Shown: in pieces, positions 1-64,000 of the stretch
How positions within the stretch are numbered: the first letter of the stretch is position 1
Layout: every line of letters begins with the position of its first letter
Assembly (NCBI RefSeq): GCF_945862485.1
Contig: NZ_CAMAYF010000009.1
Coordinates: 1-64,000, forward strand
Length of the DNA stretch: 64,000 nt
DNA from: Sphingorhabdus sp. EL138
Lineage (GTDB): Bacteria; Pseudomonadota; Alphaproteobacteria; Sphingomonadales; Sphingomonadaceae
Direction: 5' to 3'
Notes under the pieces: generated by a model
The model's input: only the letters and a program-made list of their open reading frames with translations
Databases searched by the model: none
What the model was told of the DNA's origin: nothing
Program-made: the position numbers and the translations under genes

Positions 1-77
1 TGGTGCACCCGGAGCGATTCGAACGCCCGGCCCTCAGATTCGTAGTCTGATGCTCTATCCAGCTGAGCTACGGGTGC
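1..77 (-). tRNA. tRNA-Arg (anticodon ACG)
   Basis: Read on the minus strand the segment folds as a full cloverleaf. The acceptor stem is GCACCCG paired with CGGGTGC, followed by discriminator A and an encoded CCA at positions 1-3. The anticodon loop CTACGAA gives anticodon ACG, read as inosine-CG for CGN arginine codons. The T loop TTCGAAT is canonical. The gene ends exactly at the window edge, so anything integrated at its 3' end would lie outside the view. Confidence 0.97.
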
Positions 78-89
78 ACTGGAGCGCCG

Positions 90-118
90 CTATTAGGGAC
101 GGCGGTAAAGTTGTGCAA
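90..118 (-). promoter_or_regulatory. probable promoter of tRNA-Arg
   Basis: On the minus strand there is TTGCAC (113-118) as a -35 element, a 17-nt spacer, and TAATAG (90-95) as a -10 element. Transcription would start about 6 nt upstream of the mature tRNA 5' end at 77. The spacing and match are good for a sigma-70-type promoter, but this is read by eye. Confidence 0.55.
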
Positions 119-133
119 GACCTAATTTGACGT

Positions 134-655
134 TTAAACTTGCTTGCACGTCGATTTTCGGCGGATTGCGTCTACGGCCGGAAATTCGGATGGATTGGCA
201 AGCAATATACGCACCAGTGCAAGGCCCCGGTCATAGCGCAAAAGCACAGGTTCATATCCCGCTGGTGCCATTTGCCCCTGCTTAATCAATGCAAGGCGGG
301 CGGGCGCGCCTTTGGTATCGCGATCGCTCCGTACGGCGGCAACATCCGTTCGCGCATCGAAGATGCTGACAGACCAATAGCGCCCGGGAACAGGTGTGAC
401 ATCGACCAGAACAGGCCCCTTCGACAGGTCAAATACACAGGTCGAATAGGATAAATCTGGGCTTGGCCGGACGATCGGTTGATTGTCGGCAGTCGCCATT
501 TTTGAAAAGACAAAACGGTTCGACGCGCCGTCACCACCGATCTTTTGAAGCGCCGCATACATCAACGCATAAGGCGTTGCCAGCAAAGTAGATTGGTAAG
601 CACCCAAAGCGACAAGGCCGCCCGCCAATATCGGAAATATCCAGCGCCGCATCAT
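134..655 (-). CDS. DUF1254 domain-containing exported protein
   Basis: A 173-residue protein with an N-terminal hydrophobic signal or anchor (about residues 5-25), then a small beta-rich domain of the DUF1254 type found with DUF1214 proteins in sphingomonads. No catalytic motif is visible and the biochemical role is unknown. I chose the ATG at 655 because it overlaps the upstream TGA as ATGA and has AAAGGA at suitable spacing; an in-frame ATG at 661 is less well placed. It is the second gene of a coupled pair with the DUF1214 gene, and both follow ppdK on the same strand. A role at the inner membrane or periplasm is inferred from the leader only. Confidence 0.75.
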   Translation of the reverse strand: MMRRWIFPILAGGLVALGAYQSTLLATPYALMYAALQKIGGDGASNRFVFSKMATADNQPIVRPSPDLSYSTCVFDLSKGPVLVDVTPVPGRYWSVSIFDARTDVAAVRSDRDTKGAPARLALIKQGQMAPAGYEPVLLRYDRGLALVRILLANPSEFPAVDAIRRKSTCKQV

Positions 656-1227
656 GCACATCCTTTACGTTCAATGACGGGGAGTTTTGCTTTTTCAGGA
701 TTGGCGATGACCTCCGGCGAAGGATGATATAGCCGCAGGGTGAGATCAAAGGCCTTTGCTGATCCCGTTGGCAGCCAATTGCCAGCCTGCGCATCCGGCG
801 ATACCGTGAACGCCCATCGCCCTTGCGCGTCTGCTTTCACTGCGCTTGCTGCAACCGACCAACGGTTGGCCGCATTTTTCACAAGCCAACCTTCGCCTTC
901 ATACAAGGTAACGCTCCACCAGCGGCCATCCAGCGTTCCGCCGCGCACATCATAACTGCAGCGGCCGTCCAGCTTGCGGCCATTGCTGTCGCGGCTGGCG
1001 GTGAAATACATAGCCTCTTTGGCAGGCAGGGCCATCAGGCCTGATAAAGCGACCTTGGCGCGGGTGAGCGCTCTTGCATCCACCGTTCCGAAGCTTTTTC
1101 CTGTCTCCCAAGGTCCATTGGGAACGAGGCCATCGTTTAAGCCGCCGCGCACCTGATGTACCGCAAAGGCCGCGCCGCCGACGAGCCCAAGTGCCATAAC
1201 AATGACATATCTTTGCCAAGCCTTCAT
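652..1227 (-). CDS. DUF1214 domain-containing exported protein
   Basis: A 191-residue protein with a hydrophobic N-terminal segment (about residues 8-24) that looks like a signal anchor, followed by a domain rich in Gly, Trp and Tyr. The motifs GRWWSVTLY and FTVSPD are typical of DUF1214 beta-sandwich proteins. The ATG at 1227 follows GAGGAGAGGG and is clearly the start; the longer frame would begin at a TTG. Its TGA overlaps the ATG of the DUF1254 gene, so the two are translationally coupled. It starts only 37 nt after the ppdK stop and could be co-transcribed with it. Function is not known for either partner. Confidence 0.8.
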   Translation of the reverse strand: MKAWQRYVIVMALGLVGGAAFAVHQVRGGLNDGLVPNGPWETGKSFGTVDARALTRAKVALSGLMALPAKEAMYFTASRDSNGRKLDGRCSYDVRGGTLDGRWWSVTLYEGEGWLVKNAANRWSVAASAVKADAQGRWAFTVSPDAQAGNWLPTGSAKAFDLTLRLYHPSPEVIANPEKAKLPVIERKGCA

Positions 1228-1264
1228 AATCCCTCTCCTCAAGATCGAATGCTAGCCAATTACC

Positions 1265-3925
1265 TTAGCCATTGGCAAGCGCCGCCTGCGCCGCCGCAAG
1301 CCGTGCGATGGGTACGCGATAAGGCGACGCGCTAACATAATCGAGGCCCACTTTTTCACAGAAGGTGATCGATGCGGGGTCGCCGCCATGTTCGCCGCAA
1401 ATACCAAGCTTGATCTCCGGACGCGTCGCGCGGCCCTTGTTGGCGGCAATCTCGATCAATTGGCCAACACCTTCGACATCCAAGCTGACGAAGGGATCAC
1501 GGGCATAAATGCCCTTGTCGACATAATGCGTTAGGAAACGTGCGGCATCATCGCGGCTGACGCCCAAGGTGGTTTGCGTCAGGTCATTGGTGCCAAAGCT
1601 GAAGAAGCTACCGACTTCAGCAATTTCGTCGGCCATCAACGCCGCGCGGGGTAGCTCGATCATGGTGCCAACGAGATATTCAATCCGCTTACCCTGTTCG
1701 GCAAAAACGGCTTCTGCGGCCTTGTCCACGACATCCTTCATCAGTTCCAGCTCACGGCGCGTGCCGACGAGCGGGATCATGATTTCGGGCACGGGTGCAA
1801 CGGCAAGGCTGCACGCGGCTTCAAAAATCGCGCGCGCCTGCATCTCGTAGATTTCGGGATAAGTTACGCCCAAGCGGCATCCGCGATGGCCCAGCATAGG
1901 GTTGAATTCATGCAATTCGGACGCCCGTTGTTTCAATACCTCAACGCCGACGCCCGCGGCTGCCGCAACCTCAGCAAATTCGCTTTCGTGATGCGGCAGG
2001 AATTCATGCAAGGGCGGGTCAAGCAAGCGAATGGTGACGGGAAGGCCCGCCATGACTTCGAAAATCGCGGCAAAATCCTTGCGCTGCTCAGGCAGTAATT
2101 TGTCGAGCGCAACCCGGCGGCCCTTTTCATCATCCGCAAGGATCATCTGGCGCACAGCGGTAATGCGTGCGGCATCAAAGAACATATGCTCGGTCCGGCA
2201 CAAGCCAATGCCCTCCGCACCGAAATCGCGCGCGGTTTGCGCGTCGGACGGGGTTTCGGCATTGGCGCGGACCTTCATCCGGCGACCCGCATCGGCCCAG
2301 ACCATCAATGTGCCAAAATCGCCTACCAATTCGGGCTGAATTGTCGGCACTTCGCCCGCCATCACTTCGCCGGTCGAACCGTCCAATGTCAGGATGTCGC
2401 CTTCTTGGAGTGTACGTCCAGCGATGCGCAAAACTTTGGCAGCAGCATCGATTTGCAGGCTGCCTGCGCCCGATACGCAAGGGCGGCCCATGCCACGTGC
2501 TACAACGGCGGCATGGCTGGTCATTCCGCCGCGCGCGGTCAATATGCCCTTGGCGGCGTGCATGCCGTGAATATCCTCGGGGCTAGTTTCGACACGGACC
2601 AATATGACCGCCTTGCCCAATTCGTTGAAGCGTTCGGCGGTGTCGGCATCAAAGACGATCTCCCCCGATGCCGCGCCCGGTGACGCCGGCAGGCCAGAGG
2701 TCAGCACATCGCGCGGCGCTTGCGGATCCAGCGTCGGGTGCAGCAACTGGTCCAGCGCCATCGGATCAATGCGCAAAACGGCCTCGTCGGTCGTGATCAT
2801 GCCAGCCTGCGCCATATCAACGGCGATTTTCAAGGCGGCCTTCGCGGTGCGCTTGCCCGAACGGGTTTGCAGCATCCACAATTTCTCCCGCTCAACGGTG
2901 AATTCGATATCCTGCATATCGCGATAATGGGTTTCCAGGATTTCAAACACGCGCGCCAATTCGGCATATACCGTCGGCATAGCCTCTTCCATCGACAGCG
3001 GCTTTGCGCCTGCACGTTCGCGGGCGGCCTTGGTCAGATATTGCGGGGTGCGTATCCCTGCGACAACATCTTCCCCCTGCGCGTTGATCAGATATTCGCC
3101 GTAAAAGGCGTTCTCGCCCGTTGCCGGGTCACGGGTGAAGGCAACGCCTGTCGCTGACGTTTCGCCCATATTGCCAAAGACCATCGCCTGCACATTGACC
3201 GCAGTGCCCCAGTCGCCCGGGATATTGTTCAGGCGGCGATAGACCTTTGCCCGGTCCGATTCCCATGATCCAAACACCGCGCCGACCGCGCCCCATAATT
3301 GGTCATGCACATCTTGCGGAAATGGCTTGCCCCATTCGGCAGCCACGAGGCGCTTATACTCGGCAACCAAAGCCTTCAAATCATCGGCGGATAATTCGGT
3401 ATCGAGATAGAAGCCGCGATCTTCCTTCGCGATTTCCAACGCCTCTTCAAACGCTCCGTGATCCAGTTCCAACACCACATCGGCATACATTTGAATGAAG
3501 CGGCGATAGCTGTCCCACGCGAAGCGCGCATCACCCGACGAAGCGGCAAGCCCTTCGACTGTCTGGTCATTCAACCCCAGGTTCAACACCGTATCCATCA
3601 TCCCCGGCATCGACACCCGCGCACCCGAACGCACCGACACCAGCAACGGATTGGCCGGATCACCAAAGCATTTGCCCGTTACCCGCTCAATATGCGCAAG
3701 GCCATTGGCGACTTCGGCCCGAACGCTGTCGGGGAAGCTTTGGCCATTGGCATAATAAGCCGTGCACATTTCGGTCGTAATCGTGAAGCCCGGCGGGACA
3801 GGCAAGCCAATCGACGCCATGCCATCCAAATTCGCGCCTTTGCCGCCCAAGATGTTCTTATTGCCGCGAACGGTTTCGTCACCATCCGAAACACCGCCAC
3901 CGAACCGATATACATATTGGGTCAT
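1265..3925 (-). CDS. ppdK: pyruvate, phosphate dikinase
   Basis: An 886-residue, full-length PPDK. It interconverts pyruvate + ATP + Pi with phosphoenolpyruvate + AMP + PPi in the cytoplasm. The N-terminal ATP-grasp domain begins with a GGKGANL motif (about residues 27-33). The swivelling phosphohistidine domain carries GGMTSHAAVVARG with catalytic His about 471 and the preceding Thr/Ser that regulatory PPDK kinases modify in other species. The C-terminal PEP/pyruvate TIM barrel contains GICGEHGGDP with the catalytic Cys. The start is the only good N-terminal Met (MTQYVYRFGG). The upstream region holds a 15-bp element shared with phaC and phasin (3969-3983) lying within a possible core promoter (TTGACT, 3990-3995, minus strand), so control by PHA/carbon status is inferred. 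The DUF1214/DUF1254 pair follows. Confidence 0.97.
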   Translation of the reverse strand: MTQYVYRFGGGVSDGDETVRGNKNILGGKGANLDGMASIGLPVPPGFTITTEMCTAYYANGQSFPDSVRAEVANGLAHIERVTGKCFGDPANPLLVSVRSGARVSMPGMMDTVLNLGLNDQTVEGLAASSGDARFAWDSYRRFIQMYADVVLELDHGAFEEALEIAKEDRGFYLDTELSADDLKALVAEYKRLVAAEWGKPFPQDVHDQLWGAVGAVFGSWESDRAKVYRRLNNIPGDWGTAVNVQAMVFGNMGETSATGVAFTRDPATGENAFYGEYLINAQGEDVVAGIRTPQYLTKAARERAGAKPLSMEEAMPTVYAELARVFEILETHYRDMQDIEFTVEREKLWMLQTRSGKRTAKAALKIAVDMAQAGMITTDEAVLRIDPMALDQLLHPTLDPQAPRDVLTSGLPASPGAASGEIVFDADTAERFNELGKAVILVRVETSPEDIHGMHAAKGILTARGGMTSHAAVVARGMGRPCVSGAGSLQIDAAAKVLRIAGRTLQEGDILTLDGSTGEVMAGEVPTIQPELVGDFGTLMVWADAGRRMKVRANAETPSDAQTARDFGAEGIGLCRTEHMFFDAARITAVRQMILADDEKGRRVALDKLLPEQRKDFAAIFEVMAGLPVTIRLLDPPLHEFLPHHESEFAEVAAAAGVGVEVLKQRASELHEFNPMLGHRGCRLGVTYPEIYEMQARAIFEAACSLAVAPVPEIMIPLVGTRRELELMKDVVDKAAEAVFAEQGKRIEYLVGTMIELPRAALMADEIAEVGSFFSFGTNDLTQTTLGVSRDDAARFLTHYVDKGIYARDPFVSLDVEGVGQLIEIAANKGRATRPEIKLGICGEHGGDPASITFCEKVGLDYVSASPYRVPIARLAAAQAALANG

Positions 3926-3968
3926 CCCGCAGCCATTCCTTTTACTTGGCTTTAATACTTGGTCGCCG

Positions 3969-3983
3969 TTGTGCAGTGCAGCG
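3969..3983. promoter_or_regulatory. PhaR-like operator candidate upstream of ppdK
   Basis: TTGTGCAGTGCAGCG lies 44-58 bp upstream of the ppdK start. Its first 12 bases are identical to the element at 60149-60163 in front of the phasin gene, and it resembles the one in front of phaC (55851-55865). On the minus strand it sits just inside a TTGACT -35-like hexamer (3990-3995), the position expected for a repressor site. Confidence 0.55.
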
Positions 3984-4008
3984 CATCGGAGTCAAGTCTG
4001 GATGGCGG

Positions 4009-4536
4009 TTATTTTCCGGATTTGTTGGCGAATAACATAAAGCGCGCCAAGGGCCATTTGAATGATAGCAGATACAAGACATGGAGCACGACCAGCGCAA
4101 TCGCCAGATTTGCGAGATATTCATGCGCTTCTTCGGTAATCTCGCCGGATTCATTTTCGCGGCCTGCGCTTTCATGCTCGCCCGAGAGGGAAAAGGAAGT
4201 AAGCGCGCAGGGTTGCAACGCGCGCCCCTTGTCCATCATGATACCCGTGCCCGTGGCACCGATTACCGAAAGGGCGATTCCCGCCAATAGGACTTGGCTA
4301 ATGACAGGATGGGTCATGATACCCTGTAGATGCAAATCTTTGAACGAGGGGTGGAAGCGCGCAAGCCCCAATTGCGGCGCGCCGCTCACAGCCCAAATCA
4401 GCCGGAATACAATAAGAACAGCCACGCCATAACCGAGCCATGCATGGATCAGGCCCATTTCCGCAGAAAAATAGGCCGCCAAAACGGTCAGCGCGAGTAC
4501 GCTATGAAAAATACGGATGCGGTGCATGACGGCCAT
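4009..4536 (-). CDS. cytochrome b561-type membrane protein
   Basis: A 175-residue integral membrane protein with about four transmembrane helices. It has the histidine pattern of the bacterial cytochrome b561 / hydrogenase cytochrome b family: a His cluster near the N-terminus (MHRIRIFH), HAW in helix 2, and EAHEY...VVLHVLYLL near the C-terminus, which are plausible haem b ligands. It would pass electrons between the quinone pool and a periplasmic or soluble partner, but the partner cannot be identified here. The ATG at 4536 follows AAAGGA at 8 nt; the longer frame begins at TTG. A Cys- and charge-rich loop (about residues 108-135) separates helices 3 and 4. An FNR-like box lies upstream. Confidence 0.8.
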   Translation of the reverse strand: MAVMHRIRIFHSVLALTVLAAYFSAEMGLIHAWLGYGVAVLIVFRLIWAVSGAPQLGLARFHPSFKDLHLQGIMTHPVISQVLLAGIALSVIGATGTGIMMDKGRALQPCALTSFSLSGEHESAGRENESGEITEEAHEYLANLAIALVVLHVLYLLSFKWPLARFMLFANKSGK

Positions 4537-4591
4537 TGGGATGTTCCTTTGATCAGGAAACAACTCAAGCCCCCATTCGGCCCCGATGGCA

Positions 4592-4605
4592 TTGATTTAG
4601 ATCAC
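4592..4605. promoter_or_regulatory. FNR-like box upstream of cytochrome b561 gene
   Basis: TTGATTTAGATCAC matches the TTGAT-N4-ATCAA consensus of FNR/FnrL-type regulators at 9 of 10 fixed positions. It lies 56-69 bp upstream of the start at 4536, which suits oxygen-responsive control of an electron-transfer protein. No fnr gene is in the window, and CRP-family relatives could also bind. Confidence 0.45.
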
Positions 4606-4615
4606 ACGCCGCCAT

Positions 4616-4631
4616 GCTGAACATGTTCAGC
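4616..4631. repeat. 16-bp perfect palindrome between glyS and cytochrome b561 gene
   Basis: GCTGAACATGTTCAGC is a perfect inverted repeat with no loop, just downstream of the glyS stop (4645) and 80-95 bp upstream of the cytochrome b gene. The lack of a loop and T-run argues against a terminator; an operator is more likely, for an unknown factor. Confidence 0.5.
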
Positions 4632-4644
4632 GTGCCGTCAGACC

Positions 4645-6885
4645 CTATCCCTCAATCTTCGAAAAATCGGCCACGCGGCTGACCGCATCGCGGAACCGCG
4701 CGAGTAAGCCCAAACGAAACGCCCGCTTGGCCGGATCCGGATCATTGACCATCACGCCTTCAAAAAAGGCATCTATAGGCGCGCGCAAAGTCGCCAATGC
4801 CGCCATTGCGCCTTCGAAATCTTCGACGGACAAGGCGGCAGCGGCCTTGGGCTCCGCCGCGTCAAGCGCAGTGCGGAGAGCACTTTCGTCGCCACCCAAG
4901 TCCGCGTCGCTCCAGCGTAGGCTGGAGCCTATCTCGTCTGTCGTTTTAGACTGTGACACGTCATGGGCCCCAGCCTGCGCTGGGGCGACGGACGTTTTTT
5001 CTGCACCGTCGGCCTGCTTCAATATGTTCGCCGCACGTTTATACGCCGCCAACAGGTTCGCACCCTCAGCGGTCGTGATATAGGCCTGCAAAGCCTTCAC
5101 CCGCGCCAGCAGCCGGACAAGATCATCCTCACCGCCAAGGCTAAAGACCGCGTCGATGAGGTCGTGGCGGACGCCAGCTTCGCGTTGTTGGACTTTTAGG
5201 CGGTCGGCGAAGAACTTCTGAAGTTCACCGATGATTTTGGGAGTGCTTTCGAGGGGTTCAGGATAGGCGTTGTGAGGCTTATCCCAAGCGTAACCAATCT
5301 GAATTTGGTTCCAAGATTGAGACCAAAACCGGCGCTTAGTGATGTCCATCACAGATTCTTCTGGTCCGATAAAGTTGATTAAACCAGCGAGTATAGCGGC
5401 TATATCGAAGCGAACATTATTCGTCTGAAGCAGGGCCAGCACACCGAAGGCTGAGCGCCTGAGTGCGAACGGATCTTTGGAACCTGTTGGAGCTTGGCCC
5501 ATTGCAAAAAACTGGGCAATACTATCCAACTTATCCGCCAAACTCACCGCCACCGTCACCGGCGCAGTCGGCACATCATCGCCCTGCCCGACGGGCTTAT
5601 AATGGTCGCGAATGGCGTCGGCGACGGCGTCGCTCTCACCTTGCGCGCGGGCGTAATAGCCGCCCATGATGCCCTGCAATTCGGGGAACTCGCCGACCAT
5701 GCCGGTGACGAGGTCAGCCTTGCACAAACGCGCCGCGCGTTCGGCGGCATCGGCAGTCGCGCCCTTGACGATACCCTCTTCCACCAGCCAACGTGACAGC
5801 TTAGCAACGCGTTCAACCTTATCGGCAACGCTGCCCAATTTTTCGTGGAATGTGATCTGCGCCAATTTCTGCGCTTGGCTATCCAGCGCAACCTTAAGGT
5901 CCTGTTCCCAGAAGAATTTCGCATCGGACAGACGCGCGGCCAGTACCTTTTCATTGCCTGCAACAATCGCTGCGCCGCCATCATGCGCATCAATATTCGC
6001 GGTGCAGACAAAAGCGTTGGCAAGCTTGCCAGTGCTGTCATGACAGACAAAATATTTCTGGTTTACGCGCGCGGTCAATTGAATGACCTCTTGCGGCACG
6101 TCCAGAAATGCGGCGTCGAAGCGGCCAAGCATCGGCACAGGCCATTCGGTCAGGCCCGCATTTTCGATGACCAGACCTTCATCTTCCACCAAGGTCAGGC
6201 CAGCAGCCTGTGCCGCCGCCTTTGCACCGTCACGGATGATACGGCAGCGTTCGGAAAAATGGACGAGGACATAAGCAGCGCGCAGCTTCTCGATATAATC
6301 GCCAGCGTTGCCGACGGTAATAGCACCGCTGTGATGGAAGCGATGACCCATCGTCTCCGCGCCGCTGACAATGCCGTCAATGTCGCAATGCACCACCGCA
6401 TCGCCGAGCAAAGCTACAATGCCCTGCAATGGGCGCACCCAGCGCAGGCTTTCGGTCGAAACCGATGCTGCGCCCCAGCGTTGCGATTTCGGCCATGGGA
6501 AGGCGCGGATGATCGCGGGGATCGCCTCTGCCAAAACATCTGCCGTCTGACGCCCTGCCTTTTCAACTACCGCATAATAGACGCCATCGCGTTCGACCAA
6601 CTGGTCTTGCGAAAGGCCGCTTTTTCGCAGAAACCCTTCCATCGCCTGCGGCGGCGCACCGACCTTTGGCCCTTTCGTCTCTTCAGACACAGCCTCAGTC
6701 GCCAATGGCAAGCCAGTCGCGATCAACGCAAGACGGCGCGGCGTGGCAAAAACTTCGACCGACGCTGCAGAAAGCCCAGCCTTGGTCAACGCATCGTTAA
6801 ACAGGCGGGCCAAGTCTTCCTTGGCCTTCACTTGCATCCGCGCAGGGATTTCTTCGGAGCGCAATTCAAGCAGGAAGTCGGTCAT
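4645..6885 (-). CDS. glyS: glycine--tRNA ligase beta subunit, with in-frame repeat insertion
   Basis: A 746-residue beta subunit of the alpha2beta2 bacterial glycyl-tRNA synthetase, longer than the roughly 690 residues usual for the family. It supplies tRNA binding to the catalytic alpha subunit; GlyQ and GlyS together charge tRNA-Gly. The start at ATG 6885 ([17 protein letters not shown], a hallmark N-terminus) overlaps the glyQ TGA as ATGA, so the two are coupled; the longer frame is not needed. The extra length comes largely from about residues 630-662, which are encoded by an 86-nt inverted-repeat element (4905-4990) that keeps the frame open. The insertion sits in the C-terminal DALR-like anticodon-binding region, probably as a surface loop. 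No stop or frameshift is seen, so the protein is probably functional. Confidence 0.96.
4905..4990. repeat. REPIN-like palindromic element inside glyS
   Basis: Two 28-nt arms (4905-4932 and 4963-4990) are inverted copies of each other with 24 of 28 bases identical and all four differences transitions. Each arm folds on its own into a hairpin (CTCCAGC/GCTGGAG at 4910-4927 and CCCCAGC/GCTGGGG at 4968-4985). Two REP hairpins facing each other is the architecture of a REPIN. It is translated as part of GlyS. Confidence 0.85.
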
Positions 6886-7769
6886 ACTGCCCACCCATTC
6901 TTTTCCATCCATGCTTGGCAACTGCCTTTGGCAAGGTCGCGGACGCGGCCCATATAGCTTGCGCGTTCCTGCACAGAAATAACGCCGCGCGCTTGCAATA
7001 TGTTGAAGATATGGCTCGCCTTGATCGCTTGCTCATAAGCGGGAATGGGCAAAGCATGTTGCAGGCAACTTTCGCATTCTGCCGTCGCTTTTTTGAACGC
7101 ATCAAACAACATGTCGGTGTCGGCAACTTCGAAATGATAGGTGCTCATCTGCCGCTCATTTTCGCGGAAAATGTCCCCATAAGTCACCGCCGGACGATCC
7201 GCCGTTGCGTTGTTATACACAAGGTCGAAAATGCTGTCCTTGTTCTGGATATACATCGCCAGACGTTCCAGACCATAAGTCAGCTCACCCGAAACGGGTT
7301 TGCAGTCAAAGCCGCCCATTTGCTGAAAATAGGTGAACTGCGTCACCTCCATGCCGTCGCACCATATTTCCCAGCCAAGGCCCCATGCGCCCAGCGTTGG
7401 GCTTTCCCAGTCATCTTCGACAAAGCGGATGTCGTGGAGCAAAGGATCAATACCAATCGCCTTTAACGAACCGAGATACAGCTCCTGCAAATTGGGCGGG
7501 CTTGGTTTCAGGATTACTTGATATTGATAATAAGCGCCCAGCCGATTGGGGTTTTCGCCATAACGGCCATCGGTTGGTCGGCGTGATGGCTGCACAAAGG
7601 CGGCGTTCCATGGGTCCGGCCCCAGCGCGCGCAGGGTCGTGGCCGTGTGGAACGTGCCAGCACCCATTTCCATGTCATAAGGCTGCAATATCGCGCAACC
7701 CTGCTTACCCCAATAAGCATGAAGCGTGAGGATCAGATCCTGAAAACTAAGTGGAGCAACGTCGGACAT
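6882..7769 (-). CDS. glyQ: glycine--tRNA ligase alpha subunit
   Basis: A 295-residue class II synthetase catalytic subunit, standard length. It activates glycine with ATP and transfers it to tRNA-Gly together with GlyS. Family hallmarks include [14 protein letters not shown] at the N-terminus, [14 protein letters not shown], and [19 protein letters not shown], which form the class II active site. The start is ATG 7769. Its stop overlaps glyS by 4 nt. The 155-nt region between it and the XRE gene at 7925 must contain the promoters of both divergent units. Confidence 0.98.
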
Positions 7770-7845
7770 GGCCAGCCATTGGCGGAGAAGCGGCGCTAAA
7801 TCAAGGTTATGAATAAGCGCACGGGTTTTTGTCAGTGGTGCATAG

Positions 7846-7894
7846 CATTATGTAAGGTGTTGTTGACATTATGTGCAAATCGAATTAGTAATGT
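7846..7894 (+). promoter_or_regulatory. promoter and repeated operator-like sites of the XRE/membrane protein pair
   Basis: TTGACA (7863-7868) is a perfect -35, with a weak -10 (TAGTAA, 7886-7891) after 17 nt. CATTATGT occurs twice, at 7846-7853 and 7867-7874, exactly 21 bp (two helical turns) apart. ACATTA (7866-7871) is repeated inverted as TAATGT at 7889-7894. Sites overlapping -35 and -10 suggest autorepression by the XRE protein. Confidence 0.45.
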
Positions 7895-7924
7895 TTACAT
7901 GACACAAAGACACCGACACCTGAC

Positions 7925-8137
7925 ATGAAAAACCAGCTCAAAGTGCTGCGCGCGATGCGCAACTGGAGCCAGGCCGATTTGGGCGAGCATCTCGATGTCT
8001 CGCGCCAAGCGGTGAATGCGATTGAAACGGGGAAATATGACCCCTCGCTGCCACTGGCGTTCAAGATTTCACGGTTGTTTGATTTGCCCATCGAACAGAT
8101 TTTTGATGACGAATTTGAAGGAGGGGACAATGTTTAA
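7925..8137 (+). CDS. XRE-family transcriptional regulator (small HTH protein)
   Basis: A 70-residue protein that is almost entirely one Cro/C1-type helix-turn-helix: MKNQLKVLRAMRNWSQADLG, then the recognition helix region VSRQAVNAIETGKYDPS, ending in an acidic tail (FDDEFEGGDN). It matches the YgzD/'helix-turn-helix transcriptional regulator' group that is often followed by a membrane protein gene. It overlaps the downstream membrane gene by 8 nt (8130-8137), so the two form one unit. Direct and inverted repeats in the promoter suggest it represses itself. The signal or partner is unknown. Confidence 0.9.
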   Translation: MKNQLKVLRAMRNWSQADLGEHLDVSRQAVNAIETGKYDPSLPLAFKISRLFDLPIEQIFDDEFEGGDNV

Positions 8138-8780
8138 TGCGGATGAAAATGGTGGCCGTAATGCCCTTCGTATTTTGGGGATGATATTTTGCGGCTTTGG
8201 CATAATCATGCTCTTAGGCGCCATCACGGGATTTCTGTCTGTACATATGGCGGAAGGTGGCGGCCCGCTAAATTTAGCTGGCTATGCTATTTTAGCGGCG
8301 CTCATAAGCGTCACCCTCGTGCTTGCATTCGCCATCTGGAGATTGTTTCGCCAAATGAAGCGCAGCGACCAAAAAGTGCCGCAACGTGAAAAAGTCTACA
8401 ATCGTTTCTTAATTGGGAGCTTTTTATTTGGCGGCGTCACCGGCCTCGTCCTCGCTCTGACAGGCAGTTTTGACGAAACAGAAGCCGGTCTGATTTCCAA
8501 TGATGCCATGTCACCCATGCTCGCGATCATCATGTCGGTAGCTATTGGCGTCTTCATGCCTGCCGTTACTTTCTACTGGCATAAAAATCTTGTCGATGAA
8601 CAAGAAGAGGCTGCCTATCGCTTTGGCGCGCTCATCGCGATGTACGCCTTTTGGTTCATCGCGCCAGTCTGGTGGTTTCTGTGGCGCGGGGGCATGTTGC
8701 CCGAGATAGACGGCATAGCATTGTATTTTATAACAATTTTTGTTGCCCTAATTGTCTGGTTCTGGAAAAAATATCGTTAA
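8130..8780 (+). CDS. six-helix integral membrane protein paired with XRE regulator
   Basis: A 216-residue hydrophobic protein with about six predicted transmembrane segments and a short basic C-terminus (FWKKYR). I do not recognise a characterised family. The ATG at 8130 is preceded by GAAGGAGGGGACA, an excellent ribosome binding site inside the XRE gene, and starts before the XRE stop. Loops carry few charged catalytic-looking residues. Similar small XRE plus multi-helix membrane protein pairs are common in sphingomonads, but the function, whether sensor for the regulator or transporter, is not known. Confidence 0.85.
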   Translation: MFNADENGGRNALRILGMIFCGFGIIMLLGAITGFLSVHMAEGGGPLNLAGYAILAALISVTLVLAFAIWRLFRQMKRSDQKVPQREKVYNRFLIGSFLFGGVTGLVLALTGSFDETEAGLISNDAMSPMLAIIMSVAIGVFMPAVTFYWHKNLVDEQEEAAYRFGALIAMYAFWFIAPVWWFLWRGGMLPEIDGIALYFITIFVALIVWFWKKYR

Positions 8781-8836
8781 TGATCGGTCCAAGTTCGTCG
8801 AAATAGTTTTCTATCTCTCGTTAAAGGAGAATATCG

Positions 8837-9787
8837 ATGCGTATTTCTTTGAAGTCCTTATTGGCCGCCACCACAACATGCGCATTGGCATGGGCAGCCC
8901 CCATCGCGGCACAAAACACACCAACTGAGGCACCGGCATCGGTGGAGGCACTTGACCCCGTCAAGGCACCGCCTGCCGTCAAGGATGTCGATCCGGCCTT
9001 GTGGGTCATCAAAGACGCCGATACCACCATTTACCTGTTCGGCAGTGTCCATATCTTAAAGCCAGGTCTTGGCTGGTTTGATGATGGCGTAAAGACGGCT
9101 TTCGACAGTTCGGACCAATTGGTGCTGGAACTGGTCGAGCCGCCCGCAGCAGAGGTCCAAGCCTTGTTTGGCAAGTTTGCGATGGATCAGCAGGGCAAGT
9201 CATTGCGTTCCAAAATGAATGATGCGGACAGCGCGGTGTATGACGCAGCCATGGGTAAGCTTGGTATTCCAGCACCTGCTTTTGACCCATTTGAACCATG
9301 GGCGGCAGGCATCACTATGTCCTTGCTGGCAATGCAGAAATCTGGCTTTGACCCCAATAGCGGCGTTGAAAAACAACTGACCGCGGCGGCGAAGGTTAGC
9401 AACAAGCCCATCGCCGGACTTGAAACTATGGAGTTTCAGCTTGGGGTATTCGATACCCTGCCCGAGGCTGAACAAATCGCATTTTTAATCGAAACGGCAA
9501 AAACGATTGATGACGTAGGCAGCACCACCGACAAGATGGTCGCCATGTGGGCATCGGCGGACACCGAGAGCCTTGCCCAACTTATGAACGAAGGCCTGAC
9601 CAGCCGGACATTGTATGATGCCTTGCTGACCAATCGGAACGCCAATTGGGTGAAATGGATTTCAGCACAGATGAAAAAGCCGGGCGTGACATTCATCGCC
9701 GTTGGCGCAGGGCATCTAGCTGGCCCAACAAGCGTTCAGGCCTTGCTTCCGGCCTATGGCCTCACTGCAACACGGGTGGCCTATTAA
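8837..9787 (+). CDS. TraB/GumN family protein, exported
   Basis: A 316-residue protein with a signal peptide (about residues 1-25, cleavage after AAPIAAQ) and a TraB/GumN domain. The domain shows YLFGSVHILKPG near the N-terminus and FIAVGAGHLAGPTSVQALL near the C-terminus, the paired Gly-His motifs of this family, which is related to metal-dependent proteases of the TIKI type. A periplasmic location and protease-like role are inferred from the family. AAAGGAG at 7 nt defines the start at 8837. A strong terminator follows. Confidence 0.9.
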   Translation: MRISLKSLLAATTTCALAWAAPIAAQNTPTEAPASVEALDPVKAPPAVKDVDPALWVIKDADTTIYLFGSVHILKPGLGWFDDGVKTAFDSSDQLVLELVEPPAAEVQALFGKFAMDQQGKSLRSKMNDADSAVYDAAMGKLGIPAPAFDPFEPWAAGITMSLLAMQKSGFDPNSGVEKQLTAAAKVSNKPIAGLETMEFQLGVFDTLPEAEQIAFLIETAKTIDDVGSTTDKMVAMWASADTESLAQLMNEGLTSRTLYDALLTNRNANWVKWISAQMKKPGVTFIAVGAGHLAGPTSVQALLPAYGLTATRVAY

Positions 9788-9810
9788 GCTTTGATGTGTA
9801 AACAAAGGAA

Positions 9811-9837
9811 GGTCGGGCCAAGAACGCCCGGCCTTTT
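9811..9837 (+). terminator. intrinsic terminator after TraB/GumN gene
   Basis: GGTCGGGC pairs with GCCCGGCC (one G-T pair) around a CAAGAAC loop, followed by TTTTT. It ends about 50 nt after the stop codon. Confidence 0.85.
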
Positions 9838-9857
9838 TCGTTTTGTGCAAGGTCGAT

Positions 9858-10586
9858 ATGGGAAAAATACAAATGGGCAATCCTGCGATGGCCGGAATAA
9901 AACAAGGGCCTTTTCCCACTTTGTTGCCGACCTTAGGCTTCATTCTGTTGTACTTCGCCCTGCAAGGGGTGAGCACGGCCGTCATCATCGCCGCGACGCA
10001 AGGCGCATCGACCACACCAGAGCCTATTTCGATTATCTGGGGACTGCTTGCATCCGCCGTGATTCAATTATCCCTGATGGGACTATATCTGCGCAAAGAC
10101 ACGCGAGCGGTGGCATTGGGCCTAACTGATTTTGGTAAGATCCCGCTGCACAAGGCAAGCGGGCTTGCCATACTATTAGTGGCCACTGCAATGGCATTCA
10201 ACTTCATCTATGCGACCTACATTATTCCGGGTGTAGACATGCAAGCGGACATGGCAAAAATCCTAGCGGGCATTGAGCGGACGCCGTTGAACATGGCGGC
10301 CATGTTCTTCGCCATCGCAATTGCCGCACCAGTGGTGGAAGAGCTACTGTTTCGGGGTTTTCTACAAAATACGCTGACGAAATATGTGCCGGTTTGGGGC
10401 GCTATCTTTTTGTCATCATTGCTGTTCGCCTTGGTGCATTTGCAACCCTATGCGATCCCCGGCCTCATGTCGTTGAGCATTGCCTTTGGCTATCTCTACC
10501 ACCGCACAGGGTCACTGCGCACCAACATCATTTTGCACATGGCGAACAACGTCTTTGCACTATGGGTCTCGCAAGTTCTGAATTAG
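9858..10586 (+). CDS. CPBP family intramembrane glutamic endopeptidase
   Basis: A 242-residue polytopic membrane protein with the ABI/CPBP motifs: EELLFRGF (catalytic Glu pair and Arg), FALVHLQPYA with His, and HMANN with His/Asn near the C-terminus. These resemble Rce1-type glutamyl proteases, which cleave within or near the membrane; the substrate is unknown. The start is uncertain: ATG 9858 has AAGG at 5 nt, while in-frame ATGs at 9873 and 9888 are possible. The 3' end overlaps the convergent LD-carboxypeptidase gene by 4 nt, so there is no room for a terminator between them. Confidence 0.9.
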   Translation: MGKIQMGNPAMAGIKQGPFPTLLPTLGFILLYFALQGVSTAVIIAATQGASTTPEPISIIWGLLASAVIQLSLMGLYLRKDTRAVALGLTDFGKIPLHKASGLAILLVATAMAFNFIYATYIIPGVDMQADMAKILAGIERTPLNMAAMFFAIAIAAPVVEELLFRGFLQNTLTKYVPVWGAIFLSSLLFALVHLQPYAIPGLMSLSIAFGYLYHRTGSLRTNIILHMANNVFALWVSQVLN

Positions 10587-11644
10587 ACTACGACGGGTTC
10601 CAGCAAGCGCAGCGTTCCGGCGTCGGCATCAATTTCCGCAATGCCGCCGACAGGCAGCGTAAATTGGTCCGTGATATGCCCGAAAAACGCCCCCTGATAA
10701 GCAGGGATGCCCAAGCCGCCCAGATGTTGCGTCAATACGTCATTCAACGTGAACGCGCCATAGCTGGTGCCTTTGTTCACGCAGTCTGTGCATTGCCCAA
10801 ACACGACGCCTTTCAGGTTCTTCAGCACACCTGCCTGCCCCAATTGCGTGAGCATGCGGTCAATGCGATATTCCGCCTCATCCACATCTTCGATGAACAA
10901 GATCGCGCCGTCGAAACTGGGCAAATAGGGCGTGCCGACCAGCGCGGTCAGCACGGTCAGGTTTCCGCCGAGCAGCTTGCCCTGCGCCTTGCCATTGCCC
11001 GTGCCCAACACCCGCGTGCGCCAGCGGCGCTGCGCCATCCGGTCTTCGTCGCCAACGGGGTTGGTAAACAACGGCGTCCCTGCCTCAAACGCAATCTCGC
11101 GATATATGTCCCAAGACGCCTTGCCCCATGCACTGCCTGCGTTCGGGCCATGCAAGGTCACAAATCCGCCTTTGGCTGCAATCGCCATATGCAAGGCCGT
11201 GATATCACTGAAGCCTGTCAATAATTTGGGATTGGCGCGAATGATGTTCCAGTCAAGATACGGCAAAAGCCGCGCACTGCCCCACCCGCCACGCACGGCA
11301 AAAATGGCCTTCACATCTGGGTCCGCGAACATGGCGTTGATGTCGGCCGCGCGGTCCTTATCTTGGCCAGCCAGATAGCCATAGCGGTTCAACAAATGGG
11401 CCGCACGCTTGGGCTTTAGGCCCATGGCGACAATCGCCTCTTCCACCAATTGAATTTGAAATGGCTCATCGCTGGCCGACGCGGGTTCAATCAAGCCAAC
11501 GGTATCACCGACACGCAACCGTGCAGGATTCCGCGCAGCCTTAGCCGCAGGCACGCCCGCGGCCAAAAGCGGCGAGGCCGACAGCATAGCTGCCAGCCCC
11601 GCCAGAATCTGACGCCGAGTTGCATTGATATCCATACTCGGCAT
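10583..11644 (-). CDS. LD-carboxypeptidase (peptidase family S66), Tat-type signal
   Basis: A 353-residue S66 serine peptidase. The family cleaves the L,D-bond of murein tetrapeptides (LdcA) or inactivates microcin C-type compounds (MccF). The catalytic Ser is in TGFSDITALH, the Glu in FIEDVDEAEYRIDRM and the His in FFGHITDQF, so the triad looks complete. The N-terminus TRRQILAGLAAMLSASPLLA looks like a twin-arginine or Sec signal, so the enzyme acts outside the cytoplasm, unlike E. coli LdcA. It follows the TonB receptor by 8 nt on the same strand and is probably co-transcribed. A murein-fragment or peptide-antibiotic substrate shared with that receptor is an inference. Confidence 0.9.
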   Translation of the reverse strand: MPSMDINATRRQILAGLAAMLSASPLLAAGVPAAKAARNPARLRVGDTVGLIEPASASDEPFQIQLVEEAIVAMGLKPKRAAHLLNRYGYLAGQDKDRAADINAMFADPDVKAIFAVRGGWGSARLLPYLDWNIIRANPKLLTGFSDITALHMAIAAKGGFVTLHGPNAGSAWGKASWDIYREIAFEAGTPLFTNPVGDEDRMAQRRWRTRVLGTGNGKAQGKLLGGNLTVLTALVGTPYLPSFDGAILFIEDVDEAEYRIDRMLTQLGQAGVLKNLKGVVFGQCTDCVNKGTSYGAFTLNDVLTQHLGGLGIPAYQGAFFGHITDQFTLPVGGIAEIDADAGTLRLLEPVVV

Positions 11645-11652
11645 GCCTTTAC

Positions 11653-14607
11653 TTAGAACTTCGCTTCGATCGACAATGTGAACGACCGTCCGCGTGGGTC
11701 AGCGACCCGTGGTTCCCAGCTTGAGCCAGCGCCTGTGTTGCTATCATATGTAATCGCAAAGGGTGGGTCCTTGTCGAACACGTTACGGACGCCTGCGGTC
11801 AAGCGATATTGCTTGAGCAGGTCGAAGCTCACCGACGTGTTGTAGATCACATATGGCTTCACCTTCGGATTGAAATCTGGGCGGACCACAGTGCCATTGG
11901 CAATACCAGGCAAGGCTTGGTTGTTGTAACCGTCGCGATAGATTTGCGAGAAGTTGAAGGTGAAATCATCTTTCGTGAAGCTTACAAAAGCGCTGTGCTT
12001 CCACTTCAGACCCAAATCACCCGCAAAGGTGAACCGACCAATCAAGCTAGGTCCGAAGGGTGCAGATGGCAGAAACTTCTCACGCTTTTTCAGCTGATAG
12101 GTTCCGTCTAAGCCGGCATTAATGACGCCGCCAAAGGCATCAAGCCCGCCGCGCAACGCAACCTCAAGACCTTCTGTCCGGCGCGATCCGATATTGTCGG
12201 CACGCAAGTCAATCAAGGTAATGATATTGTTGGTGCGGGTCACGCGATCAGGGAAGAAGCTGATATTATCGAGCAACTGACGCAATGTCAGAGCGCCGAT
12301 GGTATCATCAACCGCAATCGACCAGTAATCTAGTGACGCGCTGAACCGGCTGGATGGTTGAAGAACAATACCAACGCTGTGTTGCTTCGACGTTTCAGGT
12401 CCAAGGTTCAAGTTACCGCCAGACAGGGTCTCGGGCGTGATCGCCGAGCATCCGGGCAGCAAGCTGACGGTTCCGGTCGCACATGTTGTCGGATCAACCA
12501 AAGTGTTGCCTGGGTTTGGCGACTGCGTGACGCCGTTAAAAATCTGGTTGAATGCAGGGACGCGGAAACCAGTATTGAAGGAACCACGGAACATCAGCCA
12601 GTCAAGCGGCCGGTACTTGCCCGAAATCTTCGGGTTAACCGTCGAGCCAAAGCCGCTATAGTCATCAAGACGTAATGCGCCGGTCACTTCGAATGAATCG
12701 AACACTGGAACCAACACTTCGGCATAAGCCGCCTTCACCGTCCGGTTCTTTGGCGTCAGCGCGTTGTTATTGTCAAAGGCCACGTTGAAAATATCCGGCG
12801 TTCCAGTGACCGCCGCTGGCGATCCATTAAAGCCGTAGGTTTCGCGACGATAATCGACGCCAAGAGCGACCTGAACGGTGCCACCGGGCAGATCAAACAG
12901 CGACCCTGAAACCGAAGCGTCGAGTTGCTTTACTTCATATTTACCGCCGTAAAGCGTTACGCCTTCGGCGGAGATGGCATCCAATCCCGCCAATGCAGCT
13001 GCCGATTGCGTAAGTGAAAACGGATTGAGAATACCGCTGTTCAAAAGGCCAACAATACCGGGGCGCGTTGCGCCCGGCGCTGTGGGTGCGCGCGGATCAA
13101 TACCGCCCGACACGGCACCGGCAACACCCGATGCGGTTGCCGCCGCCGCAGAGGAGAAGGTACCACGATAATGGTAGCCAGTGCCTAATAAAGAAGAAGA
13201 TTCGCTTCGCGCGTATGATCCGCCGGCACGATAGTCCCAGCCATCCCATAATGGACCTTCGGCGCCTAGACCCGCACGCAATGTTTTGGTGTTGGTTTCA
13301 TATTCACGCACGTCGCATGACGTACAACGCCAGCGATACGAAATCGGCTTGCCATAATTGGGCGCGATTTGCGGGAAAACGGCGACCAGCTTATTGTAAA
13401 CATCGTTATATGTACCAGCCGTCGTCGCATTCAACGGATAATATAAGGGCAATGTCGAGTTATTGCCGGAATATTGGTTGTTGGAAAAACGCTTGGATGA
13501 ATCGGCGTCTGACCCCGTGATTTCAGCATAAATTTGGTGGTCGCCAAATTTCGCTGTTGCGCGGCCATAATAGGTCAGCGTGTTCAATGGCTGCTGAAGC
13601 ACAGCGGCGCGGCCAGTATCCCAAGCACAGGCAAAACGTGCCGAGGTATTTGCCCACAATTGGTCATCATAGGCCATGCCCCCATCCATGGATGCGCAAC
13701 CTGCGCCGCCGGGGAGGTCAAGAATGTTGATCCCACCAGTCGCAGGAACAGTCGCGCCAGCCTCAAGCAAGGTAACGCCGCTCAACAAGGATCCTGTTGG
13801 CGCGAACAAGCTATTTGCGGTGGTTGGAAATGCAGTTGCAATTGGGGTTCCGCGGGTATCGACCGACAGACCGCGATTTGGCTGGTTGCCATTAACAAAG
13901 CCGCGTTCTGAACCGTTCAGGGCTTTATTGACGCTTCTGCTAACGGTGGCCAAGAGGTTGAAGCCGTCTGTGTCCAAGTCGCCATAACCACCTGTCGCGG
14001 ACAGCCGATAAATAGCGCCGCCACCCGCTTCGGTCATGTCCGTGAAAGCGTTAAGCGCGAGGCCCTGGAAGTTTGTTTTGGTGATGAAGTTGATAACACC
14101 GCCGATTGCATCGGTTCCATAAATGGCCGACGCGCCGTCTTTCAGGACTTCAACGCGCTCAAGTGCTGCAATAGGAATTTGGTTCACATCGACGGCAGAG
14201 CCTGTCAAGCCGTGCGCCGCAACGCGGCGTCCGTTGAGCAACACCAATGTCGAGGCCGAACCCTGGCCGCGCAAGTTGGCGGCCGACAATCCGTTGGTGC
14301 CACGCTGCGCTCCTGAGGTTACGTCCGCATTGGACGCGAGGTTGTCCGCGCCGTTGCCGTTCGTGGACAAGAACGAAATCAGCTGTTCAGGGCTGTTAAT
14401 TCCTTCACGCGTGAGGTCATCCGTGGTGATCACTTGCAACGGCAATGCACTCTTCGTCGGATCCTGCTTAATGCGCGATCCAGTAACGATGATCGCTGCA
14501 CCTTCATCAGCAGTTTCAGCGGCACTTGGCGGCGATGCATCCTGCGCAAATGCAGGCGCAGTCAGGCAACTGGCCAACAACAATATCGCGGTTTTTGAAT
14601 ATTTCAT
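11653..14607 (-). CDS. TonB-dependent outer membrane receptor
   Basis: A 984-residue receptor with a signal peptide (MKYSKTAILLLASCLTAPAFAQ-type, cleaved about residue 22), a TonB box-like segment (AAIIVTGSRI), a plug domain (LLNGRRVAAHG, VEVLKDGASAIYGTDAIGGVINFITK) and a long beta-barrel ending in the typical terminal Phe (SIEAKF). The receptor takes up an unidentified large solute using TonB energy. Start ATG 14607 follows AGGGGAAAATTT. Several barrel loops are rich in Cys pairs and Pro/Ala. The downstream S66 carboxypeptidase may act on the imported material. The leader carries a hairpin (14629-14650). Confidence 0.95.
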   Translation of the reverse strand: MKYSKTAILLLASCLTAPAFAQDASPPSAAETADEGAAIIVTGSRIKQDPTKSALPLQVITTDDLTREGINSPEQLISFLSTNGNGADNLASNADVTSGAQRGTNGLSAANLRGQGSASTLVLLNGRRVAAHGLTGSAVDVNQIPIAALERVEVLKDGASAIYGTDAIGGVINFITKTNFQGLALNAFTDMTEAGGGAIYRLSATGGYGDLDTDGFNLLATVSRSVNKALNGSERGFVNGNQPNRGLSVDTRGTPIATAFPTTANSLFAPTGSLLSGVTLLEAGATVPATGGINILDLPGGAGCASMDGGMAYDDQLWANTSARFACAWDTGRAAVLQQPLNTLTYYGRATAKFGDHQIYAEITGSDADSSKRFSNNQYSGNNSTLPLYYPLNATTAGTYNDVYNKLVAVFPQIAPNYGKPISYRWRCTSCDVREYETNTKTLRAGLGAEGPLWDGWDYRAGGSYARSESSSLLGTGYHYRGTFSSAAAATASGVAGAVSGGIDPRAPTAPGATRPGIVGLLNSGILNPFSLTQSAAALAGLDAISAEGVTLYGGKYEVKQLDASVSGSLFDLPGGTVQVALGVDYRRETYGFNGSPAAVTGTPDIFNVAFDNNNALTPKNRTVKAAYAEVLVPVFDSFEVTGALRLDDYSGFGSTVNPKISGKYRPLDWLMFRGSFNTGFRVPAFNQIFNGVTQSPNPGNTLVDPTTCATGTVSLLPGCSAITPETLSGGNLNLGPETSKQHSVGIVLQPSSRFSASLDYWSIAVDDTIGALTLRQLLDNISFFPDRVTRTNNIITLIDLRADNIGSRRTEGLEVALRGGLDAFGGVINAGLDGTYQLKKREKFLPSAPFGPSLIGRFTFAGDLGLKWKHSAFVSFTKDDFTFNFSQIYRDGYNNQALPGIANGTVVRPDFNPKVKPYVIYNTSVSFDLLKQYRLTAGVRNVFDKDPPFAITYDSNTGAGSSWEPRVADPRGRSFTLSIEAKF

Positions 14608-14628
14608 AAATTTTCCCCTGGTAATTTT

Positions 14629-14650
14629 GGCTCACCCCTGAGCCTTTTTT
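14629..14650 (+). other. terminator-shaped hairpin in the TonB receptor 5' leader
   Basis: GGCTCA-CCCC-TGAGCC is followed by TTTTTT on the plus strand. No plus-strand gene ends here; the receptor gene is transcribed the other way and would carry the hairpin just upstream of its ribosome binding site. It could block antisense transcription entering the leader or shape the mRNA 5' end. Confidence 0.5.
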
Positions 14651-14795
14651 ATGGTGACAGGTTATTCCGGCGCATCAGGCAATGCAACTGCCTTTACATT
14701 TAATGACCCAAGAAACTGAATCCTATCCCATATTATTTGACGCTTTGTCTACTTGGCGGGTTGATAATTGACGGCGTGAGGCGCAAAGGGGGCGT

Positions 14796-15233
14796 ATGCT
14801 GTCACAAAAAACCCGTTACGCCATTCGCGCAATGCAGCATCTTGCCGACCATTATGGAAATGGGCCTGTGCAGCTCGCCGACATTGCCGAAGCGCAAAAA
14901 ATTCCACCCAAATTTCTGACTGTTATCTTGTCTGAACTATCCCGTTCCGGCTTGGTGGCGTCGCAGCGCGGCAAGGACGGCGGTTATTGGCTGGGCGTCT
15001 CGCCGATTGACATCAGCTATGGCGACCTCATCCGCATCATGCGCGGTTCGCTGGCATTGGTTCCCTGTGCGAGCCGCTACGCCCATGAAACGTGCAAAAA
15101 TTGCGTCGAGGAAGAAAATTGCCGCACACGCGCGCTGATGCTTCAGGTACGGGACAAGACGGCCAATCTGCTCGACGGTATCAACCTGACCGATGTCGTG
15201 GATGCCGATATTTACCTGCAGGCGGCGGAATAA
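14796..15233 (+). CDS. Rrf2-family transcriptional regulator
   Basis: A 145-residue Rrf2 winged-helix protein. It starts MLSQKTRYAIRAMQHLA and has the DNA-binding helix region IPPKFLTVILSELSRSGLV, then the wing SQRGKDGGYWL. Four cysteines (about residues 91, 100, 103 and 109) sit where Fe-S cluster ligands of IscR/NsrR-type members or the CymR-like spacing occur, so a cluster or thiol sensor is possible. It precedes a TauE/SafE exporter gene by 143 nt on the same strand, which suggests sulfur-related control (CymR-like); this is inference. It diverges from the TonB receptor gene and might control it too. Confidence 0.92.
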   Translation: MLSQKTRYAIRAMQHLADHYGNGPVQLADIAEAQKIPPKFLTVILSELSRSGLVASQRGKDGGYWLGVSPIDISYGDLIRIMRGSLALVPCASRYAHETCKNCVEEENCRTRALMLQVRDKTANLLDGINLTDVVDADIYLQAAE

Positions 15234-15376
15234 GCTTTTGAGCAGCTTCAGCTTCTGTTGCCGCTAAACCGCTTCTTTCGAGCGGCCAATAAAATACCAA
15301 GGTGCAAGTCTGTGGCTAATCAACTAAGGCCGCTTCATGCCGGAGCAATCGTGGACCCTGTCAGTGCGAGATTTGG

Positions 15377-16153
15377 ATGATTGAATATATTGCCAATGTC
15401 GATTGGGCGTCAGTTGCGCCTTTCATCGCCGTCGGCTTTGCGGCGCAGTTGGTTGATGGCGCGCTGGGCATGGCCTTTGGCGTGATTTGCAGCACTTTGC
15501 TCGTCAGTGTCATGGGCGTCGCCCCTGCCCGCGCTTCCGCTGGTGTCCATTTTGTCGAGATGTTCACGACGGGCGCGTCTGGCATTAGCCATGTTCTACA
15601 CAAAAATATCGATTGGAAGCTTTTTGCCCGCATTGCGATTCCCGGCGTCATTGGTGGCTGCACTGGGGCCTATTTGTTGGCGAGCGTGCACACCGATGCA
15701 GCCCGGCCTTTCGTTATGGGATATTTGACGCTCATCGGTTTCTACCTTCTGTATAAAGCATGGGGCTTCACGCATGAACATAAGCCGCGTGATCCTAAGG
15801 TCACCATGCCACTTGGCCTGATAGGTGGTTTTCTCGACGCCTCTGGCGGCGGTGGCTGGGGACCAGTGGTCACGTCCAACCTGCTGATCCAAGGCGCGGA
15901 CCCGCGCAAAACAATCGGCACAGTTAATACCGCAGAATTTTTTCTGACCGTTGCGGTGTCGATGACCTTCATTCTAACGATAGGGTTGGAAGCCTTCACC
16001 GTCGTAACCGGCGGCCTGTTGATTGGCGGATTGTTGGCCGCGCCCTTTGGGGCAATGGTCGCCAAACGCATTCAACCGCGCCTATTGCTGTTCGCAGTCA
16101 GCATCGTCCTGATCGCAACAAGCCTATTCAGCCTCTACAAAGCGCTGGCGTAA
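15377..16153 (+). CDS. TauE/SafE family sulfite/sulfonate exporter
   Basis: A 258-residue polytopic membrane protein of the TauE/SafE (DUF81) family, about eight helices. The N-terminal repeat contains GFAAQLVDGALGMAFG and the second repeat IGGFLDASGGGGWGP, the two Gly/Asp motifs of the family. Members export sulfite, sulfoacetate or related organosulfur anions. Placement behind an Rrf2 regulator supports a link to sulfur metabolism. The start ATG 15377 has only a weak ribosome binding site. The 143-nt gap upstream holds no recognised site. Confidence 0.9.
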   Translation: MIEYIANVDWASVAPFIAVGFAAQLVDGALGMAFGVICSTLLVSVMGVAPARASAGVHFVEMFTTGASGISHVLHKNIDWKLFARIAIPGVIGGCTGAYLLASVHTDAARPFVMGYLTLIGFYLLYKAWGFTHEHKPRDPKVTMPLGLIGGFLDASGGGGWGPVVTSNLLIQGADPRKTIGTVNTAEFFLTVAVSMTFILTIGLEAFTVVTGGLLIGGLLAAPFGAMVAKRIQPRLLLFAVSIVLIATSLFSLYKALA

Positions 16154-16166
16154 CGCGCCAACAAGC

Positions 16167-16195
16167 TTGCCTTTCGTGGGCAACCCGCATATAGG
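16167..16195 (+). promoter_or_regulatory. probable rplY promoter
   Basis: TTGCCT (16167-16172), 17-nt spacer, TATAGG (16190-16195). The leader to the rplY start would be about 60 nt. Confidence 0.45.
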
Positions 16196-16262
16196 CGCCC
16201 GCTTGTCGTGCATGGTCATCCCTGGAGGCGTGGCGGCAAGGTAACTTTTTTGGAGAATCAAC

Positions 16263-16874
16263 ATGAGCGATCAGCTGACATTGTCGGCAGAGACGCGCGA
16301 TCGGGCAGGCAAGGGAGCCTCCCGCGAATTGCGTCGTCAAAACCGAGTGCCCGCCGTCATTTACGGCAACAAACAAGAACCCGAACTTATCCACGTTGAA
16401 GAAAAGGCGCTCGTCAAATTGTTGATGACTGGCCATTTTTCTAACAGCGTCGTCGAGATCGAACTTGGTGGCAAAAAACAAATTACGATTCCAAAGGATG
16501 TTGCCTTTCATCCGGTCAGCGATCGTCCAACACATGTTGACTTCCTGCGCATCGTCAAGGGCGCAAAGGTCGATGTTGAAGTTCCCGTGATTTTCGTCAA
16601 CGAAGACGCGTCACCCGGCCTGAAGCGCGGTGGTGTTTTGAACATCGTGCGTCATGAACTCGAACTGATCTGCGAAAATGACAAAATTCCTGACGACATC
16701 CAGATCGATGTTGCAGGCTTTGACGTCGGCGATTCTATCCACATCAGCCACGTAAAGCTGCCCAAGGGTTCGCAAAGCAAGATCACCGATCGCGACTTCA
16801 CCATTGCGACCATCGTTGCACCATCGGCGCTTAAGTCGAGCGATGGTGACACGACAGTCGAAGGCGAAGCGTAA
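16263..16874 (+). CDS. rplY: 50S ribosomal protein L25/Ctc
   Basis: A 203-residue long-form L25 (Ctc/TL5 type), which binds 5S rRNA. The N-terminal L25 domain has [26 protein letters not shown], the standard 5S-binding motif, and a C-terminal beta domain (about residues 95-190) as in TL5. The start ATG 16263 has TTTGGAGAATCAAC upstream. It precedes pth, the usual rplY-pth pairing, but here a compact repeat cluster (16893-17021) separates them. Confidence 0.97.
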
Positions 16875-16892
16875 GCTTAATGCGACCAAGTC

Positions 16893-17021
16893 CCCCTCCC
16901 GCGTGCGGGAGGGGAGTTTTGTCTTTGGCTCTGTCCGGGGGACAGAGCTACAAAACTGGGAGGGTGAGGGAGCGCGTGGCAAGAGTCACCCGCCCCCAGC
17001 CCCTCCCGCCTGCGGGAGGGG
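16893..17021. repeat. cluster of three hairpin repeats between rplY and pth
   Basis: Two near-identical hairpins, each CCCCTCCCGC paired with GCGGGAGGGG around a 2-nt loop (16893-16914 and 17000-17021), flank a third, GCTCTGTCC/GGACAGAGC (16928-16948), which is itself bracketed by AGTTTTGT and ACAAAACT. The layout resembles a small REP/MITE-type composite. The 3' arm of the last hairpin contains GGGAGGGGAG, the only plausible ribosome binding site for pth. Confidence 0.8.
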
Positions 17022-17030
17022 AGACCAATC

Positions 17031-17603
17031 ATGCAATTATGGGTAGGTCTCGGTAATCCAGGCGCCACCTATGCGATGCACCGCCACAATATCGGTTTCA
17101 TGGCGCTTGATGCGCTGGCCGAAATTCACGAACTGCCGCTACCTGCCAAGAAATTCTTGGGCTGGGTGCAGGAACTGCGGCTTGGCTCCAACAAAATCAT
17201 CCTCTTAAAACCCGCAACGTTCATGAACGAAAGCGGCCGCAGTGTGCGCGCCGCGATGGATTTCTACAAGCTTGAACCCAAGGATGTCACCGTCTTTTAC
17301 GACGAGCTCGACCTTGCCCCATTCAAGGTGAAGGTTAAATTTGGAGGCGGCGCGGCGGGCCATAATGGCATCCGTTCGATCACCGACCATATCGGCGCAG
17401 ACTTCCGTCGTGTCCGTTTGGGCATTGGCCATCCCGGCAACAAAGACCGCGTCACCGGCTATGTCCTCGGCAATTTTCACAAGAGCGAGATTGACGATCT
17501 GGCCGATTTACTCGGCGCTGTATCCGCCGAAGCCGATTGGCTGGCCAAGGGCGATGACGTCCGCTTCATGAACGACGTCGCCATGCGGTTGCAGCAGGAT
17601 TAA
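17031..17603 (+). CDS. pth: peptidyl-tRNA hydrolase
   Basis: A 190-residue Pth, standard length. It releases peptides from peptidyl-tRNAs that drop off ribosomes. Hallmarks are LWVGLGNPGATYAMHRHNIGFMALD with catalytic His about 20, the KPATFMNESGRS motif, and the FYDELDL / GGGAAGHNGIRSI segments. The ATG at 17031 has its Shine-Dalgarno (GGGAGGGGAG) inside a repeat hairpin, so translation may depend on opening of that hairpin. It usually follows rplY and often precedes ychF; here an SDR gene intervenes. Confidence 0.97.
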   Translation: MQLWVGLGNPGATYAMHRHNIGFMALDALAEIHELPLPAKKFLGWVQELRLGSNKIILLKPATFMNESGRSVRAAMDFYKLEPKDVTVFYDELDLAPFKVKVKFGGGAAGHNGIRSITDHIGADFRRVRLGIGHPGNKDRVTGYVLGNFHKSEIDDLADLLGAVSAEADWLAKGDDVRFMNDVAMRLQQD

Positions 17604-17753
17604 AAAACTTACAGCGCGCTTAGCCGCGGACTTAGCCTTCCATTATTCCACATGGATCACCTTAACTGGAAAGCCCCAACGAACTGCAACGCTGGATGGA
17701 CTCGCTTCACGAAGTTACATAGATAATTGTGTGTATCATCAGAGAGGAACCCC

Positions 17754-18749
17754 ATGGACCCCATTTCGACAATCAACCGCAGGACATTGCTTGGCGCCGC
17801 TGCCGCTATCACTACTGCGACCACCATCGGCTCACCTGCAGTAGCGCAAGTCGCTGCGCCAGATCTTAAAGGCAGATCTATCCTTATTACCGGCAGCTCA
17901 TCGGGTTTTGGCTATGCCGGTGCACTGCATTACGCCCGCGCTGGCGCAAAAGTGATTGCATCCATGCGCAATTTGCCACGGGCAGAAGCTGACAAGCTGA
18001 AAGCGACAAGCCAGAAGGAAAATCTGGATATCACTATTATCGAAATGGATGTGACGTCCGACGAGCAGGTTGCCAACGGTGTAGCTGAGGCCCAGCGGAT
18101 TGCTGGGGGCGCCTTGGACGCGCTCATCAACAATGCTGGCATCGGCTTGACCGGACCGGTCGAGATGCAGGACATAGCCGCAACACAATTGATGTTCGAT
18201 ACCAATGTCTATGGCTGTCACCGTGTCGCGCGCGCTGTGCTGCCAGCCATGCGTAAGGCCAAACGTGGCCAAATTTTCAACATATCATCACAGCTTGGCC
18301 GCGTAATTTTGCCAGGCGGCGGCCATTATTCAGCAACGAAGTTCGCGCTTGAGGCGATGAGCGAGCAAATGGCGTATGAGCTTGCGCCTCATGGCGTTGA
18401 GGTAACCATCATTCAACCCGGTGGCTATCCAACCGATGTGTGGCGCAACCGCAATCGCTACACCGGCGAATTGCTCGCACGCGCTGATGAAGAGCGCAAA
18501 GCTGCTTATGCAATGTTTACGTCGCGCATGGGCACGGAAGATGGCTCAGGCCGAAGCGCCGATATCTTCGACGTGCCGCGCGCTATAGCCGAGATTATTG
18601 CTATGCCCGCCGGAAGCCGTCCGTTGCGTCAGATGGTACACCCCGTCGCCAAGCCGCAGGAGGCGATCAATAAGGTTTCGGCAGAAACGCAGCGCGCATG
18701 GCTTGGAAATTCACCTTATGGTCCGCTCATCAAGGCCGTGCATGATTAA
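17754..18749 (+). CDS. Tat-signal short-chain dehydrogenase/reductase
   Basis: A 331-residue classical-type SDR with an unusual N-terminal export signal: NRRTLLGAAAAITTATTIG (twin Arg at about 9-10) and a probable cleavage after AVAQ (about 32). The SDR core has TGSSSGFG (46-53), NNAG (127-130) and the catalytic YSATK (Tyr192, Lys196). GAGAGG before ATG 17754 sets the start; the longer frame begins earlier without support. Tat export of a folded, cofactor-loaded dehydrogenase to the periplasm is possible. The substrate is unknown. It interrupts the usual pth-ychF order. Confidence 0.88.
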   Translation: MDPISTINRRTLLGAAAAITTATTIGSPAVAQVAAPDLKGRSILITGSSSGFGYAGALHYARAGAKVIASMRNLPRAEADKLKATSQKENLDITIIEMDVTSDEQVANGVAEAQRIAGGALDALINNAGIGLTGPVEMQDIAATQLMFDTNVYGCHRVARAVLPAMRKAKRGQIFNISSQLGRVILPGGGHYSATKFALEAMSEQMAYELAPHGVEVTIIQPGGYPTDVWRNRNRYTGELLARADEERKAAYAMFTSRMGTEDGSGRSADIFDVPRAIAEIIAMPAGSRPLRQMVHPVAKPQEAINKVSAETQRAWLGNSPYGPLIKAVHD

Positions 18750-18845
18750 GGACTGAAGCCGCCTCTGGTATTTTGTACCGCATGGCGCTACGGCGCGGCC
18801 AACGACGCGTCATCGCGGCACAATTCAGAATATCAAGGATATGTC

Positions 18846-19946
18846 ATGGGTTTCAAATGCGGTATTGTGGGCCTTCCCAATGTGGGCAAGTCCACCTTGT
18901 TCAATGCGTTGACGCAAACGGCGGCGGCGCAAGCGGCAAATTATCCCTTCTGCACGATTGAACCCAATATCGGTAATGTCGCCGTCCCTGATCCGCGCTT
19001 GCAGACCATCGCCAAAATCGGTGGCAGTCAGAAGATTATCGAAACGCAATTGGGTTTTGTTGACATTGCGGGTCTTGTGCGCGGCGCGTCCAAGGGCGAA
19101 GGCCTTGGCAACCAGTTCCTCGGCAACATCCGCGAAGTAGATGCCATCGTCCACGTTTTGCGCTGTTTCGAAGATGACGACATTCAACATGTCGACAATA
19201 AGATCGACCCGATTTCCGATGCGGAGACCGTCGAAACCGAACTGATGCTGTCCGACTTGGAAAGCCTTGAAAAGCGGGTGCCGAACCTCATCAAAAAAGG
19301 GACTCAGGGCGACAAGGAAGCGAAAATCAGCGCGCTTGTGCTTGGCCGTGCTCTCGACCTGCTGCGCGATGGCAAACCAGCGCGCCTGACCAAGCGCGAC
19401 GATGCCGAAGAAGAACGCCATTTCCACATGGCGCAGCTTTTGACCGCAAAACCCGTGCTCTATGTCTGCAATGTTGAAGAGGCCAGCGCCGCCATTGGCA
19501 ATGCCTTGTCCGCCCGCGTCTTTGAAAAGGCCAAGGCCGAAGGCGCCGAAGCCGTCGTCGTATCCGCCGCGATTGAGGCCGAAATCTCAACGATGCCGAC
19601 CGAAGACCGCGAAGTTTTCCTCGAAGATTTGGGCCTCACCGAAACCGGCCTCGCCCGCGTCATCCGCGCTGGCTATGAATTGCTCCACCTCATAACCTTC
19701 TTCACCGTCGGCCCCAAAGAAGCCCGCGCTTGGACCGTCACCAAAGGCGCAACCGGGCCCAATGCGGCAGGCGCGATCCACAGCGATTTCGAAAAAGGCT
19801 TCATCCGCGCCGAAACCATGGCCTATGAAGATTATGTCCAGTATAACGGCGAAGCCGGCGCGAAAGAAGCGGGTAAATGGCGCTCAGAAGGCAAGGAATA
19901 TCTCGTCAAAGACGGCGATATAATGCTGTTCAGGTTTAATGTTTGA
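18846..19946 (+). CDS. ychF: redox-regulated ATPase/GTPase YchF (Obg-like)
   Basis: A 366-residue Obg-family P-loop protein. The Walker A motif is [14 protein letters not shown] (about residues 8-21), followed by [10 protein letters not shown] switch [18 protein letters not shown] switch II, and the C-terminal TGS domain with a hydrophobic [11 protein letters not shown] segment. YchF binds the ribosome and hydrolyses ATP rather than GTP in tested species. It converges with mutL, with 25 nt between the stops. Confidence 0.97.
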
Positions 19947-19971
19947 GTTGATGAAATGTCGGGAATGTCAG

Positions 19972-23005
<3,034 letters not shown>

Positions 23006-23017
23006 GGTGTGGTTAGG

Positions 23018-23920
23018 ATGGCGCCGCCGCCACATCGGCGCTCGGGATTTTCCCGGAAGGCGCAATATAGCCTGTTCGTAACTTATGTGGTTGCGATTGC
23101 AGGAACGATAGTGGCTGCCCTGCTTCTGACGATTTCGGTGGTCGATCCGGCTGGATTTTCTGCATTGCGAATCCTTGGCACTGAAGTAACGGCTCCCGTC
23201 GCACGGGTGGTCAGTAAGGCACAGCAATCCACACAAGCGATAACGCACTCTATTTCGGCCTATATCAACGCAGCATCGAAAAATGTAACACTCGAAAAAG
23301 AATTGAAGGCGAGCCGCAACGCATTCATCGAGGTGCGGGCCTTGCGTATCGAAAATGACCGGCTTCGCGGGTTACTCAACTTATCTGATGGCGATATGCA
23401 GCAAGTGGCCGTTGGTCGCCTGATCAGTTCCACCGCATCAAGCACACGGCGGATCGCCACCTTATCGATTGGGCGTAATTTCGGTGTTGAACGCGCCCAA
23501 CCTGTTCGTGGGCCAGCCGGACTTATCGGCCGCGTTATAGAAACAGGGCCAACGACCGCGCGCGTATTGTTGGTAACGGACAGCGAAAACCTAGTTCCCG
23601 TCATGCGGGCCAGCGATGGTCTGCCGGCATTTTCGGCAGGCCTTGGCAACGGGTTCGTTCTGATCAAGCCGCTGAACCTGGGCGAAAATCCCTTCAAGGT
23701 CGGTGACATCATCATTACCTCTGGCAATGGCGGGCTGTATGGCGCGAATATCCCATTTGCACGGGTCATCCGCAAAACCAGCGACGGTGCGCTTGGCCTG
23801 CCCTTTGCCGATCCCGCCAACACGCCATATGCCATTGTGATGAAGCCTTATCTGGAAGAGGCGAGAACCGAACAGCAGATGCTCGCCCCAGATGGTGAAA
23901 CCAAAGAGGTGGCGGAGTGA
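23018..23920 (+). CDS. mreC: rod shape-determining protein MreC
   Basis: A 300-residue MreC: short cytoplasmic N-terminus, one transmembrane helix (about residues 20-42), a coiled coil (about 70-110, with NDRLRGLLNL) and a periplasmic double beta-barrel domain (VGRLISST through GGLYGANIPFARVI). It scaffolds PBP2 and MreB. The start could also be the GTG at 23009; ATG 23018 is taken. The stop overlaps the mreD start as GTGA. Confidence 0.94.
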   Translation: MAPPPHRRSGFSRKAQYSLFVTYVVAIAGTIVAALLLTISVVDPAGFSALRILGTEVTAPVARVVSKAQQSTQAITHSISAYINAASKNVTLEKELKASRNAFIEVRALRIENDRLRGLLNLSDGDMQQVAVGRLISSTASSTRRIATLSIGRNFGVERAQPVRGPAGLIGRVIETGPTTARVLLVTDSENLVPVMRASDGLPAFSAGLGNGFVLIKPLNLGENPFKVGDIIITSGNGGLYGANIPFARVIRKTSDGALGLPFADPANTPYAIVMKPYLEEARTEQQMLAPDGETKEVAE

Positions 23921-24471
23921 AAATTCCGGTCAGCGCCATTCGATTGCCGAACCGGCCAGGACGGGAATATAAAAGTCGTTTTGACCGCGAACAATCGATG
24001 CTCAGAATGTTGGCAACTCCCATTGCCTCGGTGATTTTGGCATCAATGGTCACCACCCTGCCCGTTTTTAGCGCCGGACCTCTTTTGCCGCCATTCGGGC
24101 TCCTGATGTTTTTAAGCTGGCGTCTGATGCGGCCCGGATTATGGCCCATATGGTCGGGCGTTCCATTCGGATTGATGGATGATCTTTTCAGCGGCCAACC
24201 TTTTGGCAGCGCCGGCCTGCTCTGGTCGCTCGCGATGCTCATTGTCGAGATTATCGATTCGCGCGCCATATGGCGCGATTATCTGCGGGATTGGTTGATT
24301 GCCGCATTGCTCATTATGGCCGTGCTGCTGGGGGGTTGGTGGATTGCCGGCATCGCCCACGCCGCACCTGAACCAATGGTTTTATTTCCGCAGATCATCT
24401 TGTCCATATTGCTATATCCGCTCGTTGTGCGCATATGCGCGCGTCTCGATCGTTGGCGATTAGCAACATGA
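23917..24471 (+). CDS. mreD: rod shape-determining protein MreD
   Basis: A 184-residue polytopic inner-membrane protein with about five helices, matching MreD in position and topology (LPPFGLLMFLSWRLMRPGLWP, FGLMDDLFSGQPFGSAG). It has a GTG start overlapping the mreC TGA, and its own TGA overlaps the mrdA ATG, so the operon is translationally coupled. A basic N-terminal tail precedes helix 1. Confidence 0.93.
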   Translation: MKIPVSAIRLPNRPGREYKSRFDREQSMLRMLATPIASVILASMVTTLPVFSAGPLLPPFGLLMFLSWRLMRPGLWPIWSGVPFGLMDDLFSGQPFGSAGLLWSLAMLIVEIIDSRAIWRDYLRDWLIAALLIMAVLLGGWWIAGIAHAAPEPMVLFPQIILSILLYPLVVRICARLDRWRLAT

Positions 24472-26375
24472 AAATCGAAAAGCAGTTAACATCAGTACAG
24501 CTTGATTTCACCTTCACACGCCGCGCCGCTTTTGTGGGCGGCGTGCAGGCCACAATTGGCCTGACCGTTGCCGCGCGCATGTCCTTTATCGCCGTTGCAG
24601 ATAATGAAAAATACAAGCTGCTCGCCGAAAGTAACCGCGTCAACCTGACCATCATACCGCCGCGCCGCGGTTGGTTCATTGACCGATTTGGTAAGCCTAT
24701 AGCAACCAACCGGGCCGATTTTCGCGTCGACATCATTCCTGACCGGCTGACAAATAAAGACGAAACAGTTCAGACGCTGGCCGAATTACTGGCGCTTTCA
24801 ACAGACGATGTTGACCGCATCCATCGCGAGTTGAAAAATGCACAAGGGTTTCAACCCGTGCAAGTCGCCGACGGTTTGGATTATGACCGGTTCGCAGCGG
24901 TCAGCGTGCGCTTACCAGATCTGCCCGGCGTCAGCCCACGCCAGGGCTATTCGCGCTTCTACCCCAGCGGCGCAGCGGTCGGGCATTTGATCGGTTATAT
25001 CGGCACGGTGTCTGCGGAGGAATATCAAAAGAACAAAGATCCGCTGCTGATCACACCGGGGTTTAAGGTTGGCAAGGATGGCCTCGAAAAAACGCTTGAG
25101 GACAGGCTACAGGGCAAACCCGGTGCCCAGCGGACCGAAGTCACCGCGCGCGGTAAAATCGTGCGTAACCTGACCACACGGCCCGAGACGCCGGGCAAGC
25201 CCGTCCAACTGACGATCGATATTGACCTGCACAATTACGCCGCACGGCGGCTCGGCCTTGAATCGGGTTCCGTGGTCATATTCGATTGCCTAACGGGCGA
25301 TATCATCACCATGGCATCAATGCCCTGTTACGATCCCAACAGCTTTTCCGACGGCATTGGCCGCGTCGAATGGAAAATGCTGAACAGCGACGACCATATC
25401 CCCATGCTAAACAAGGCGCTTCAGGGTCTGTATCCGCCAGGTTCGACGTTGAAACCAGTCGCCGGTCTTGCCATGCTGCGGCATGGCGTTGACCCCGAAG
25501 AAATGGTTGTCTGCAATGGCGGATACCGGCTTGGCAATCGCGTTTTCAAATGCCTTGGGCGGCATGGCCCAGTCAACATGACCACCGCGATTATGAAAAG
25601 CTGCAACACCTATTTTTATGCAATGGGGCGTCGGATTGGCTATGACAATATCGCACCTGTGGCGCGTGAGCTTGGGCTGGGTCAGGAATTTTCCTTGCCC
25701 TTCCCTTCGCAACGTTATGGCACTGTGCCCGACAGCGCATGGAAAATGCGTAAATATGATCAGCAATGGACCGAGTCCGACACGCTCAATGCCGTCATTG
25801 GTCAGGGTTATGTCATCGCCAGCCCATTCCAACTGGGCCTGATGTCGGCGCGCATAGCGTCTGGCTTGGACATACAGCCGGAAATTCTGATGGGCAAACG
25901 CGCGGCACCTAAGCCTTTGTCCTTTCCCAAGGCGCATCTCGACGTCGTGCGTGAGGGCATGAACTTGGTCGTCAACGGTGATGGGACCGCCGTTCGCAGC
26001 AGACTGCCGCTTGAAGGCATCGCCATGGCGGGGAAAACCGGAACAGCGCAGGTCCGCCGCATATCAGGTTCGCAACGTGGGCAGTCCGGCGAATGGAAAT
26101 ATCGCGATCATGGCCTGTTTGTATGCTTTGCCCCAGTTGATCAGCCGCGTTACGGCGCAGCGGTCGTCATCGAACATGGTATGGGCGGCGCGCGCGCAGC
26201 GGCCCCCATTGCCAAGGATGTGCTCACCTTCATCTATGACCGTGAACGGGCAATGGCGTCGCTGGAGGCGTTGGAGGCTGGCTGGGGCGGCAATATAGAA
26301 AAGCGTATGGGCGCCAAATATGCCGTGTTCCAAAACCAGCCAGCGCCACCTCCCCCATTGGACCCGTCGGCATGA
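24468..26375 (+). CDS. mrdA: peptidoglycan D,D-transpeptidase PBP2
   Basis: A 635-residue class B penicillin-binding protein. It has one N-terminal transmembrane helix (about 20-45), a PBP dimerisation domain with PRRGWFIDRFGKPIATN, then the transpeptidase. The nucleophile is Ser326 in GSTLK, the second motif is SCN in IMKSCNTYFY, and the third is KTGTAQV. It cross-links lateral-wall peptidoglycan for the Rod complex. ATG 24468 overlaps the mreD stop; the upstream part of the frame is not PBP-like. The TGA overlaps the rodA ATG. Confidence 0.97.
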   Translation: MKIEKQLTSVQLDFTFTRRAAFVGGVQATIGLTVAARMSFIAVADNEKYKLLAESNRVNLTIIPPRRGWFIDRFGKPIATNRADFRVDIIPDRLTNKDETVQTLAELLALSTDDVDRIHRELKNAQGFQPVQVADGLDYDRFAAVSVRLPDLPGVSPRQGYSRFYPSGAAVGHLIGYIGTVSAEEYQKNKDPLLITPGFKVGKDGLEKTLEDRLQGKPGAQRTEVTARGKIVRNLTTRPETPGKPVQLTIDIDLHNYAARRLGLESGSVVIFDCLTGDIITMASMPCYDPNSFSDGIGRVEWKMLNSDDHIPMLNKALQGLYPPGSTLKPVAGLAMLRHGVDPEEMVVCNGGYRLGNRVFKCLGRHGPVNMTTAIMKSCNTYFYAMGRRIGYDNIAPVARELGLGQEFSLPFPSQRYGTVPDSAWKMRKYDQQWTESDTLNAVIGQGYVIASPFQLGLMSARIASGLDIQPEILMGKRAAPKPLSFPKAHLDVVREGMNLVVNGDGTAVRSRLPLEGIAMAGKTGTAQVRRISGSQRGQSGEWKYRDHGLFVCFAPVDQPRYGAAVVIEHGMGGARAAAPIAKDVLTFIYDRERAMASLEALEAGWGGNIEKRMGAKYAVFQNQPAPPPPLDPSA

Positions 26376-27484
26376 ACGGCATCGTCCCTGCCCCCGTTGC
26401 CGCTTTGCCTTGGCGTGTCATTTTCATCCTGATGGCGTTGGTGGGCTTTGGCGCTGCTGTGCTCTATTCCGCTGCGGGTGGGCATTTTGACCCATGGGCA
26501 GGCAAGCATCTCATCCGCTTTTTGGTCCTGCTCGGCATGGTCATCATCATGTCGCGGATGAGTCTGGAGTTCTGGAAATCGATAACTTTTCCGCTCTATC
26601 TGCTGTTGCTGCTCATGCTAGTGGCCGTAGAACTTTTGGGATTCATCGGCGGTGGTAGCCAGCGCTGGATCAACTTGGGCATCATCACGCTGCAACCATC
26701 CGAACTGATGAAACCGGTGATGGTTCTGGCCGCCGCCTGGTTTTTCGACCGGCTTCCACCCAACCGCATACTTGGCATTGATGCTGTTTGGCCGCTGGGC
26801 GCATTGTTGCTGCTGCCAAGCGCGCTGGTCATTATCCAGCCTGATTTTGACGCTGCTATTGCCTATGCCTTTGGCTTGGGCGTGGTGGGCTTTATGGCCG
26901 GATTGCCGCTGATCTATTTTTGGGGCGCGGGTGCGGCCATCGCCATATTTGCTCCCTTGGTCTATTTCTTTGGCCTCAAACCTTATCAGCAAGACCGCGT
27001 GCTCATTTTCCTCAACCCCGAAAATGATCCTTTGGGCGCTGGCTATCATATCACCCAGTCGAAAATCGCCATTGGTTCGGGTGGCATATTTGGCAAAGGC
27101 TTTGGCAATGGCACACAAAGCCATTTGGATTACCTGCCTGAGGGCCACACCGACTTTGTCTTTGCCACCATGGCCGAAGAATGGGGCATAATCGGCGGCT
27201 TTTTCATTCTGTTTCTCTATTTCCTGCTCATGCGCTGGGGCTTGACCGTCGCGATGGAGAGCAAGACCCGTTATGGTCAATTGGTCGCCGCGGGCCTGAC
27301 CTGCACCATTTTCTTTTACATCATGATCAACCTGTTGATGGTCGTGGGCCTCGCGCCCGTGGCCGGCATACCTTTGCCCTTTGTCAGCCATGGCGGGTCA
27401 TCCATGCTGACCATGATGCTGTGCGTAGGCATCATCATGTCCATCGAACGCCACCCTGGCGCAAAGCGGGGCCAATTCCATTAA
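26372..27484 (+). CDS. rodA: rod shape-determining protein RodA (SEDS glycosyltransferase)
   Basis: A 370-residue SEDS-family protein with about ten helices. It polymerises lipid II into glycan strands with PBP2. Family motifs include GGGSQRWINLG, LQPSELMKP, and QPDFDAA near the putative active site, and the C-terminal GIPLPFVSHGGSSMLT. Its ATG overlaps the mrdA stop by ATGA. It ends the mre operon; no strong terminator is seen before the tRNA-Lys promoter. Confidence 0.97.
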   Translation: MNGIVPAPVAALPWRVIFILMALVGFGAAVLYSAAGGHFDPWAGKHLIRFLVLLGMVIIMSRMSLEFWKSITFPLYLLLLLMLVAVELLGFIGGGSQRWINLGIITLQPSELMKPVMVLAAAWFFDRLPPNRILGIDAVWPLGALLLLPSALVIIQPDFDAAIAYAFGLGVVGFMAGLPLIYFWGAGAAIAIFAPLVYFFGLKPYQQDRVLIFLNPENDPLGAGYHITQSKIAIGSGGIFGKGFGNGTQSHLDYLPEGHTDFVFATMAEEWGIIGGFFILFLYFLLMRWGLTVAMESKTRYGQLVAAGLTCTIFFYIMINLLMVVGLAPVAGIPLPFVSHGGSSMLTMMLCVGIIMSIERHPGAKRGQFH

Positions 27485-27572
27485 ATCGGGCAAGGCCCGC
27501 TTGACAAAGCAAGCTAAACCCATCAAAGGCGGCGCTCCAAACGGGACTGTGCATCTGGCCATCCCGAAATGG

Positions 27573-27648
<76 letters not shown>

Positions 27649-27685
27649 TTTCTTCCGATAGCACCGAACAGGCATAGATGTCAGC

Positions 27686-28903
27686 CTAAGCGCGTTTCTC
27701 AAACTTCAGCCCTGCATGCGTCTCAAGCCGTGCGATTAACGTATCGCCTAAAATCGTTGCTGGCGTCCAGAAGCCGCCCGGAACCGCGTCAGACACGTCT
27801 TTGGCAAGGCAGGCAGCGGCTTGAGAGAGCATTTTGGCGGTTGATCCATAGCCCGGATCGCGGTCTCCCGTCACGCGGCATTGGATGGTTTCACCTTGTG
27901 CAGTTGAACCGAAGAAAACAATGTCAAACTGGCCCTCATATTGGGCTTTCTCGCTTGGCCCCTCACCAGGTTTCGGCAAGACAAAAGTTTCGAGCAGCCA
28001 GCGGATCGGCGGCACAGCCAGACCCATCATAAGGGCATTCACGCCCCAATGCGCCGCTTTAGCTTTCCGCTTGCCGGAACTCCCTTGGCCCGTCATTACG
28101 GCTTCCTCATACTTAAAATCAACACCGTAGCTGTTATTGCTCAGGGCGTTGGACCGATGCACGACCCGCGTGTTGATACCCGCCATGATAAATGGCGCAA
28201 TCCAGCCGCGAGCGACCGTATCATAGGCAATCTTCACCTCCGGCTGCGTGACCGAAAATTGATGGTTCTGCGGACACAGGCTGTAAGGGTCTTGAAGTTC
28301 GCGGCGCAGATCGGCGTTGCCCACGGCTTCTTTGACCATGTTAATCATGCTGGCGATGGTGCCGCCGGACGCCCCGCCCTTCATGCTGACGACCCGCATG
28401 TCGATCCGCGCACATGTCTGGCCAAATTGTTCCAATGCGTTGCGTTGAAGGAAGTGCACGCCCAGATCGGACGGGATACTGTCAAAGCCGCAACAATGGA
28501 CGATCCGAGCGCCGCTTTTGATTGCATCGGCTTCATGCCGTAATTGCATTTTGCGGATCCACTGTGGCTCGCCCGTTAGATCGCAATAATGGGTCCCCGT
28601 TGTGGCGCATACCTTTACCAATACGTCGCCATAAAGCGCATAGGGACCGACCGTTGACATGACGACAGTGGTCTGGGCACAGATTTTCCGTAAGGCATCT
28701 TCGTCCGCCGCATCAGCAACGATGATCTCAACGCCCGACAATCCAATCGAGTCGCTGACTTGTTGAAGCTTGCTATGTGAGCGGCCTGCGATGGCCCAGC
28801 GGATGGATCCATCTGCAAACTGCGCATGCATATAACGCGTTATGATCTGGCCAACAAAGCTGGTGGCCCCATATACGATGATATCAAATTTTTTATCGGC
28901 CAT
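27686..28903 (-). CDS. saccharopine dehydrogenase-like oxidoreductase (trans-acting enoyl reductase type)
   Basis: A 405-residue protein with an N-terminal Rossmann domain: DIIVYGATSFVGQIITRY (GATSFVG dinucleotide loop, about residues 7-20), then VMSTVGPYALYGD and HCCGFDSIPSD. These are the motifs of the saccharopine-dehydrogenase NADP-binding family that includes the mycobacterial trans-acting enoyl reductases. The likely cofactor is NAD(P)H; the substrate is unknown, possibly a lipid. ATG 28903 follows GGGG at 6 nt; the longer frame begins at a poorer site. It converges on the tRNA-Lys gene and has no obvious operon partner. Confidence 0.82.
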   Translation of the reverse strand: MADKKFDIIVYGATSFVGQIITRYMHAQFADGSIRWAIAGRSHSKLQQVSDSIGLSGVEIIVADAADEDALRKICAQTTVVMSTVGPYALYGDVLVKVCATTGTHYCDLTGEPQWIRKMQLRHEADAIKSGARIVHCCGFDSIPSDLGVHFLQRNALEQFGQTCARIDMRVVSMKGGASGGTIASMINMVKEAVGNADLRRELQDPYSLCPQNHQFSVTQPEVKIAYDTVARGWIAPFIMAGINTRVVHRSNALSNNSYGVDFKYEEAVMTGQGSSGKRKAKAAHWGVNALMMGLAVPPIRWLLETFVLPKPGEGPSEKAQYEGQFDIVFFGSTAQGETIQCRVTGDRDPGYGSTAKMLSQAAACLAKDVSDAVPGGFWTPATILGDTLIARLETHAGLKFEKRA

Positions 28904-29114
28904 TTTATCCCCAACGCGCACAGAAACTCTAAAGAACTATCCATCATCGATACATTGGCGTTGATGGCTGAATATATTGATAAAGCTTGGCCTCATCCAT
29001 TCATCTTACGTTAGGCGGTGGGCATGCCATGTTGCAAGTGTCCATGTTCAACTTCGCGCTGACAGAGGCAAGCGCAGGCCGAACCAATAGATAATCTCTT
29101 TGTCGCGCCTATGC

Positions 29115-29132
29115 GTGACATGCTAATGTCAC
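29115..29132. promoter_or_regulatory. inverted repeat immediately upstream of the homocysteine S-methyltransferase start
   Basis: GTGACAT-GCTA-ATGTCAC is a perfect 7-bp inverted repeat ending 4 nt before the ATG at 29137, where a ribosome binding site would normally be. None is visible, so the hairpin or an operator here could control translation or transcription. The rest of the 233-nt gap between the divergent genes (28904-29136) shows no other recognised element. Confidence 0.5.
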
Positions 29133-29136
29133 CTTG

Positions 29137-30033
29137 ATGACCGAGACACTTTTAATCCTTGATGGCGGCACGGGCCGTGAGCTTGCGCGGCGTGGTGCGC
29201 CCTTTGGCCAACCTGAATGGTCGGCGCTGGCGCTGATGGAAGCCCCGCACTTCGTTAGCGCAGTCCACCGCGCTTATGTCGAGGCTGGTGCGGACGTCAT
29301 AACCACCAATTCTTATGCGCTTGTGCCCTTTCATATCGGCGCGGAACGTTTTGCCAGCGAAGGCGCTTCGCTTGCGGCGCGCGCGGGGCAATTGGCACGC
29401 GATGTGGCGGATGCATCGCCGCAGGATGTGCGCGTCGCCGGATCGCTGCCGCCTGTTTGTGGTTCCTACCGCCCCGATCTTGTTGACCTTGATCGCGCCC
29501 GTCCAATTCTGGAAGTCCTGATCGGCGCACTCGCTCCAAATATTGACCATTGGCTTGCCGAAACGCTGTCGTCACTGGCCGAAGCCCGCTTATGCGCAAC
29601 GCTCACCGCCCCGACCGACAAAGCATTATGGCTTTCCTTCACATTGGAGGATGAGGTGGTCACGGACGCCCCTGTCCTGCGCTCCGGCGAGAGCGTGACC
29701 GAGGCCGCCCGCCTTGCGCAAGAGGTCGGCGCAGCAGCGCTGCTGTTCAATTGCAGCCAACCTGAAGTGATGGAAGCCGCCGTCCGCAGTGCGCGCGCGC
29801 AACTCGGGGCGGACAGCGCGATCTGCATCGGCGTCTATGCCAATGCCTTCCCACCCATGGCTGCCGATGCCGAAGCCAATTCGGGGCTCAGTCCGATCCG
29901 TGCGGACTTAACGCCCGAAGGCTATGCCCGCTTCGCCGCCGCTTGGCACGCAGCAGGCGCCTCCATATTGGGCGGCTGTTGCGGGATTGGCCCTGAACAT
30001 ATCGCGGCGCTACGCGCGGGCGTGGCGAATTAG
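29137..30033 (+). CDS. homocysteine S-methyltransferase family protein
   Basis: A 298-residue Pfam S-methyl_trans domain protein. It starts TETLLILDGGTGRELARRGAPF, with the zinc-binding Cys in FNCSQPE and the Cys pair in ILGGCCGIGPEHI, the full Zn(Cys)3 set. It would methylate homocysteine from S-methylmethionine (MmuM/YagD type) or betaine, or another methyl donor; the donor cannot be told from sequence. The ATG at 29137 lacks a clear ribosome binding site. Its end overlaps the convergent VOC gene by 4 nt. Confidence 0.88.
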   Translation: MTETLLILDGGTGRELARRGAPFGQPEWSALALMEAPHFVSAVHRAYVEAGADVITTNSYALVPFHIGAERFASEGASLAARAGQLARDVADASPQDVRVAGSLPPVCGSYRPDLVDLDRARPILEVLIGALAPNIDHWLAETLSSLAEARLCATLTAPTDKALWLSFTLEDEVVTDAPVLRSGESVTEAARLAQEVGAAALLFNCSQPEVMEAAVRSARAQLGADSAICIGVYANAFPPMAADAEANSGLSPIRADLTPEGYARFAAAWHAAGASILGGCCGIGPEHIAALRAGVAN

Positions 30034-30581
30034 GGCAATTTGTCCAGATCAACATGCAGCCAGTCGGCATGGTGTGGAGCTTTTTTGGTCGCGCTCCATT
30101 CCTGCAGCATCAACGGCGCGACGCGTTTTAATTCGGCATATTGTTCTGCCGTGCCAATGTTGCAGGCAAGCTCCAACCTATGGCCATTGGGATCGAAGAA
30201 ATAGATCGACCGGAATATGCCGTGAAAGGTCGGGCCAATTACATCTATGCCTTGCGCCGCAATATGCGCCTTAGCGGCCAGCAGCGCGTCAAGATCCGCA
30301 ACCTCAAACGCGATATGCTGCACCCAGGCCGGCGTATTGGGGTCTTTGCCCATTTCGGGCTGGTTCGGCAGTTCGAAAAAGGCAAGGACATTGCCGCCGC
30401 CGCAATCCAAGAAAATATGCATATAGGGGTCATATTCGCCCGTGGATGGCACATGATCCTCGGCAAAGGCGGTGGTGAATTCCATACCCAAAACCCGCGC
30501 ATACCAATCCGCCGTCGCCTGTGCGTCCTTGCACCGATAGGCGACGTGGTGAATACGGTTCAGCGTGATCGGCGCAGTCAT
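30030..30581 (-). CDS. VOC family (glyoxalase/extradiol-type) protein
   Basis: A 183-residue vicinal-oxygen-chelate protein with two beta-alpha-beta-beta-beta modules. Likely metal ligands are His in IHHVAYRC, His in VQHIAFEV and Glu in GHRLELACN. It starts [16 protein letters not shown] at ATG 30581, overlapping the hppD stop as ATGA, so it is coupled to hppD and may act in aromatic amino acid catabolism. The exact reaction is not known. Confidence 0.85.
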
Positions 30582-31666
30582 GCGGCTGGCTCCGTTACCG
30601 TCAATGCGCCGCGTTCAATTTGGTCGCGCTCGATGCTTTTGAACAAAGCAGTGAAGTTGCCTTCACCAAAGCCTTCGTCTTTTTTGCGCTGAATGAATTC
30701 GAAGAACACAGGACCGATCATAGTTTGTGAGAATATCTGCAATAACAAACGCGGGTCGCCATCTTGCGTCGTTCCATCCAACAAAATGCCACGTGATTGA
30801 AGTTCTTCAACCGGCTCACCATGGCCGGGCAAGCGTTCTTCCAACATGTCATAATAAGCCTTAGGCGGTGGCGGCGCGAAGGGCGTGCCTAGCGTCTTCA
30901 ACCGGTCCCAGCAGGCTGGTAAGTCATCGCAGGAAAAGGCGATATGCTGAATGCCCTCGCCATTATAGGCGCGCAGATACTCCTCAATCTGCCCGCCGCC
31001 TGCTTTGCCCTCTTCATTCAACGGAATGCGGATTTTGCCGTCCGGCGCTGTCATCGCGCGGCTGGTCAGGCTCGTATATTCGCCCTTAATGTCGAAATAG
31101 CGAATTTCGCGGAAATTGAAGACGCGCTCGTAAAAACCGCCCCAATGCGCCATACGCCCGCCATAGACATTGTGCGTGAGGTGATCGATGATCTTGAAAC
31201 CAGCGCCCACCGGATTGCGGTCCACACCGGGCAGATAGTCGAAATCAATGTCATAAATCGACAGTGCGTCGCCATAACGATCCACAAGGTAAATCATCGC
31301 GCCGCCAATGCCGCGAATAGCGGGTAAGCGCAGCTCCATTGGGCCAGTGCGCGTTTCAACAGGTTCCGCGCCACGCGCAATCACTTCGTCATAGGCGACG
31401 CGCGCGTTCTTCACGCGAAACGCCATGCCACATGCCGATGGGCCATGCTCCGCCGCGAAATACGCCGCAGGGCTTTTCGGCTCGTAATTGGCGATCAAGT
31501 TGATCTCGCCTTGCCGCCACAAGTCGACATCCTTCGACCGATGTCGCGCGATGCGGCTGAAACCCATGCGTTCAAACACAGGCTCAAGCAGGCCTTTTTC
31601 CGGCGCGGAAAATTCGATGAATTCGAACCCATCGAGACCCAACGGGTTTTCGAACAAATCGGCCAT
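30578..31666 (-). CDS. hppD: 4-hydroxyphenylpyruvate dioxygenase
   Basis: A 362-residue Fe(II) dioxygenase that converts 4-hydroxyphenylpyruvate to homogentisate in tyrosine degradation. The C-terminal VOC domain holds the iron ligands: His in [10 protein letters not shown], His in [11 protein letters not shown] and Glu in [10 protein letters not shown]. The start ATG 31666 has AGGAG at 5 nt. It is the first gene of a two-gene unit with the overlapping VOC protein. No homogentisate 1,2-dioxygenase is visible in the window. Confidence 0.95.
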
Positions 31667-31742
31667 ATGCGCTCCTGAAAAACTGGTTACATTTGCAACC
31701 AGTTTAGGTCATCGGTGGCGGCGCGTCAATGCGCGTTTGGGT

Positions 31743-32978
31743 TCAGGTAAAGTGCAAGCGCCGATATTTGCCGCGGAAGTAGAGCAAGGGGTCACGGCGC
31801 GGTTCAAAGCTCGCTTTCTCCACACGGCCGACCAAGATGAAATGGTCGCCAGCCTCATGCAGGGCATGGCGTTTGCATTCAAACATGCCGAGTGAGCTTG
31901 GCAAAATGGGCGCGCCATATTCGCCGACTTCCCACCGGGTTCCGGCAAAGCGATCCTCGCTTTTGCCAGCGAACAGGTTGGAGACAGGTTGCTGCCCGAT
32001 TTGCAGCACGTTGACCGCAAAATCGTCAATGCCGCGCAAAACCTCTGCACTGCCGGAATTATTGGCGATGCACACCAACAACAAAGGCGGGTCGAGCGAC
32101 ACGCTGGTAAAGCTGTTGGCGGTTAAGCCCACGGGCTTCCCTTCTGAGTCATGGGCGGTGATGATCGTCACGCCCGTCGCGAAGCACCCCATCGCATCCC
32201 GCAATGTCCGCGCGTCGGAGCCGGAACGATATTCCGGAATGAAGCGCGGTTGCTTGCGCTCCAAAAAGTCAATCAGAAGCCCGTTAAACGCCTCTGCCCG
32301 TTCGGCCATAATCAACAAGCCGCCGCCATCGACGTCTATTGCCTCTACATTGGGAAGGCTGTCCACAAAAGCGGGCTGCGCACTATCTGGGTCAATTTGC
32401 CCCAAGGCACCCCGAATGATCAATGACGGCAAGCCAATATGCGCTGCGGCATCCGACAATGCTTCCCCCACGCCATTTGTGTCGAACGCCGCAAATATGG
32501 CATCGTCATAATCTGTCCGGTTTAAACTCTGCCCAAGCGCCGCCGACATACGGTCAGCCACCGCACGCACCGCCTTTGCATCATGGTCCGCAGGCGGATC
32601 GACGAAAATCAGGCCTGATGCCAAGGTTGCGGCATCTTCGGCCAAGGCCATGGTCGCAATCCATGCGCTATGGGACGCAGCAACAACAACGGGACGCGTC
32701 CGCATTTGGCCCAGCACGGCGCGCAAATCTTCAACATACGCGGTAAAGTCATACCGACCGTCGGACGGCCATTCGCTGCCGCCATGACCGCGTAGATCGA
32801 CATTAATGACATGGCGTCCAGCCTGTTCCAGACCAATGGCCACATCTTCCCACACTTTGCGGGTCTGGCCAAAGCCGTGCAGTAGGACAATGGACGGATC
32901 ATCGGCGGAACCGATATCGTCGGCCTCCAGCCTGATGCCTGCAAAGCCCTTAAATTCTCTTACATAACGAAGCGACAT
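31743..32978 (-). CDS. alpha/beta-hydrolase--flavin reductase fusion protein
   Basis: A 411-residue two-domain protein. Residues about 1-245 are an alpha/beta-hydrolase fold (VLLHGFGQTRKVWEDVA, VDLRGHGGSEW). The elbow is ASHSAW with Ser104 rather than GxSxG, and the position where the catalytic His normally sits (GGGLLIMAERAEAFN, about 218-232) has no His, so hydrolase activity is doubtful. Residues about 255-411 are a flavin-reductase-like (FMN-binding) domain: RDAMGCFATGVTIIT, GLTANSFTSVSLDPPLLLV, as in reductase partners of two-component monooxygenases. ATG 32978 is preceded by GGGG; the longer frame starts at TTG. Downstream neighbours are hppD and a VOC gene, so an aromatic pathway role is plausible but inferred. 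Confidence 0.9.
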   Translation of the reverse strand: MSLRYVREFKGFAGIRLEADDIGSADDPSIVLLHGFGQTRKVWEDVAIGLEQAGRHVINVDLRGHGGSEWPSDGRYDFTAYVEDLRAVLGQMRTRPVVVAASHSAWIATMALAEDAATLASGLIFVDPPADHDAKAVRAVADRMSAALGQSLNRTDYDDAIFAAFDTNGVGEALSDAAAHIGLPSLIIRGALGQIDPDSAQPAFVDSLPNVEAIDVDGGGLLIMAERAEAFNGLLIDFLERKQPRFIPEYRSGSDARTLRDAMGCFATGVTIITAHDSEGKPVGLTANSFTSVSLDPPLLLVCIANNSGSAEVLRGIDDFAVNVLQIGQQPVSNLFAGKSEDRFAGTRWEVGEYGAPILPSSLGMFECKRHALHEAGDHFILVGRVEKASFEPRRDPLLYFRGKYRRLHFT

Positions 32979-33056
32979 CTGCCCGAACCCCAAATTCCGT
33001 CTAACGGTGTCATGTTCCCGTCACCCGTGGACGCGTACTATGCTTTACGCAATAAT

Positions 33057-33491
33057 TTATGCGCGGTCGGTGGAAATAACAGCCATCGTAATCCGTGAGA
33101 TGCAGACCAGTTTTCCCGCTTCATCCTCTATCCGGATTGACCAGATTTGTGTCGTGCGGCCTATGGATTCCGCCGTGGCCGTAGCAAAGACAAAGCCGTC
33201 CTTCACGGGGCGAATATGGTTGGCGTTGATTTCCATGCCCACGGTCGCAAACTTGCTGGGATCAACCGTCATCGCCGCCGCGGTGGAACCCACGCTTTCG
33301 GCCAAGACCACAGACGCACCGCCGTGCAGCCGCCCATAAGGCTGCTTCGTGCGTGCATCGACGGGCATGCGCGCCTTGATCCAATTGTCCCCATAATCGA
33401 CAAATTTAATGCCGACAAAACCGGGCATGCAATTTGCACCACTTGCGGTTAGCGTCGCAAGATCAAGCTTTTCATGGAACCATATCGTCAT
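33057..33491 (-). CDS. PaaI-family hotdog thioesterase
   Basis: A 144-residue hotdog-fold acyl-CoA thioesterase. The catalytic loop is GRLHGGASVVLAES (His-Gly-Gly and a Glu about residue 65), as in PaaI/YdiI proteins that hydrolyse aromatic acyl-CoAs. It lies upstream of the fusion gene on the same strand with 78 nt between. Start ATG 33491 is followed by TIWFHEKL; the ribosome binding site is weak. Confidence 0.9.
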   Translation of the reverse strand: MTIWFHEKLDLATLTASGANCMPGFVGIKFVDYGDNWIKARMPVDARTKQPYGRLHGGASVVLAESVGSTAAAMTVDPSKFATVGMEINANHIRPVKDGFVFATATAESIGRTTQIWSIRIEDEAGKLVCISRITMAVISTDRA

Positions 33492-33539
33492 GCAATCTTC
33501 ATGCGCGAAGCAACAGAAACTGTCTAGGGCAAGTTGTGG

Positions 33540-34571
33540 CTAAAGCCCAAGTGCGCGTTTAACTTCGGCCCAATCGACGAGCTTGAAATTCTGTGTCGCA
33601 GGGCGGTTATCGCCATCTTGGACGACAAAAAGCCCATCCGAAAATTCAGGACCAAAATCGCCGAGCATCAATTCAATGCCGTCGGTTTCCTGAACGCCGT
33701 CAATTGCGCCGTCATTGATGCGAAAACGGCCAAGATAATTGGCCTCGGGCAATTTATAGACGGCATACGCATTGTCGCCTTGGCTCGAAACGATGACATA
33801 GCCGCCATCGGAGCCGGACGGGGCCAAGGCCACGCCTTCGGCATCCATAACGATTTCCTTGCCATCTGCCTTGGCAATCGCCGTCGGGATATTGGACCCA
33901 TCGGGTGAAGCATCGAATTTCCAAAGACCGACATCTTCTTCGGCCACATATAATATGCCGGTGCGGTCATCTACAACGCAGCCTTCGGACTGGCTGCCCA
34001 ACTTCATGCTGCGCACGACCTTGCCGCTGGGAACAGGGCCATTTAAATCAATCGCGACCTGATCAATGCGGCCATCTTTGAGCACGACAAAACCGAACAG
34101 CGCCTTGTCACGCGCGCGCTGCCAGAGGCACATGCCATAAGCCTCCCCAGTATCGACAGGGAGGGTAACCAAAGGCAATAATTTCTGGGCCGCAGTATCC
34201 AGTCGGAACAACGCCATTTGTGCCTGCGCGAGATCCTGTCGGTCGCTGGCGGCCACGAGGACACCGATGTTGCCGCCGACATCGCGCAGATCCACATTGT
34301 TGAGGCGTGGCGACGGCGTGAAGCTGACCTGACGGCCTTTCAGGTCATAGACATGAATGCCCGCACGCTTGTCGGTGCCGATGATCAGGCTTTGGGCCGG
34401 ATAGGTGGCGTTACGCCAAATGGCAGGATCATCCGCCGCATCCTCCATCGTTGCAACCGGCTGCGTCTCCAACTTTGCCGTGACCGATGCCGTGGGCAGC
34501 GGGCTCATTGCCGGTTGCGTCGAAGCGCAACCGGCAAGGAACAATGGCAAAAGGAGCAGCGGCAGACGCAT
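33540..34571 (-). CDS. beta-propeller phytase, lipoprotein
   Basis: A 343-residue beta-propeller phytase. It opens with a lipoprotein signal (FLAGC, Cys15 followed by Ala), so it should be anchored in the outer membrane or periplasm rather than retained by an Asp+2 signal. The mature domain starts with DDPAIW and SLIIGTDKRAGIHVYDL, the signature of calcium-dependent phytases, and contains the NNVDLRD and DAEGVALA motifs. It releases phosphate from phytate. The ATG overlaps the stop of the upstream TonB receptor gene as TAATG, so receptor and enzyme are coupled. Confidence 0.95.
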   Translation of the reverse strand: MRLPLLLLPLFLAGCASTQPAMSPLPTASVTAKLETQPVATMEDAADDPAIWRNATYPAQSLIIGTDKRAGIHVYDLKGRQVSFTPSPRLNNVDLRDVGGNIGVLVAASDRQDLAQAQMALFRLDTAAQKLLPLVTLPVDTGEAYGMCLWQRARDKALFGFVVLKDGRIDQVAIDLNGPVPSGKVVRSMKLGSQSEGCVVDDRTGILYVAEEDVGLWKFDASPDGSNIPTAIAKADGKEIVMDAEGVALAPSGSDGGYVIVSSQGDNAYAVYKLPEANYLGRFRINDGAIDGVQETDGIELMLGDFGPEFSDGLFVVQDGDNRPATQNFKLVDWAEVKRALGL

Positions 34572-37336
34572 TAGAAGTTAACGCGGATACCGCCGGAGTA
34601 ACGGCGACCAAAACGCTCCCATTCAATGGTGTAACGGCTGGTGAATGGCGTCGGGATGCCCTGAGCATTCAAAATGTTTGAAGGATCGGAATAACGACGG
34701 CCCGGATTGTTGAGCAAATTCGACGCATCAAAATAGATTTCTATGCCATTTGATATTTCATAACGTGCAGAGAAATCGAGCTCATCATCGTCGGCCCAAT
34801 AGGTATCACCGGCGCTGTCGAGATTGTCTGCAAAGCCATCGGCCCAGGTCGTGCGGTTTTGATATTGCAGACGCAGCGACAAGCCATATTTCTCGTAATA
34901 AGCGCCGACATTGTAAACGACCTCGGATGTACCAGGCAGCGGCACCTTACGCTCCGGCGAGACAATGGCGCCTGCGGCATCAAGTATCGCGGGCTTGGTC
35001 ACTTCACTGTCATTGTAGGTGGCATTGGCAGTGATACCAAAGCCGCCCATCCAATCGGGCAAGCCAAGGTCGGAGACATAGGGGTCTAACTGCATCTGTG
35101 CAGCCGCTTCAACGCCGAGCACGCGGCCCGAACCGCCATTCGTGATCCCGCTAAAGGCGTAACCCGAACGGTCAACATTATTGGTGTCGAGCGCGTTGGA
35201 ACCAAATATGCTGCGCGACGTGTACAGCACGTCCTCCACCTGTTTGTAGAATGCACCCAGCATGAAGTAACCCTGCGGTTGGACATAATATTCATAATAT
35301 GCGTCCAAACCATATGAGCGCTCCGGCTTTACCGCCGGATTGCCGCCAGAAATCCGCTGATTGCTGTCATCAACAACAACATTCGGACGCAGCTGGTCAT
35401 AATCGGCACGCGCCGCGCCGCTGGTAAAGCCAATGCGCAATTTCTTGTCGGTATCGACGTCGAAATTGAGGTGCATGCTCGGGAATACCAGAGTCCCGGA
35501 GCTTTCCGCAGTCACAGGCGCACTCACACCGGCAATCGTTGCCACCGCAGTTCCGCTGTTCCGCACGCGTTCGATCCGCGCACCGCCGATGGCGGAACCC
35601 CAGTCATAACGCACTGTCCCCATCAGATAGCCCGCCATTACCTCTTCGCGAACGTCATAAATATTGTTGGTCGCGGGTGAGAAAGTGAAAGCACTACGTG
35701 CAGCATCGCTGGCTGCACGCATTTTATCGGCATCGAAATAACGGAAAGTGTATCCCATCGGTATTTCGCCCTTGAAGGGCGTATCAAGGCTGAACCCATT
35801 ATAGGTGGTTGAGATACCGATCGTCGCAAATTGGGCCGCAGTGTTGAGGGAAATATTGCTTTCATCAACCGTCTTGGTGCGCTGGTCAAATTGGAAGCCG
35901 GCTTTTAGGACTGCATCCCCGCCCAAAAATTCTGTTTCGCGCGACACGACAAATTTTGCAGTATATGCCTTGGTCGTATCCACTGCATCCAACACACTGA
36001 AGCTTGCCAGCGGCTTCGTGAAGCTATCGATATCCGTAACCGACGTACCAGCCTGAAAGCGCGTCGGGCTGCTCAGCTGTATGGTGTTGAACAAAGCCAA
36101 GCGGCCAAAATTAAGGTCCCTGAAATCATAGGCTACCGTTGGGCGCAAATTGCGTGTGCTTGGGCTATCCCACGTTGTTTCACCGACGACTGAACGGTCG
36201 TCTTTGGATTCCGTAACATTGCCCAGCCAGTTGATTTTCCAGCCATCGCCGAATTCATGGGTTCCCTCGATCGTATTGGTGAAGATCGATTGTTCAAAAG
36301 CGCGCAGCGTCGAACGCTGGCGAATATCGATGCCGTAGACGGTACCTTGAAACGGTGTATTCCCAATGCAGACATCGGCATAACCCGTTGTTGTCGGTGT
36401 TGGATTCACTGTGGTTCCGCAGGCGGCGGTGTTGGCGATCAGATCACCCTGACGATCATCAAGGTCAAAGCGGAAATTGTCGCGCATTTCGTCATCGGTG
36501 AACGTCGTGTAAATTGAACGCAGCGAGATAGTATTATCGGCGTTGGGCTTCCAGTCCAGACGACCCGACAGCGACCAGTTACGGCGCGTTAAACGGTACA
36601 GCTTATTCTCGGTTTCATGCGCCCAAAAGCGTGTGAGCGCGCCGGGACGCTGATCCTGTGAAACGCGTTCATAATCCGTCTCGAAATTGTCGGTGATCAT
36701 GTCGCGCTGGTAATAGCTGCCTGAAACGAGAACGCCGATTTCGCCATCGCCAGCAGGAACGCGGGTCGAGACGACCGCCGAACCTTCATATTGCGGCTGA
36801 TTGCCGAGATCGGCCACGCCATAACCAGCCTTACCGGCAAAGTGCAGACCGCTATAGTCAAATGCAGAGCGGGTAATTACGTTTACATTGCCAGACACCG
36901 TTTCACCCGGCATGTCCGGTGTTACAGCCTTGGAAACAATGATCTGCGCCGCGATAGCCGATGGGATAGAGTCAAAACGCGCGTCGCGGCCTTCTGGGCT
37001 GACAATGTTGATGCCGTCGAACGACAGGGTCGTCCAATAATTTGGCGCACCGCGGATGCTGATGTAACGCGCTTGTCCTTGATCGCGCTCTACGGCTACG
37101 CCGGGAAGGCGGCCAGTTGCCTGCGCAATATTCTGGTCGGGCAAACGGCCAACTGAGTCCGATGCCACAACGGTTACCAACGAATCAGAATTTTTCTGAA
37201 CTTGCAGGGCTGCTGCCTCAGATTCAGCGATTGGCCGCGAACCCGTGACGACAATGGCATCGTCTTCCGCTTCATTCGTAGTCTGCGCCATCAACGATGA
37301 TGGCAGGATCGCCAGCAAAGCAGCGCCGCAAAGCAT
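34571..37336 (-). CDS. TonB-dependent receptor coupled to phytase
   Basis: About 921 residues: a short signal peptide (MLCGAALLAILPSSLMAQ), a TonB box region (DDAIVVTGSR), a plug (VGRLPDQNIAQATGRLPGV, YISIRGAP) and a long barrel ending in the terminal Phe (GGIRVNF). The start is uncertain: three ATGs (37336, 37341 and 37346) lie in a GCAAT triple repeat in three frames, and only the one at 37336 is in frame; no good ribosome binding site is seen and the open frame continues upstream without signal-like sequence. The phytase gene follows with a 1-nt overlap, so the receptor probably imports phytate or its products. A candidate Pho box lies upstream. Confidence 0.92.
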   Translation of the reverse strand: MLCGAALLAILPSSLMAQTTNEAEDDAIVVTGSRPIAESEAAALQVQKNSDSLVTVVASDSVGRLPDQNIAQATGRLPGVAVERDQGQARYISIRGAPNYWTTLSFDGINIVSPEGRDARFDSIPSAIAAQIIVSKAVTPDMPGETVSGNVNVITRSAFDYSGLHFAGKAGYGVADLGNQPQYEGSAVVSTRVPAGDGEIGVLVSGSYYQRDMITDNFETDYERVSQDQRPGALTRFWAHETENKLYRLTRRNWSLSGRLDWKPNADNTISLRSIYTTFTDDEMRDNFRFDLDDRQGDLIANTAACGTTVNPTPTTTGYADVCIGNTPFQGTVYGIDIRQRSTLRAFEQSIFTNTIEGTHEFGDGWKINWLGNVTESKDDRSVVGETTWDSPSTRNLRPTVAYDFRDLNFGRLALFNTIQLSSPTRFQAGTSVTDIDSFTKPLASFSVLDAVDTTKAYTAKFVVSRETEFLGGDAVLKAGFQFDQRTKTVDESNISLNTAAQFATIGISTTYNGFSLDTPFKGEIPMGYTFRYFDADKMRAASDAARSAFTFSPATNNIYDVREEVMAGYLMGTVRYDWGSAIGGARIERVRNSGTAVATIAGVSAPVTAESSGTLVFPSMHLNFDVDTDKKLRIGFTSGAARADYDQLRPNVVVDDSNQRISGGNPAVKPERSYGLDAYYEYYVQPQGYFMLGAFYKQVEDVLYTSRSIFGSNALDTNNVDRSGYAFSGITNGGSGRVLGVEAAAQMQLDPYVSDLGLPDWMGGFGITANATYNDSEVTKPAILDAAGAIVSPERKVPLPGTSEVVYNVGAYYEKYGLSLRLQYQNRTTWADGFADNLDSAGDTYWADDDELDFSARYEISNGIEIYFDASNLLNNPGRRYSDPSNILNAQGIPTPFTSRYTIEWERFGRRYSGGIRVNF

Positions 37337-37461
37337 TGCATTGCATTGCGTGAAAGTTTCCGTGAATGTGTAGAACGCGTTTGCATATATAAAGCCCCTA
37401 AATATACCCTTAGTGATAATCGGCCCATAAGCAGGGGTTGTGACTCTTCGGCATATCAGTG

Positions 37462-37490
37462 ATGACAATTTGGCGACAATGGCGTTACAG
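37462..37490 (-). promoter_or_regulatory. candidate Pho box (three PhoB-like half-sites)
   Basis: Read on the minus strand there are three 7-mers at exact 11-bp steps: CTGTAAC (37484-37490), TTGTCGC (37473-37479) and TTGTCAT (37462-37468), against the PhoB half-site CTGTCAT. Orientation points toward the receptor/phytase operon, about 125 bp upstream of its start, and about 76 bp from ppk1 on the other side. Confidence 0.5.
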
Positions 37491-37565
37491 TTCGCATTAT
37501 GGCTGCCGTAAATATGCAATGTTTCCATGGCATCGCGCCTTAATTGATGAAGAAGGAAATTTTTC

Positions 37566-39716
37566 GTGAAGTCCGTGCCAGTTCCGAGCAGATTGAAAGC
37601 CCGAAAAACGCCAACCGATGCGCGCTATTTTAACCGCGAGCTATCGTGGTTGAAATTTAATGAGCGCGTGCTGGAAGAAGCGTTGAATCCGGCGCATCCC
37701 TTGCTGGAGCGGCTACGCTTTCTATCGATTTCGGGCACGAACCTCGATGAATTTTTCATGGTCCGCGTGGCAGGCTTGCGCGGACAGCAGCAACGGCAGA
37801 TCGAAGAGCTATCGATCGATGGCCGCACGCCATCTGAACAGCTTGCCGACACCGTCGCCGCCGCCGACAGATTGATGATCCAGCAACAAAAACTCTGGCG
37901 CAAGCTGATGGGGGAATTGGCTGGTAAAGGCATCAAGATCGTTCAACCATCTGCAATGGGTAAGACCCTGCAGGCGCAAGTGGGCAAATATTTCCGCGAA
38001 CAAATCTTGCCGGTCCTCACCCCGCAAGCGCTTGACCCTGCCCATCCCTTTCCCTTCATCCCCAATCAGGGCATCAGCCTGATATTCGATATGCGCCGCA
38101 AGGATAACAATGAAGTCGTAAGGCAATTGGTCTTGATCCCCCAATCGCTCTCCCGCTTCGTTCGACTGCCCGGTCCTGGCACGCGTTTTGTGACCATCGA
38201 GGCACTCATCAAACATTTCGTTGGCCAGATGTTTCCCGATTATTTGTTGGTCGCAGCCGGAGCCTTCCGCATTATCCGCGACAGCGATATTGAGGTGGAG
38301 GAAGAGGCCGAAGACCTTGTCCGCTATTTCCGCAGCGCCATCAAGCGCCGCCGTCGCGGTCGGATTATCCGGTTAAAGCTGGAAAAAGGCCTGCCCAGTG
38401 AATTGGCGACGTTGATCCGTTCGGAACTCGGCGCGGGCGCATCGATCGTGGTCGAAACCGTTGGGTTCTTGGGCATCGGCGATCTGAGCCAATTGGTGGA
38501 CGAAGACCGTCCGACGCTTAAATTCCCGCCATATTCCGCGCGCTTCCCCGAACGCATATTGGAACATGATGGCGATTGTTTTTCGGCGATCAGCCAAAAA
38601 GACATCGTTATTCACCACCCGTATGAAAGCTTCGACGTCGTGCTCGCGTTCCTGCAACAGGCCGCAGTTGACCCCGACGTCGTCGCCATCAAACAGACAT
38701 TGTATCGTGCTGGCAAACAATCGGGCGTCATCCGCGCTTTGTGCGAAGCGGCCGAGGCCGGAAAATCGGTCACCGCAATTGTCGAATTAAAGGCCCGGTT
38801 TGACGAAGAACAAAACCTGCACTGGGCGTCGCAGTTGGAAAATTCCGGCGTTCAGGTCGTCTACGGCTTTGTCGATATGAAGACGCACGCCAAAATATCC
38901 TTGGTCGTCAGGCGCGAGGCGGATGGATTCCGGACCTATTGTCACTTGGGCACAGGCAATTATCACCCGATCACCGCGAAGGTTTACACCGATATCAGCT
39001 TCTTTACTGCGGACCCGCGTGTCGGCCATGATGCCGGACAGATTTTTAATTATATCACCGGCTATATCCCGCCAACCGAACTCAGGCTTTTGACCATGAG
39101 CCCGCTTGGTTTGCGGGAAAAAGTCATGTCGTTGATCGACGATGAAATCGCCCATGTCGCCGCTGGGCGGCCGGGCGCAGTTTGGGCCAAGGTCAACTCG
39201 CTGGTCGATAAGGCGGTCATCGACAAATTATATGAAGCGAGCGAGGCCGGGGTTGAAATCGACCTAGTGGTGCGTGGTATTTGCTGCTTGCGGCCCGGTG
39301 TGAAGGGCATGTCTTCGCGTATCCGGGTAAAGTCAGTCGTCGGTCGCTTTTTGGAGCATAGCCGCATCTGGGCGATGGGCAATGGCGCGGATCTGCCCAA
39401 TCCCGAAGCAAAAGTGTTCATCTCGTCGGCGGACTGGATGTCCCGTAATTTCGACCGCCGCGTAGAATATATGCTGCCAATTGAGAACCCGACGGTGCAT
39501 GACCAGATCCTTGATCAGGTTATGGTTGCAAACCTGCTTGACAATCAGCAAAGCTGGATGCTGCGCTCTGACGGACGCTATGAAAGGGTAAAAGCGGGTA
39601 GCATGCCATTTAATCTGCATCATTATTTCATGACAAATGCATCGCTTTCGGGACGCGGAGGCGCGCTGGCAGATGACAAGAAGGTTCCAACGCTGAGCCT
39701 CGTCCGACAAAGATGA
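37566..39716 (+). CDS. ppk1: polyphosphate kinase 1
   Basis: A 716-residue PPK1 that makes polyphosphate from ATP. The N-terminal domain begins RYFNRELSWLKFNERVLEEA, and the catalytic domains include HHPYESFD, VVAIKQTLYRAGKQS, the HLGTGNYHPITAKVY motif and HSRIWAMG near the C-terminus, the latter with a candidate phosphorylated His. The start is GTG 37566 with AAGGAAA upstream. Its TGA overlaps the ppx ATG. The divergent neighbour is the phytase/TonB receptor operon. Confidence 0.97.
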   Translation: MKSVPVPSRLKARKTPTDARYFNRELSWLKFNERVLEEALNPAHPLLERLRFLSISGTNLDEFFMVRVAGLRGQQQRQIEELSIDGRTPSEQLADTVAAADRLMIQQQKLWRKLMGELAGKGIKIVQPSAMGKTLQAQVGKYFREQILPVLTPQALDPAHPFPFIPNQGISLIFDMRRKDNNEVVRQLVLIPQSLSRFVRLPGPGTRFVTIEALIKHFVGQMFPDYLLVAAGAFRIIRDSDIEVEEEAEDLVRYFRSAIKRRRRGRIIRLKLEKGLPSELATLIRSELGAGASIVVETVGFLGIGDLSQLVDEDRPTLKFPPYSARFPERILEHDGDCFSAISQKDIVIHHPYESFDVVLAFLQQAAVDPDVVAIKQTLYRAGKQSGVIRALCEAAEAGKSVTAIVELKARFDEEQNLHWASQLENSGVQVVYGFVDMKTHAKISLVVRREADGFRTYCHLGTGNYHPITAKVYTDISFFTADPRVGHDAGQIFNYITGYIPPTELRLLTMSPLGLREKVMSLIDDEIAHVAAGRPGAVWAKVNSLVDKAVIDKLYEASEAGVEIDLVVRGICCLRPGVKGMSSRIRVKSVVGRFLEHSRIWAMGNGADLPNPEAKVFISSADWMSRNFDRRVEYMLPIENPTVHDQILDQVMVANLLDNQQSWMLRSDGRYERVKAGSMPFNLHHYFMTNASLSGRGGALADDKKVPTLSLVRQR

Positions 39717-41176
39717 GGGCGGTGCGTCAGGCCGTCATTGATATTGGCTCCAACACAGTCCGGCTTGTAGTTTATGCAGGGTCGCCGCGCGCGCCATTGC
39801 CCATTTACAACGAAAAAAGCCGCGTAAGGCTGGGCGCGTGCCTTGCAGGCGACGGCGAAATTGACAAGGCGACGATGAAAAAGGCGTTGGCCGCATTGGC
39901 CCGTTTTGAAACGCTTGCTCGCGCGATGAAGGTCGACAGCCTGAGCGTCGTCGCCACCGCCGCAACGCGTGAGGCGAAAAACGGTGAGGAATTGGTCGAT
40001 AAGGCCGCCGCCTTGGGCATCCGCATCGATGTGCTTGATGGCGATGCCGAGGCCACAGCAGCGGGCTATGGCGTGCTCAGCGACAATCCTCTTGCCAATG
40101 GCTATGTCGGCGATCTGGGCGGTGGTAGCCTTGAACTTATCCGGATATCCGATGGCACATTGGGCGCGCGCGTGTCGCTGCCGCTGGGGACATTGCGGCA
40201 CGACATATTGACCGGAAAGTCAGCCAAGCAAATCATGCAAATGCTGCGCGATGATATTGCAAAGACGATGGGCAAAAGCGCCTTTCCGATGGAAACTGAT
40301 CTACCCTTTTACATGATCGGCGGTTCGTGGCGAACATTTGCGCGGCTGCATATGCATGCAACGGGCTATCCACTGACCATATTATCGAATTATGAAATGC
40401 CGCCGGAGGCACCCGAACTGCTTACGCCGCTGGTACAAGACAAAGACGCCCTGACCCGGTCGAACGTGGTCGCGGCGGGCCGTATTTCGGAACTACCCGG
40501 GGCGACGGCTTTGTTGGGTGGCATAATCGGGCTGTTAAAGCCCAACAAGCTTGTGACGAGCATCTACGGCCTGCGCGAGGGCTTGTTGTTTGAACAGCTA
40601 ACGCCAGAGGAGCGCCAGCAAGATCCGTTGATTGCGACGGCCCGCTTTGAAGGTGAGCGCTTGGGACGTTTTCCTTTTCATGGCGACGCGCTGGCCGAAT
40701 GGATTGCGCCGGTTTTTGCGGGGCAAAGCGCGCATGACGCCCGTCTGTGCCGTGCGGCGTGCTTGCTGTCCGACAGCGTGTGGAACGTGAACCCCGAATA
40801 TCGCGCCGACCATGCGCTTGACCTTGCATTGTACGGCAGTTGGCCTGGCGTCAGTACCAGCGACCGCGCCGTCATAGCCGCCGCGCTTTGGACGGTGCAT
40901 GCCGGAAAGCGGACCTTGCCCGAAATGCTGACGGCCTTGGCCACCCCCGGCGCGCTCGCCCAAGCCGTCATCTGGGGCCTCGCCATCCGCTTGGCCCACC
41001 GCCTCGACGGCGGCACCGGCGGCGCCCTTGCCGACAGCCGCATCGACGGCGACGGCGCGACGTTACGCCTGCACTTGAGCGGCTCGGCGGTCCGGTTACA
41101 GTCGAACAGCGTCCAGCGCCGTTTACAAGCTTTGGGCGAAGCTTTGGGCTATGCGCAGGCGGAGATTATGGGTTAA
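39713..41176 (+). CDS. ppx: exopolyphosphatase, Ppx/GppA family
   Basis: A 487-residue ASKHA-fold phosphatase with AVIDIGSNTVRLVVY (phosphate 1), VVATAATREAKNG, and VGDLGGGSLELIRI (phosphate 2), then an HD-like C-terminal region (about 310-487). It degrades polyphosphate from the end, or hydrolyses pppGpp. ATG 39713 overlaps the ppk1 stop, so synthesis and breakdown of polyphosphate are coded together. Confidence 0.95.
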   Translation: MRAVRQAVIDIGSNTVRLVVYAGSPRAPLPIYNEKSRVRLGACLAGDGEIDKATMKKALAALARFETLARAMKVDSLSVVATAATREAKNGEELVDKAAALGIRIDVLDGDAEATAAGYGVLSDNPLANGYVGDLGGGSLELIRISDGTLGARVSLPLGTLRHDILTGKSAKQIMQMLRDDIAKTMGKSAFPMETDLPFYMIGGSWRTFARLHMHATGYPLTILSNYEMPPEAPELLTPLVQDKDALTRSNVVAAGRISELPGATALLGGIIGLLKPNKLVTSIYGLREGLLFEQLTPEERQQDPLIATARFEGERLGRFPFHGDALAEWIAPVFAGQSAHDARLCRAACLLSDSVWNVNPEYRADHALDLALYGSWPGVSTSDRAVIAAALWTVHAGKRTLPEMLTALATPGALAQAVIWGLAIRLAHRLDGGTGGALADSRIDGDGATLRLHLSGSAVRLQSNSVQRRLQALGEALGYAQAEIMG

Positions 41177-41219
41177 AGGTCAGTTAAGCGGACTTCGAGT
41201 AACCACCCCGTCATCCCCC

Positions 41220-42239
41220 TCACCCCATCGGGTATAATATCTCTTTCGTTACCTTGTGCACTGCGGTCATCACCTCATCGCTCAGTTTCAGGTCAATCGC
41301 AGCGAAGATATCGTCGAGCTGATCTTCCTTGCTCACGCCCACAATGGTGGACGCCACAAAGTCATGCTGTTTTGACCACGCCGTTGCCAGCGTCACCGGC
41401 GACATGCCCGCCTCTTGCGCAATTGCAACAATCCGCATCGTGCTTTCCAATGCGCGGGGCCCCGCAAAACGTTGTGCCATGGCGATTTGGCGCGATCCGG
41501 CCATTTCGAGATAGCCAGAGAAACGCGCGCCTTCGGGGCGGGCGCCATCGAGATATTTGCCCGACAACACGCCGCCAGCCAAGGGCGAGTAAGGCAGCAA
41601 CGATATGCCCTCCAGACGGCAGACTTGTTTCAGCTCATCCTCAAACCGGCGGTTGTTGATCGAAAAATTATTCTGGATACTTTCGTAACGCGCCACGCCC
41701 AGCCGTTCGGACGTCGCCAGCGACTTCATCAGGCCATAGCTTGTTTCATTTGAACAACCCAAAACGCGCACCTTGCCCGACCGCACCAGTTCATCGAGCA
41801 CCTCCATCGTTTCGTCATAGGCAAGGCCGTGGTCGGGCCAATGCGTTTGATACAGGTCGATATAGTCGGTCTGTAAGCGGCGTAGGCTTTCCTCCACCGC
41901 GGTGATGATATTGTGACGATCGAGCGTGGTCATGCCGCCGCGCTTGGGCGATTTAAACCATGTGTGGCTTGGGCCGGAAACCTTGGTTGCCATGATGATG
42001 GCGTCGCGGTTCTTACCCTTCATCCAGCGGCCGACAATGTCCTCTGTCCGGCCAACCCATTTGATGTCTGGCGGCACGGGATAGCCTTCGGCGGTGTCGA
42101 AAAAGTTGATACCCGCGTCCAGACATTTGTCGAGAATGCGGTGCGCCTCCGCCTCGTCGGTTTGCGACCCAAAGGTCATGGTGCCCATGCAAATGTCGGA
42201 CACATAAATGGCGCTTTTGCCGATACGACGATGTTCCAT
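41220..42239 (-). CDS. aldo/keto reductase
   Basis: A 339-residue AKR with the (alpha/beta)8 motifs DICMGTMTFGSQTDEAEA, INFFDTAEGYP (catalytic Asp and Tyr), the Lys in ATKVSG and the His in YQTHWPDH. The family is NADPH-dependent (Tas/YajO-like); the carbonyl substrate is unknown. ATG 42239 follows GGGAGAGAATT, so the start is certain despite the longer open frame. The ubiA stop lies 10 nt upstream, so the two may be co-transcribed. Confidence 0.92.
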   Translation of the reverse strand: MEHRRIGKSAIYVSDICMGTMTFGSQTDEAEAHRILDKCLDAGINFFDTAEGYPVPPDIKWVGRTEDIVGRWMKGKNRDAIIMATKVSGPSHTWFKSPKRGGMTTLDRHNIITAVEESLRRLQTDYIDLYQTHWPDHGLAYDETMEVLDELVRSGKVRVLGCSNETSYGLMKSLATSERLGVARYESIQNNFSINNRRFEDELKQVCRLEGISLLPYSPLAGGVLSGKYLDGARPEGARFSGYLEMAGSRQIAMAQRFAGPRALESTMRIVAIAQEAGMSPVTLATAWSKQHDFVASTIVGVSKEDQLDDIFAAIDLKLSDEVMTAVHKVTKEILYPMG

Positions 42240-42249
42240 AATTCTCTCC

Positions 42250-43161
42250 CTAATATTGTCCGGCCGCGCCAACGACCAAAAATGCAAGCGCAGCAAGCAA
42301 ACCTGCCACGCGGTTTGAACGGAAATGGCCGAGCGCGTTGCTGCCATCGGATTTCAGCGATGCGACTTGCATCCCCAAATGAAAGGCGACCGGAAGAAGG
42401 GCAACCAAAGCTTGCTTTTCGGGCCGAACGCTCCAAATCGCCATGCCCCAGCCTGTGATGGTGAGGATATAGAAAGCCGCCACGCCGAGCCGGACGCTGC
42501 CGCCCAGCCGCAAGGCGCTCGATTTAATTCCGACCAAGGCGTCATCTTCGCGGTCTTGCATGGCATAGATGGTGTCATAGCCGACAACCCAGAATATCGT
42601 GCCCGCATAGAGCCACAGCATCGCCGTATTGCTTTGCCCCATGATCGCGACCCAGCCGACCAATGCGCCCCAGCTAAACACAAGCCCAAGCCAGACTTGC
42701 GGCCAATATGTGATGCGCTTCATAAAAGGGTATGCCGCAACAAGAAGGATGCTGCTGACAGCGACAATCTGCGCTTCCCACCGAAGTTGGAGCAGCACCA
42801 GCAAACCCACGGCGCACAAGCCAAGCAGAAACGCCCAAGCACCGCGCAGGCTGATATCACCGCTGGGCAAGGGCCGCGACGCTGTGCGCGCGACTTGTGC
42901 GTCCAAATTGCGGTCGACAATGTCATTATATACGCACCCTGCCCCGCGCATCACCATCGCGCCCAGCAGCATCCACAACGCAAGGTCCCAGCGTGGAACA
43001 AGCCCACCCGAAAGCGCCAGCCCGAATATACAGGGCCAAAATAACAGCCACCAGCCAATCGGACGGTCGAACCGCGCCAAAAGCACCAAAGCGCGCAGCT
43101 TCACCGGCAACAGGGCGATGATGCCGGTATATTCGCTGTCGGGGACAAGTTTAGACGTCAT
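42250..43161 (-). CDS. ubiA: 4-hydroxybenzoate polyprenyltransferase
   Basis: A 303-residue integral membrane prenyltransferase of ubiquinone synthesis, which attaches the polyprenyl tail to 4-hydroxybenzoate. The two Asp-rich motifs are NDIVDRNLDAQV and the MQDREDDALVGIKS segment, with YPFMKRITYWPQVWLG between. About nine helices. Start ATG 43161 (MTSKLVPDSEYTG) precedes the first cytoplasmic segment; the ribosome binding site is poor. It diverges from rsmE across 101 nt. Confidence 0.96.
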   Translation of the reverse strand: MTSKLVPDSEYTGIIALLPVKLRALVLLARFDRPIGWWLLFWPCIFGLALSGGLVPRWDLALWMLLGAMVMRGAGCVYNDIVDRNLDAQVARTASRPLPSGDISLRGAWAFLLGLCAVGLLVLLQLRWEAQIVAVSSILLVAAYPFMKRITYWPQVWLGLVFSWGALVGWVAIMGQSNTAMLWLYAGTIFWVVGYDTIYAMQDREDDALVGIKSSALRLGGSVRLGVAAFYILTITGWGMAIWSVRPEKQALVALLPVAFHLGMQVASLKSDGSNALGHFRSNRVAGLLAALAFLVVGAAGQY

Positions 43162-43262
43162 ATGGTCAGCTCTGCCAAAATTTACTCGGCGCGTCATCTG
43201 CGAAGTTGAACGAGCGTAAGTTCGCAGATGACGGCACTCGGTTTTACAGGTAGAGGCTAGCC

Positions 43263-44006
43263 ATGCCCGCAACACCCGCCTGGCCCCCAAAATCAACGCC
43301 GCGCTTGTTTGTGGAACAAGTGCTGGCGCTTGGAGCAACCCTGAACATTTCCGGCAATAGCGCGCATTATCTGATCGGTGTGATGCGCCTGAAAGAAGGT
43401 GCGCCGGTCAAATTGTTCGACGATATTTCGGGCGAATATCTCGCCACCGTCACGCATATACACAAACGCGACCTTGACCTGACCGTCACGGAAAAATTGC
43501 GCGGACGCGAAACGACGCCTGATCTGTGGATTGTCCAAGCTTTAATCAAAAAGGATCGCTTTGACTGGATTGCCGAAAAGGCGTGCGAATTGGGCGTGGC
43601 GCGCTTTGTGCCTGTGCTGACCGCGCGCTGCGTGGTCGATAAGGTGAAGGATGACCGCCTGCGTGCGCATATGATTGAGGCGGCCGAGCAATGCGAGCGC
43701 ACCGCCTTGCCGCACATTGCGCCGCTGACGAAACTGGACGCTGTGCTGATGGATTGGCCAACCGACCGCAGTTTATATTTCTGCGACGAACGCGGCGGCG
43801 AAACTATGTTGGAGGCCATCAGCGCCGGACCAGCGGCCCTGTTGATCGGGCCGGAGGGCGGCTTCACCGATGGTGAAAATGCTTTAATTCGCGCGCATCC
43901 CAATGCGCGGCCCATATCGCTTGGCCCGCGCATATTGCGGGCGGACACGGCTGCGGTTGCCGCATTATCGGTTTGGATGGCAAAAAATGGCGACTGGGCG
44001 GCTTAA
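43263..44006 (+). CDS. rsmE: 16S rRNA (uracil(1498)-N(3))-methyltransferase
   Basis: A 247-residue SPOUT methyltransferase that methylates U1498 of 16S rRNA. An N-terminal PUA-like part is followed by the trefoil knot: LLIGPEGGFTDGE and SLGPRILRADTAAVAAL bind S-adenosylmethionine. Standard length. It precedes gshA, a pairing often seen in alphaproteobacteria. Confidence 0.96.
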   Translation: MPATPAWPPKSTPRLFVEQVLALGATLNISGNSAHYLIGVMRLKEGAPVKLFDDISGEYLATVTHIHKRDLDLTVTEKLRGRETTPDLWIVQALIKKDRFDWIAEKACELGVARFVPVLTARCVVDKVKDDRLRAHMIEAAEQCERTALPHIAPLTKLDAVLMDWPTDRSLYFCDERGGETMLEAISAGPAALLIGPEGGFTDGENALIRAHPNARPISLGPRILRADTAAVAALSVWMAKNGDWAA

Positions 44007-44104
44007 GTCTCTCTGCGGTGTATATAATCCGCCCGAGAACTGGGTCATAACGCGATAACATTAATCTACTGGCAATATCGCCGCGACATTTCTAAACCGC
44101 CGCC

Positions 44105-45478
44105 ATGAGCACAAAAACCGTTTCCAACCGCATTGATCCCGTCATCGAAACGCGCGATCAATTGGTCGCCGCAATATCCAAGGGTGAAAAGCCCAAGGAC
44201 CGCTGGCGCATTGGCACCGAGCATGAAAAATTCGTGTATAATCGCAGTGATCATCATGCCCCTTCTTATGATGAACCGGGTGGCATTCGCGATCTGTTGA
44301 TGGCGATGACCGAATTTGGTTGGGAACCTGTGTACGAAAATGGCAAGGTTATCGCCATGAGCGGCAGCGACGGTGCCATCAGTCTTGAGCCCGCCGGCCA
44401 ACTCGAACTATCGGGCGCACCACTTGAGAACCTGCACCAAACCTGCGCTGAAACCGGGCGGCATTTGAAACAGGTAAAGGCCATTGGCGACAAGACGAAC
44501 ACCAGCTTTCTGGGCCTTGGCCTTTGGCCCGACAAGACGCGGGCTGAACTGCCGATCATGCCCAAGGGGCGCTATGACATCATGCTGCGCCATATGCCAC
44601 GCGTTGGCAGCATGGGCCTCGACATGATGCTGCGCACCTGCACGATCCAGGTCAATCTCGATTATGCGAGCGAAGCCGACATGGCGCATAAATTCCGGAC
44701 ATCGCTGGCGCTGCAACCTTTGGCCACTGCGTTATTTGCGAATTCGCCTTTCTTGGAAGGCAAGCCAAACGGGTTCCTGTCCTATCGCAGCCATATCTGG
44801 TCGGACACCGACCCCCAACGCACGGGCATGTTGCCGTTCGTGTTCGACGCCAATTTCGGCTATGAACAATATGTTGATTATATGCTCAAGGTGCCGATGT
44901 ATTTCGTGTATCGTGACGGCAAATATATCGATGCATCGGGTCTTGATTTCCGCGATTTCCTAAAGGGCGAACTTTCCGTCTTGCCGGGTGAAAAGCCCAC
45001 GGTCAGCGACTGGGAAGACCATATGTCCACCGCCTTTCCCGAAGTGCGGCTGAAAAGCTTTTTGGAAATGCGCGGTGCCGATGGTGGCCCGTGGAACCGT
45101 ATCTGCGCGCTCCCTGCTTTCTGGGTCGGCTTGCTCTATGACCAAAGCGCGCTTGATGCCGCATGGGATGAAGTGAAGCATTGGACGATGGAAGAGCGCG
45201 AGGCCCTGCGCAATGCTGTACCCGCACAAGGCCTAAACGCCGCGATACCAGGCGGTGGTAAGCTGCTGGATTTGGCGGGACGCATATTGGACATCTCGTC
45301 ATCTGGCTTGGCAGCACGCAATTGCCTGAACGCCAGCGGTGACAATGAAACCGGCTATCTCGACCCGTTGCGCGAAATCGTCGCCAGCGGCAAAACCGTC
45401 GCCGAAGTGTTGCTCGAGAAATATCACGGCGAATGGGGCGGCGATGTGTCGCGCGTCTATGATGAGATGAGCTTCTAG
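44105..45478 (+). CDS. gshA: glutamate--cysteine ligase
   Basis: A 457-residue GCL of the plant/alphaproteobacterial class. It joins glutamate and cysteine with ATP, the first step of glutathione synthesis. Motifs include RWRIGTEHEKFVYN, ISLEPAGQLELSGAP (substrate loop) and the GGPWNRICALPAFWVGLLY region. Start ATG 44105 follows rsmE by 98 nt. A tRNA-Trp gene is downstream. Confidence 0.96.
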   Translation: MSTKTVSNRIDPVIETRDQLVAAISKGEKPKDRWRIGTEHEKFVYNRSDHHAPSYDEPGGIRDLLMAMTEFGWEPVYENGKVIAMSGSDGAISLEPAGQLELSGAPLENLHQTCAETGRHLKQVKAIGDKTNTSFLGLGLWPDKTRAELPIMPKGRYDIMLRHMPRVGSMGLDMMLRTCTIQVNLDYASEADMAHKFRTSLALQPLATALFANSPFLEGKPNGFLSYRSHIWSDTDPQRTGMLPFVFDANFGYEQYVDYMLKVPMYFVYRDGKYIDASGLDFRDFLKGELSVLPGEKPTVSDWEDHMSTAFPEVRLKSFLEMRGADGGPWNRICALPAFWVGLLYDQSALDAAWDEVKHWTMEEREALRNAVPAQGLNAAIPGGGKLLDLAGRILDISSSGLAARNCLNASGDNETGYLDPLREIVASGKTVAEVLLEKYHGEWGGDVSRVYDEMSF

Positions 45479-45557
45479 ATCGATATTGTCGAAAGCAGAC
45501 TTGCCCCGTTCGCATATCGGCGTTAAGGGCACCCTTCTTCGCTGAAAAGCGGAGTGC

Positions 45558-45633
45558 AGGAGTTTAGCTCAGTTGGTAGAGCATCGGTCTCCAAAACCGA
45601 GGGTCGTGGGTTCGAGTCCCCCAACTCCTGCCA
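45558..45633 (+). tRNA. tRNA-Trp (anticodon CCA)
   Basis: A 76-nt cloverleaf with acceptor AGGAGTT/AACTCCT, anticodon loop CTCCAAA, T loop TTCGAGT and encoded CCA. A possible promoter is TTGCCC (45501-45506) with TAAGGG (45524-45529). tRNA-Trp usually precedes secE in this group; here a DUF808 gene on the other strand separates them. Confidence 0.97.
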
Positions 45634-45669
45634 TTTTCTTTCAAATTTAGAAATGGTGACTGGGGAAGA

Positions 45670-46575
45670 TCAACCCGCCTTGCGCTTGGCAACCATGTGA
45701 TGCGCCAGCACAATCACCGCGCCGATGGCCAGCCCCACAATACCGCTCATCGCCGCATCTGCTACCCAGGCCAAAGCGCCTTCATATAGGCCCAAAAACT
45801 CTGCTGGGTGGATGCCAAAGCCGTGGACGATGATTTGCCCGCCCACCCATAGCATCGCAGCGGTACCGATGGTGGACAAGGCGGCGAGCAATTTGGGCAT
45901 ACCCTTTACAAGGGCGCGGCCAATGGCTTGCGATCCGCTGTTTTCGCGCCCGGCCAACTTCAGGCCGATATCGTCCATTTTCACGATCAAGCCGACGACG
46001 CCATAGACCCCGATGGTGACGGCGATGGCGACAAAGGCCAAAGTCCCAGCCTCCAACCAGATCGATGTTTCCGCAAGGCCTTTCACTTCATTCAATGCAA
46101 TCGCCATGATTTCGGCGGACAGGATGAAATCGGTGCGCACCGCGCCCTTGACCATCGCGGTTTCATGTTCGCTGCTGGTTAACGCAGCCAGTTCTTCGAG
46201 GAGATTCTCCTCCTCATGCGGGGCGATTTTTTCCCACACCTTTTCTGCGCCTTCAAAGCACAGATACGCGCCGCCCAGCATCAATATCGGCGTAATCGCC
46301 CATGGCAGGAACAGGCTCAGCAACAGGGCAACCGGCAAGATGATCACCAGCTTGTTAAAGAATGACCCCTTGGCAATGCGCCAGATGATCGGCAATTCGC
46401 GGTCGGGGGTAAAGCCCGTGACATATTGCGGTGTCACCGCGGTATCGTCGATGACAACGCCTGCGGCCTTGCTGCCTGCCTTGCCCGCTGCGGCGGCGAC
46501 ATCATCCACAGAAGCGGCAGCCACTTTGGCAATCGTGGCGATATCGTCGAGTAAAGCAGCAAGACCGGATGGCAT
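45670..46575 (-). CDS. DUF808 family inner membrane protein (YedI-like)
   Basis: A 301-residue membrane protein of the DUF808/YedI family. The N-terminus MPSGLAALLDDIATIAK and an Ala/Asp-rich segment (about 20-40) precede four or five helices, with the motif GGAYLCFEGAEKVWEKI. The function is unknown. ATG 46575 has AAGGAAA at a somewhat long spacing; the longer frame adds a non-conserved leader. It lies between tRNA-Trp and secE on the opposite strand. Confidence 0.88.
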   Translation of the reverse strand: MPSGLAALLDDIATIAKVAAASVDDVAAAAGKAGSKAAGVVIDDTAVTPQYVTGFTPDRELPIIWRIAKGSFFNKLVIILPVALLLSLFLPWAITPILMLGGAYLCFEGAEKVWEKIAPHEEENLLEELAALTSSEHETAMVKGAVRTDFILSAEIMAIALNEVKGLAETSIWLEAGTLAFVAIAVTIGVYGVVGLIVKMDDIGLKLAGRENSGSQAIGRALVKGMPKLLAALSTIGTAAMLWVGGQIIVHGFGIHPAEFLGLYEGALAWVADAAMSGIVGLAIGAVIVLAHHMVAKRKAG

Positions 46576-46826
46576 TTGGGGCGTTTCCTTGGCAAGTTTA
46601 GGTTGCAGGAGATAACCCAAAAGCCCGATAGTTCAAGGCACTTCAACATCGCTTAAATAGCCAAAGCGCTTTCCTAAACGGACTTGCCCAGTTTTGTTTG
46701 GTATCTTGCGTTGCGGCGAATCCATCGCTACAGACCTATTCTTTCCGAAATAGGAACCTATATCGCTCTCGACCCGCCGGTCGGAGCGCTGGCGGCTATC
46801 CTCGGGATCGAACAGGAAGAAACGAT

Positions 46827-47027
46827 ATGGCAAAGAATAGCCCCGGTGAATTCATCCGTCAGGTACGGACCGAAATCGGCAAGGTAGTATGGCCAACAAG
46901 GCAGGAAACCGTGCAGACCGCTATCATGGTTCTGATCATGACGATCATCCTTGCCATCTTCTTTTTGGGCGTCGACGCGGTATTTGCCGCAATCGTAAAG
47001 GGACTGCTCGCGCTCGCCGAAGGCTAA
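46827..47027 (+). CDS. secE: preprotein translocase subunit SecE
   Basis: A 66-residue single-helix SecE (short form, as in alphaproteobacteria), part of SecYEG. The core is FIRQVRTEIGKVVWPTRQETVQT followed by the helix VLIMTIILAIFFLGVDAVFA. ATG 46827 has GGAAGAAACGAT upstream; the longer open frame is not SecE. It heads secE-nusG-rplK-rplA. The 251 nt upstream of it hold no gene and no convincing promoter that I could single out. Confidence 0.95.
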   Translation: MAKNSPGEFIRQVRTEIGKVVWPTRQETVQTAIMVLIMTIILAIFFLGVDAVFAAIVKGLLALAEG

Positions 47028-47068
47028 GCGCAGACCCTTGAGAGAGTTTTGGGGAAAAGAAAGATATT

Positions 47069-47605
47069 ATGGCACGCTGGTACATCATTCACGCTTATTC
47101 GGGTTTTGAGAACAAGGTCCGCGACCAGATTCTGGCCGAGGCCGAGCGCATTGGTCTTTCGCAATTGGTCGAAGCTATAGAGGTTCCGACCGAACAGATC
47201 ACCGAAGTGCGTCGCGGCAAGAAGATCAAGGCAGAGCGGAAATTCTTCCCCGGCTATGTTCTTGCAAAGCTGAATATGAACGATGATGTGTACCATTTGG
47301 TCAAGAACACGGCAAAGGTCACGGGCTTTCTGGGCGCTGGCAACAAGCCGCAGCCTATCACCGAAGCAGAAGCCGCCCGCATCCTGAACACGAAGCAGGA
47401 ACTCGAAGCCGCACCCAAGAAGCGCGTTTCGGTCGACTATGAAATTGGTGATCAGGTCAAGGTGCTTGGCGGACCATTTGCAAGCTTCAACGGCTTGGTC
47501 GAAGAACTCGACTTCGACAAGAACCGCGTCAAGGTATCGGTTAGCATTTTTGGCCGTGCAACGCCGGTCGAGCTGGACTTTGAAGAAGTTGAATTGATGA
47601 AGTGA
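47069..47605 (+). CDS. nusG: transcription termination/antitermination protein NusG
   Basis: A 178-residue NusG: NGN domain ([31 protein letters not shown]) and C-terminal KOW domain ([23 protein letters not shown]). It binds RNA polymerase and links to Rho or ribosome. Start ATG 47069; 41 nt after secE. The 230-nt gap to rplK carries a leader hairpin. Confidence 0.98.
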
Positions 47606-47704
47606 TGATCCGCTCCCGTCATGGGAGTGGAGATGGATGTCGGCAATCAGCCCAGCCATAGGCGCGGCTTGCTTTTCCGGCGCATTTCACTTATTCGCCC
47701 CCCT

Positions 47705-47736
47705 CTGCTGATGAGAATCAGTAGAGCCCGTGCGGG
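47705..47736 (+). promoter_or_regulatory. rplKA leader hairpins (possible L1 target)
   Basis: CTGCTGAT-GAGA-ATCAGTAG (47705-47724) is followed directly by CCCG-TG-CGGG (47727-47736) in the nusG-rplK gap. Such a leader could be the target for autogenous control by L1, as in E. coli, but the sequence match to the 23S site was not tested. It could also end part of the secE-nusG transcript, though no T-run follows. Confidence 0.35.
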
Positions 47737-47835
47737 AGGTTGTTACCAAAGAGATTTGTATACGACTGTTTGACCGCTTAATTTGACCCGTTTTTGCCTC
47801 GGCAATTTTGGGGAAAGAATGAAAGGACGCCATAT

Positions 47836-48267
47836 ATGGCAAAGAAAATTGACGGCTATATCGGCCTGCAAGTTCCTGCAGGTTCAGCCACACCATCCCC
47901 GCCCATCGGCCCAGCTTTGGGTCAGCGTGGCGTGAACATCATGGAATTCTGCAAGCAGTTCAATGCGGCGACCGCCGATATGGAAAAAGGCACGCCGATT
48001 CCAACCAAAATCACCGTTTTTGCGGACAAGAGCTTCACCTTTGCAATGAAGTCACCGCCTGCGACCTTTTTAATTAAGAAGGTTTTGGGTCTGAAGTCCG
48101 GTTCGAAAGAACCAGGCAAGGTGACTGCTGGTAAAATTACCCGTGCACAATTGGAAGAAGTCGCGACCATCAAAATGGCCGACCTCAACGCGAACGACAT
48201 GGACGCGGCCGTAAAAATCATCGCAGGCTCGGCTACCGCCATGGGCCTCGAAGTCGTGGAGGGTTGA
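47836..48267 (+). CDS. rplK: 50S ribosomal protein L11
   Basis: A 143-residue L11: [37 protein letters not shown] at the N-terminus, then the rRNA-binding C-terminal domain. Start ATG 47836 after AAAGGACGCC; the longer frame is not conserved. It precedes rplA by 4 nt. Confidence 0.98.
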
Positions 48268-48271
48268 GAAC

Positions 48272-48967
48272 ATGGCAAAGCTAACCAAAAAAGCAAAGTC
48301 GCTCGCGCATCTCGATGCGGACAAGCTCTACAGTGTTAATGAAGCGCTGAAGACCATCAAGGAACTGGCGACCGCCAAATTTGACGAAACCATCGAAGTT
48401 GCGATGAACTTGGGCGTTGACCCACGTCATGCCGACCAAATGGTGCGCGGCATGGTTTCGCTTCCTGCTGGTACTGGTAAGGAAATGAAGGTTGCCGTAT
48501 TCGCACGTGGCGACAAGGCGACTGCTGCGACTGCTGCGGGTGCTGACAAAGTCGGCGCAGAAGACCTGATGGAAGATATGCTGGCGGGCAATCTCGATTA
48601 TGACCGCGTCATTGCAACGCCGGACATGATGGGCATCGTTGGCCGCTTGGGTAAGACCTTAGGTCCAAAGGGCCTGATGCCTAACCCAAAGCTGGGCACA
48701 GTCACCATGGACGTTGCTGAAGCCGTTAAGGCGGCAAAGGCCGGTCAGGTTGAATTCCGCGTTGAAAAGCAAGGCATCATCCACAGCGGCATCGGTAAGA
48801 AAAGCTTCTCCGATTCCGACCTGCGCAAGAATTTCGACGCATTGGTCGATGCAATCATCAAGAACAAGCCAACCGGATCAAAGGGCAAATATGTTCGCCG
48901 CGTGGCAATCAGCTCGTCGATGGGCCCAGGCCTCAAGATTGATCTGGCAGACGTCGCTGGCGCTTAA
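48272..48967 (+). CDS. rplA: 50S ribosomal protein L1
   Basis: A 231-residue L1 with the standard ends, including [12 protein letters not shown] and [22 protein letters not shown]1 also represses its own operon in other bacteria. The ORF ends before a bidirectional terminator (48985-49022), and unusually the next plus-strand gene is not rplJ but an antisense EamA gene. Confidence 0.98.
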
Positions 48968-48984
48968 GCGTTTCGCCGTATGAA

Positions 48985-49022
48985 CAAAAAAGGGGCTGGA
49001 GGGAAACCTTCAGCCCTTTTTT
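48985..49022. terminator. bidirectional intrinsic terminator
   Basis: GGGCTGGAGG (48993-49002) pairs with CCTTCAGCCC (49007-49016) around GAAA, flanked by an A-run on the left and a T-run on the right. It serves rplKA from the left and the convergent EamA gene from the right. Confidence 0.92.
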
Positions 49023-49026
49023 ATTG

Positions 49027-49941
49027 TCAGCTGTTTGTAGCCTTCCTTTTGACGGCATATCGCGGCCATAAAAGGCTTAATGCTAATCCGCCCATGACGA
49101 GGGCAGCCGCCAGCAACTTCCAACTTTGCAAGGGTTCGCCCAGAAACAAGGCCGATGCGCCTATCCCGAATACCGGCACAAGCAAGGCCATGGGCGCCAC
49201 AGTTGCCGCTGGATGCCGCGCCAGCAACCATCCCCATACGCCATAGCCGAACATGGTATTGCCCACCGCCTGCCACACCACGGCAGCCCATGTTGTGGGC
49301 GTCGCGGCGTGCACACCCGCCATCAAGGCGGGCACCCCTTCAAACAGCAACGCGAGAAGGAACAAAGGCGGCACCGCAAAAATGCTGGCCCAGACCACAT
49401 AAGCGAGCATGTCCACCTTGCCCGCCGCCCGCGACACCATATTCCCGTTCGACCAACAAAAGGCGGCGGTTACCACAAGCCCCAGCCCCAAGGGCGTCGC
49501 GCTGCCGTTCGAATGGGTCAGGATGACAGCAAGCCCACTGGTCGCCAGCGCGAGCGCTGCCCATTGAAAACCGCGCACCCGCTCACCCGTCAGCCGCATT
49601 GATAGGGCGATGGTGAAAAACACCTGTATCTGGACCACTAGGGACGCAAGACCGGGTGTAATGTCGTTCTTCATCGCCAGAAAGAGCAGACCAAATTGCC
49701 CAGCACCGATCAGCACGCCATAAGCCGCAAGATTGGACACGGGCACCGCCGGCCGTTTCAGGAAAAACGCGGTTGGCAAAAACGCGCAGGCAAAACGCAA
49801 GGTGGCAAGCCATAAGGGCGGCAAGTGTTCCAGCGCCAATTTGATGACAACGAAGTTCGTTCCCCATACCGCCATCACCGCCAAGGCGAGCAGAAGATGC
49901 AGACGGGGCACGATGGAGGTTTGCGACATGCCCAACGCCAT
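49027..49941 (-). CDS. EamA family (drug/metabolite) transporter
   Basis: A 304-residue ten-helix DMT-superfamily exporter with two EamA repeats (AVMAVWGTNFVVIKLALE and the second half ATTWAAVVWQAVGNTMFGYG-like). The substrate is unknown; family members export amino acids or metabolites. Start ATG 49941 has GGAG at 5 nt. It sits between rplA and rplJ on the opposite strand, splitting the usual ribosomal operon. Confidence 0.9.
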   Translation of the reverse strand: MALGMSQTSIVPRLHLLLALAVMAVWGTNFVVIKLALEHLPPLWLATLRFACAFLPTAFFLKRPAVPVSNLAAYGVLIGAGQFGLLFLAMKNDITPGLASLVVQIQVFFTIALSMRLTGERVRGFQWAALALATSGLAVILTHSNGSATPLGLGLVVTAAFCWSNGNMVSRAAGKVDMLAYVVWASIFAVPPLFLLALLFEGVPALMAGVHAATPTTWAAVVWQAVGNTMFGYGVWGWLLARHPAATVAPMALLVPVFGIGASALFLGEPLQSWKLLAAALVMGGLALSLLWPRYAVKRKATNS

Positions 49942-50072
49942 AGTTACTCCGTCAATTTTTACGAACAGTTTTGCGTAAGGACTTAATCCAACGCGATGAT
50001 CTCCACCGGCAGATCATCGGCTTTTGTCCCGCCATATTGTTCGGGCCAGTGCGCAAACGGACGCGACGCCGC

Positions 50073-50369
50073 TTGACTCTCCCCCCAACCCTGCTAGTTG
50101 CACCCCTGTTCGGTGGAGCGACGGCTTCACCGGCAACCGTCCGAGACAGTTGGTGATGGGAATTTGCCCATCTTAATGTCCAGCCTAGACGGGGATAGAG
50201 ATTTCAGGATTGGCTTTGCCATCCTTCGCCACTGCTCCGACAATCTGTCGTGTGCGTTCGGCATGAAACTTCCCCACGGACCAAGTCAGCGCAAGTGCCC
50301 ATCCGGGTGCTTCGCTTTTCGTGTTGGGCTTGCTCGGTTCGCCGGGACGGCCCGAATAAGGAGTAATGC
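50073..50369 (+). promoter_or_regulatory. rplJ promoter and long leader
   Basis: TTGACT (50073-50078) and TAGTTG (50095-50100) with a 16-nt spacer are a likely promoter, giving a leader of about 260 nt before rplJ. Long leaders of this kind often bind L10(L12)4 and regulate rplJL; I see several short inverted repeats (for example around 50107-50150) but could not fit a kink-turn by eye. The gene-free stretch 49942-50369 otherwise holds nothing I recognise. AAGGAG lies 6 nt before the rplJ ATG. Confidence 0.5.
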
Positions 50370-50885
50370 ATGAACCGTTCTGAAAAGACCGAAACAGTTG
50401 CATCGCTGAACGCCACTTTTAATGAAGCGGCGGTTGTTGTTGTTACCCGTAATCTCGGGCTGACAGTTGCACAATCGACCGACCTTCGTTTGAAGATGCG
50501 CGATGCGGGCGCAACATATAAGGTTGCCAAGAACCGTCTTGCCAAAATCGCCCTTGAGGGAACGTCATATGGATCGGTAGCAGAATTGCTTACCGGACCT
50601 ACGGCGCTCGCCACATCGTCGGACCCGGTCGCCGCTGCAAAGGTTGCTGTCGAGTTCGCCAAAACCAATGACAAACTTGAAATTGTCGGCGGTGCGATGG
50701 GTAGCACTTTCCTCGATGTAAACGGTGTAAAGGCTCTGGCTTCATTGCCATCGCTCGATCAACTGCGCGCGACGCTTATCGGGCTTGTACAAGCACCGGC
50801 AACGAAAATCGCTCAGCTTTCGACCGCACCGGCTGCGAAATTGGCACGGGTATTTGGTGCCTATGCTGACCAAAAGGCAGCGTAA
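50370..50885 (+). CDS. rplJ: 50S ribosomal protein L10
   Basis: A 171-residue L10 with the N-terminal rRNA-binding half ([29 protein letters not shown]) and a C-terminal helix binding L7/L12 dimers. Clear start with AAGGAG at 6 nt. Forms rplJL with the gene downstream; rpoBC are not next to it. Confidence 0.98.
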
Positions 50886-50959
50886 CTTTTTACATGAAAC
50901 CGGCGGCGTCCATTTGGGCGAGCCCTACAGATATGACAGAAAATCGGAGTGTTATTTAA

Positions 50960-51331
50960 ATGGCTGATATTGAAAAGCTCGTAGACCAACTTTCGGCTTT
51001 GACCGTTCTTGAAGCGGCTGACCTTGCAAAGGCTTTGGAAGAAAAGTGGGGCGTTAGCGCCGCTGCTGCTGTTGCTGTTGCTGGCCCTGCTGCCGCTGCT
51101 GCACCTGCTGCTGAAGAGCAGACTGAATTCGACGTTATCCTGACCGGCGACGGCGGAAACAAGATTGCCGTCATCAAGGAAGTCCGCGCAATCACTGCAC
51201 TTGGTCTGACTGAAGCAAAGGCTCTCGTTGAGTCCGCGCCAAAGGCGATCAAGGAAGGCGTAAACAAGGCAGAAGCCGAAGACATCAAGGCGAAGATCCT
51301 TGCTGCTGGCGGAACCGTAGAACTGAAGTAA
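50960..51331 (+). CDS. rplL: 50S ribosomal protein L7/L12
   Basis: A 123-residue L7/L12: N-terminal dimerisation helices ([21 protein letters not shown]), Ala/Val/Pro hinge, C-terminal factor-binding domain ([27 protein letters not shown]). Followed by a strong terminator, so rplJL is closed off and not continued into rpoBC in this window. Confidence 0.98.
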
Positions 51332-51361
51332 TTCAGTCTCCCTTTGGGGATATACAAAAGG

Positions 51362-51390
51362 GGCGGTCTAGCGATAGGCCGCCTTTTTTT
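51362..51390 (+). terminator. intrinsic terminator after rplL
   Basis: GGCGGTCTA pairs with TAGGCCGCC (one G-T pair) around GCGA, then a run of seven T at 51384-51390. Confidence 0.93.
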
Positions 51391-51458
51391 GTGCCAAAAG
51401 CGGACGCGGTTGATATCCGTGCGGCGTCCTCATCGATTTTGATGGCGACTAAGAAACC

Positions 51459-52184
51459 TCAGGATTGCGGATAACGGCTGGCGCAGGTCCGTATGGCCGA
51501 TGGTTCAGGCCGCGCGCCGCTGACTTCAAAACGCGCAATATAACCGCCAAGCTTCAATTGCTCGGTAAAGCCGGTCAGGCGATAACCGACCGCCTCAAAT
51601 TCACAGAATAACAACTTTGGCGCTATGCCGTGGCGGTCGGTCGCGCGGTCACGGTCGACGACTATCACTTGCCCGCCTTTTGCCAGCGCAGGCCGCATCC
51701 GCCACAGAAACGCATAAGGCTCTTCGATCTCATGGTACATATGCACCATGAATATCCGGTCAAAGCTGTTCTCCGGTAGGCGGGGATCGTCAACCGCACC
51801 TTCCTTGATTGCGACATTGTCGAGCTGCTCACGCGTGACGCGTTCCCCAAGTCGATCAAGCGCGCCGCGATTAATGTCCTGCGCCAAAACGCGGCCTTTG
51901 GGGCCAACGCGCTCGGCAAGGCGCATGGTGTAATAGCCCTCGCCTGCGCCAATGTCCGCAACGGTGGTCCCCAACTCAATGCCCGCCCAATCCATGACAT
52001 ATTCGGCTTCGCCCGCTTGGTCACGGGCAGCCTCCGTTGAAAACTCCGTGTCGCCAGCCGCCGATACCGTGCGATCAGGGCGGGGAAATTCTACCGCGCG
52101 TGCATTTTGTGCGTCCGACGCACTTTGTTGGCAGCCGCCGACAAGCGCCATCGCCAGCGTTAGTAATATCATCTTCGCGGTCAT
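51459..52184 (-). CDS. lipoprotein SAM-dependent methyltransferase-like protein
   Basis: A 241-residue protein whose N-terminus is a lipoprotein signal (LAMALVGGC, Cys18) followed by a class I methyltransferase fold: VADIGAGEGYYTMRLAERVG (motif I), a DINRGALDRL segment and the IFMVHMYHEI region. An exported SAM methyltransferase is odd because S-adenosylmethionine is cytoplasmic; it could be a non-catalytic derivative or use another ligand. ATG 52184 gives the lipoprotein signal; the longer frame starts at TTG. It lies 19 nt after the YbgC-like gene on the same strand. Confidence 0.85.
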   Translation of the reverse strand: MTAKMILLTLAMALVGGCQQSASDAQNARAVEFPRPDRTVSAAGDTEFSTEAARDQAGEAEYVMDWAGIELGTTVADIGAGEGYYTMRLAERVGPKGRVLAQDINRGALDRLGERVTREQLDNVAIKEGAVDDPRLPENSFDRIFMVHMYHEIEEPYAFLWRMRPALAKGGQVIVVDRDRATDRHGIAPKLLFCEFEAVGYRLTGFTEQLKLGGYIARFEVSGARPEPSAIRTCASRYPQS

Positions 52185-52203
52185 GGCATGACGGCCCAAT
52201 GCC

Positions 52204-52668
52204 TCAAGCCTCGGCCAGAGCAGACGGCTTATGGGTTGCTTGGCTGTCGAACGCTGTAAAAACGCCCTTCACCCAATCGGGCAACGGGATGGGACGATGC
52301 ACGTCGAGATCCACATGCACGCTGACCAAATCCACCGTAGCGCGCAAATCGTCGGAACCATCTTCGGTGAGCCCGTGAATTTCAACGAACTGCGTCATGC
52401 TTGTGCGCCCCGTTGCGATGGTCCGCGCCATGACTTCAATCATCTCATCCGGCTTAATCGGTGCAAACCATGTGACGGTGGCTTTCTTCACATGAAATTC
52501 CATCGGCGCACCATCGGCATAATGGCGAAACTTTACCGCACGCCAATATTCGGTAATCGCGATATCCGCATAATCGAGATACCGGGCGTTGAAGACAACG
52601 CCTTGCGCGTCAGTTTCGGACCAGCGCACGCGCAAGCTATGATGAAAAGCAAAGTCGCCACGTGCCAT
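52204..52668 (-). CDS. YbgC-type acyl-CoA thioesterase
   Basis: A 154-residue 4HBT hotdog protein. The catalytic Asp is in RWSETDAQGVVFNARYLDY, as in YbgC/FcbC thioesterases. Starts 1 nt after the aminotransferase stop and precedes the lipoprotein methyltransferase-like gene, so three genes share a transcript. Substrate unknown. Confidence 0.9.
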   Translation of the reverse strand: MARGDFAFHHSLRVRWSETDAQGVVFNARYLDYADIAITEYWRAVKFRHYADGAPMEFHVKKATVTWFAPIKPDEMIEVMARTIATGRTSMTQFVEIHGLTEDGSDDLRATVDLVSVHVDLDVHRPIPLPDWVKGVFTAFDSQATHKPSALAEA

Positions 52669-52669
52669 G

Positions 52670-53881
52670 TCAGATCGCCTTGGACTGCGCAGGGGTGTTG
52701 ACGCCCATGGATTGTAAATAGCGTTTCACATTGCGCGCAGCCTGCCGCAACCGGTGTTCATTTTCGACCATCGCAATGCGGACATAGCCTTCTCCATCTT
52801 CGCCGTAGCCAACGCCCGGCGCAACAGCGACCTTCGCCTCTGTCAGCAACTGCTTCGAAAATTCAAGGCTGCCCAAATGCGCGAGCGCGGGCGGCAAGGG
52901 TGCCCAGGCAAACATCGACGCCTTAGGCGGCGGAATATCCCAACCGGCCCGTCCGAACGCCTCGACAAGGATATCGCGGCGTTTGTGGTAAAGCTGGCGG
53001 TTCTGCTCAACAATGTCCTGCGGCCCGTTGAGCGCGGCGCAGGCTGCTGCCTGAATGGGGGTGAAGGCACCATAATCCAGATAGCTTTTCACGCGGGTCA
53101 TCGCCGCAATCAGGTCGCGATTGCCAACAGCAAAACCAACGCGCCATCCAGCCATCGAATATGTTTTGGACAAGGACGTGAATTCGACGGCCACATCCTT
53201 GCCGCCTTTGACTTGCAAAATCGATGGAGTCGGATTGCCGTCAAAATAGAGTTCGGAATACGCAAGGTCAGACAATATCAAGACCTTATTGTGCTTCGCC
53301 CATGCAACCAGCCGTTCGTAAAAGGCCAAATCAACGGTCTCGGCAGTGGGATTTGACGGGTAGTTTACGACCAATATCGACGGACGCGGCACAGTAAAGG
53401 CCATGGCACGCTCCAGCGATCGGAAGTAATTTTCGTCGGGCGTGGTTGGCACCGAACGGATCGTTGCGCCTGCAATGATGAAACCGAAAGTGTGAATAGG
53501 GTAGCTCGGGTTCGGTGCCAGAACCACATCGCCCGGCGCAGTGATCGCCGTGGCAAGGCTTGCCAAGCCTTCCTTGGACCCCATGGTCACGACAACTTCA
53601 TGTTCAGGATCCACATCGACCCCGAAACGACGCCCATAATAATTCGCCTGTGCTTTGCGAAGCCCTGGAATTCCCTTAGACGCGGAATAGCCATGGGCAT
53701 CCGGCTTCTGCGCCACTTCGCACAGTTTTTCGATCACATGCGGCGGTGGCGGCAAATCAGGATTGCCCATGCCGAGGTCAATGATATCCTCACCCGCGCC
53801 GCGCGCCGCCGCACGCATCGCATTGACCTCAGCGATGACATAAGGTGGCAAGCGTTTGATGCGGTAGAATTCTTCGGACAT
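52670..53881 (-). CDS. class I/II aminotransferase (LL-DAP/alanine aminotransferase-like)
   Basis: A 403-residue PLP aminotransferase of the AlaC/DapL-like group. Motifs: DLGMGNPDLPPPPHV, VNYPSNPTAETV, and the PLP Lys in TSLSKTYSMAGWRVG; Arg in YVRIAMVEN binds the substrate carboxylate. The reaction is amino group transfer between glutamate or alanine and a keto acid; the exact partner is not certain. Start ATG 53881 has GGGAG at 3 nt. Confidence 0.92.
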   Translation of the reverse strand: MSEEFYRIKRLPPYVIAEVNAMRAAARGAGEDIIDLGMGNPDLPPPPHVIEKLCEVAQKPDAHGYSASKGIPGLRKAQANYYGRRFGVDVDPEHEVVVTMGSKEGLASLATAITAPGDVVLAPNPSYPIHTFGFIIAGATIRSVPTTPDENYFRSLERAMAFTVPRPSILVVNYPSNPTAETVDLAFYERLVAWAKHNKVLILSDLAYSELYFDGNPTPSILQVKGGKDVAVEFTSLSKTYSMAGWRVGFAVGNRDLIAAMTRVKSYLDYGAFTPIQAAACAALNGPQDIVEQNRQLYHKRRDILVEAFGRAGWDIPPPKASMFAWAPLPPALAHLGSLEFSKQLLTEAKVAVAPGVGYGEDGEGYVRIAMVENEHRLRQAARNVKRYLQSMGVNTPAQSKAI

Positions 53882-53967
53882 AAGCTCCCGTTTCGGGTTG
53901 GTTAACTCAAGACCGCACTCATGCGCGAAGTTTTACCGCATTTCCAGAAAAACTATATGCGCATCAA

Positions 53968-55812
53968 TTAACGCGGGCGGTTCCCTTTGGCCTTGTGCCT
54001 TACGCCATGCTTTGATGGGGGTGGACCATCCTTGCGGAAAGGACGTGCGCCGTCGCGGCTTGAACCACCGCCACGTGGTCCGTCTCCACGGAAGTTGCCG
54101 CCACGGGGTGGACCATCACCACGTGGTGGACCATCGCCCCGTGAATTAACACCAAGCTTCGCACGTTGCGGACGATCGCCATCGCGGCCCCTGCGCTTGT
54201 TTTCGCGTGCTGCTTCCCTTGGCGGACCATTGGCTTGGACAATTTCGACGTCATTGTCCTCCTCATGTCCCGGTTGTGCTATCGACTTAGCGAACTTGGC
54301 GACCGCAGCTGCCGCAATTCCGACATGGGTTTCATTAGCGGCAATGCGTATGGCACCAATGTCGTTCTTCGTCACGCCGCCACGGCGGCACAATAATGGC
54401 AATATCCATTTAGGATCGGCATTGTTACGGCGACCCACGTTCAGTTTAAACCAGACCGAATCGTCAAAGCCTGCGCGATGGTCGTCGCGTTGACGTTCAC
54501 GGCTGCCGTCATCTAGCAAATCTTCAGCTTGCGGCATCTTGGCACGATGCACGCGCACTAAAGCGGCCGCGATGTCTTCGGCCGACATGGTTTCGAGCAA
54601 GCGGGCGCCCAGCGCGCGATCTTCGTCCTCAACCTCTACAGGAGTCAGAAGCGTTTCGAGCAGACGTTCATGGTCCTTGGCCCGAATGTCTGCAGCGGTC
54701 GGAACCTTGATCCAATCCGCCTCAATCTTTGCACCACGCAGCATGGATTCCACTCGCTTGCGGCGCTGATAGGGCACTATCAATACAGCAGTACCCTTGC
54801 GGCCTGCACGACCTGTACGGCCCGATCTATGCTGAAGCCCTTCGGCATCGCGCGGCAGTTCGACATGCACAACCAACGATAGGTTGGGCAAATCAATCCC
54901 GCGTGCGGCAACGTCGGTTGCAACGCAAACGCGCGCGCGTTGGTCACGCAAAGCCTGAAGTGCTTGGTTGCGTTCAGACTGCGAATGCTCACCCGATAAA
55001 GCCACAACGTTAAAGCCGCGCTCGGTCAGGCTGGCATGCAAGCGGCGAACATTTTCACGCGTGGCGCAGAACAATATGGCGGTCTCCGCCTCATGCAAAC
55101 GCAGCAAGTTCACGACAGCGTTTTCGATGTCCGGCGGAGCAACCGTGACCACTTGATAGCTGATGTCGCCATGCCCGCGGTCTTCGCCAACGGTTGAAAT
55201 GCGCAAAGCATCGCGCTGATATCGTTTTGCCAGAGACACAATCGGTTTCGGCATGGTGGCTGAGAACAGCAATGTCCGCCGCGCTTCCGGCGTAGCGTTC
55301 AAAATTTCCTCAAGCTCTTCACGAAAGCCCATGTCGAGCATTTCGTCCGCTTCATCCAAGATTGCGACCTTCAATGCCGACAGGTCAAGCGCGCCGCGCT
55401 CCAAATGGTCCCGAAGGCGTCCGGGGGTGCCGACAACGATCTGCGCGCCTTGATTCAATGTGCGCCGTTCTTTCGACGCGTCCATCCCGCCAACGCAGGT
55501 CGCAATACGTACGCCTGCTTTACCATAAAGCCACATCAATTCGCGGCTTACCTGCAAGGCAAGCTCGCGGGTCGGGGCAATGATGAGCGCCGCAGGCTCG
55601 CGTGCGAGGCTAACCATCCCACCATCAAGGATTTGGGGGGCCATAGCGAGGCCAAAGGCGACGGTCTTGCCCGAGCCAGTTTGTGCCGACACAACCAAGT
55701 CGCGTCCAACGGCCTCCTCTGTAATTACAGCGTTTTGAACGGGGGTCAGCGTAGTGTATCCACGCGCGGTGAGCGCTTCATCGAGAAGCGGAGATATGTT
55801 TTCAAATGTCAT
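53968..55812 (-). CDS. DEAD-box RNA helicase (DeaD/CsdA-like)
   Basis: A 614-residue DEAD-box helicase: TPVQNAV, AQTGSGKT, PTRELA, TPGRLRDH, DEAD in ILDEADEMLDMG, SAT, ATDVAARGIDLP and HRSGRTGRAG. A DbpA-type RNA-binding domain follows (about 455-530, DSVWFKLNVGRRN and IGAIRIAANETHVGI), then a charged tail of RGDGPPRG-type repeats (about 545-614). CsdA/DeaD proteins act in ribosome assembly and cold adaptation; the latter is inferred. It diverges from phaC across 87 nt. Confidence 0.95.
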   Translation of the reverse strand: MTFENISPLLDEALTARGYTTLTPVQNAVITEEAVGRDLVVSAQTGSGKTVAFGLAMAPQILDGGMVSLAREPAALIIAPTRELALQVSRELMWLYGKAGVRIATCVGGMDASKERRTLNQGAQIVVGTPGRLRDHLERGALDLSALKVAILDEADEMLDMGFREELEEILNATPEARRTLLFSATMPKPIVSLAKRYQRDALRISTVGEDRGHGDISYQVVTVAPPDIENAVVNLLRLHEAETAILFCATRENVRRLHASLTERGFNVVALSGEHSQSERNQALQALRDQRARVCVATDVAARGIDLPNLSLVVHVELPRDAEGLQHRSGRTGRAGRKGTAVLIVPYQRRKRVESMLRGAKIEADWIKVPTAADIRAKDHERLLETLLTPVEVEDEDRALGARLLETMSAEDIAAALVRVHRAKMPQAEDLLDDGSRERQRDDHRAGFDDSVWFKLNVGRRNNADPKWILPLLCRRGGVTKNDIGAIRIAANETHVGIAAAAVAKFAKSIAQPGHEEDNDVEIVQANGPPREAARENKRRGRDGDRPQRAKLGVNSRGDGPPRGDGPPRGGNFRGDGPRGGGSSRDGARPFRKDGPPPSKHGVRHKAKGNRPR

Positions 55813-55850
55813 TATGGCGCGCCTTTGCGCTCTTTTTTACGCAATGTCCA

Positions 55851-55865
55851 TGCTGCGCCGCACAA
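55851..55865. promoter_or_regulatory. PhaR-like operator candidate upstream of phaC
   Basis: On the minus strand this is TTGTGCGGCGCAGCA, fitting the TTGTGC-N3-GCA pattern of the sites at 60102, 60149 and 3969. It lies 35-49 bp upstream of phaC. Confidence 0.5.
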
Positions 55866-55899
55866 CAAAACAATCTTCGACAATTTCATTTGCTTTGAT

Positions 55900-57552
55900 A
55901 TGCCTATCGTTATGGCCGACTCACCCGAAATCCCGCCCTTCATGGACCCTCAGCAGTTCATGAAGTTGTTTGAGCAAACGGCAATCGCGACGACCGACCC
56001 CCTAAAGGCGTATCACGCGGCGATGGATGCCTGGGGAACCGTGCTGGAACCGCTGGCCAAGGCTGGCCGTGATAAGCTCGATACGACTGATCGCCGTTTT
56101 GCCGCGCCCCAATGGGAGCACCCGGTATTCGACTTGGTCCGCCAAAGCTATCAGGTCATGTCCGAATATATGTTGGCCGCAGCTGACCAATTGGATGGCT
56201 TGTCCGAACAGGATAAAGCAAAAATGGGCTTTGCTCTGCGTAGCATCATCGAGGCAATGAGCCCTGCAAATTCACCCTTTACCAATCCGGTTGCACTCGA
56301 ACGCGCCTTGGAGTCCAAGGGTGCGAGCCTGATGTCCGGGTTGCAGTACCTGATGCAGGACATGCAACGCGGACAGTTGACGCATACCGACCCTAACGCG
56401 TTTACCCTTGGCGAAAACATCGCCGCAACGCCGGGCAAGGTCGTGCACCAAACGCCTTTGTATCAGCTTATTCAATATGACCCGACCACGGAAAAGGTGC
56501 TGGAAACGCCGCTCATCATTTTCCCGCCATGGATCAACCGCTTTTATATTCTCGATTTGACGGCGGAAAAAAGCTTCATCAAATATTGCGTCGACCAAGG
56601 AATCACGGTTTTTATCGTGTCATGGAAATCGGCCGACGCTTCGATGAAGGACGTCATTTGGGATGACTATATCACGGCGCAGATCGACGCGATTGATACC
56701 GTGCGCAGCGCCCTTGATGTGCCAGATGTCCATACGATTGGCTATTGTGTTGCCGGTACGACCTTGGCGGCAACGCTCGCGGTCCTCGCGGCAACTGACA
56801 CTGCTGACAAAGTGCGCAGCGCGACCTTTTTTACAGCACAGGTCGATTTTAGTTCCAGCGGGGAACTTTTGCATTTTATCGATGATCAACAGATTGCGAT
56901 GACGGAGGCTTTGAGCGCACCGCAAGGCTATTTAGATGGCCGTTTCCTGGCGCTGACCTTCAACATGCTGCGCGGTAAGGATCTGATATGGTCCACTGTC
57001 GTCAAAAATTATCTGCTGGGCGAAGACTATCCCGCGTTCGATTTGCTGCACTGGAATGGCGACGTCACCAACCTGCCGGCCAAATGGCATCGCAACTATC
57101 TAGTAGACCTCTATCGCGATAACCGGCTGGTGAAGCCAAATGATTTGTCAGTACTCGGCACCCCGATTGATCTGCGCCGCGTGCAAACGCCAACCTATAT
57201 TCAGGCTGGCCGCGAGGATCATATTGCGCCCGCCGAAAGCGTCTGGAAACTACAGGAGCATTTCACGGGTCCCACCAAATTCGTGCTGGCGGGCAGCGGT
57301 CATATTGCGGGTGTGGTCAATCCGCCTGCGCACCATAAATATCAATATTGGACCAATGACACATCGCCGCCCTCATTCGCGGCCTTCATTGCGGGTGCCA
57401 CGGAGACGAAGGGTAGCTGGTGGCCCGATTGGCTGTCTTGGCTGACAGAGAAGGGCGACACCCGCGTGCCGGCAACCGGGCCGCGTCAACCCGGCCAAGG
57501 CACTCTTAAGGCCCTAGAATCGGCGCCAGGTAGCTATGTGAAGGCACGATGA
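55900..57552 (+). CDS. phaC: class I poly(3-hydroxyalkanoate) synthase
   Basis: A 550-residue PhaC that polymerises (R)-3-hydroxyacyl-CoA into PHA granules. The lipase-like box GYCVAGTT holds the catalytic Cys (about 283); the Asp is in AGREDHIAPAES and the His in GSGHIAG. The N-terminal region (1-190) is typical of class I. The start is uncertain between ATG 55900 and ATG 55912; neither has a clear ribosome binding site, and the open frame further upstream is antisense to the helicase gene. Two acyl-CoA dehydrogenase genes and a phasin follow, linking beta-oxidation to storage. Confidence 0.95.
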   Translation: MPIVMADSPEIPPFMDPQQFMKLFEQTAIATTDPLKAYHAAMDAWGTVLEPLAKAGRDKLDTTDRRFAAPQWEHPVFDLVRQSYQVMSEYMLAAADQLDGLSEQDKAKMGFALRSIIEAMSPANSPFTNPVALERALESKGASLMSGLQYLMQDMQRGQLTHTDPNAFTLGENIAATPGKVVHQTPLYQLIQYDPTTEKVLETPLIIFPPWINRFYILDLTAEKSFIKYCVDQGITVFIVSWKSADASMKDVIWDDYITAQIDAIDTVRSALDVPDVHTIGYCVAGTTLAATLAVLAATDTADKVRSATFFTAQVDFSSSGELLHFIDDQQIAMTEALSAPQGYLDGRFLALTFNMLRGKDLIWSTVVKNYLLGEDYPAFDLLHWNGDVTNLPAKWHRNYLVDLYRDNRLVKPNDLSVLGTPIDLRRVQTPTYIQAGREDHIAPAESVWKLQEHFTGPTKFVLAGSGHIAGVVNPPAHHKYQYWTNDTSPPSFAAFIAGATETKGSWWPDWLSWLTEKGDTRVPATGPRQPGQGTLKALESAPGSYVKAR

Positions 57553-57561
57553 GATTCAATT

Positions 57562-57579
57562 GACGTTTACGTAAACGTC
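57562..57579. promoter_or_regulatory. 18-bp perfect palindrome at the acyl-CoA dehydrogenase promoter
   Basis: GACGTTTACGTAAACGTC is a perfect palindrome overlapping a TTGACG -35 (57560-57565) and its spacer; TAATTC at 57583-57588 can serve as -10 after 17 nt. The ATG of the first acyl-CoA dehydrogenase is 36 nt downstream. The sequence resembles, from memory, operators of LiuR-type MerR or TetR-like regulators of fatty acid and branched-chain degradation. Confidence 0.65.
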
Positions 57580-57614
57580 GACTAATTCAGATTCAGCTTT
57601 TTAGGAGAATCGTG

Positions 57615-58808
57615 ATGCAACTCGAATTCAGCCCCGCAGAAATCGCCTTCCAAAAGGAAGTGCGCAATTTCATCACCGAAAGTTACCCCGAAAATCTCCG
57701 CTCGGTGCAGGACGAAGAACATGATCTTTCGAAGGAAGATTTTCTGTCATGGCATCGCATTCTCGCCAAAAAGGGCTGGATCGCACCTGCATGGCCCGTC
57801 GAATATGGCGGTACTGGTTGGACCGCGACGGAGCGTTTCATCTGGTCCGAAGAACTGGCCTCCGCCGATTGCGTTGGTACGATGCCATTTGGCCTGTCGA
57901 TGGTTGGTCCAGTGATCTACACTTTCGGCACGCCTGAGCAAAAAGCCAAATTCCTTCCCGGTATTTTGTCAGGCGATGATTGGTGGTGTCAGGGATATTC
58001 CGAACCCGGCGCTGGTTCCGACCTAGCATCGCTGCGCACCAAGGCTGTTCGTGACGGCGACCATTATGTCGTCAACGGCCAGAAAACCTGGACAACCATG
58101 GCGCAGCATGCCGACTGGGGCTTCTTCCTTGTGCGCACCGATCCCGATGCCAAGGCCCAAGAGGGCATTAGCTTCTTATTGATCGACATGAAGTCACCGG
58201 GCGTGACCGTCCGCCCGATTATCACCTTGGGCGGCGAGCATGAAGTCAACGAGGTCTGGTTGGAAGACGTCCGCGTGCCAGTTGAAAATCGCGTTTATGA
58301 AGAAAACAAGGGTTGGACCTGCGCGAAGTTCTTGCTGGCGCACGAACGCACTGGCATTGCCGCCGTTGCCCGTTCAAAGCGCGGCGTGGAGAAGATCAAG
58401 GCGATTGCCCGTACCGAACAGGATGGCGACCGCCCGTTGATTGCTAACCCATTTTTCAAGCGCAAAATTTCGGAACTTGAAATTGACCTCACGGCGCTTG
58501 AATTCACCGAATTGCGCAGCCTTGCCGGTGAGGCAGCGGGCAATGGCCCTGGCCCTGAATCGAGTTTGCTGAAAATCAAAGGCTCGGAAATCCAGCAGCG
58601 GATTACCGAACTCGCGCTCGAAGCCGTCGGCCATTATGGCGCGCCATATTTCCGTGGCTTTGGCGAAGGCGACAATGAACACCCCATTGGTCCAGATTAT
58701 GCGCATCGCGCCGCGCCGACCTATTTCAACACCCGCAAGACGACGATTTACGGTGGATCAAACGAGATCCAACGCAACATCATCGCTAAGATGGTGCTGG
58801 GAATTTAA
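57615..58808 (+). CDS. acyl-CoA dehydrogenase (ACAD)
   Basis: A 397-residue FAD-dependent acyl-CoA dehydrogenase. Motifs: CQGYSEPGAGSDLASLRTKA and WTTMAQHADWGFFLVR in the middle domain, and the C-terminal YGGSNEIQRNIIAKMVLGI. It oxidises the alpha-beta bond of acyl-CoAs and feeds an electron transfer flavoprotein; chain length is not determined. ATG 57615 follows AGGAGAATCGTG at 8 nt. A REPIN-like repeat separates it from the second ACAD. Confidence 0.95.
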   Translation: MQLEFSPAEIAFQKEVRNFITESYPENLRSVQDEEHDLSKEDFLSWHRILAKKGWIAPAWPVEYGGTGWTATERFIWSEELASADCVGTMPFGLSMVGPVIYTFGTPEQKAKFLPGILSGDDWWCQGYSEPGAGSDLASLRTKAVRDGDHYVVNGQKTWTTMAQHADWGFFLVRTDPDAKAQEGISFLLIDMKSPGVTVRPIITLGGEHEVNEVWLEDVRVPVENRVYEENKGWTCAKFLLAHERTGIAAVARSKRGVEKIKAIARTEQDGDRPLIANPFFKRKISELEIDLTALEFTELRSLAGEAAGNGPGPESSLLKIKGSEIQQRITELALEAVGHYGAPYFRGFGEGDNEHPIGPDYAHRAAPTYFNTRKTTIYGGSNEIQRNIIAKMVLGI

Positions 58809-58831
58809 TCCCGCTTGGAAACAAAAACTGT

Positions 58832-58921
58832 GTCACCCCCGACCCGCTCGGGGGTCCATGGTCTGAACCTTTGCCCAAACATGATGGTCAGGCCATGGAT
58901 TCCCGCTTTCGCGGGAATGAC
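58832..58921. repeat. REPIN-like element between two acyl-CoA dehydrogenase genes
   Basis: Arms GTCACCCCCGACC...CCATGG (58832-58861) and CCATGGATTCCCGC...GAATGAC (58893-58921) are imperfect inverted copies, each a hairpin (for example CCCCCGA..TCGGGGG; TTCCCGC..GCGGGAA). The sequence differs from the glyS repeat, so it is a second family. Confidence 0.85.
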
Positions 58922-58944
58922 AAAAAAATTGAGAGAGGCCTATA

Positions 58945-60084
58945 ATGGATTTCAGCTACACCGAAACGCAGGACATGATCCGCGACACCCTGAGCCGTTT
59001 TTTGGCGGACACCTATGATTTCGATAGCCGCGGCAAGATGATTGCCAGCAGCATGGGACGTGACCCCGGCATTTGGAAAGCTTTGGCGCAGGATCTCGGC
59101 ATGCTGGGCGCCTCGTTCAGTGAAGACCGGGGCGGCTTGGGTGGTGGTCATCTCGAAAACGCCTTGATCATGGAAGAGCTTGGCAAGGTCATCGCGATTG
59201 AGCCTTACCTCCAGACCGTCGTTCTGGGCGGTGGTGCGTTAAAGGCTGTCGGTGGCGCAGTTGCGGATGCCGTCATACCGGAAATCATCAATGGCAATGT
59301 CATTATTGCCTTTGCGTATGCAGAGCCACAGGGCCGCTATAACCTCGCCAATATCCGTACGATAGCCAAGAAGGACGGCGCGGGCTATGTTTTGAACGGC
59401 CATAAGGGTGTCGTATACGCCGCACCATGGGCAACGCATTTGCTCGTGACCGCGCGGACAGGCGGCGCGACCACCGATGTCAACGGCGTGTCCTTGTTCC
59501 TGATTGATGCCAATGCAAAGGGCATTGTCCGCCGCGATTACCCAACTGTGGATGGCTTCCAGGCGTCTGAAATCTATTTCGAAAACGCCGCTATTCCTGC
59601 TGACGCGTTGCTGGGTGACGAAGGCGCGGGCCTGCCGCTGATTGAACGCATCGTTGACGAAGCAACGGTTGCCGTCTGCGCTGAATCGTGTGGCGTGACT
59701 GCAAAGCTGCATCAGGGTACGTTGGAATATGCGCGTCAGCGCAACCAATTTGGTCAGCCAATCTCGCGCTTCCAAGTGCTTCAGCATCGCATGGTCGACA
59801 TGTTCATGGAGGTTGAGCAATCAAAGTCCATGACCACAATGGCAATGCTTAAGCTCGATCTGCCAGCCGCCGAACGCATGGCCGCCGTATCAGCATGTAA
59901 GGCGAAAGTGTCACGTTCAGCAAAGTTTGTGGGGCAGAGCGCTATTCAAACACATGGCGGCATTGGCATCACACAGGAGCTGGCCATTGGTCACTTCTTT
60001 AAGCGAGCAACGATGATTGAGAACCAATTTGGTTCTGCGGATCACCATTATGAACGTTTTGAACGGCTGACTTTGGCGGATTAA
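58945..60084 (+). CDS. acyl-CoA dehydrogenase (second ACAD)
   Basis: A 379-residue ACAD that resembles the smaller-subunit or FadE-like partner: YTETQDMIRDTLSRFLAD at the N-terminus, FAYAEPQGRYNLANI in the middle and QTHGGIGITQELAIGHFFKR at the C-terminus. It likely acts with the first ACAD as a heteromeric dehydrogenase (as paired ACADs do in other actinobacterial and proteobacterial clusters), though this is inferred. Start ATG 58945 has GAGAGAGG upstream. Confidence 0.94.
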   Translation: MDFSYTETQDMIRDTLSRFLADTYDFDSRGKMIASSMGRDPGIWKALAQDLGMLGASFSEDRGGLGGGHLENALIMEELGKVIAIEPYLQTVVLGGGALKAVGGAVADAVIPEIINGNVIIAFAYAEPQGRYNLANIRTIAKKDGAGYVLNGHKGVVYAAPWATHLLVTARTGGATTDVNGVSLFLIDANAKGIVRRDYPTVDGFQASEIYFENAAIPADALLGDEGAGLPLIERIVDEATVAVCAESCGVTAKLHQGTLEYARQRNQFGQPISRFQVLQHRMVDMFMEVEQSKSMTTMAMLKLDLPAAERMAAVSACKAKVSRSAKFVGQSAIQTHGGIGITQELAIGHFFKRATMIENQFGSADHHYERFERLTLAD

Positions 60085-60101
60085 CAAACCAAAAGCCAAT
60101 T

Positions 60102-60116
60102 TTGTGCACTGCACCA
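60102..60116. promoter_or_regulatory. PhaR-like operator candidate, upstream site of the phasin promoter
   Basis: TTGTGCACTGCACCA, an imperfect palindrome, lies just upstream of the -35. Confidence 0.55.
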
Positions 60117-60123
60117 TTTTTTG

Positions 60124-60152
60124 TTGACATAGTTTGCATTTGCATTTATTGT
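60124..60152 (+). promoter_or_regulatory. phasin promoter
   Basis: TTGACA (60124-60129), 17-nt spacer, TATTGT (60147-60152). It is bracketed by two operator-like elements. Confidence 0.7.
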
Positions 60153-60163
60153 GCAGTGCAACA
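60149..60163. promoter_or_regulatory. PhaR-like operator candidate, overlapping phasin -10
   Basis: TTGTGCAGTGCAACA overlaps the -10 and start point; 12 bases are identical to the site upstream of ppdK. Centre-to-centre distance to the upstream site is 47 bp. Confidence 0.6.
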
Positions 60164-60184
60164 CAACAGAAATGGTGCGTACAC

Positions 60185-60817
60185 ATGACTGCTAAGACAG
60201 AAACAAACACGCCAGCGAAAACTGCCAAAGTTGCGGTTTCAAAGCGTGTAGCTGTGAAAGCTGCTCCAAGCACCGTTGTGAAGACCAAGGTGGAAACACC
60301 TTTTGCTTCGCCGGCCCTGAAAACCGTGTCTGTTGAACCAACACCGATTGCTCAAGGAGTATCAAAAATGACTGACACTGTTAAAGCCACTGCAGAAAAA
60401 ACCGCTGAAAAGGCAACCGAGTTTTTCGCTGACGTCCGCGAAAAGGCAACCGAGGCTGCCGAAAAGGGCAAGAAGTTTGCTGCTGAAGCCGTTGAATTCA
60501 ACAAGGCAAATGTTGATGCCGTCGTTGAAGCTGGCAAGATTGTTGCCAAGGGCGCTCAGGAAATCGGCAAGACCAATATGGAATTCGCAAAGAAGAATTT
60601 CGAAGAAGTCCAGGTTGCCGTGAAGGAACTGACTTCGGTCAAGTCCCCAACGGATTTCGTCAAGCTTCAGGGCGAATTGGCCCGTAAGGGTTTAGACACT
60701 GCCGTTGCACAGGGCTCGAAAAACACGGAAGCGATGGTCAAGTTGGTCAGCGAAATGTTCCAGCCAATCTCGAACTGCATCGCGGCGACGACTGAGCTGT
60801 TCAAGAAAGCTGCATAA
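60185..60817 (+). CDS. phasin family protein with basic N-terminal extension
   Basis: A 210-residue phasin that coats PHA granules. Residues 1 to about 60 are Lys/Ala/Thr/Val/Pro rich ([18 protein letters not shown]), a basic tail unlike minimal phasins and reminiscent of the AKP-rich DNA-binding tails of PhaF. The C-terminal domain (about 65-210) is helical with repeats of [20 protein letters not shown] type and the motif [26 protein letters not shown] 60185 is the start; the ribosome binding site is weak, and the promoter with two PhaR-like sites supports control by PHA. A long 3' UTR ends in a strong terminator. Confidence 0.93.
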
Positions 60818-60830
60818 GCTTCCGAACGAT

Positions 60831-60957
60831 ATTGCACCGGTGGGTCATACACCTACCACCCTCTCTCTCCTCCTTTTGGCGGCAGGACGTCGAGATCACC
60901 CGGTGCAATTCCACAAAGCAACCGTCCTTTCCGTTAAAGAAAGGGCGGTTTCTTTTT
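60831..60957 (+). ncRNA. candidate phasin 3' UTR-derived RNA with anti-Shine-Dalgarno tract
   Basis: The region after the phasin stop is unusually long. ATTGCACCGG (60831-60840) and CCGGTGCAAT (60900-60909) form a 10-bp closing stem around a 59-nt loop that contains CCCTCTCTCTCCTCCTTTT, complementary to purine-rich ribosome binding sites. The transcript then ends at a strong terminator. The existence of a discrete RNA is inference. Confidence 0.35.
60920..60957 (+). terminator. intrinsic terminator after phasin
   Basis: AACCGTCCTTTC (60920-60931) pairs with GAAAGGGCGGTT (60939-60950) with one G-T pair, followed by TCTTTTT. Confidence 0.93.
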
Positions 60958-61022
60958 GGTGCAAGAGAATAGATGACGAACGGGGCTTGCAGAGTCCCCC
61001 TCCTCTGACCTATTTTAGTCCG

Positions 61023-61364
61023 ATGCAGATTTTAATGGCGCAAGACGATGATGAAAAAAATGGCGGCAGACCGGGGGTCGGCCTCGCCACGCGCACACGC
61101 CCAAAAACCCAAAAGCCAAGCCTTTATAAAGTGCTACTGCTGAACGACGATTACACGCCGATGGAATTTGTCGTGCATGTCCTCAAGGCGTTTTTTCAGA
61201 TGGATACCGATCAGGCGACCCGTGTGATGCTGCATGTCCACCAAAAGGGCGTCGGCGTCTGCGGTATTTTCACCTATGAAGTGGCCGAAACCAAGGTTAC
61301 GCAAGTGATGGACTTCGCGCAGAAGAACCAGCATCCGCTGCAATGCACGCTGGAGAAAGATTGA
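61023..61364 (+). CDS. clpS: ATP-dependent Clp protease adaptor ClpS
   Basis: A 113-residue ClpS (or 109 from the in-frame ATG 61035). The N-end rule adaptor delivers substrates to ClpAP. The core shows [20 protein letters not shown] with the acidic pocket residues, then [22 protein letters not shown] 61023 is taken; the alternative ATG 61035 has equal claim. Its TGA overlaps the TTG start of the SDR gene (TTGA). Confidence 0.93.
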
Positions 61365-62089
61365 GTAAGGCAGCCCTAATCGTTGGCGCAGGTGACGCCA
61401 CAGGTAGCTCTATCGCCAAGGCTTTTGCACGCGAAGGCTATGTAGCCTGCGTCAACCGCCGTGCGCGCAACGCCGACCAACTTGAAGCGCTTGCACAATC
61501 GATACGCGATGAGGGATATGAAGCCCGCGCTTACCCTGCTGACGCCCGGATCGAAGACGAAGTCGTAGCGATGGTCGATGCGATTGAACGCGACGTCGGG
61601 CCAATAGAGATCGCAGTTTTTAACATAGGCGCGAATGTCAATTTTTCCATACTCGATATGACCGCGCAAGTGTACCGCAAGGTATGGGAAATGGCGGCAT
61701 TCGCTGGGTTCCTGATGGGTCGTGAGGCCGCGCGCCGCATGGTCGCGCGCCAATCGGGCACCATCATCTTCACAGGCGCAACGGCAAGTATGCGTGGCGG
61801 TAAAGGCTTCTCCGCCTTTTCTGGCGCAAAGGGCGCACTGCGGATGCTGGCGCAATCCATGGCGCGTGAGCTGGGTCCGCAAAACATTCATGTCGCGCAC
61901 GTCATTATCGATGGCGGCATCGATACGGCCTTCATACGCGGTATCCGTCCGGATTTCGAGGCTGCAAAGGCAGCAGACGGCATATTGTCGCCCGACGCGA
62001 TTGCCCTACAATATGTTGCCCTGCACAAGCAACATCGCAGCGCATGGACGCACGAAATGGACTTGCGCCCCTGGACGGAGAGTTTTTAG
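61361..62089 (+). CDS. atypical SDR family protein, Tyr-to-Phe in the active site
   Basis: A 242-residue SDR with the glycine motif [17 protein letters not shown] and the fold of the family, but the catalytic tetrad position reads FSGAK (Phe153, Lys157) in place of YxxxK. The TTG at 61361 overlaps the clpS stop and has GGAG at 5 nt; an ATG at 61343 is in frame too. This subgroup, with the TGATAS loop and Phe, is familiar in alphaproteobacteria as far as I recall; it may not be a classical dehydrogenase. It sits directly before a DsbA-fold isomerase. Confidence 0.88.
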
Positions 62090-62692
62090 ATGGCCAAAAG
62101 TTTTGAATTTCTTTTCGATTTTGGCGGACCAAATAGCTATTTGGCATACAAAATGTTGCCGGACCTGTGTGACCGAACCGGTGCAGAGGCCCTGTATGTG
62201 CCTATCCTGCTCGGTGGCTTGTTCAAGCTTACCAATAATCAGGCACCAATGATGCGCTATGCTGAAACGCCCGCCAAACAGAAATATGAGATGCTGGAAT
62301 TTCAACGCTTCGTAAAAGCGCATGCGATACCGTTTAAGATGAATCCACGTTTTCCTCTCAACACACTACACGTGATGCGCGGCGCCTTTGCGGCACAGAG
62401 GCTTGGCTGCTTTGCGTCTTATGTGGACGTGGTCATGGCGGCGATGTGGCAAAACGGATCAGACCTGAGCGATCTCGATGTTGTGCGGGATGTTCTGAAC
62501 GGGGCTGGCCTCGACAGCGGCGCGTTGCTGGCTCTGGCAGATGATCCTGAAGTGAAGGCCGAGCTTATAGCCAATACCGAGGCCGCCGCAAAACGCGGCG
62601 CATTTGGCGTACCGACCTTCTTTGTGGCTGACGAGATGTTTTGGGGCAAGGAACGGCTTGGGCAGGTTGAGGCGGCACTTACCAAATCCTAA
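62090..62692 (+). CDS. 2-hydroxychromene-2-carboxylate isomerase-like protein (DsbA fold)
   Basis: A 200-residue kappa-GST/DsbA-fold protein of the HCCA isomerase family. It starts FEFLFDFGGPNSYLAYKML (glutathione-contact region) and ends GVPTFFVADEMFWGKERLG, the cis-Pro loop. Members isomerise 2-hydroxychromene-2-carboxylate with glutathione, but others act on related aromatic ketoacids. It begins immediately after the SDR stop, so the two are likely one operon with clpS upstream. Confidence 0.9.
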   Translation: MAKSFEFLFDFGGPNSYLAYKMLPDLCDRTGAEALYVPILLGGLFKLTNNQAPMMRYAETPAKQKYEMLEFQRFVKAHAIPFKMNPRFPLNTLHVMRGAFAAQRLGCFASYVDVVMAAMWQNGSDLSDLDVVRDVLNGAGLDSGALLALADDPEVKAELIANTEAAAKRGAFGVPTFFVADEMFWGKERLGQVEAALTKS

Positions 62693-62728
62693 GTTGCGCC
62701 GCATCCAATTCCCGCTAAATACATTGCG

Positions 62729-64000
62729 ATGGATAAGATAATCGTGCGTGGCGGCAACGCCCTAAAAGGCAAAATTCCGATTTCAGGTGCGAAGAACAGT
62801 GCATTGACGTTGATCCCCTGCGCGCTGCTGACGGATGAACCGCTGACTTTGCGTAATTTACCGCGCTTGGCCGACATTGACGGCTTTCAGCATCTGATGA
62901 ATCAGTTCGGGATTTCGACAACAGTTGCTGGGTCACGCCCCGAAGATTTCGGCCGGGTTATGACGTTGGAAGCTACGCGGATTACCAGTAACGTCGCGCC
63001 TTATGACCTAGTTCGCAAAATGCGTGCCTCTATCCTTGTGCTTGGTCCAATGCTGGCGCGCGCTGGTGAAGCGACTGTTTCGCTACCGGGCGGATGCGCA
63101 ATCGGCAACCGGCCGATTGACCTTCACCTCAAGGCGCTGGAAGCCTTTGGCGTCGAGATTGAAGTGGCCGCCGGCTATGTCAAAGCCATTGCCAAAAAGG
63201 GCATTCCGGGTGGGACATACACATTTCCTGTCGTATCCGTCGGCGCGACCGAAAACGCTTTGATGGCGGCCAGTCTCGCCAAGGGCACATGCGTGCTGCG
63301 CAATGCGGCGCGCGAGCCGGAAATTGTAGACCTCTGCAACCTGCTCGTCGCCATGGGGGCGCAAATTGAAGGCATCGGCACATCCGATTTGATCATTCAA
63401 GGTCGGGACCGCCTTCATGGCGCAACCTACCGCGTGATGAGCGACCGTATCGAGGCCGGCAGCTACGCCTGTGCCGCTGCTATCACGGGCGGTGATGTCG
63501 AACTCGTCGGTGCAAAAGCCAGCGAGATGGACGCGACGCTGGATGCCTTGCGTCAAGCCGGTGCTAAGGTCAAAGATACGGGAACTGGCATTCGCGTCTC
63601 TTCAGATGGCAAATTAAAGCCGCTTACCATTTCCACGGCACCCTATCCCGGTTTTGCCACCGACATGCAGGCGCAGTTCATGGCCATGCTGTGCATGGCA
63701 GACGGCGCTAGTGTGCTTACCGAGACCATATTTGAAAACCGCTATATGCATGTCCCCGAACTTAATCGGATGGGCGCGCATATCGAGACAAAGGGCCGCA
63801 CAGCGATTGTCCATGGGGTCAAAAAGCTTACTGGCGCGCCCGTCATGGCAACCGACTTGCGGGCGTCGATGAGCCTAGTGATCGCTGGATTGGTAGCAGA
63901 GGGCGAAACGCATGTTAGCCGACTCTATCATCTTGATCGCGGTTATGAACGGCTTGAGGAGAAGCTTCAGTTGGTCGGAGCGGACGTCGAACGGGTCGGC
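62729..64000 (+). CDS. murA: UDP-N-acetylglucosamine 1-carboxyvinyltransferase (partial, 3' end cut)
   Basis: 424 codons are present and the frame is still open at the window end; only a few residues are missing. MurA adds enolpyruvyl from PEP to UDP-GlcNAc, the first committed peptidoglycan step. It starts [25 protein letters not shown]; the catalytic Cys (about 123) is in [17 protein letters not shown], and the C-terminal [19 protein letters not shown] and [16 protein letters not shown] are standard. Ribosome binding site upstream of ATG 62729 is weak. Confidence 0.96.

Follow-up and report, generated by a model that had tools for sequence, protein, structure and literature searches.

The window, a stretch of 64 kb from a draft genome (G000; 2.18 Mb in 55 contigs), carries on its minus strand the gene for the beta subunit of glycyl-tRNA synthetase, and a palindromic repeat, here called element A, lies inside the reading frame of that gene. 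The features that matter for the analysis are as follows:

4645..6885, minus strand: glyS, glycyl-tRNA synthetase beta subunit, 746 aa, ATG at 6885 (Pfam PF02092, E 8e-185)
4905..4990, no strand assigned: element A, an 86-nt palindromic repeat at site S2, whose minus-strand translation is GlyS residues 632-661
4905..4932, plus strand: arm 1, with CGTC tag, 8-bp stem, 4-nt loop and tail
4933..4962, no strand assigned: 30-nt spacer separating the arms
4963..4990, minus strand: arm 2, with CGTC tag, 8-bp stem, 4-nt loop and a tail starting CCA
5743..5772, minus strand: site S1, residues 372-381, a loop of the HD domain, empty in the window GlyS, whereas relatives have repeats of other classes there

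The glyS frame is also open from a longer TTG start at 6921, and the relatives of its product in the PDB are 7yse and 7eiv. Over about residues 500-556 the gene does not align with that of the close relative G019, while the remainder is 83-95% identical; judged from the sequence, this suggests recombination within glyS.

An earlier description of this DNA, made from the letters alone (the sequence-only reading), had proposed two inverted 28-nt arms, and the comparison of arm 1 with the reverse complement of arm 2 bore this out: 24 of the 28 positions are identical and all four differences are transitions. In a scan for inverted repeats (spans up to 130 nt, threshold score 14), element A was the best of the window with a score of 18; one more repeat, at 16893-17021, passed with a score of 17, none passed in three shuffled windows, and a repeat-finding program reported no repeats. 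Each arm folds singly, as had been claimed (z -4.5 and -3.2), and the whole element folds as one hairpin (z -7.3 as DNA; -52.6 kcal/mol and z -8.2 as RNA). The first pair of the stem is G-C, the tails read CCAT in arm 2 and CTAT in arm 1, the outer ends carry CGTC, and GTAG occurs within the element in the loop of arm 1 only. The second repeat of the window (CCCCTCCCGC...GCGGGAGGGG) is intergenic and resembles a repeat class found in GlyS and ValS of relatives; its flanking genes are presumably L25-like (16263-16874) and peptidyl-tRNA-hydrolase-like (17031-17603).

Ten GlyS genes of the same genus (G005, G006, G007, G009, G014, G019, G023, G024, G027 and G033) are without element A: their alignments run up to about residue 650 of the 758-aa query and resume at about 673 with zero extra DNA between. 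The extra segment, placed beforehand at about residues 630-662 and expected to be absent from relatives, was thus found in frame at residues 632-661 and missing where predicted. The expected addition of ~30 residues stood in part: the element does code for residues 632-661, but the S2 linker measures 21 residues when empty and 46 when filled, a net gain of 25 rather than 30. Since 75 nt were gained from an 86-nt element, the host linker is ~11 nt short; the loss of a clean footprint counts against the explanation favoured below.

Copies of element A, 84-86 nt long, lie at four places in G000 (C1:238049-238134, C14:28104-28187, C16:3038-3123 and C1:215811-215896), together with a 106-nt variant at C10:35885-35990 and fragments. 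Matches at E up to 1e-5 were found in 18 of the 45 genomes of the genus, its own included (17 of the 44 others); many of them cover query positions 1-86 and others are partial. The claim of a mobile-type repeat with inverted arms and further copies was thus upheld. A complete element was located at 33 loci, seven of which are GlyS (G000, G003, G020, G025, G026, G034 and G065); the other 26 have no clearly containing gene and are intergenic, within short frames or upstream of likely starts, a call made by reading open reading frames, without a family search. A match within a 514-codon frame (L161) is partial and looks spurious. That the insert might be an artefact of a draft assembly in 55 contigs is contradicted by its identical position in seven genomes, and is extremely improbable. 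When 23 other copies were read in the two frames that match GlyS, one per orientation, 17 and 15 were free of stops; element A is thus mostly stop-free in a GlyS-type frame, so that a tolerant loop can readily capture it.

The placement of the insert was examined on structure. In the AlphaFold2 model of the window GlyS, mean pLDDT is 89 overall, but only 39 for residues 631-640, 43 for 641-650 and 61 for 651-660, as for a low-confidence and probably exposed loop; an exposed loop had been anticipated. In the model of G026 GlyS, which has inserts at both S1 and S2, mean pLDDT is 85; the S2 insert scores 40-57, the first part of the S1 insert 29-56, and the last ~20 residues of the latter prolong a helix in the model, at 79-89. 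Part of the low pLDDT may stem from the small number of relatives aligned at the insert. With that proviso, low model confidence suggests that the inserts are disordered, and element A is probably translated as a disordered, exposed loop; the insert-bearing GlyS protein itself is presumably made. Residues Arg617 and Asn620 of G000 align with Arg585 and Asn588 of E. coli GlyS, which contact C36 and A37 of tRNA-Gly according to the available part of PMC9908026, and element A starts twelve residues past Asn620, in the anticodon-binding domain. Site S1 lies between the residues matching E. coli Arg367 and Lys394, within the HD domain, to which the same partial source (PMC9908026) assigns binding of the acceptor stem.

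The GlyS comparison was then widened to the genes of relatives, the best 80 of 585 named-contig loci and 20 further stretches (order-level genomes fetched: 17 of 24). Repeat-type insertions, recognised by peptide classes, were present in 50 of 85 ingroup GlyS genes of this sample, with its best 80 of 585 loci: 37 at S1, 30 at S2 and 17 at both. The idea that in-frame capture by this synthetase was an unusual, lone case therefore did not survive; rather, sphingomonad GlyS has taken up insertions over and over and is a recurrent landing site for repeats. Eight insert peptide classes were distinguished across the two sites in the same sample, the classes being our own peptide patterns and drawn from no database; in this count L066 (which shares its GlyS gene with G006) and L067 were dropped as duplicates, G041 was counted, and the S1 stretch of G013, which is partly N, was scored by eye. 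Among deeper members of the order, no repeat-type insertion was found in 16 GlyS genes (the 17th, G041, was read in the wrong frame). S1 and S2 carry different peptides depending on species, and one class occupies both sites in each of L074, L077, L087, L093, L103, L107, G026 and G036.

Many of these peptides are translated inverted repeats. In a test for inverted repeats against 200 shuffles, the long stretches of the order outscored every shuffle in 29 of 39 cases at S1 and in 23 of 46 at S2 (with L067, identical to G025, counted twice in each), compared with 1 of 64 short stretches at S1 and none of 57 at S2; L071, L073 and L106 are class members that fail to do so. Outside the order, palindromic stretches numbered 0 of 26 at S1 and 0 of 26 at S2. 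Random segments from the same genes beat 60 shuffles in 6 of 158 cases, and a different variable GlyS linker yielded 0 palindromic inserts in 72. The remaining long S2 stretches are mainly a TGEEDPL-type linker, other non-repeat linkers or weaker repeats. These data bear on the possibility that no insertion took place and that S2 is a naturally variable, GC-rich linker, palindromic by chance: S2 does vary without repeats too, and the TGEEDPL-type linker fills it in 12 genes (one more gene has the linker plus a repeat-type stretch). Yet the copies of the element elsewhere in the genome contradict this possibility, and the shuffle tests, the non-palindromic short linkers and the empty result at the other variable linker speak against it as well, leaving it very improbable. 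The TGEEDPL-like linker is itself conserved and patchily distributed in the family (L086, L096, L097, L100, L104, L105, L108 and others). In L050 (the GlyS of G021), the S2 linker is shortened, no longer palindromic and resembles a one-arm remnant of the G018/G031 repeat; it possibly records in-frame decay after capture.

On a GlyS tree from which the S1 and S2 insertion columns had been removed (124 of 130 rows used; L066, L067 and L123 left out as duplicates, L102 and L122 as incomplete and G041 as read in the wrong frame), presence or absence changed at least 22 times at S1 and 20 times at S2, counts that leave gains and losses undistinguished and have no shuffle baseline; class states changed at least 32 and 27 times, respectively.

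Four of the insert types, element A among them, were used as queries, and each proved to be repeated within the genomes that carry it. In the counts that follow, as in the matches of element A, both strands of a palindrome are included, so that places are fewer than matches: i) family B has 68, 64 and 91 matches in its carriers G031, G018 and G015, 53 in G028 and 14 in G030, and also 62 in G000 and 14 in G019, whose GlyS is without the insert; ii) the S1 family of G023, G024, G014, G007 and G026 has 7-15 matches in each of these genomes, zero in G000, G005 and G019, all without an S1 copy, and 3 in G027, the S1 of which is nevertheless empty; iii) the S1 family of G036 has 20 matches there and 10-28 in the genomes of L083, L085 and L077. 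Presence of a family in a genome therefore does not predict its capture by GlyS, as family B in G000 and G019 and the S1 family in G027 demonstrate. The HPELVSG-type repeat family, at 62 matches, outnumbers element A in G000. In G015, a family-B repeat that was tested as a palindrome (L269) is read in frame, in a frame other than that used in GlyS, inside an open reading frame which we take to be helicase-like.

Capture was also sought in other genes. In 54 named loci drawn from the best 80 of 585, insertions of at least 12 residues numbered 72 in 54 glyS genes (all kinds, not just repeats), one in 48 ppdK genes and one in 52 glyQ genes; the single ppdK insertion is palindromic, and the 12-residue glyQ insertion is not. 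The former, the only one in the 48 genes, is a palindromic insert of 38 residues in L099, a record titled Sphingorhabdus soli. For ppk, apart from one run of N, no insert was found in 30 genes of relatives (30 of 46 genomes examined). The first 30 ValS and PheT loci had no palindromic insert (for pheT, none in 28 usable loci, L277 and L289 being wrong ORFs), but these were the best-scoring loci and the sample was thus biased against inserts; it was extended by 11 ValS and 7 PheT stretches. In ValS, 4 of 41 genes then had a palindromic insert at a single site, of different classes and in four species (L360, L366, L369 and L370). In PheT, the gene of G010 (L371) carries an in-frame palindromic insert (VRVEPVETR...STSSGRT, ~43 residues longer) that was beaten by 0 of 200 shuffles, an insert that escaped the automatic count for PheT (0 of 37). 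The GlyS (at two sites) and ValS of G010 carry similar inserts, and the pheT of its relative G012 has none; the ValS of G025 holds split repeat-like pieces that do not beat all shuffles. The inserts in ppdK, pheT and ValS mean that the process is wider than GlyS, and those in 4 of 41 ValS genes and in the PheT of G010 rule out GlyS as the sole target. Among the six genes examined, GlyS is the main target and ValS a weaker second one.

Could the inserts be kept for a benefit, for example because a hairpin in the glyS mRNA or a peptide loop beside the tRNA-binding surfaces tunes the synthetase? Three observations point that way: i) the strong excess in GlyS relative to ppdK, glyQ, pheT and ppk, which tolerance alone fails to explain; ii) in all four orthologous sets of GlyS inserts, divergence is 1-4% in the arms as against 10-29% in spacer and gene; iii) of the third codon positions, 2 of 19 are variable in the arms and 83 of 138 in the core, a comparison that includes a misaligned stretch of G020. 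On the other hand, arms are no less frozen in seven family-B pairs of orthologous copies that lie outside GlyS (differences of 9/350 in arms, 41/189 in spacer and 452/1909 in flank), which contradicts a GlyS-specific constraint on the arms: the freezing belongs to that repeat and not to its place in GlyS. Moreover, G019, the nearest to G000 on the GlyS tree, is without the insert, and the inserts are mostly of low confidence in the models. A benefit thus appears rather unlikely, and tolerance is the more plausible state of these loops. Element A behaves otherwise: in four orthologous pairs outside GlyS, differences amount to 11/224 in arms, 10/119 in spacer and 69/1200 in flanks, so that no freezing is apparent, and this had first suggested a constraint specific to GlyS. 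In two of the seven family-B pairs about half of the spacer differs (14/27 and 15/27) and the arms are kept, which hints at exchange between copies.

Alternatively, the repeats may favour a DNA feature, such as a CGTC just ahead of the point of insertion. In L088, L089 and L097 the CGTC of the repeat coincides with a native ATCGTC (Ile-Val) of S1, which serves as a lead only. However, classes not tagged by CGTC occupy the same loops (as judged by eye), CGTC falls in the first nine bases of just 19 of 63 empty S1 sites, and GlyS has less frequent insertion sites too, around reference residues 186 and 282 and, in a single gene from beyond the order (L130), at 415. Targeting of this kind is therefore quite unlikely. 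The two loops might instead be a preferred home, into which unrelated mobile palindromes are drawn, or in which they are retained, because a hairpin or loop acts on the synthetase, the insertion points adjoining the anticodon-contacting helix and the HD domain; we regard this as an unlikely reading.

The explanation we favour, at a probability of roughly 85%, is serial capture of several unrelated, non-autonomous palindromic families that are tolerated in permissive loops of GlyS. Element A would be one copy of such a family, made of two CGTC-tagged REP units head to head, presumably mobile and presumably moved by an enzyme. Its point of entry would have been the loop that follows the anticodon-contacting helix in the anticodon-binding domain; with the frame left open and the loop tolerant of length, the gene would have remained functional and the repeat would appear in the protein as a disordered loop. 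Captures of this sort would have happened many times in sphingomonads, bringing several unrelated families into the same few GlyS loops.

Under serial capture, what looked like a rarity, namely selfish repeats translated into protein, becomes a repeatable natural experiment, in which many separate insertions of several classes have entered one essential enzyme. With close relatives that have no inserts, the activities of filled and empty GlyS lend themselves to direct comparison, and the pattern offers a way to separate insertion preference from survival. It is also a warning that the lengths of GlyS in these bacteria differ in large part through repeat capture and not through domain evolution.

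Three known systems invite comparison. REPINs consist of two inverted REP arms and a spacer, are repeated in related genomes, have GTAG at the REP end and are served by the RAYT Y1 transposase. Element A likewise has two inverted arms and a spacer and is repeated in related genomes, but its outer ends are CGTC instead of GTAG, and a search for the RAYT-type Y1_Tnp family PF01797 gave no match in G000 (assembly 96.6% complete), as against 5 of 14 control genomes. Over 61 genomes, PF01797 was found in ten, and of the element-rich G006, G009, G025, G026 and G034 only G025 had it. The proposal of a REPIN in the strict sense is thus not supported, and with no RAYT-type transposase found in G000 the element fits a head-to-head dimer of CGTC-type REPs better.

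Such CGTC REPs, in the available part of Di Nocera 2013 (PMC3733652), have a terminal CGTC, a stem of 8-9 bp, a loop of 4-5 nt and a CCA-like tail, form head-to-head dimers with spacers mostly of 20-100 bp, are mostly alphaproteobacterial and are reported without a dedicated transposase. Element A shares the terminal CGTC, with its 8-bp stem, 4-nt loop and CCA-like tail, is a head-to-head dimer with a 30-nt spacer and CGTC at both outer ends, and is repeated in its genome. It differs in that its stem opens with G-C, whereas A-T at stem positions one and two is found 'almost invariably' in the families described there (PMC3733652), a wording that leaves room for a G-C start. The same partial source (PMC3733652) places some CGTC REPs within ORFs, those of tRNA synthetases from E. 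litoralis and S. alaskensis among them, notes different REPs at about one site in recB of X. campestris and X. oryzae, and assigns RPE-4 and RPE-6 to CGTC families; in that part of the account no synthetase is named, and repeated capture at a fixed loop by several families is not described.

The parallel drawn earlier with the palindromic elements of Rickettsia also finds support (PMC2229807 and PMC3733652, as far as their available parts go). As in Rickettsia, where a guanylate kinase carrying an RPE is translated and active according to the available text of PMC2229807, element A is a palindromic repeat translated in frame within a conserved protein. The likeness is one of description, the bacterial order is different, and that portion of PMC2229807 does not describe recurrence at a fixed loop of one gene. 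Our literature searches returned no report of recurrent capture in GlyS, although the supplementary list of Di Nocera 2013 may contain GlyS. In-frame capture is known from Rickettsia and from Di Nocera 2013, sphingomonad tRNA synthetases included, and the kind of event is therefore known; what appears to be new is serial capture at fixed GlyS loops that adjoin tRNA-binding parts of the enzyme.
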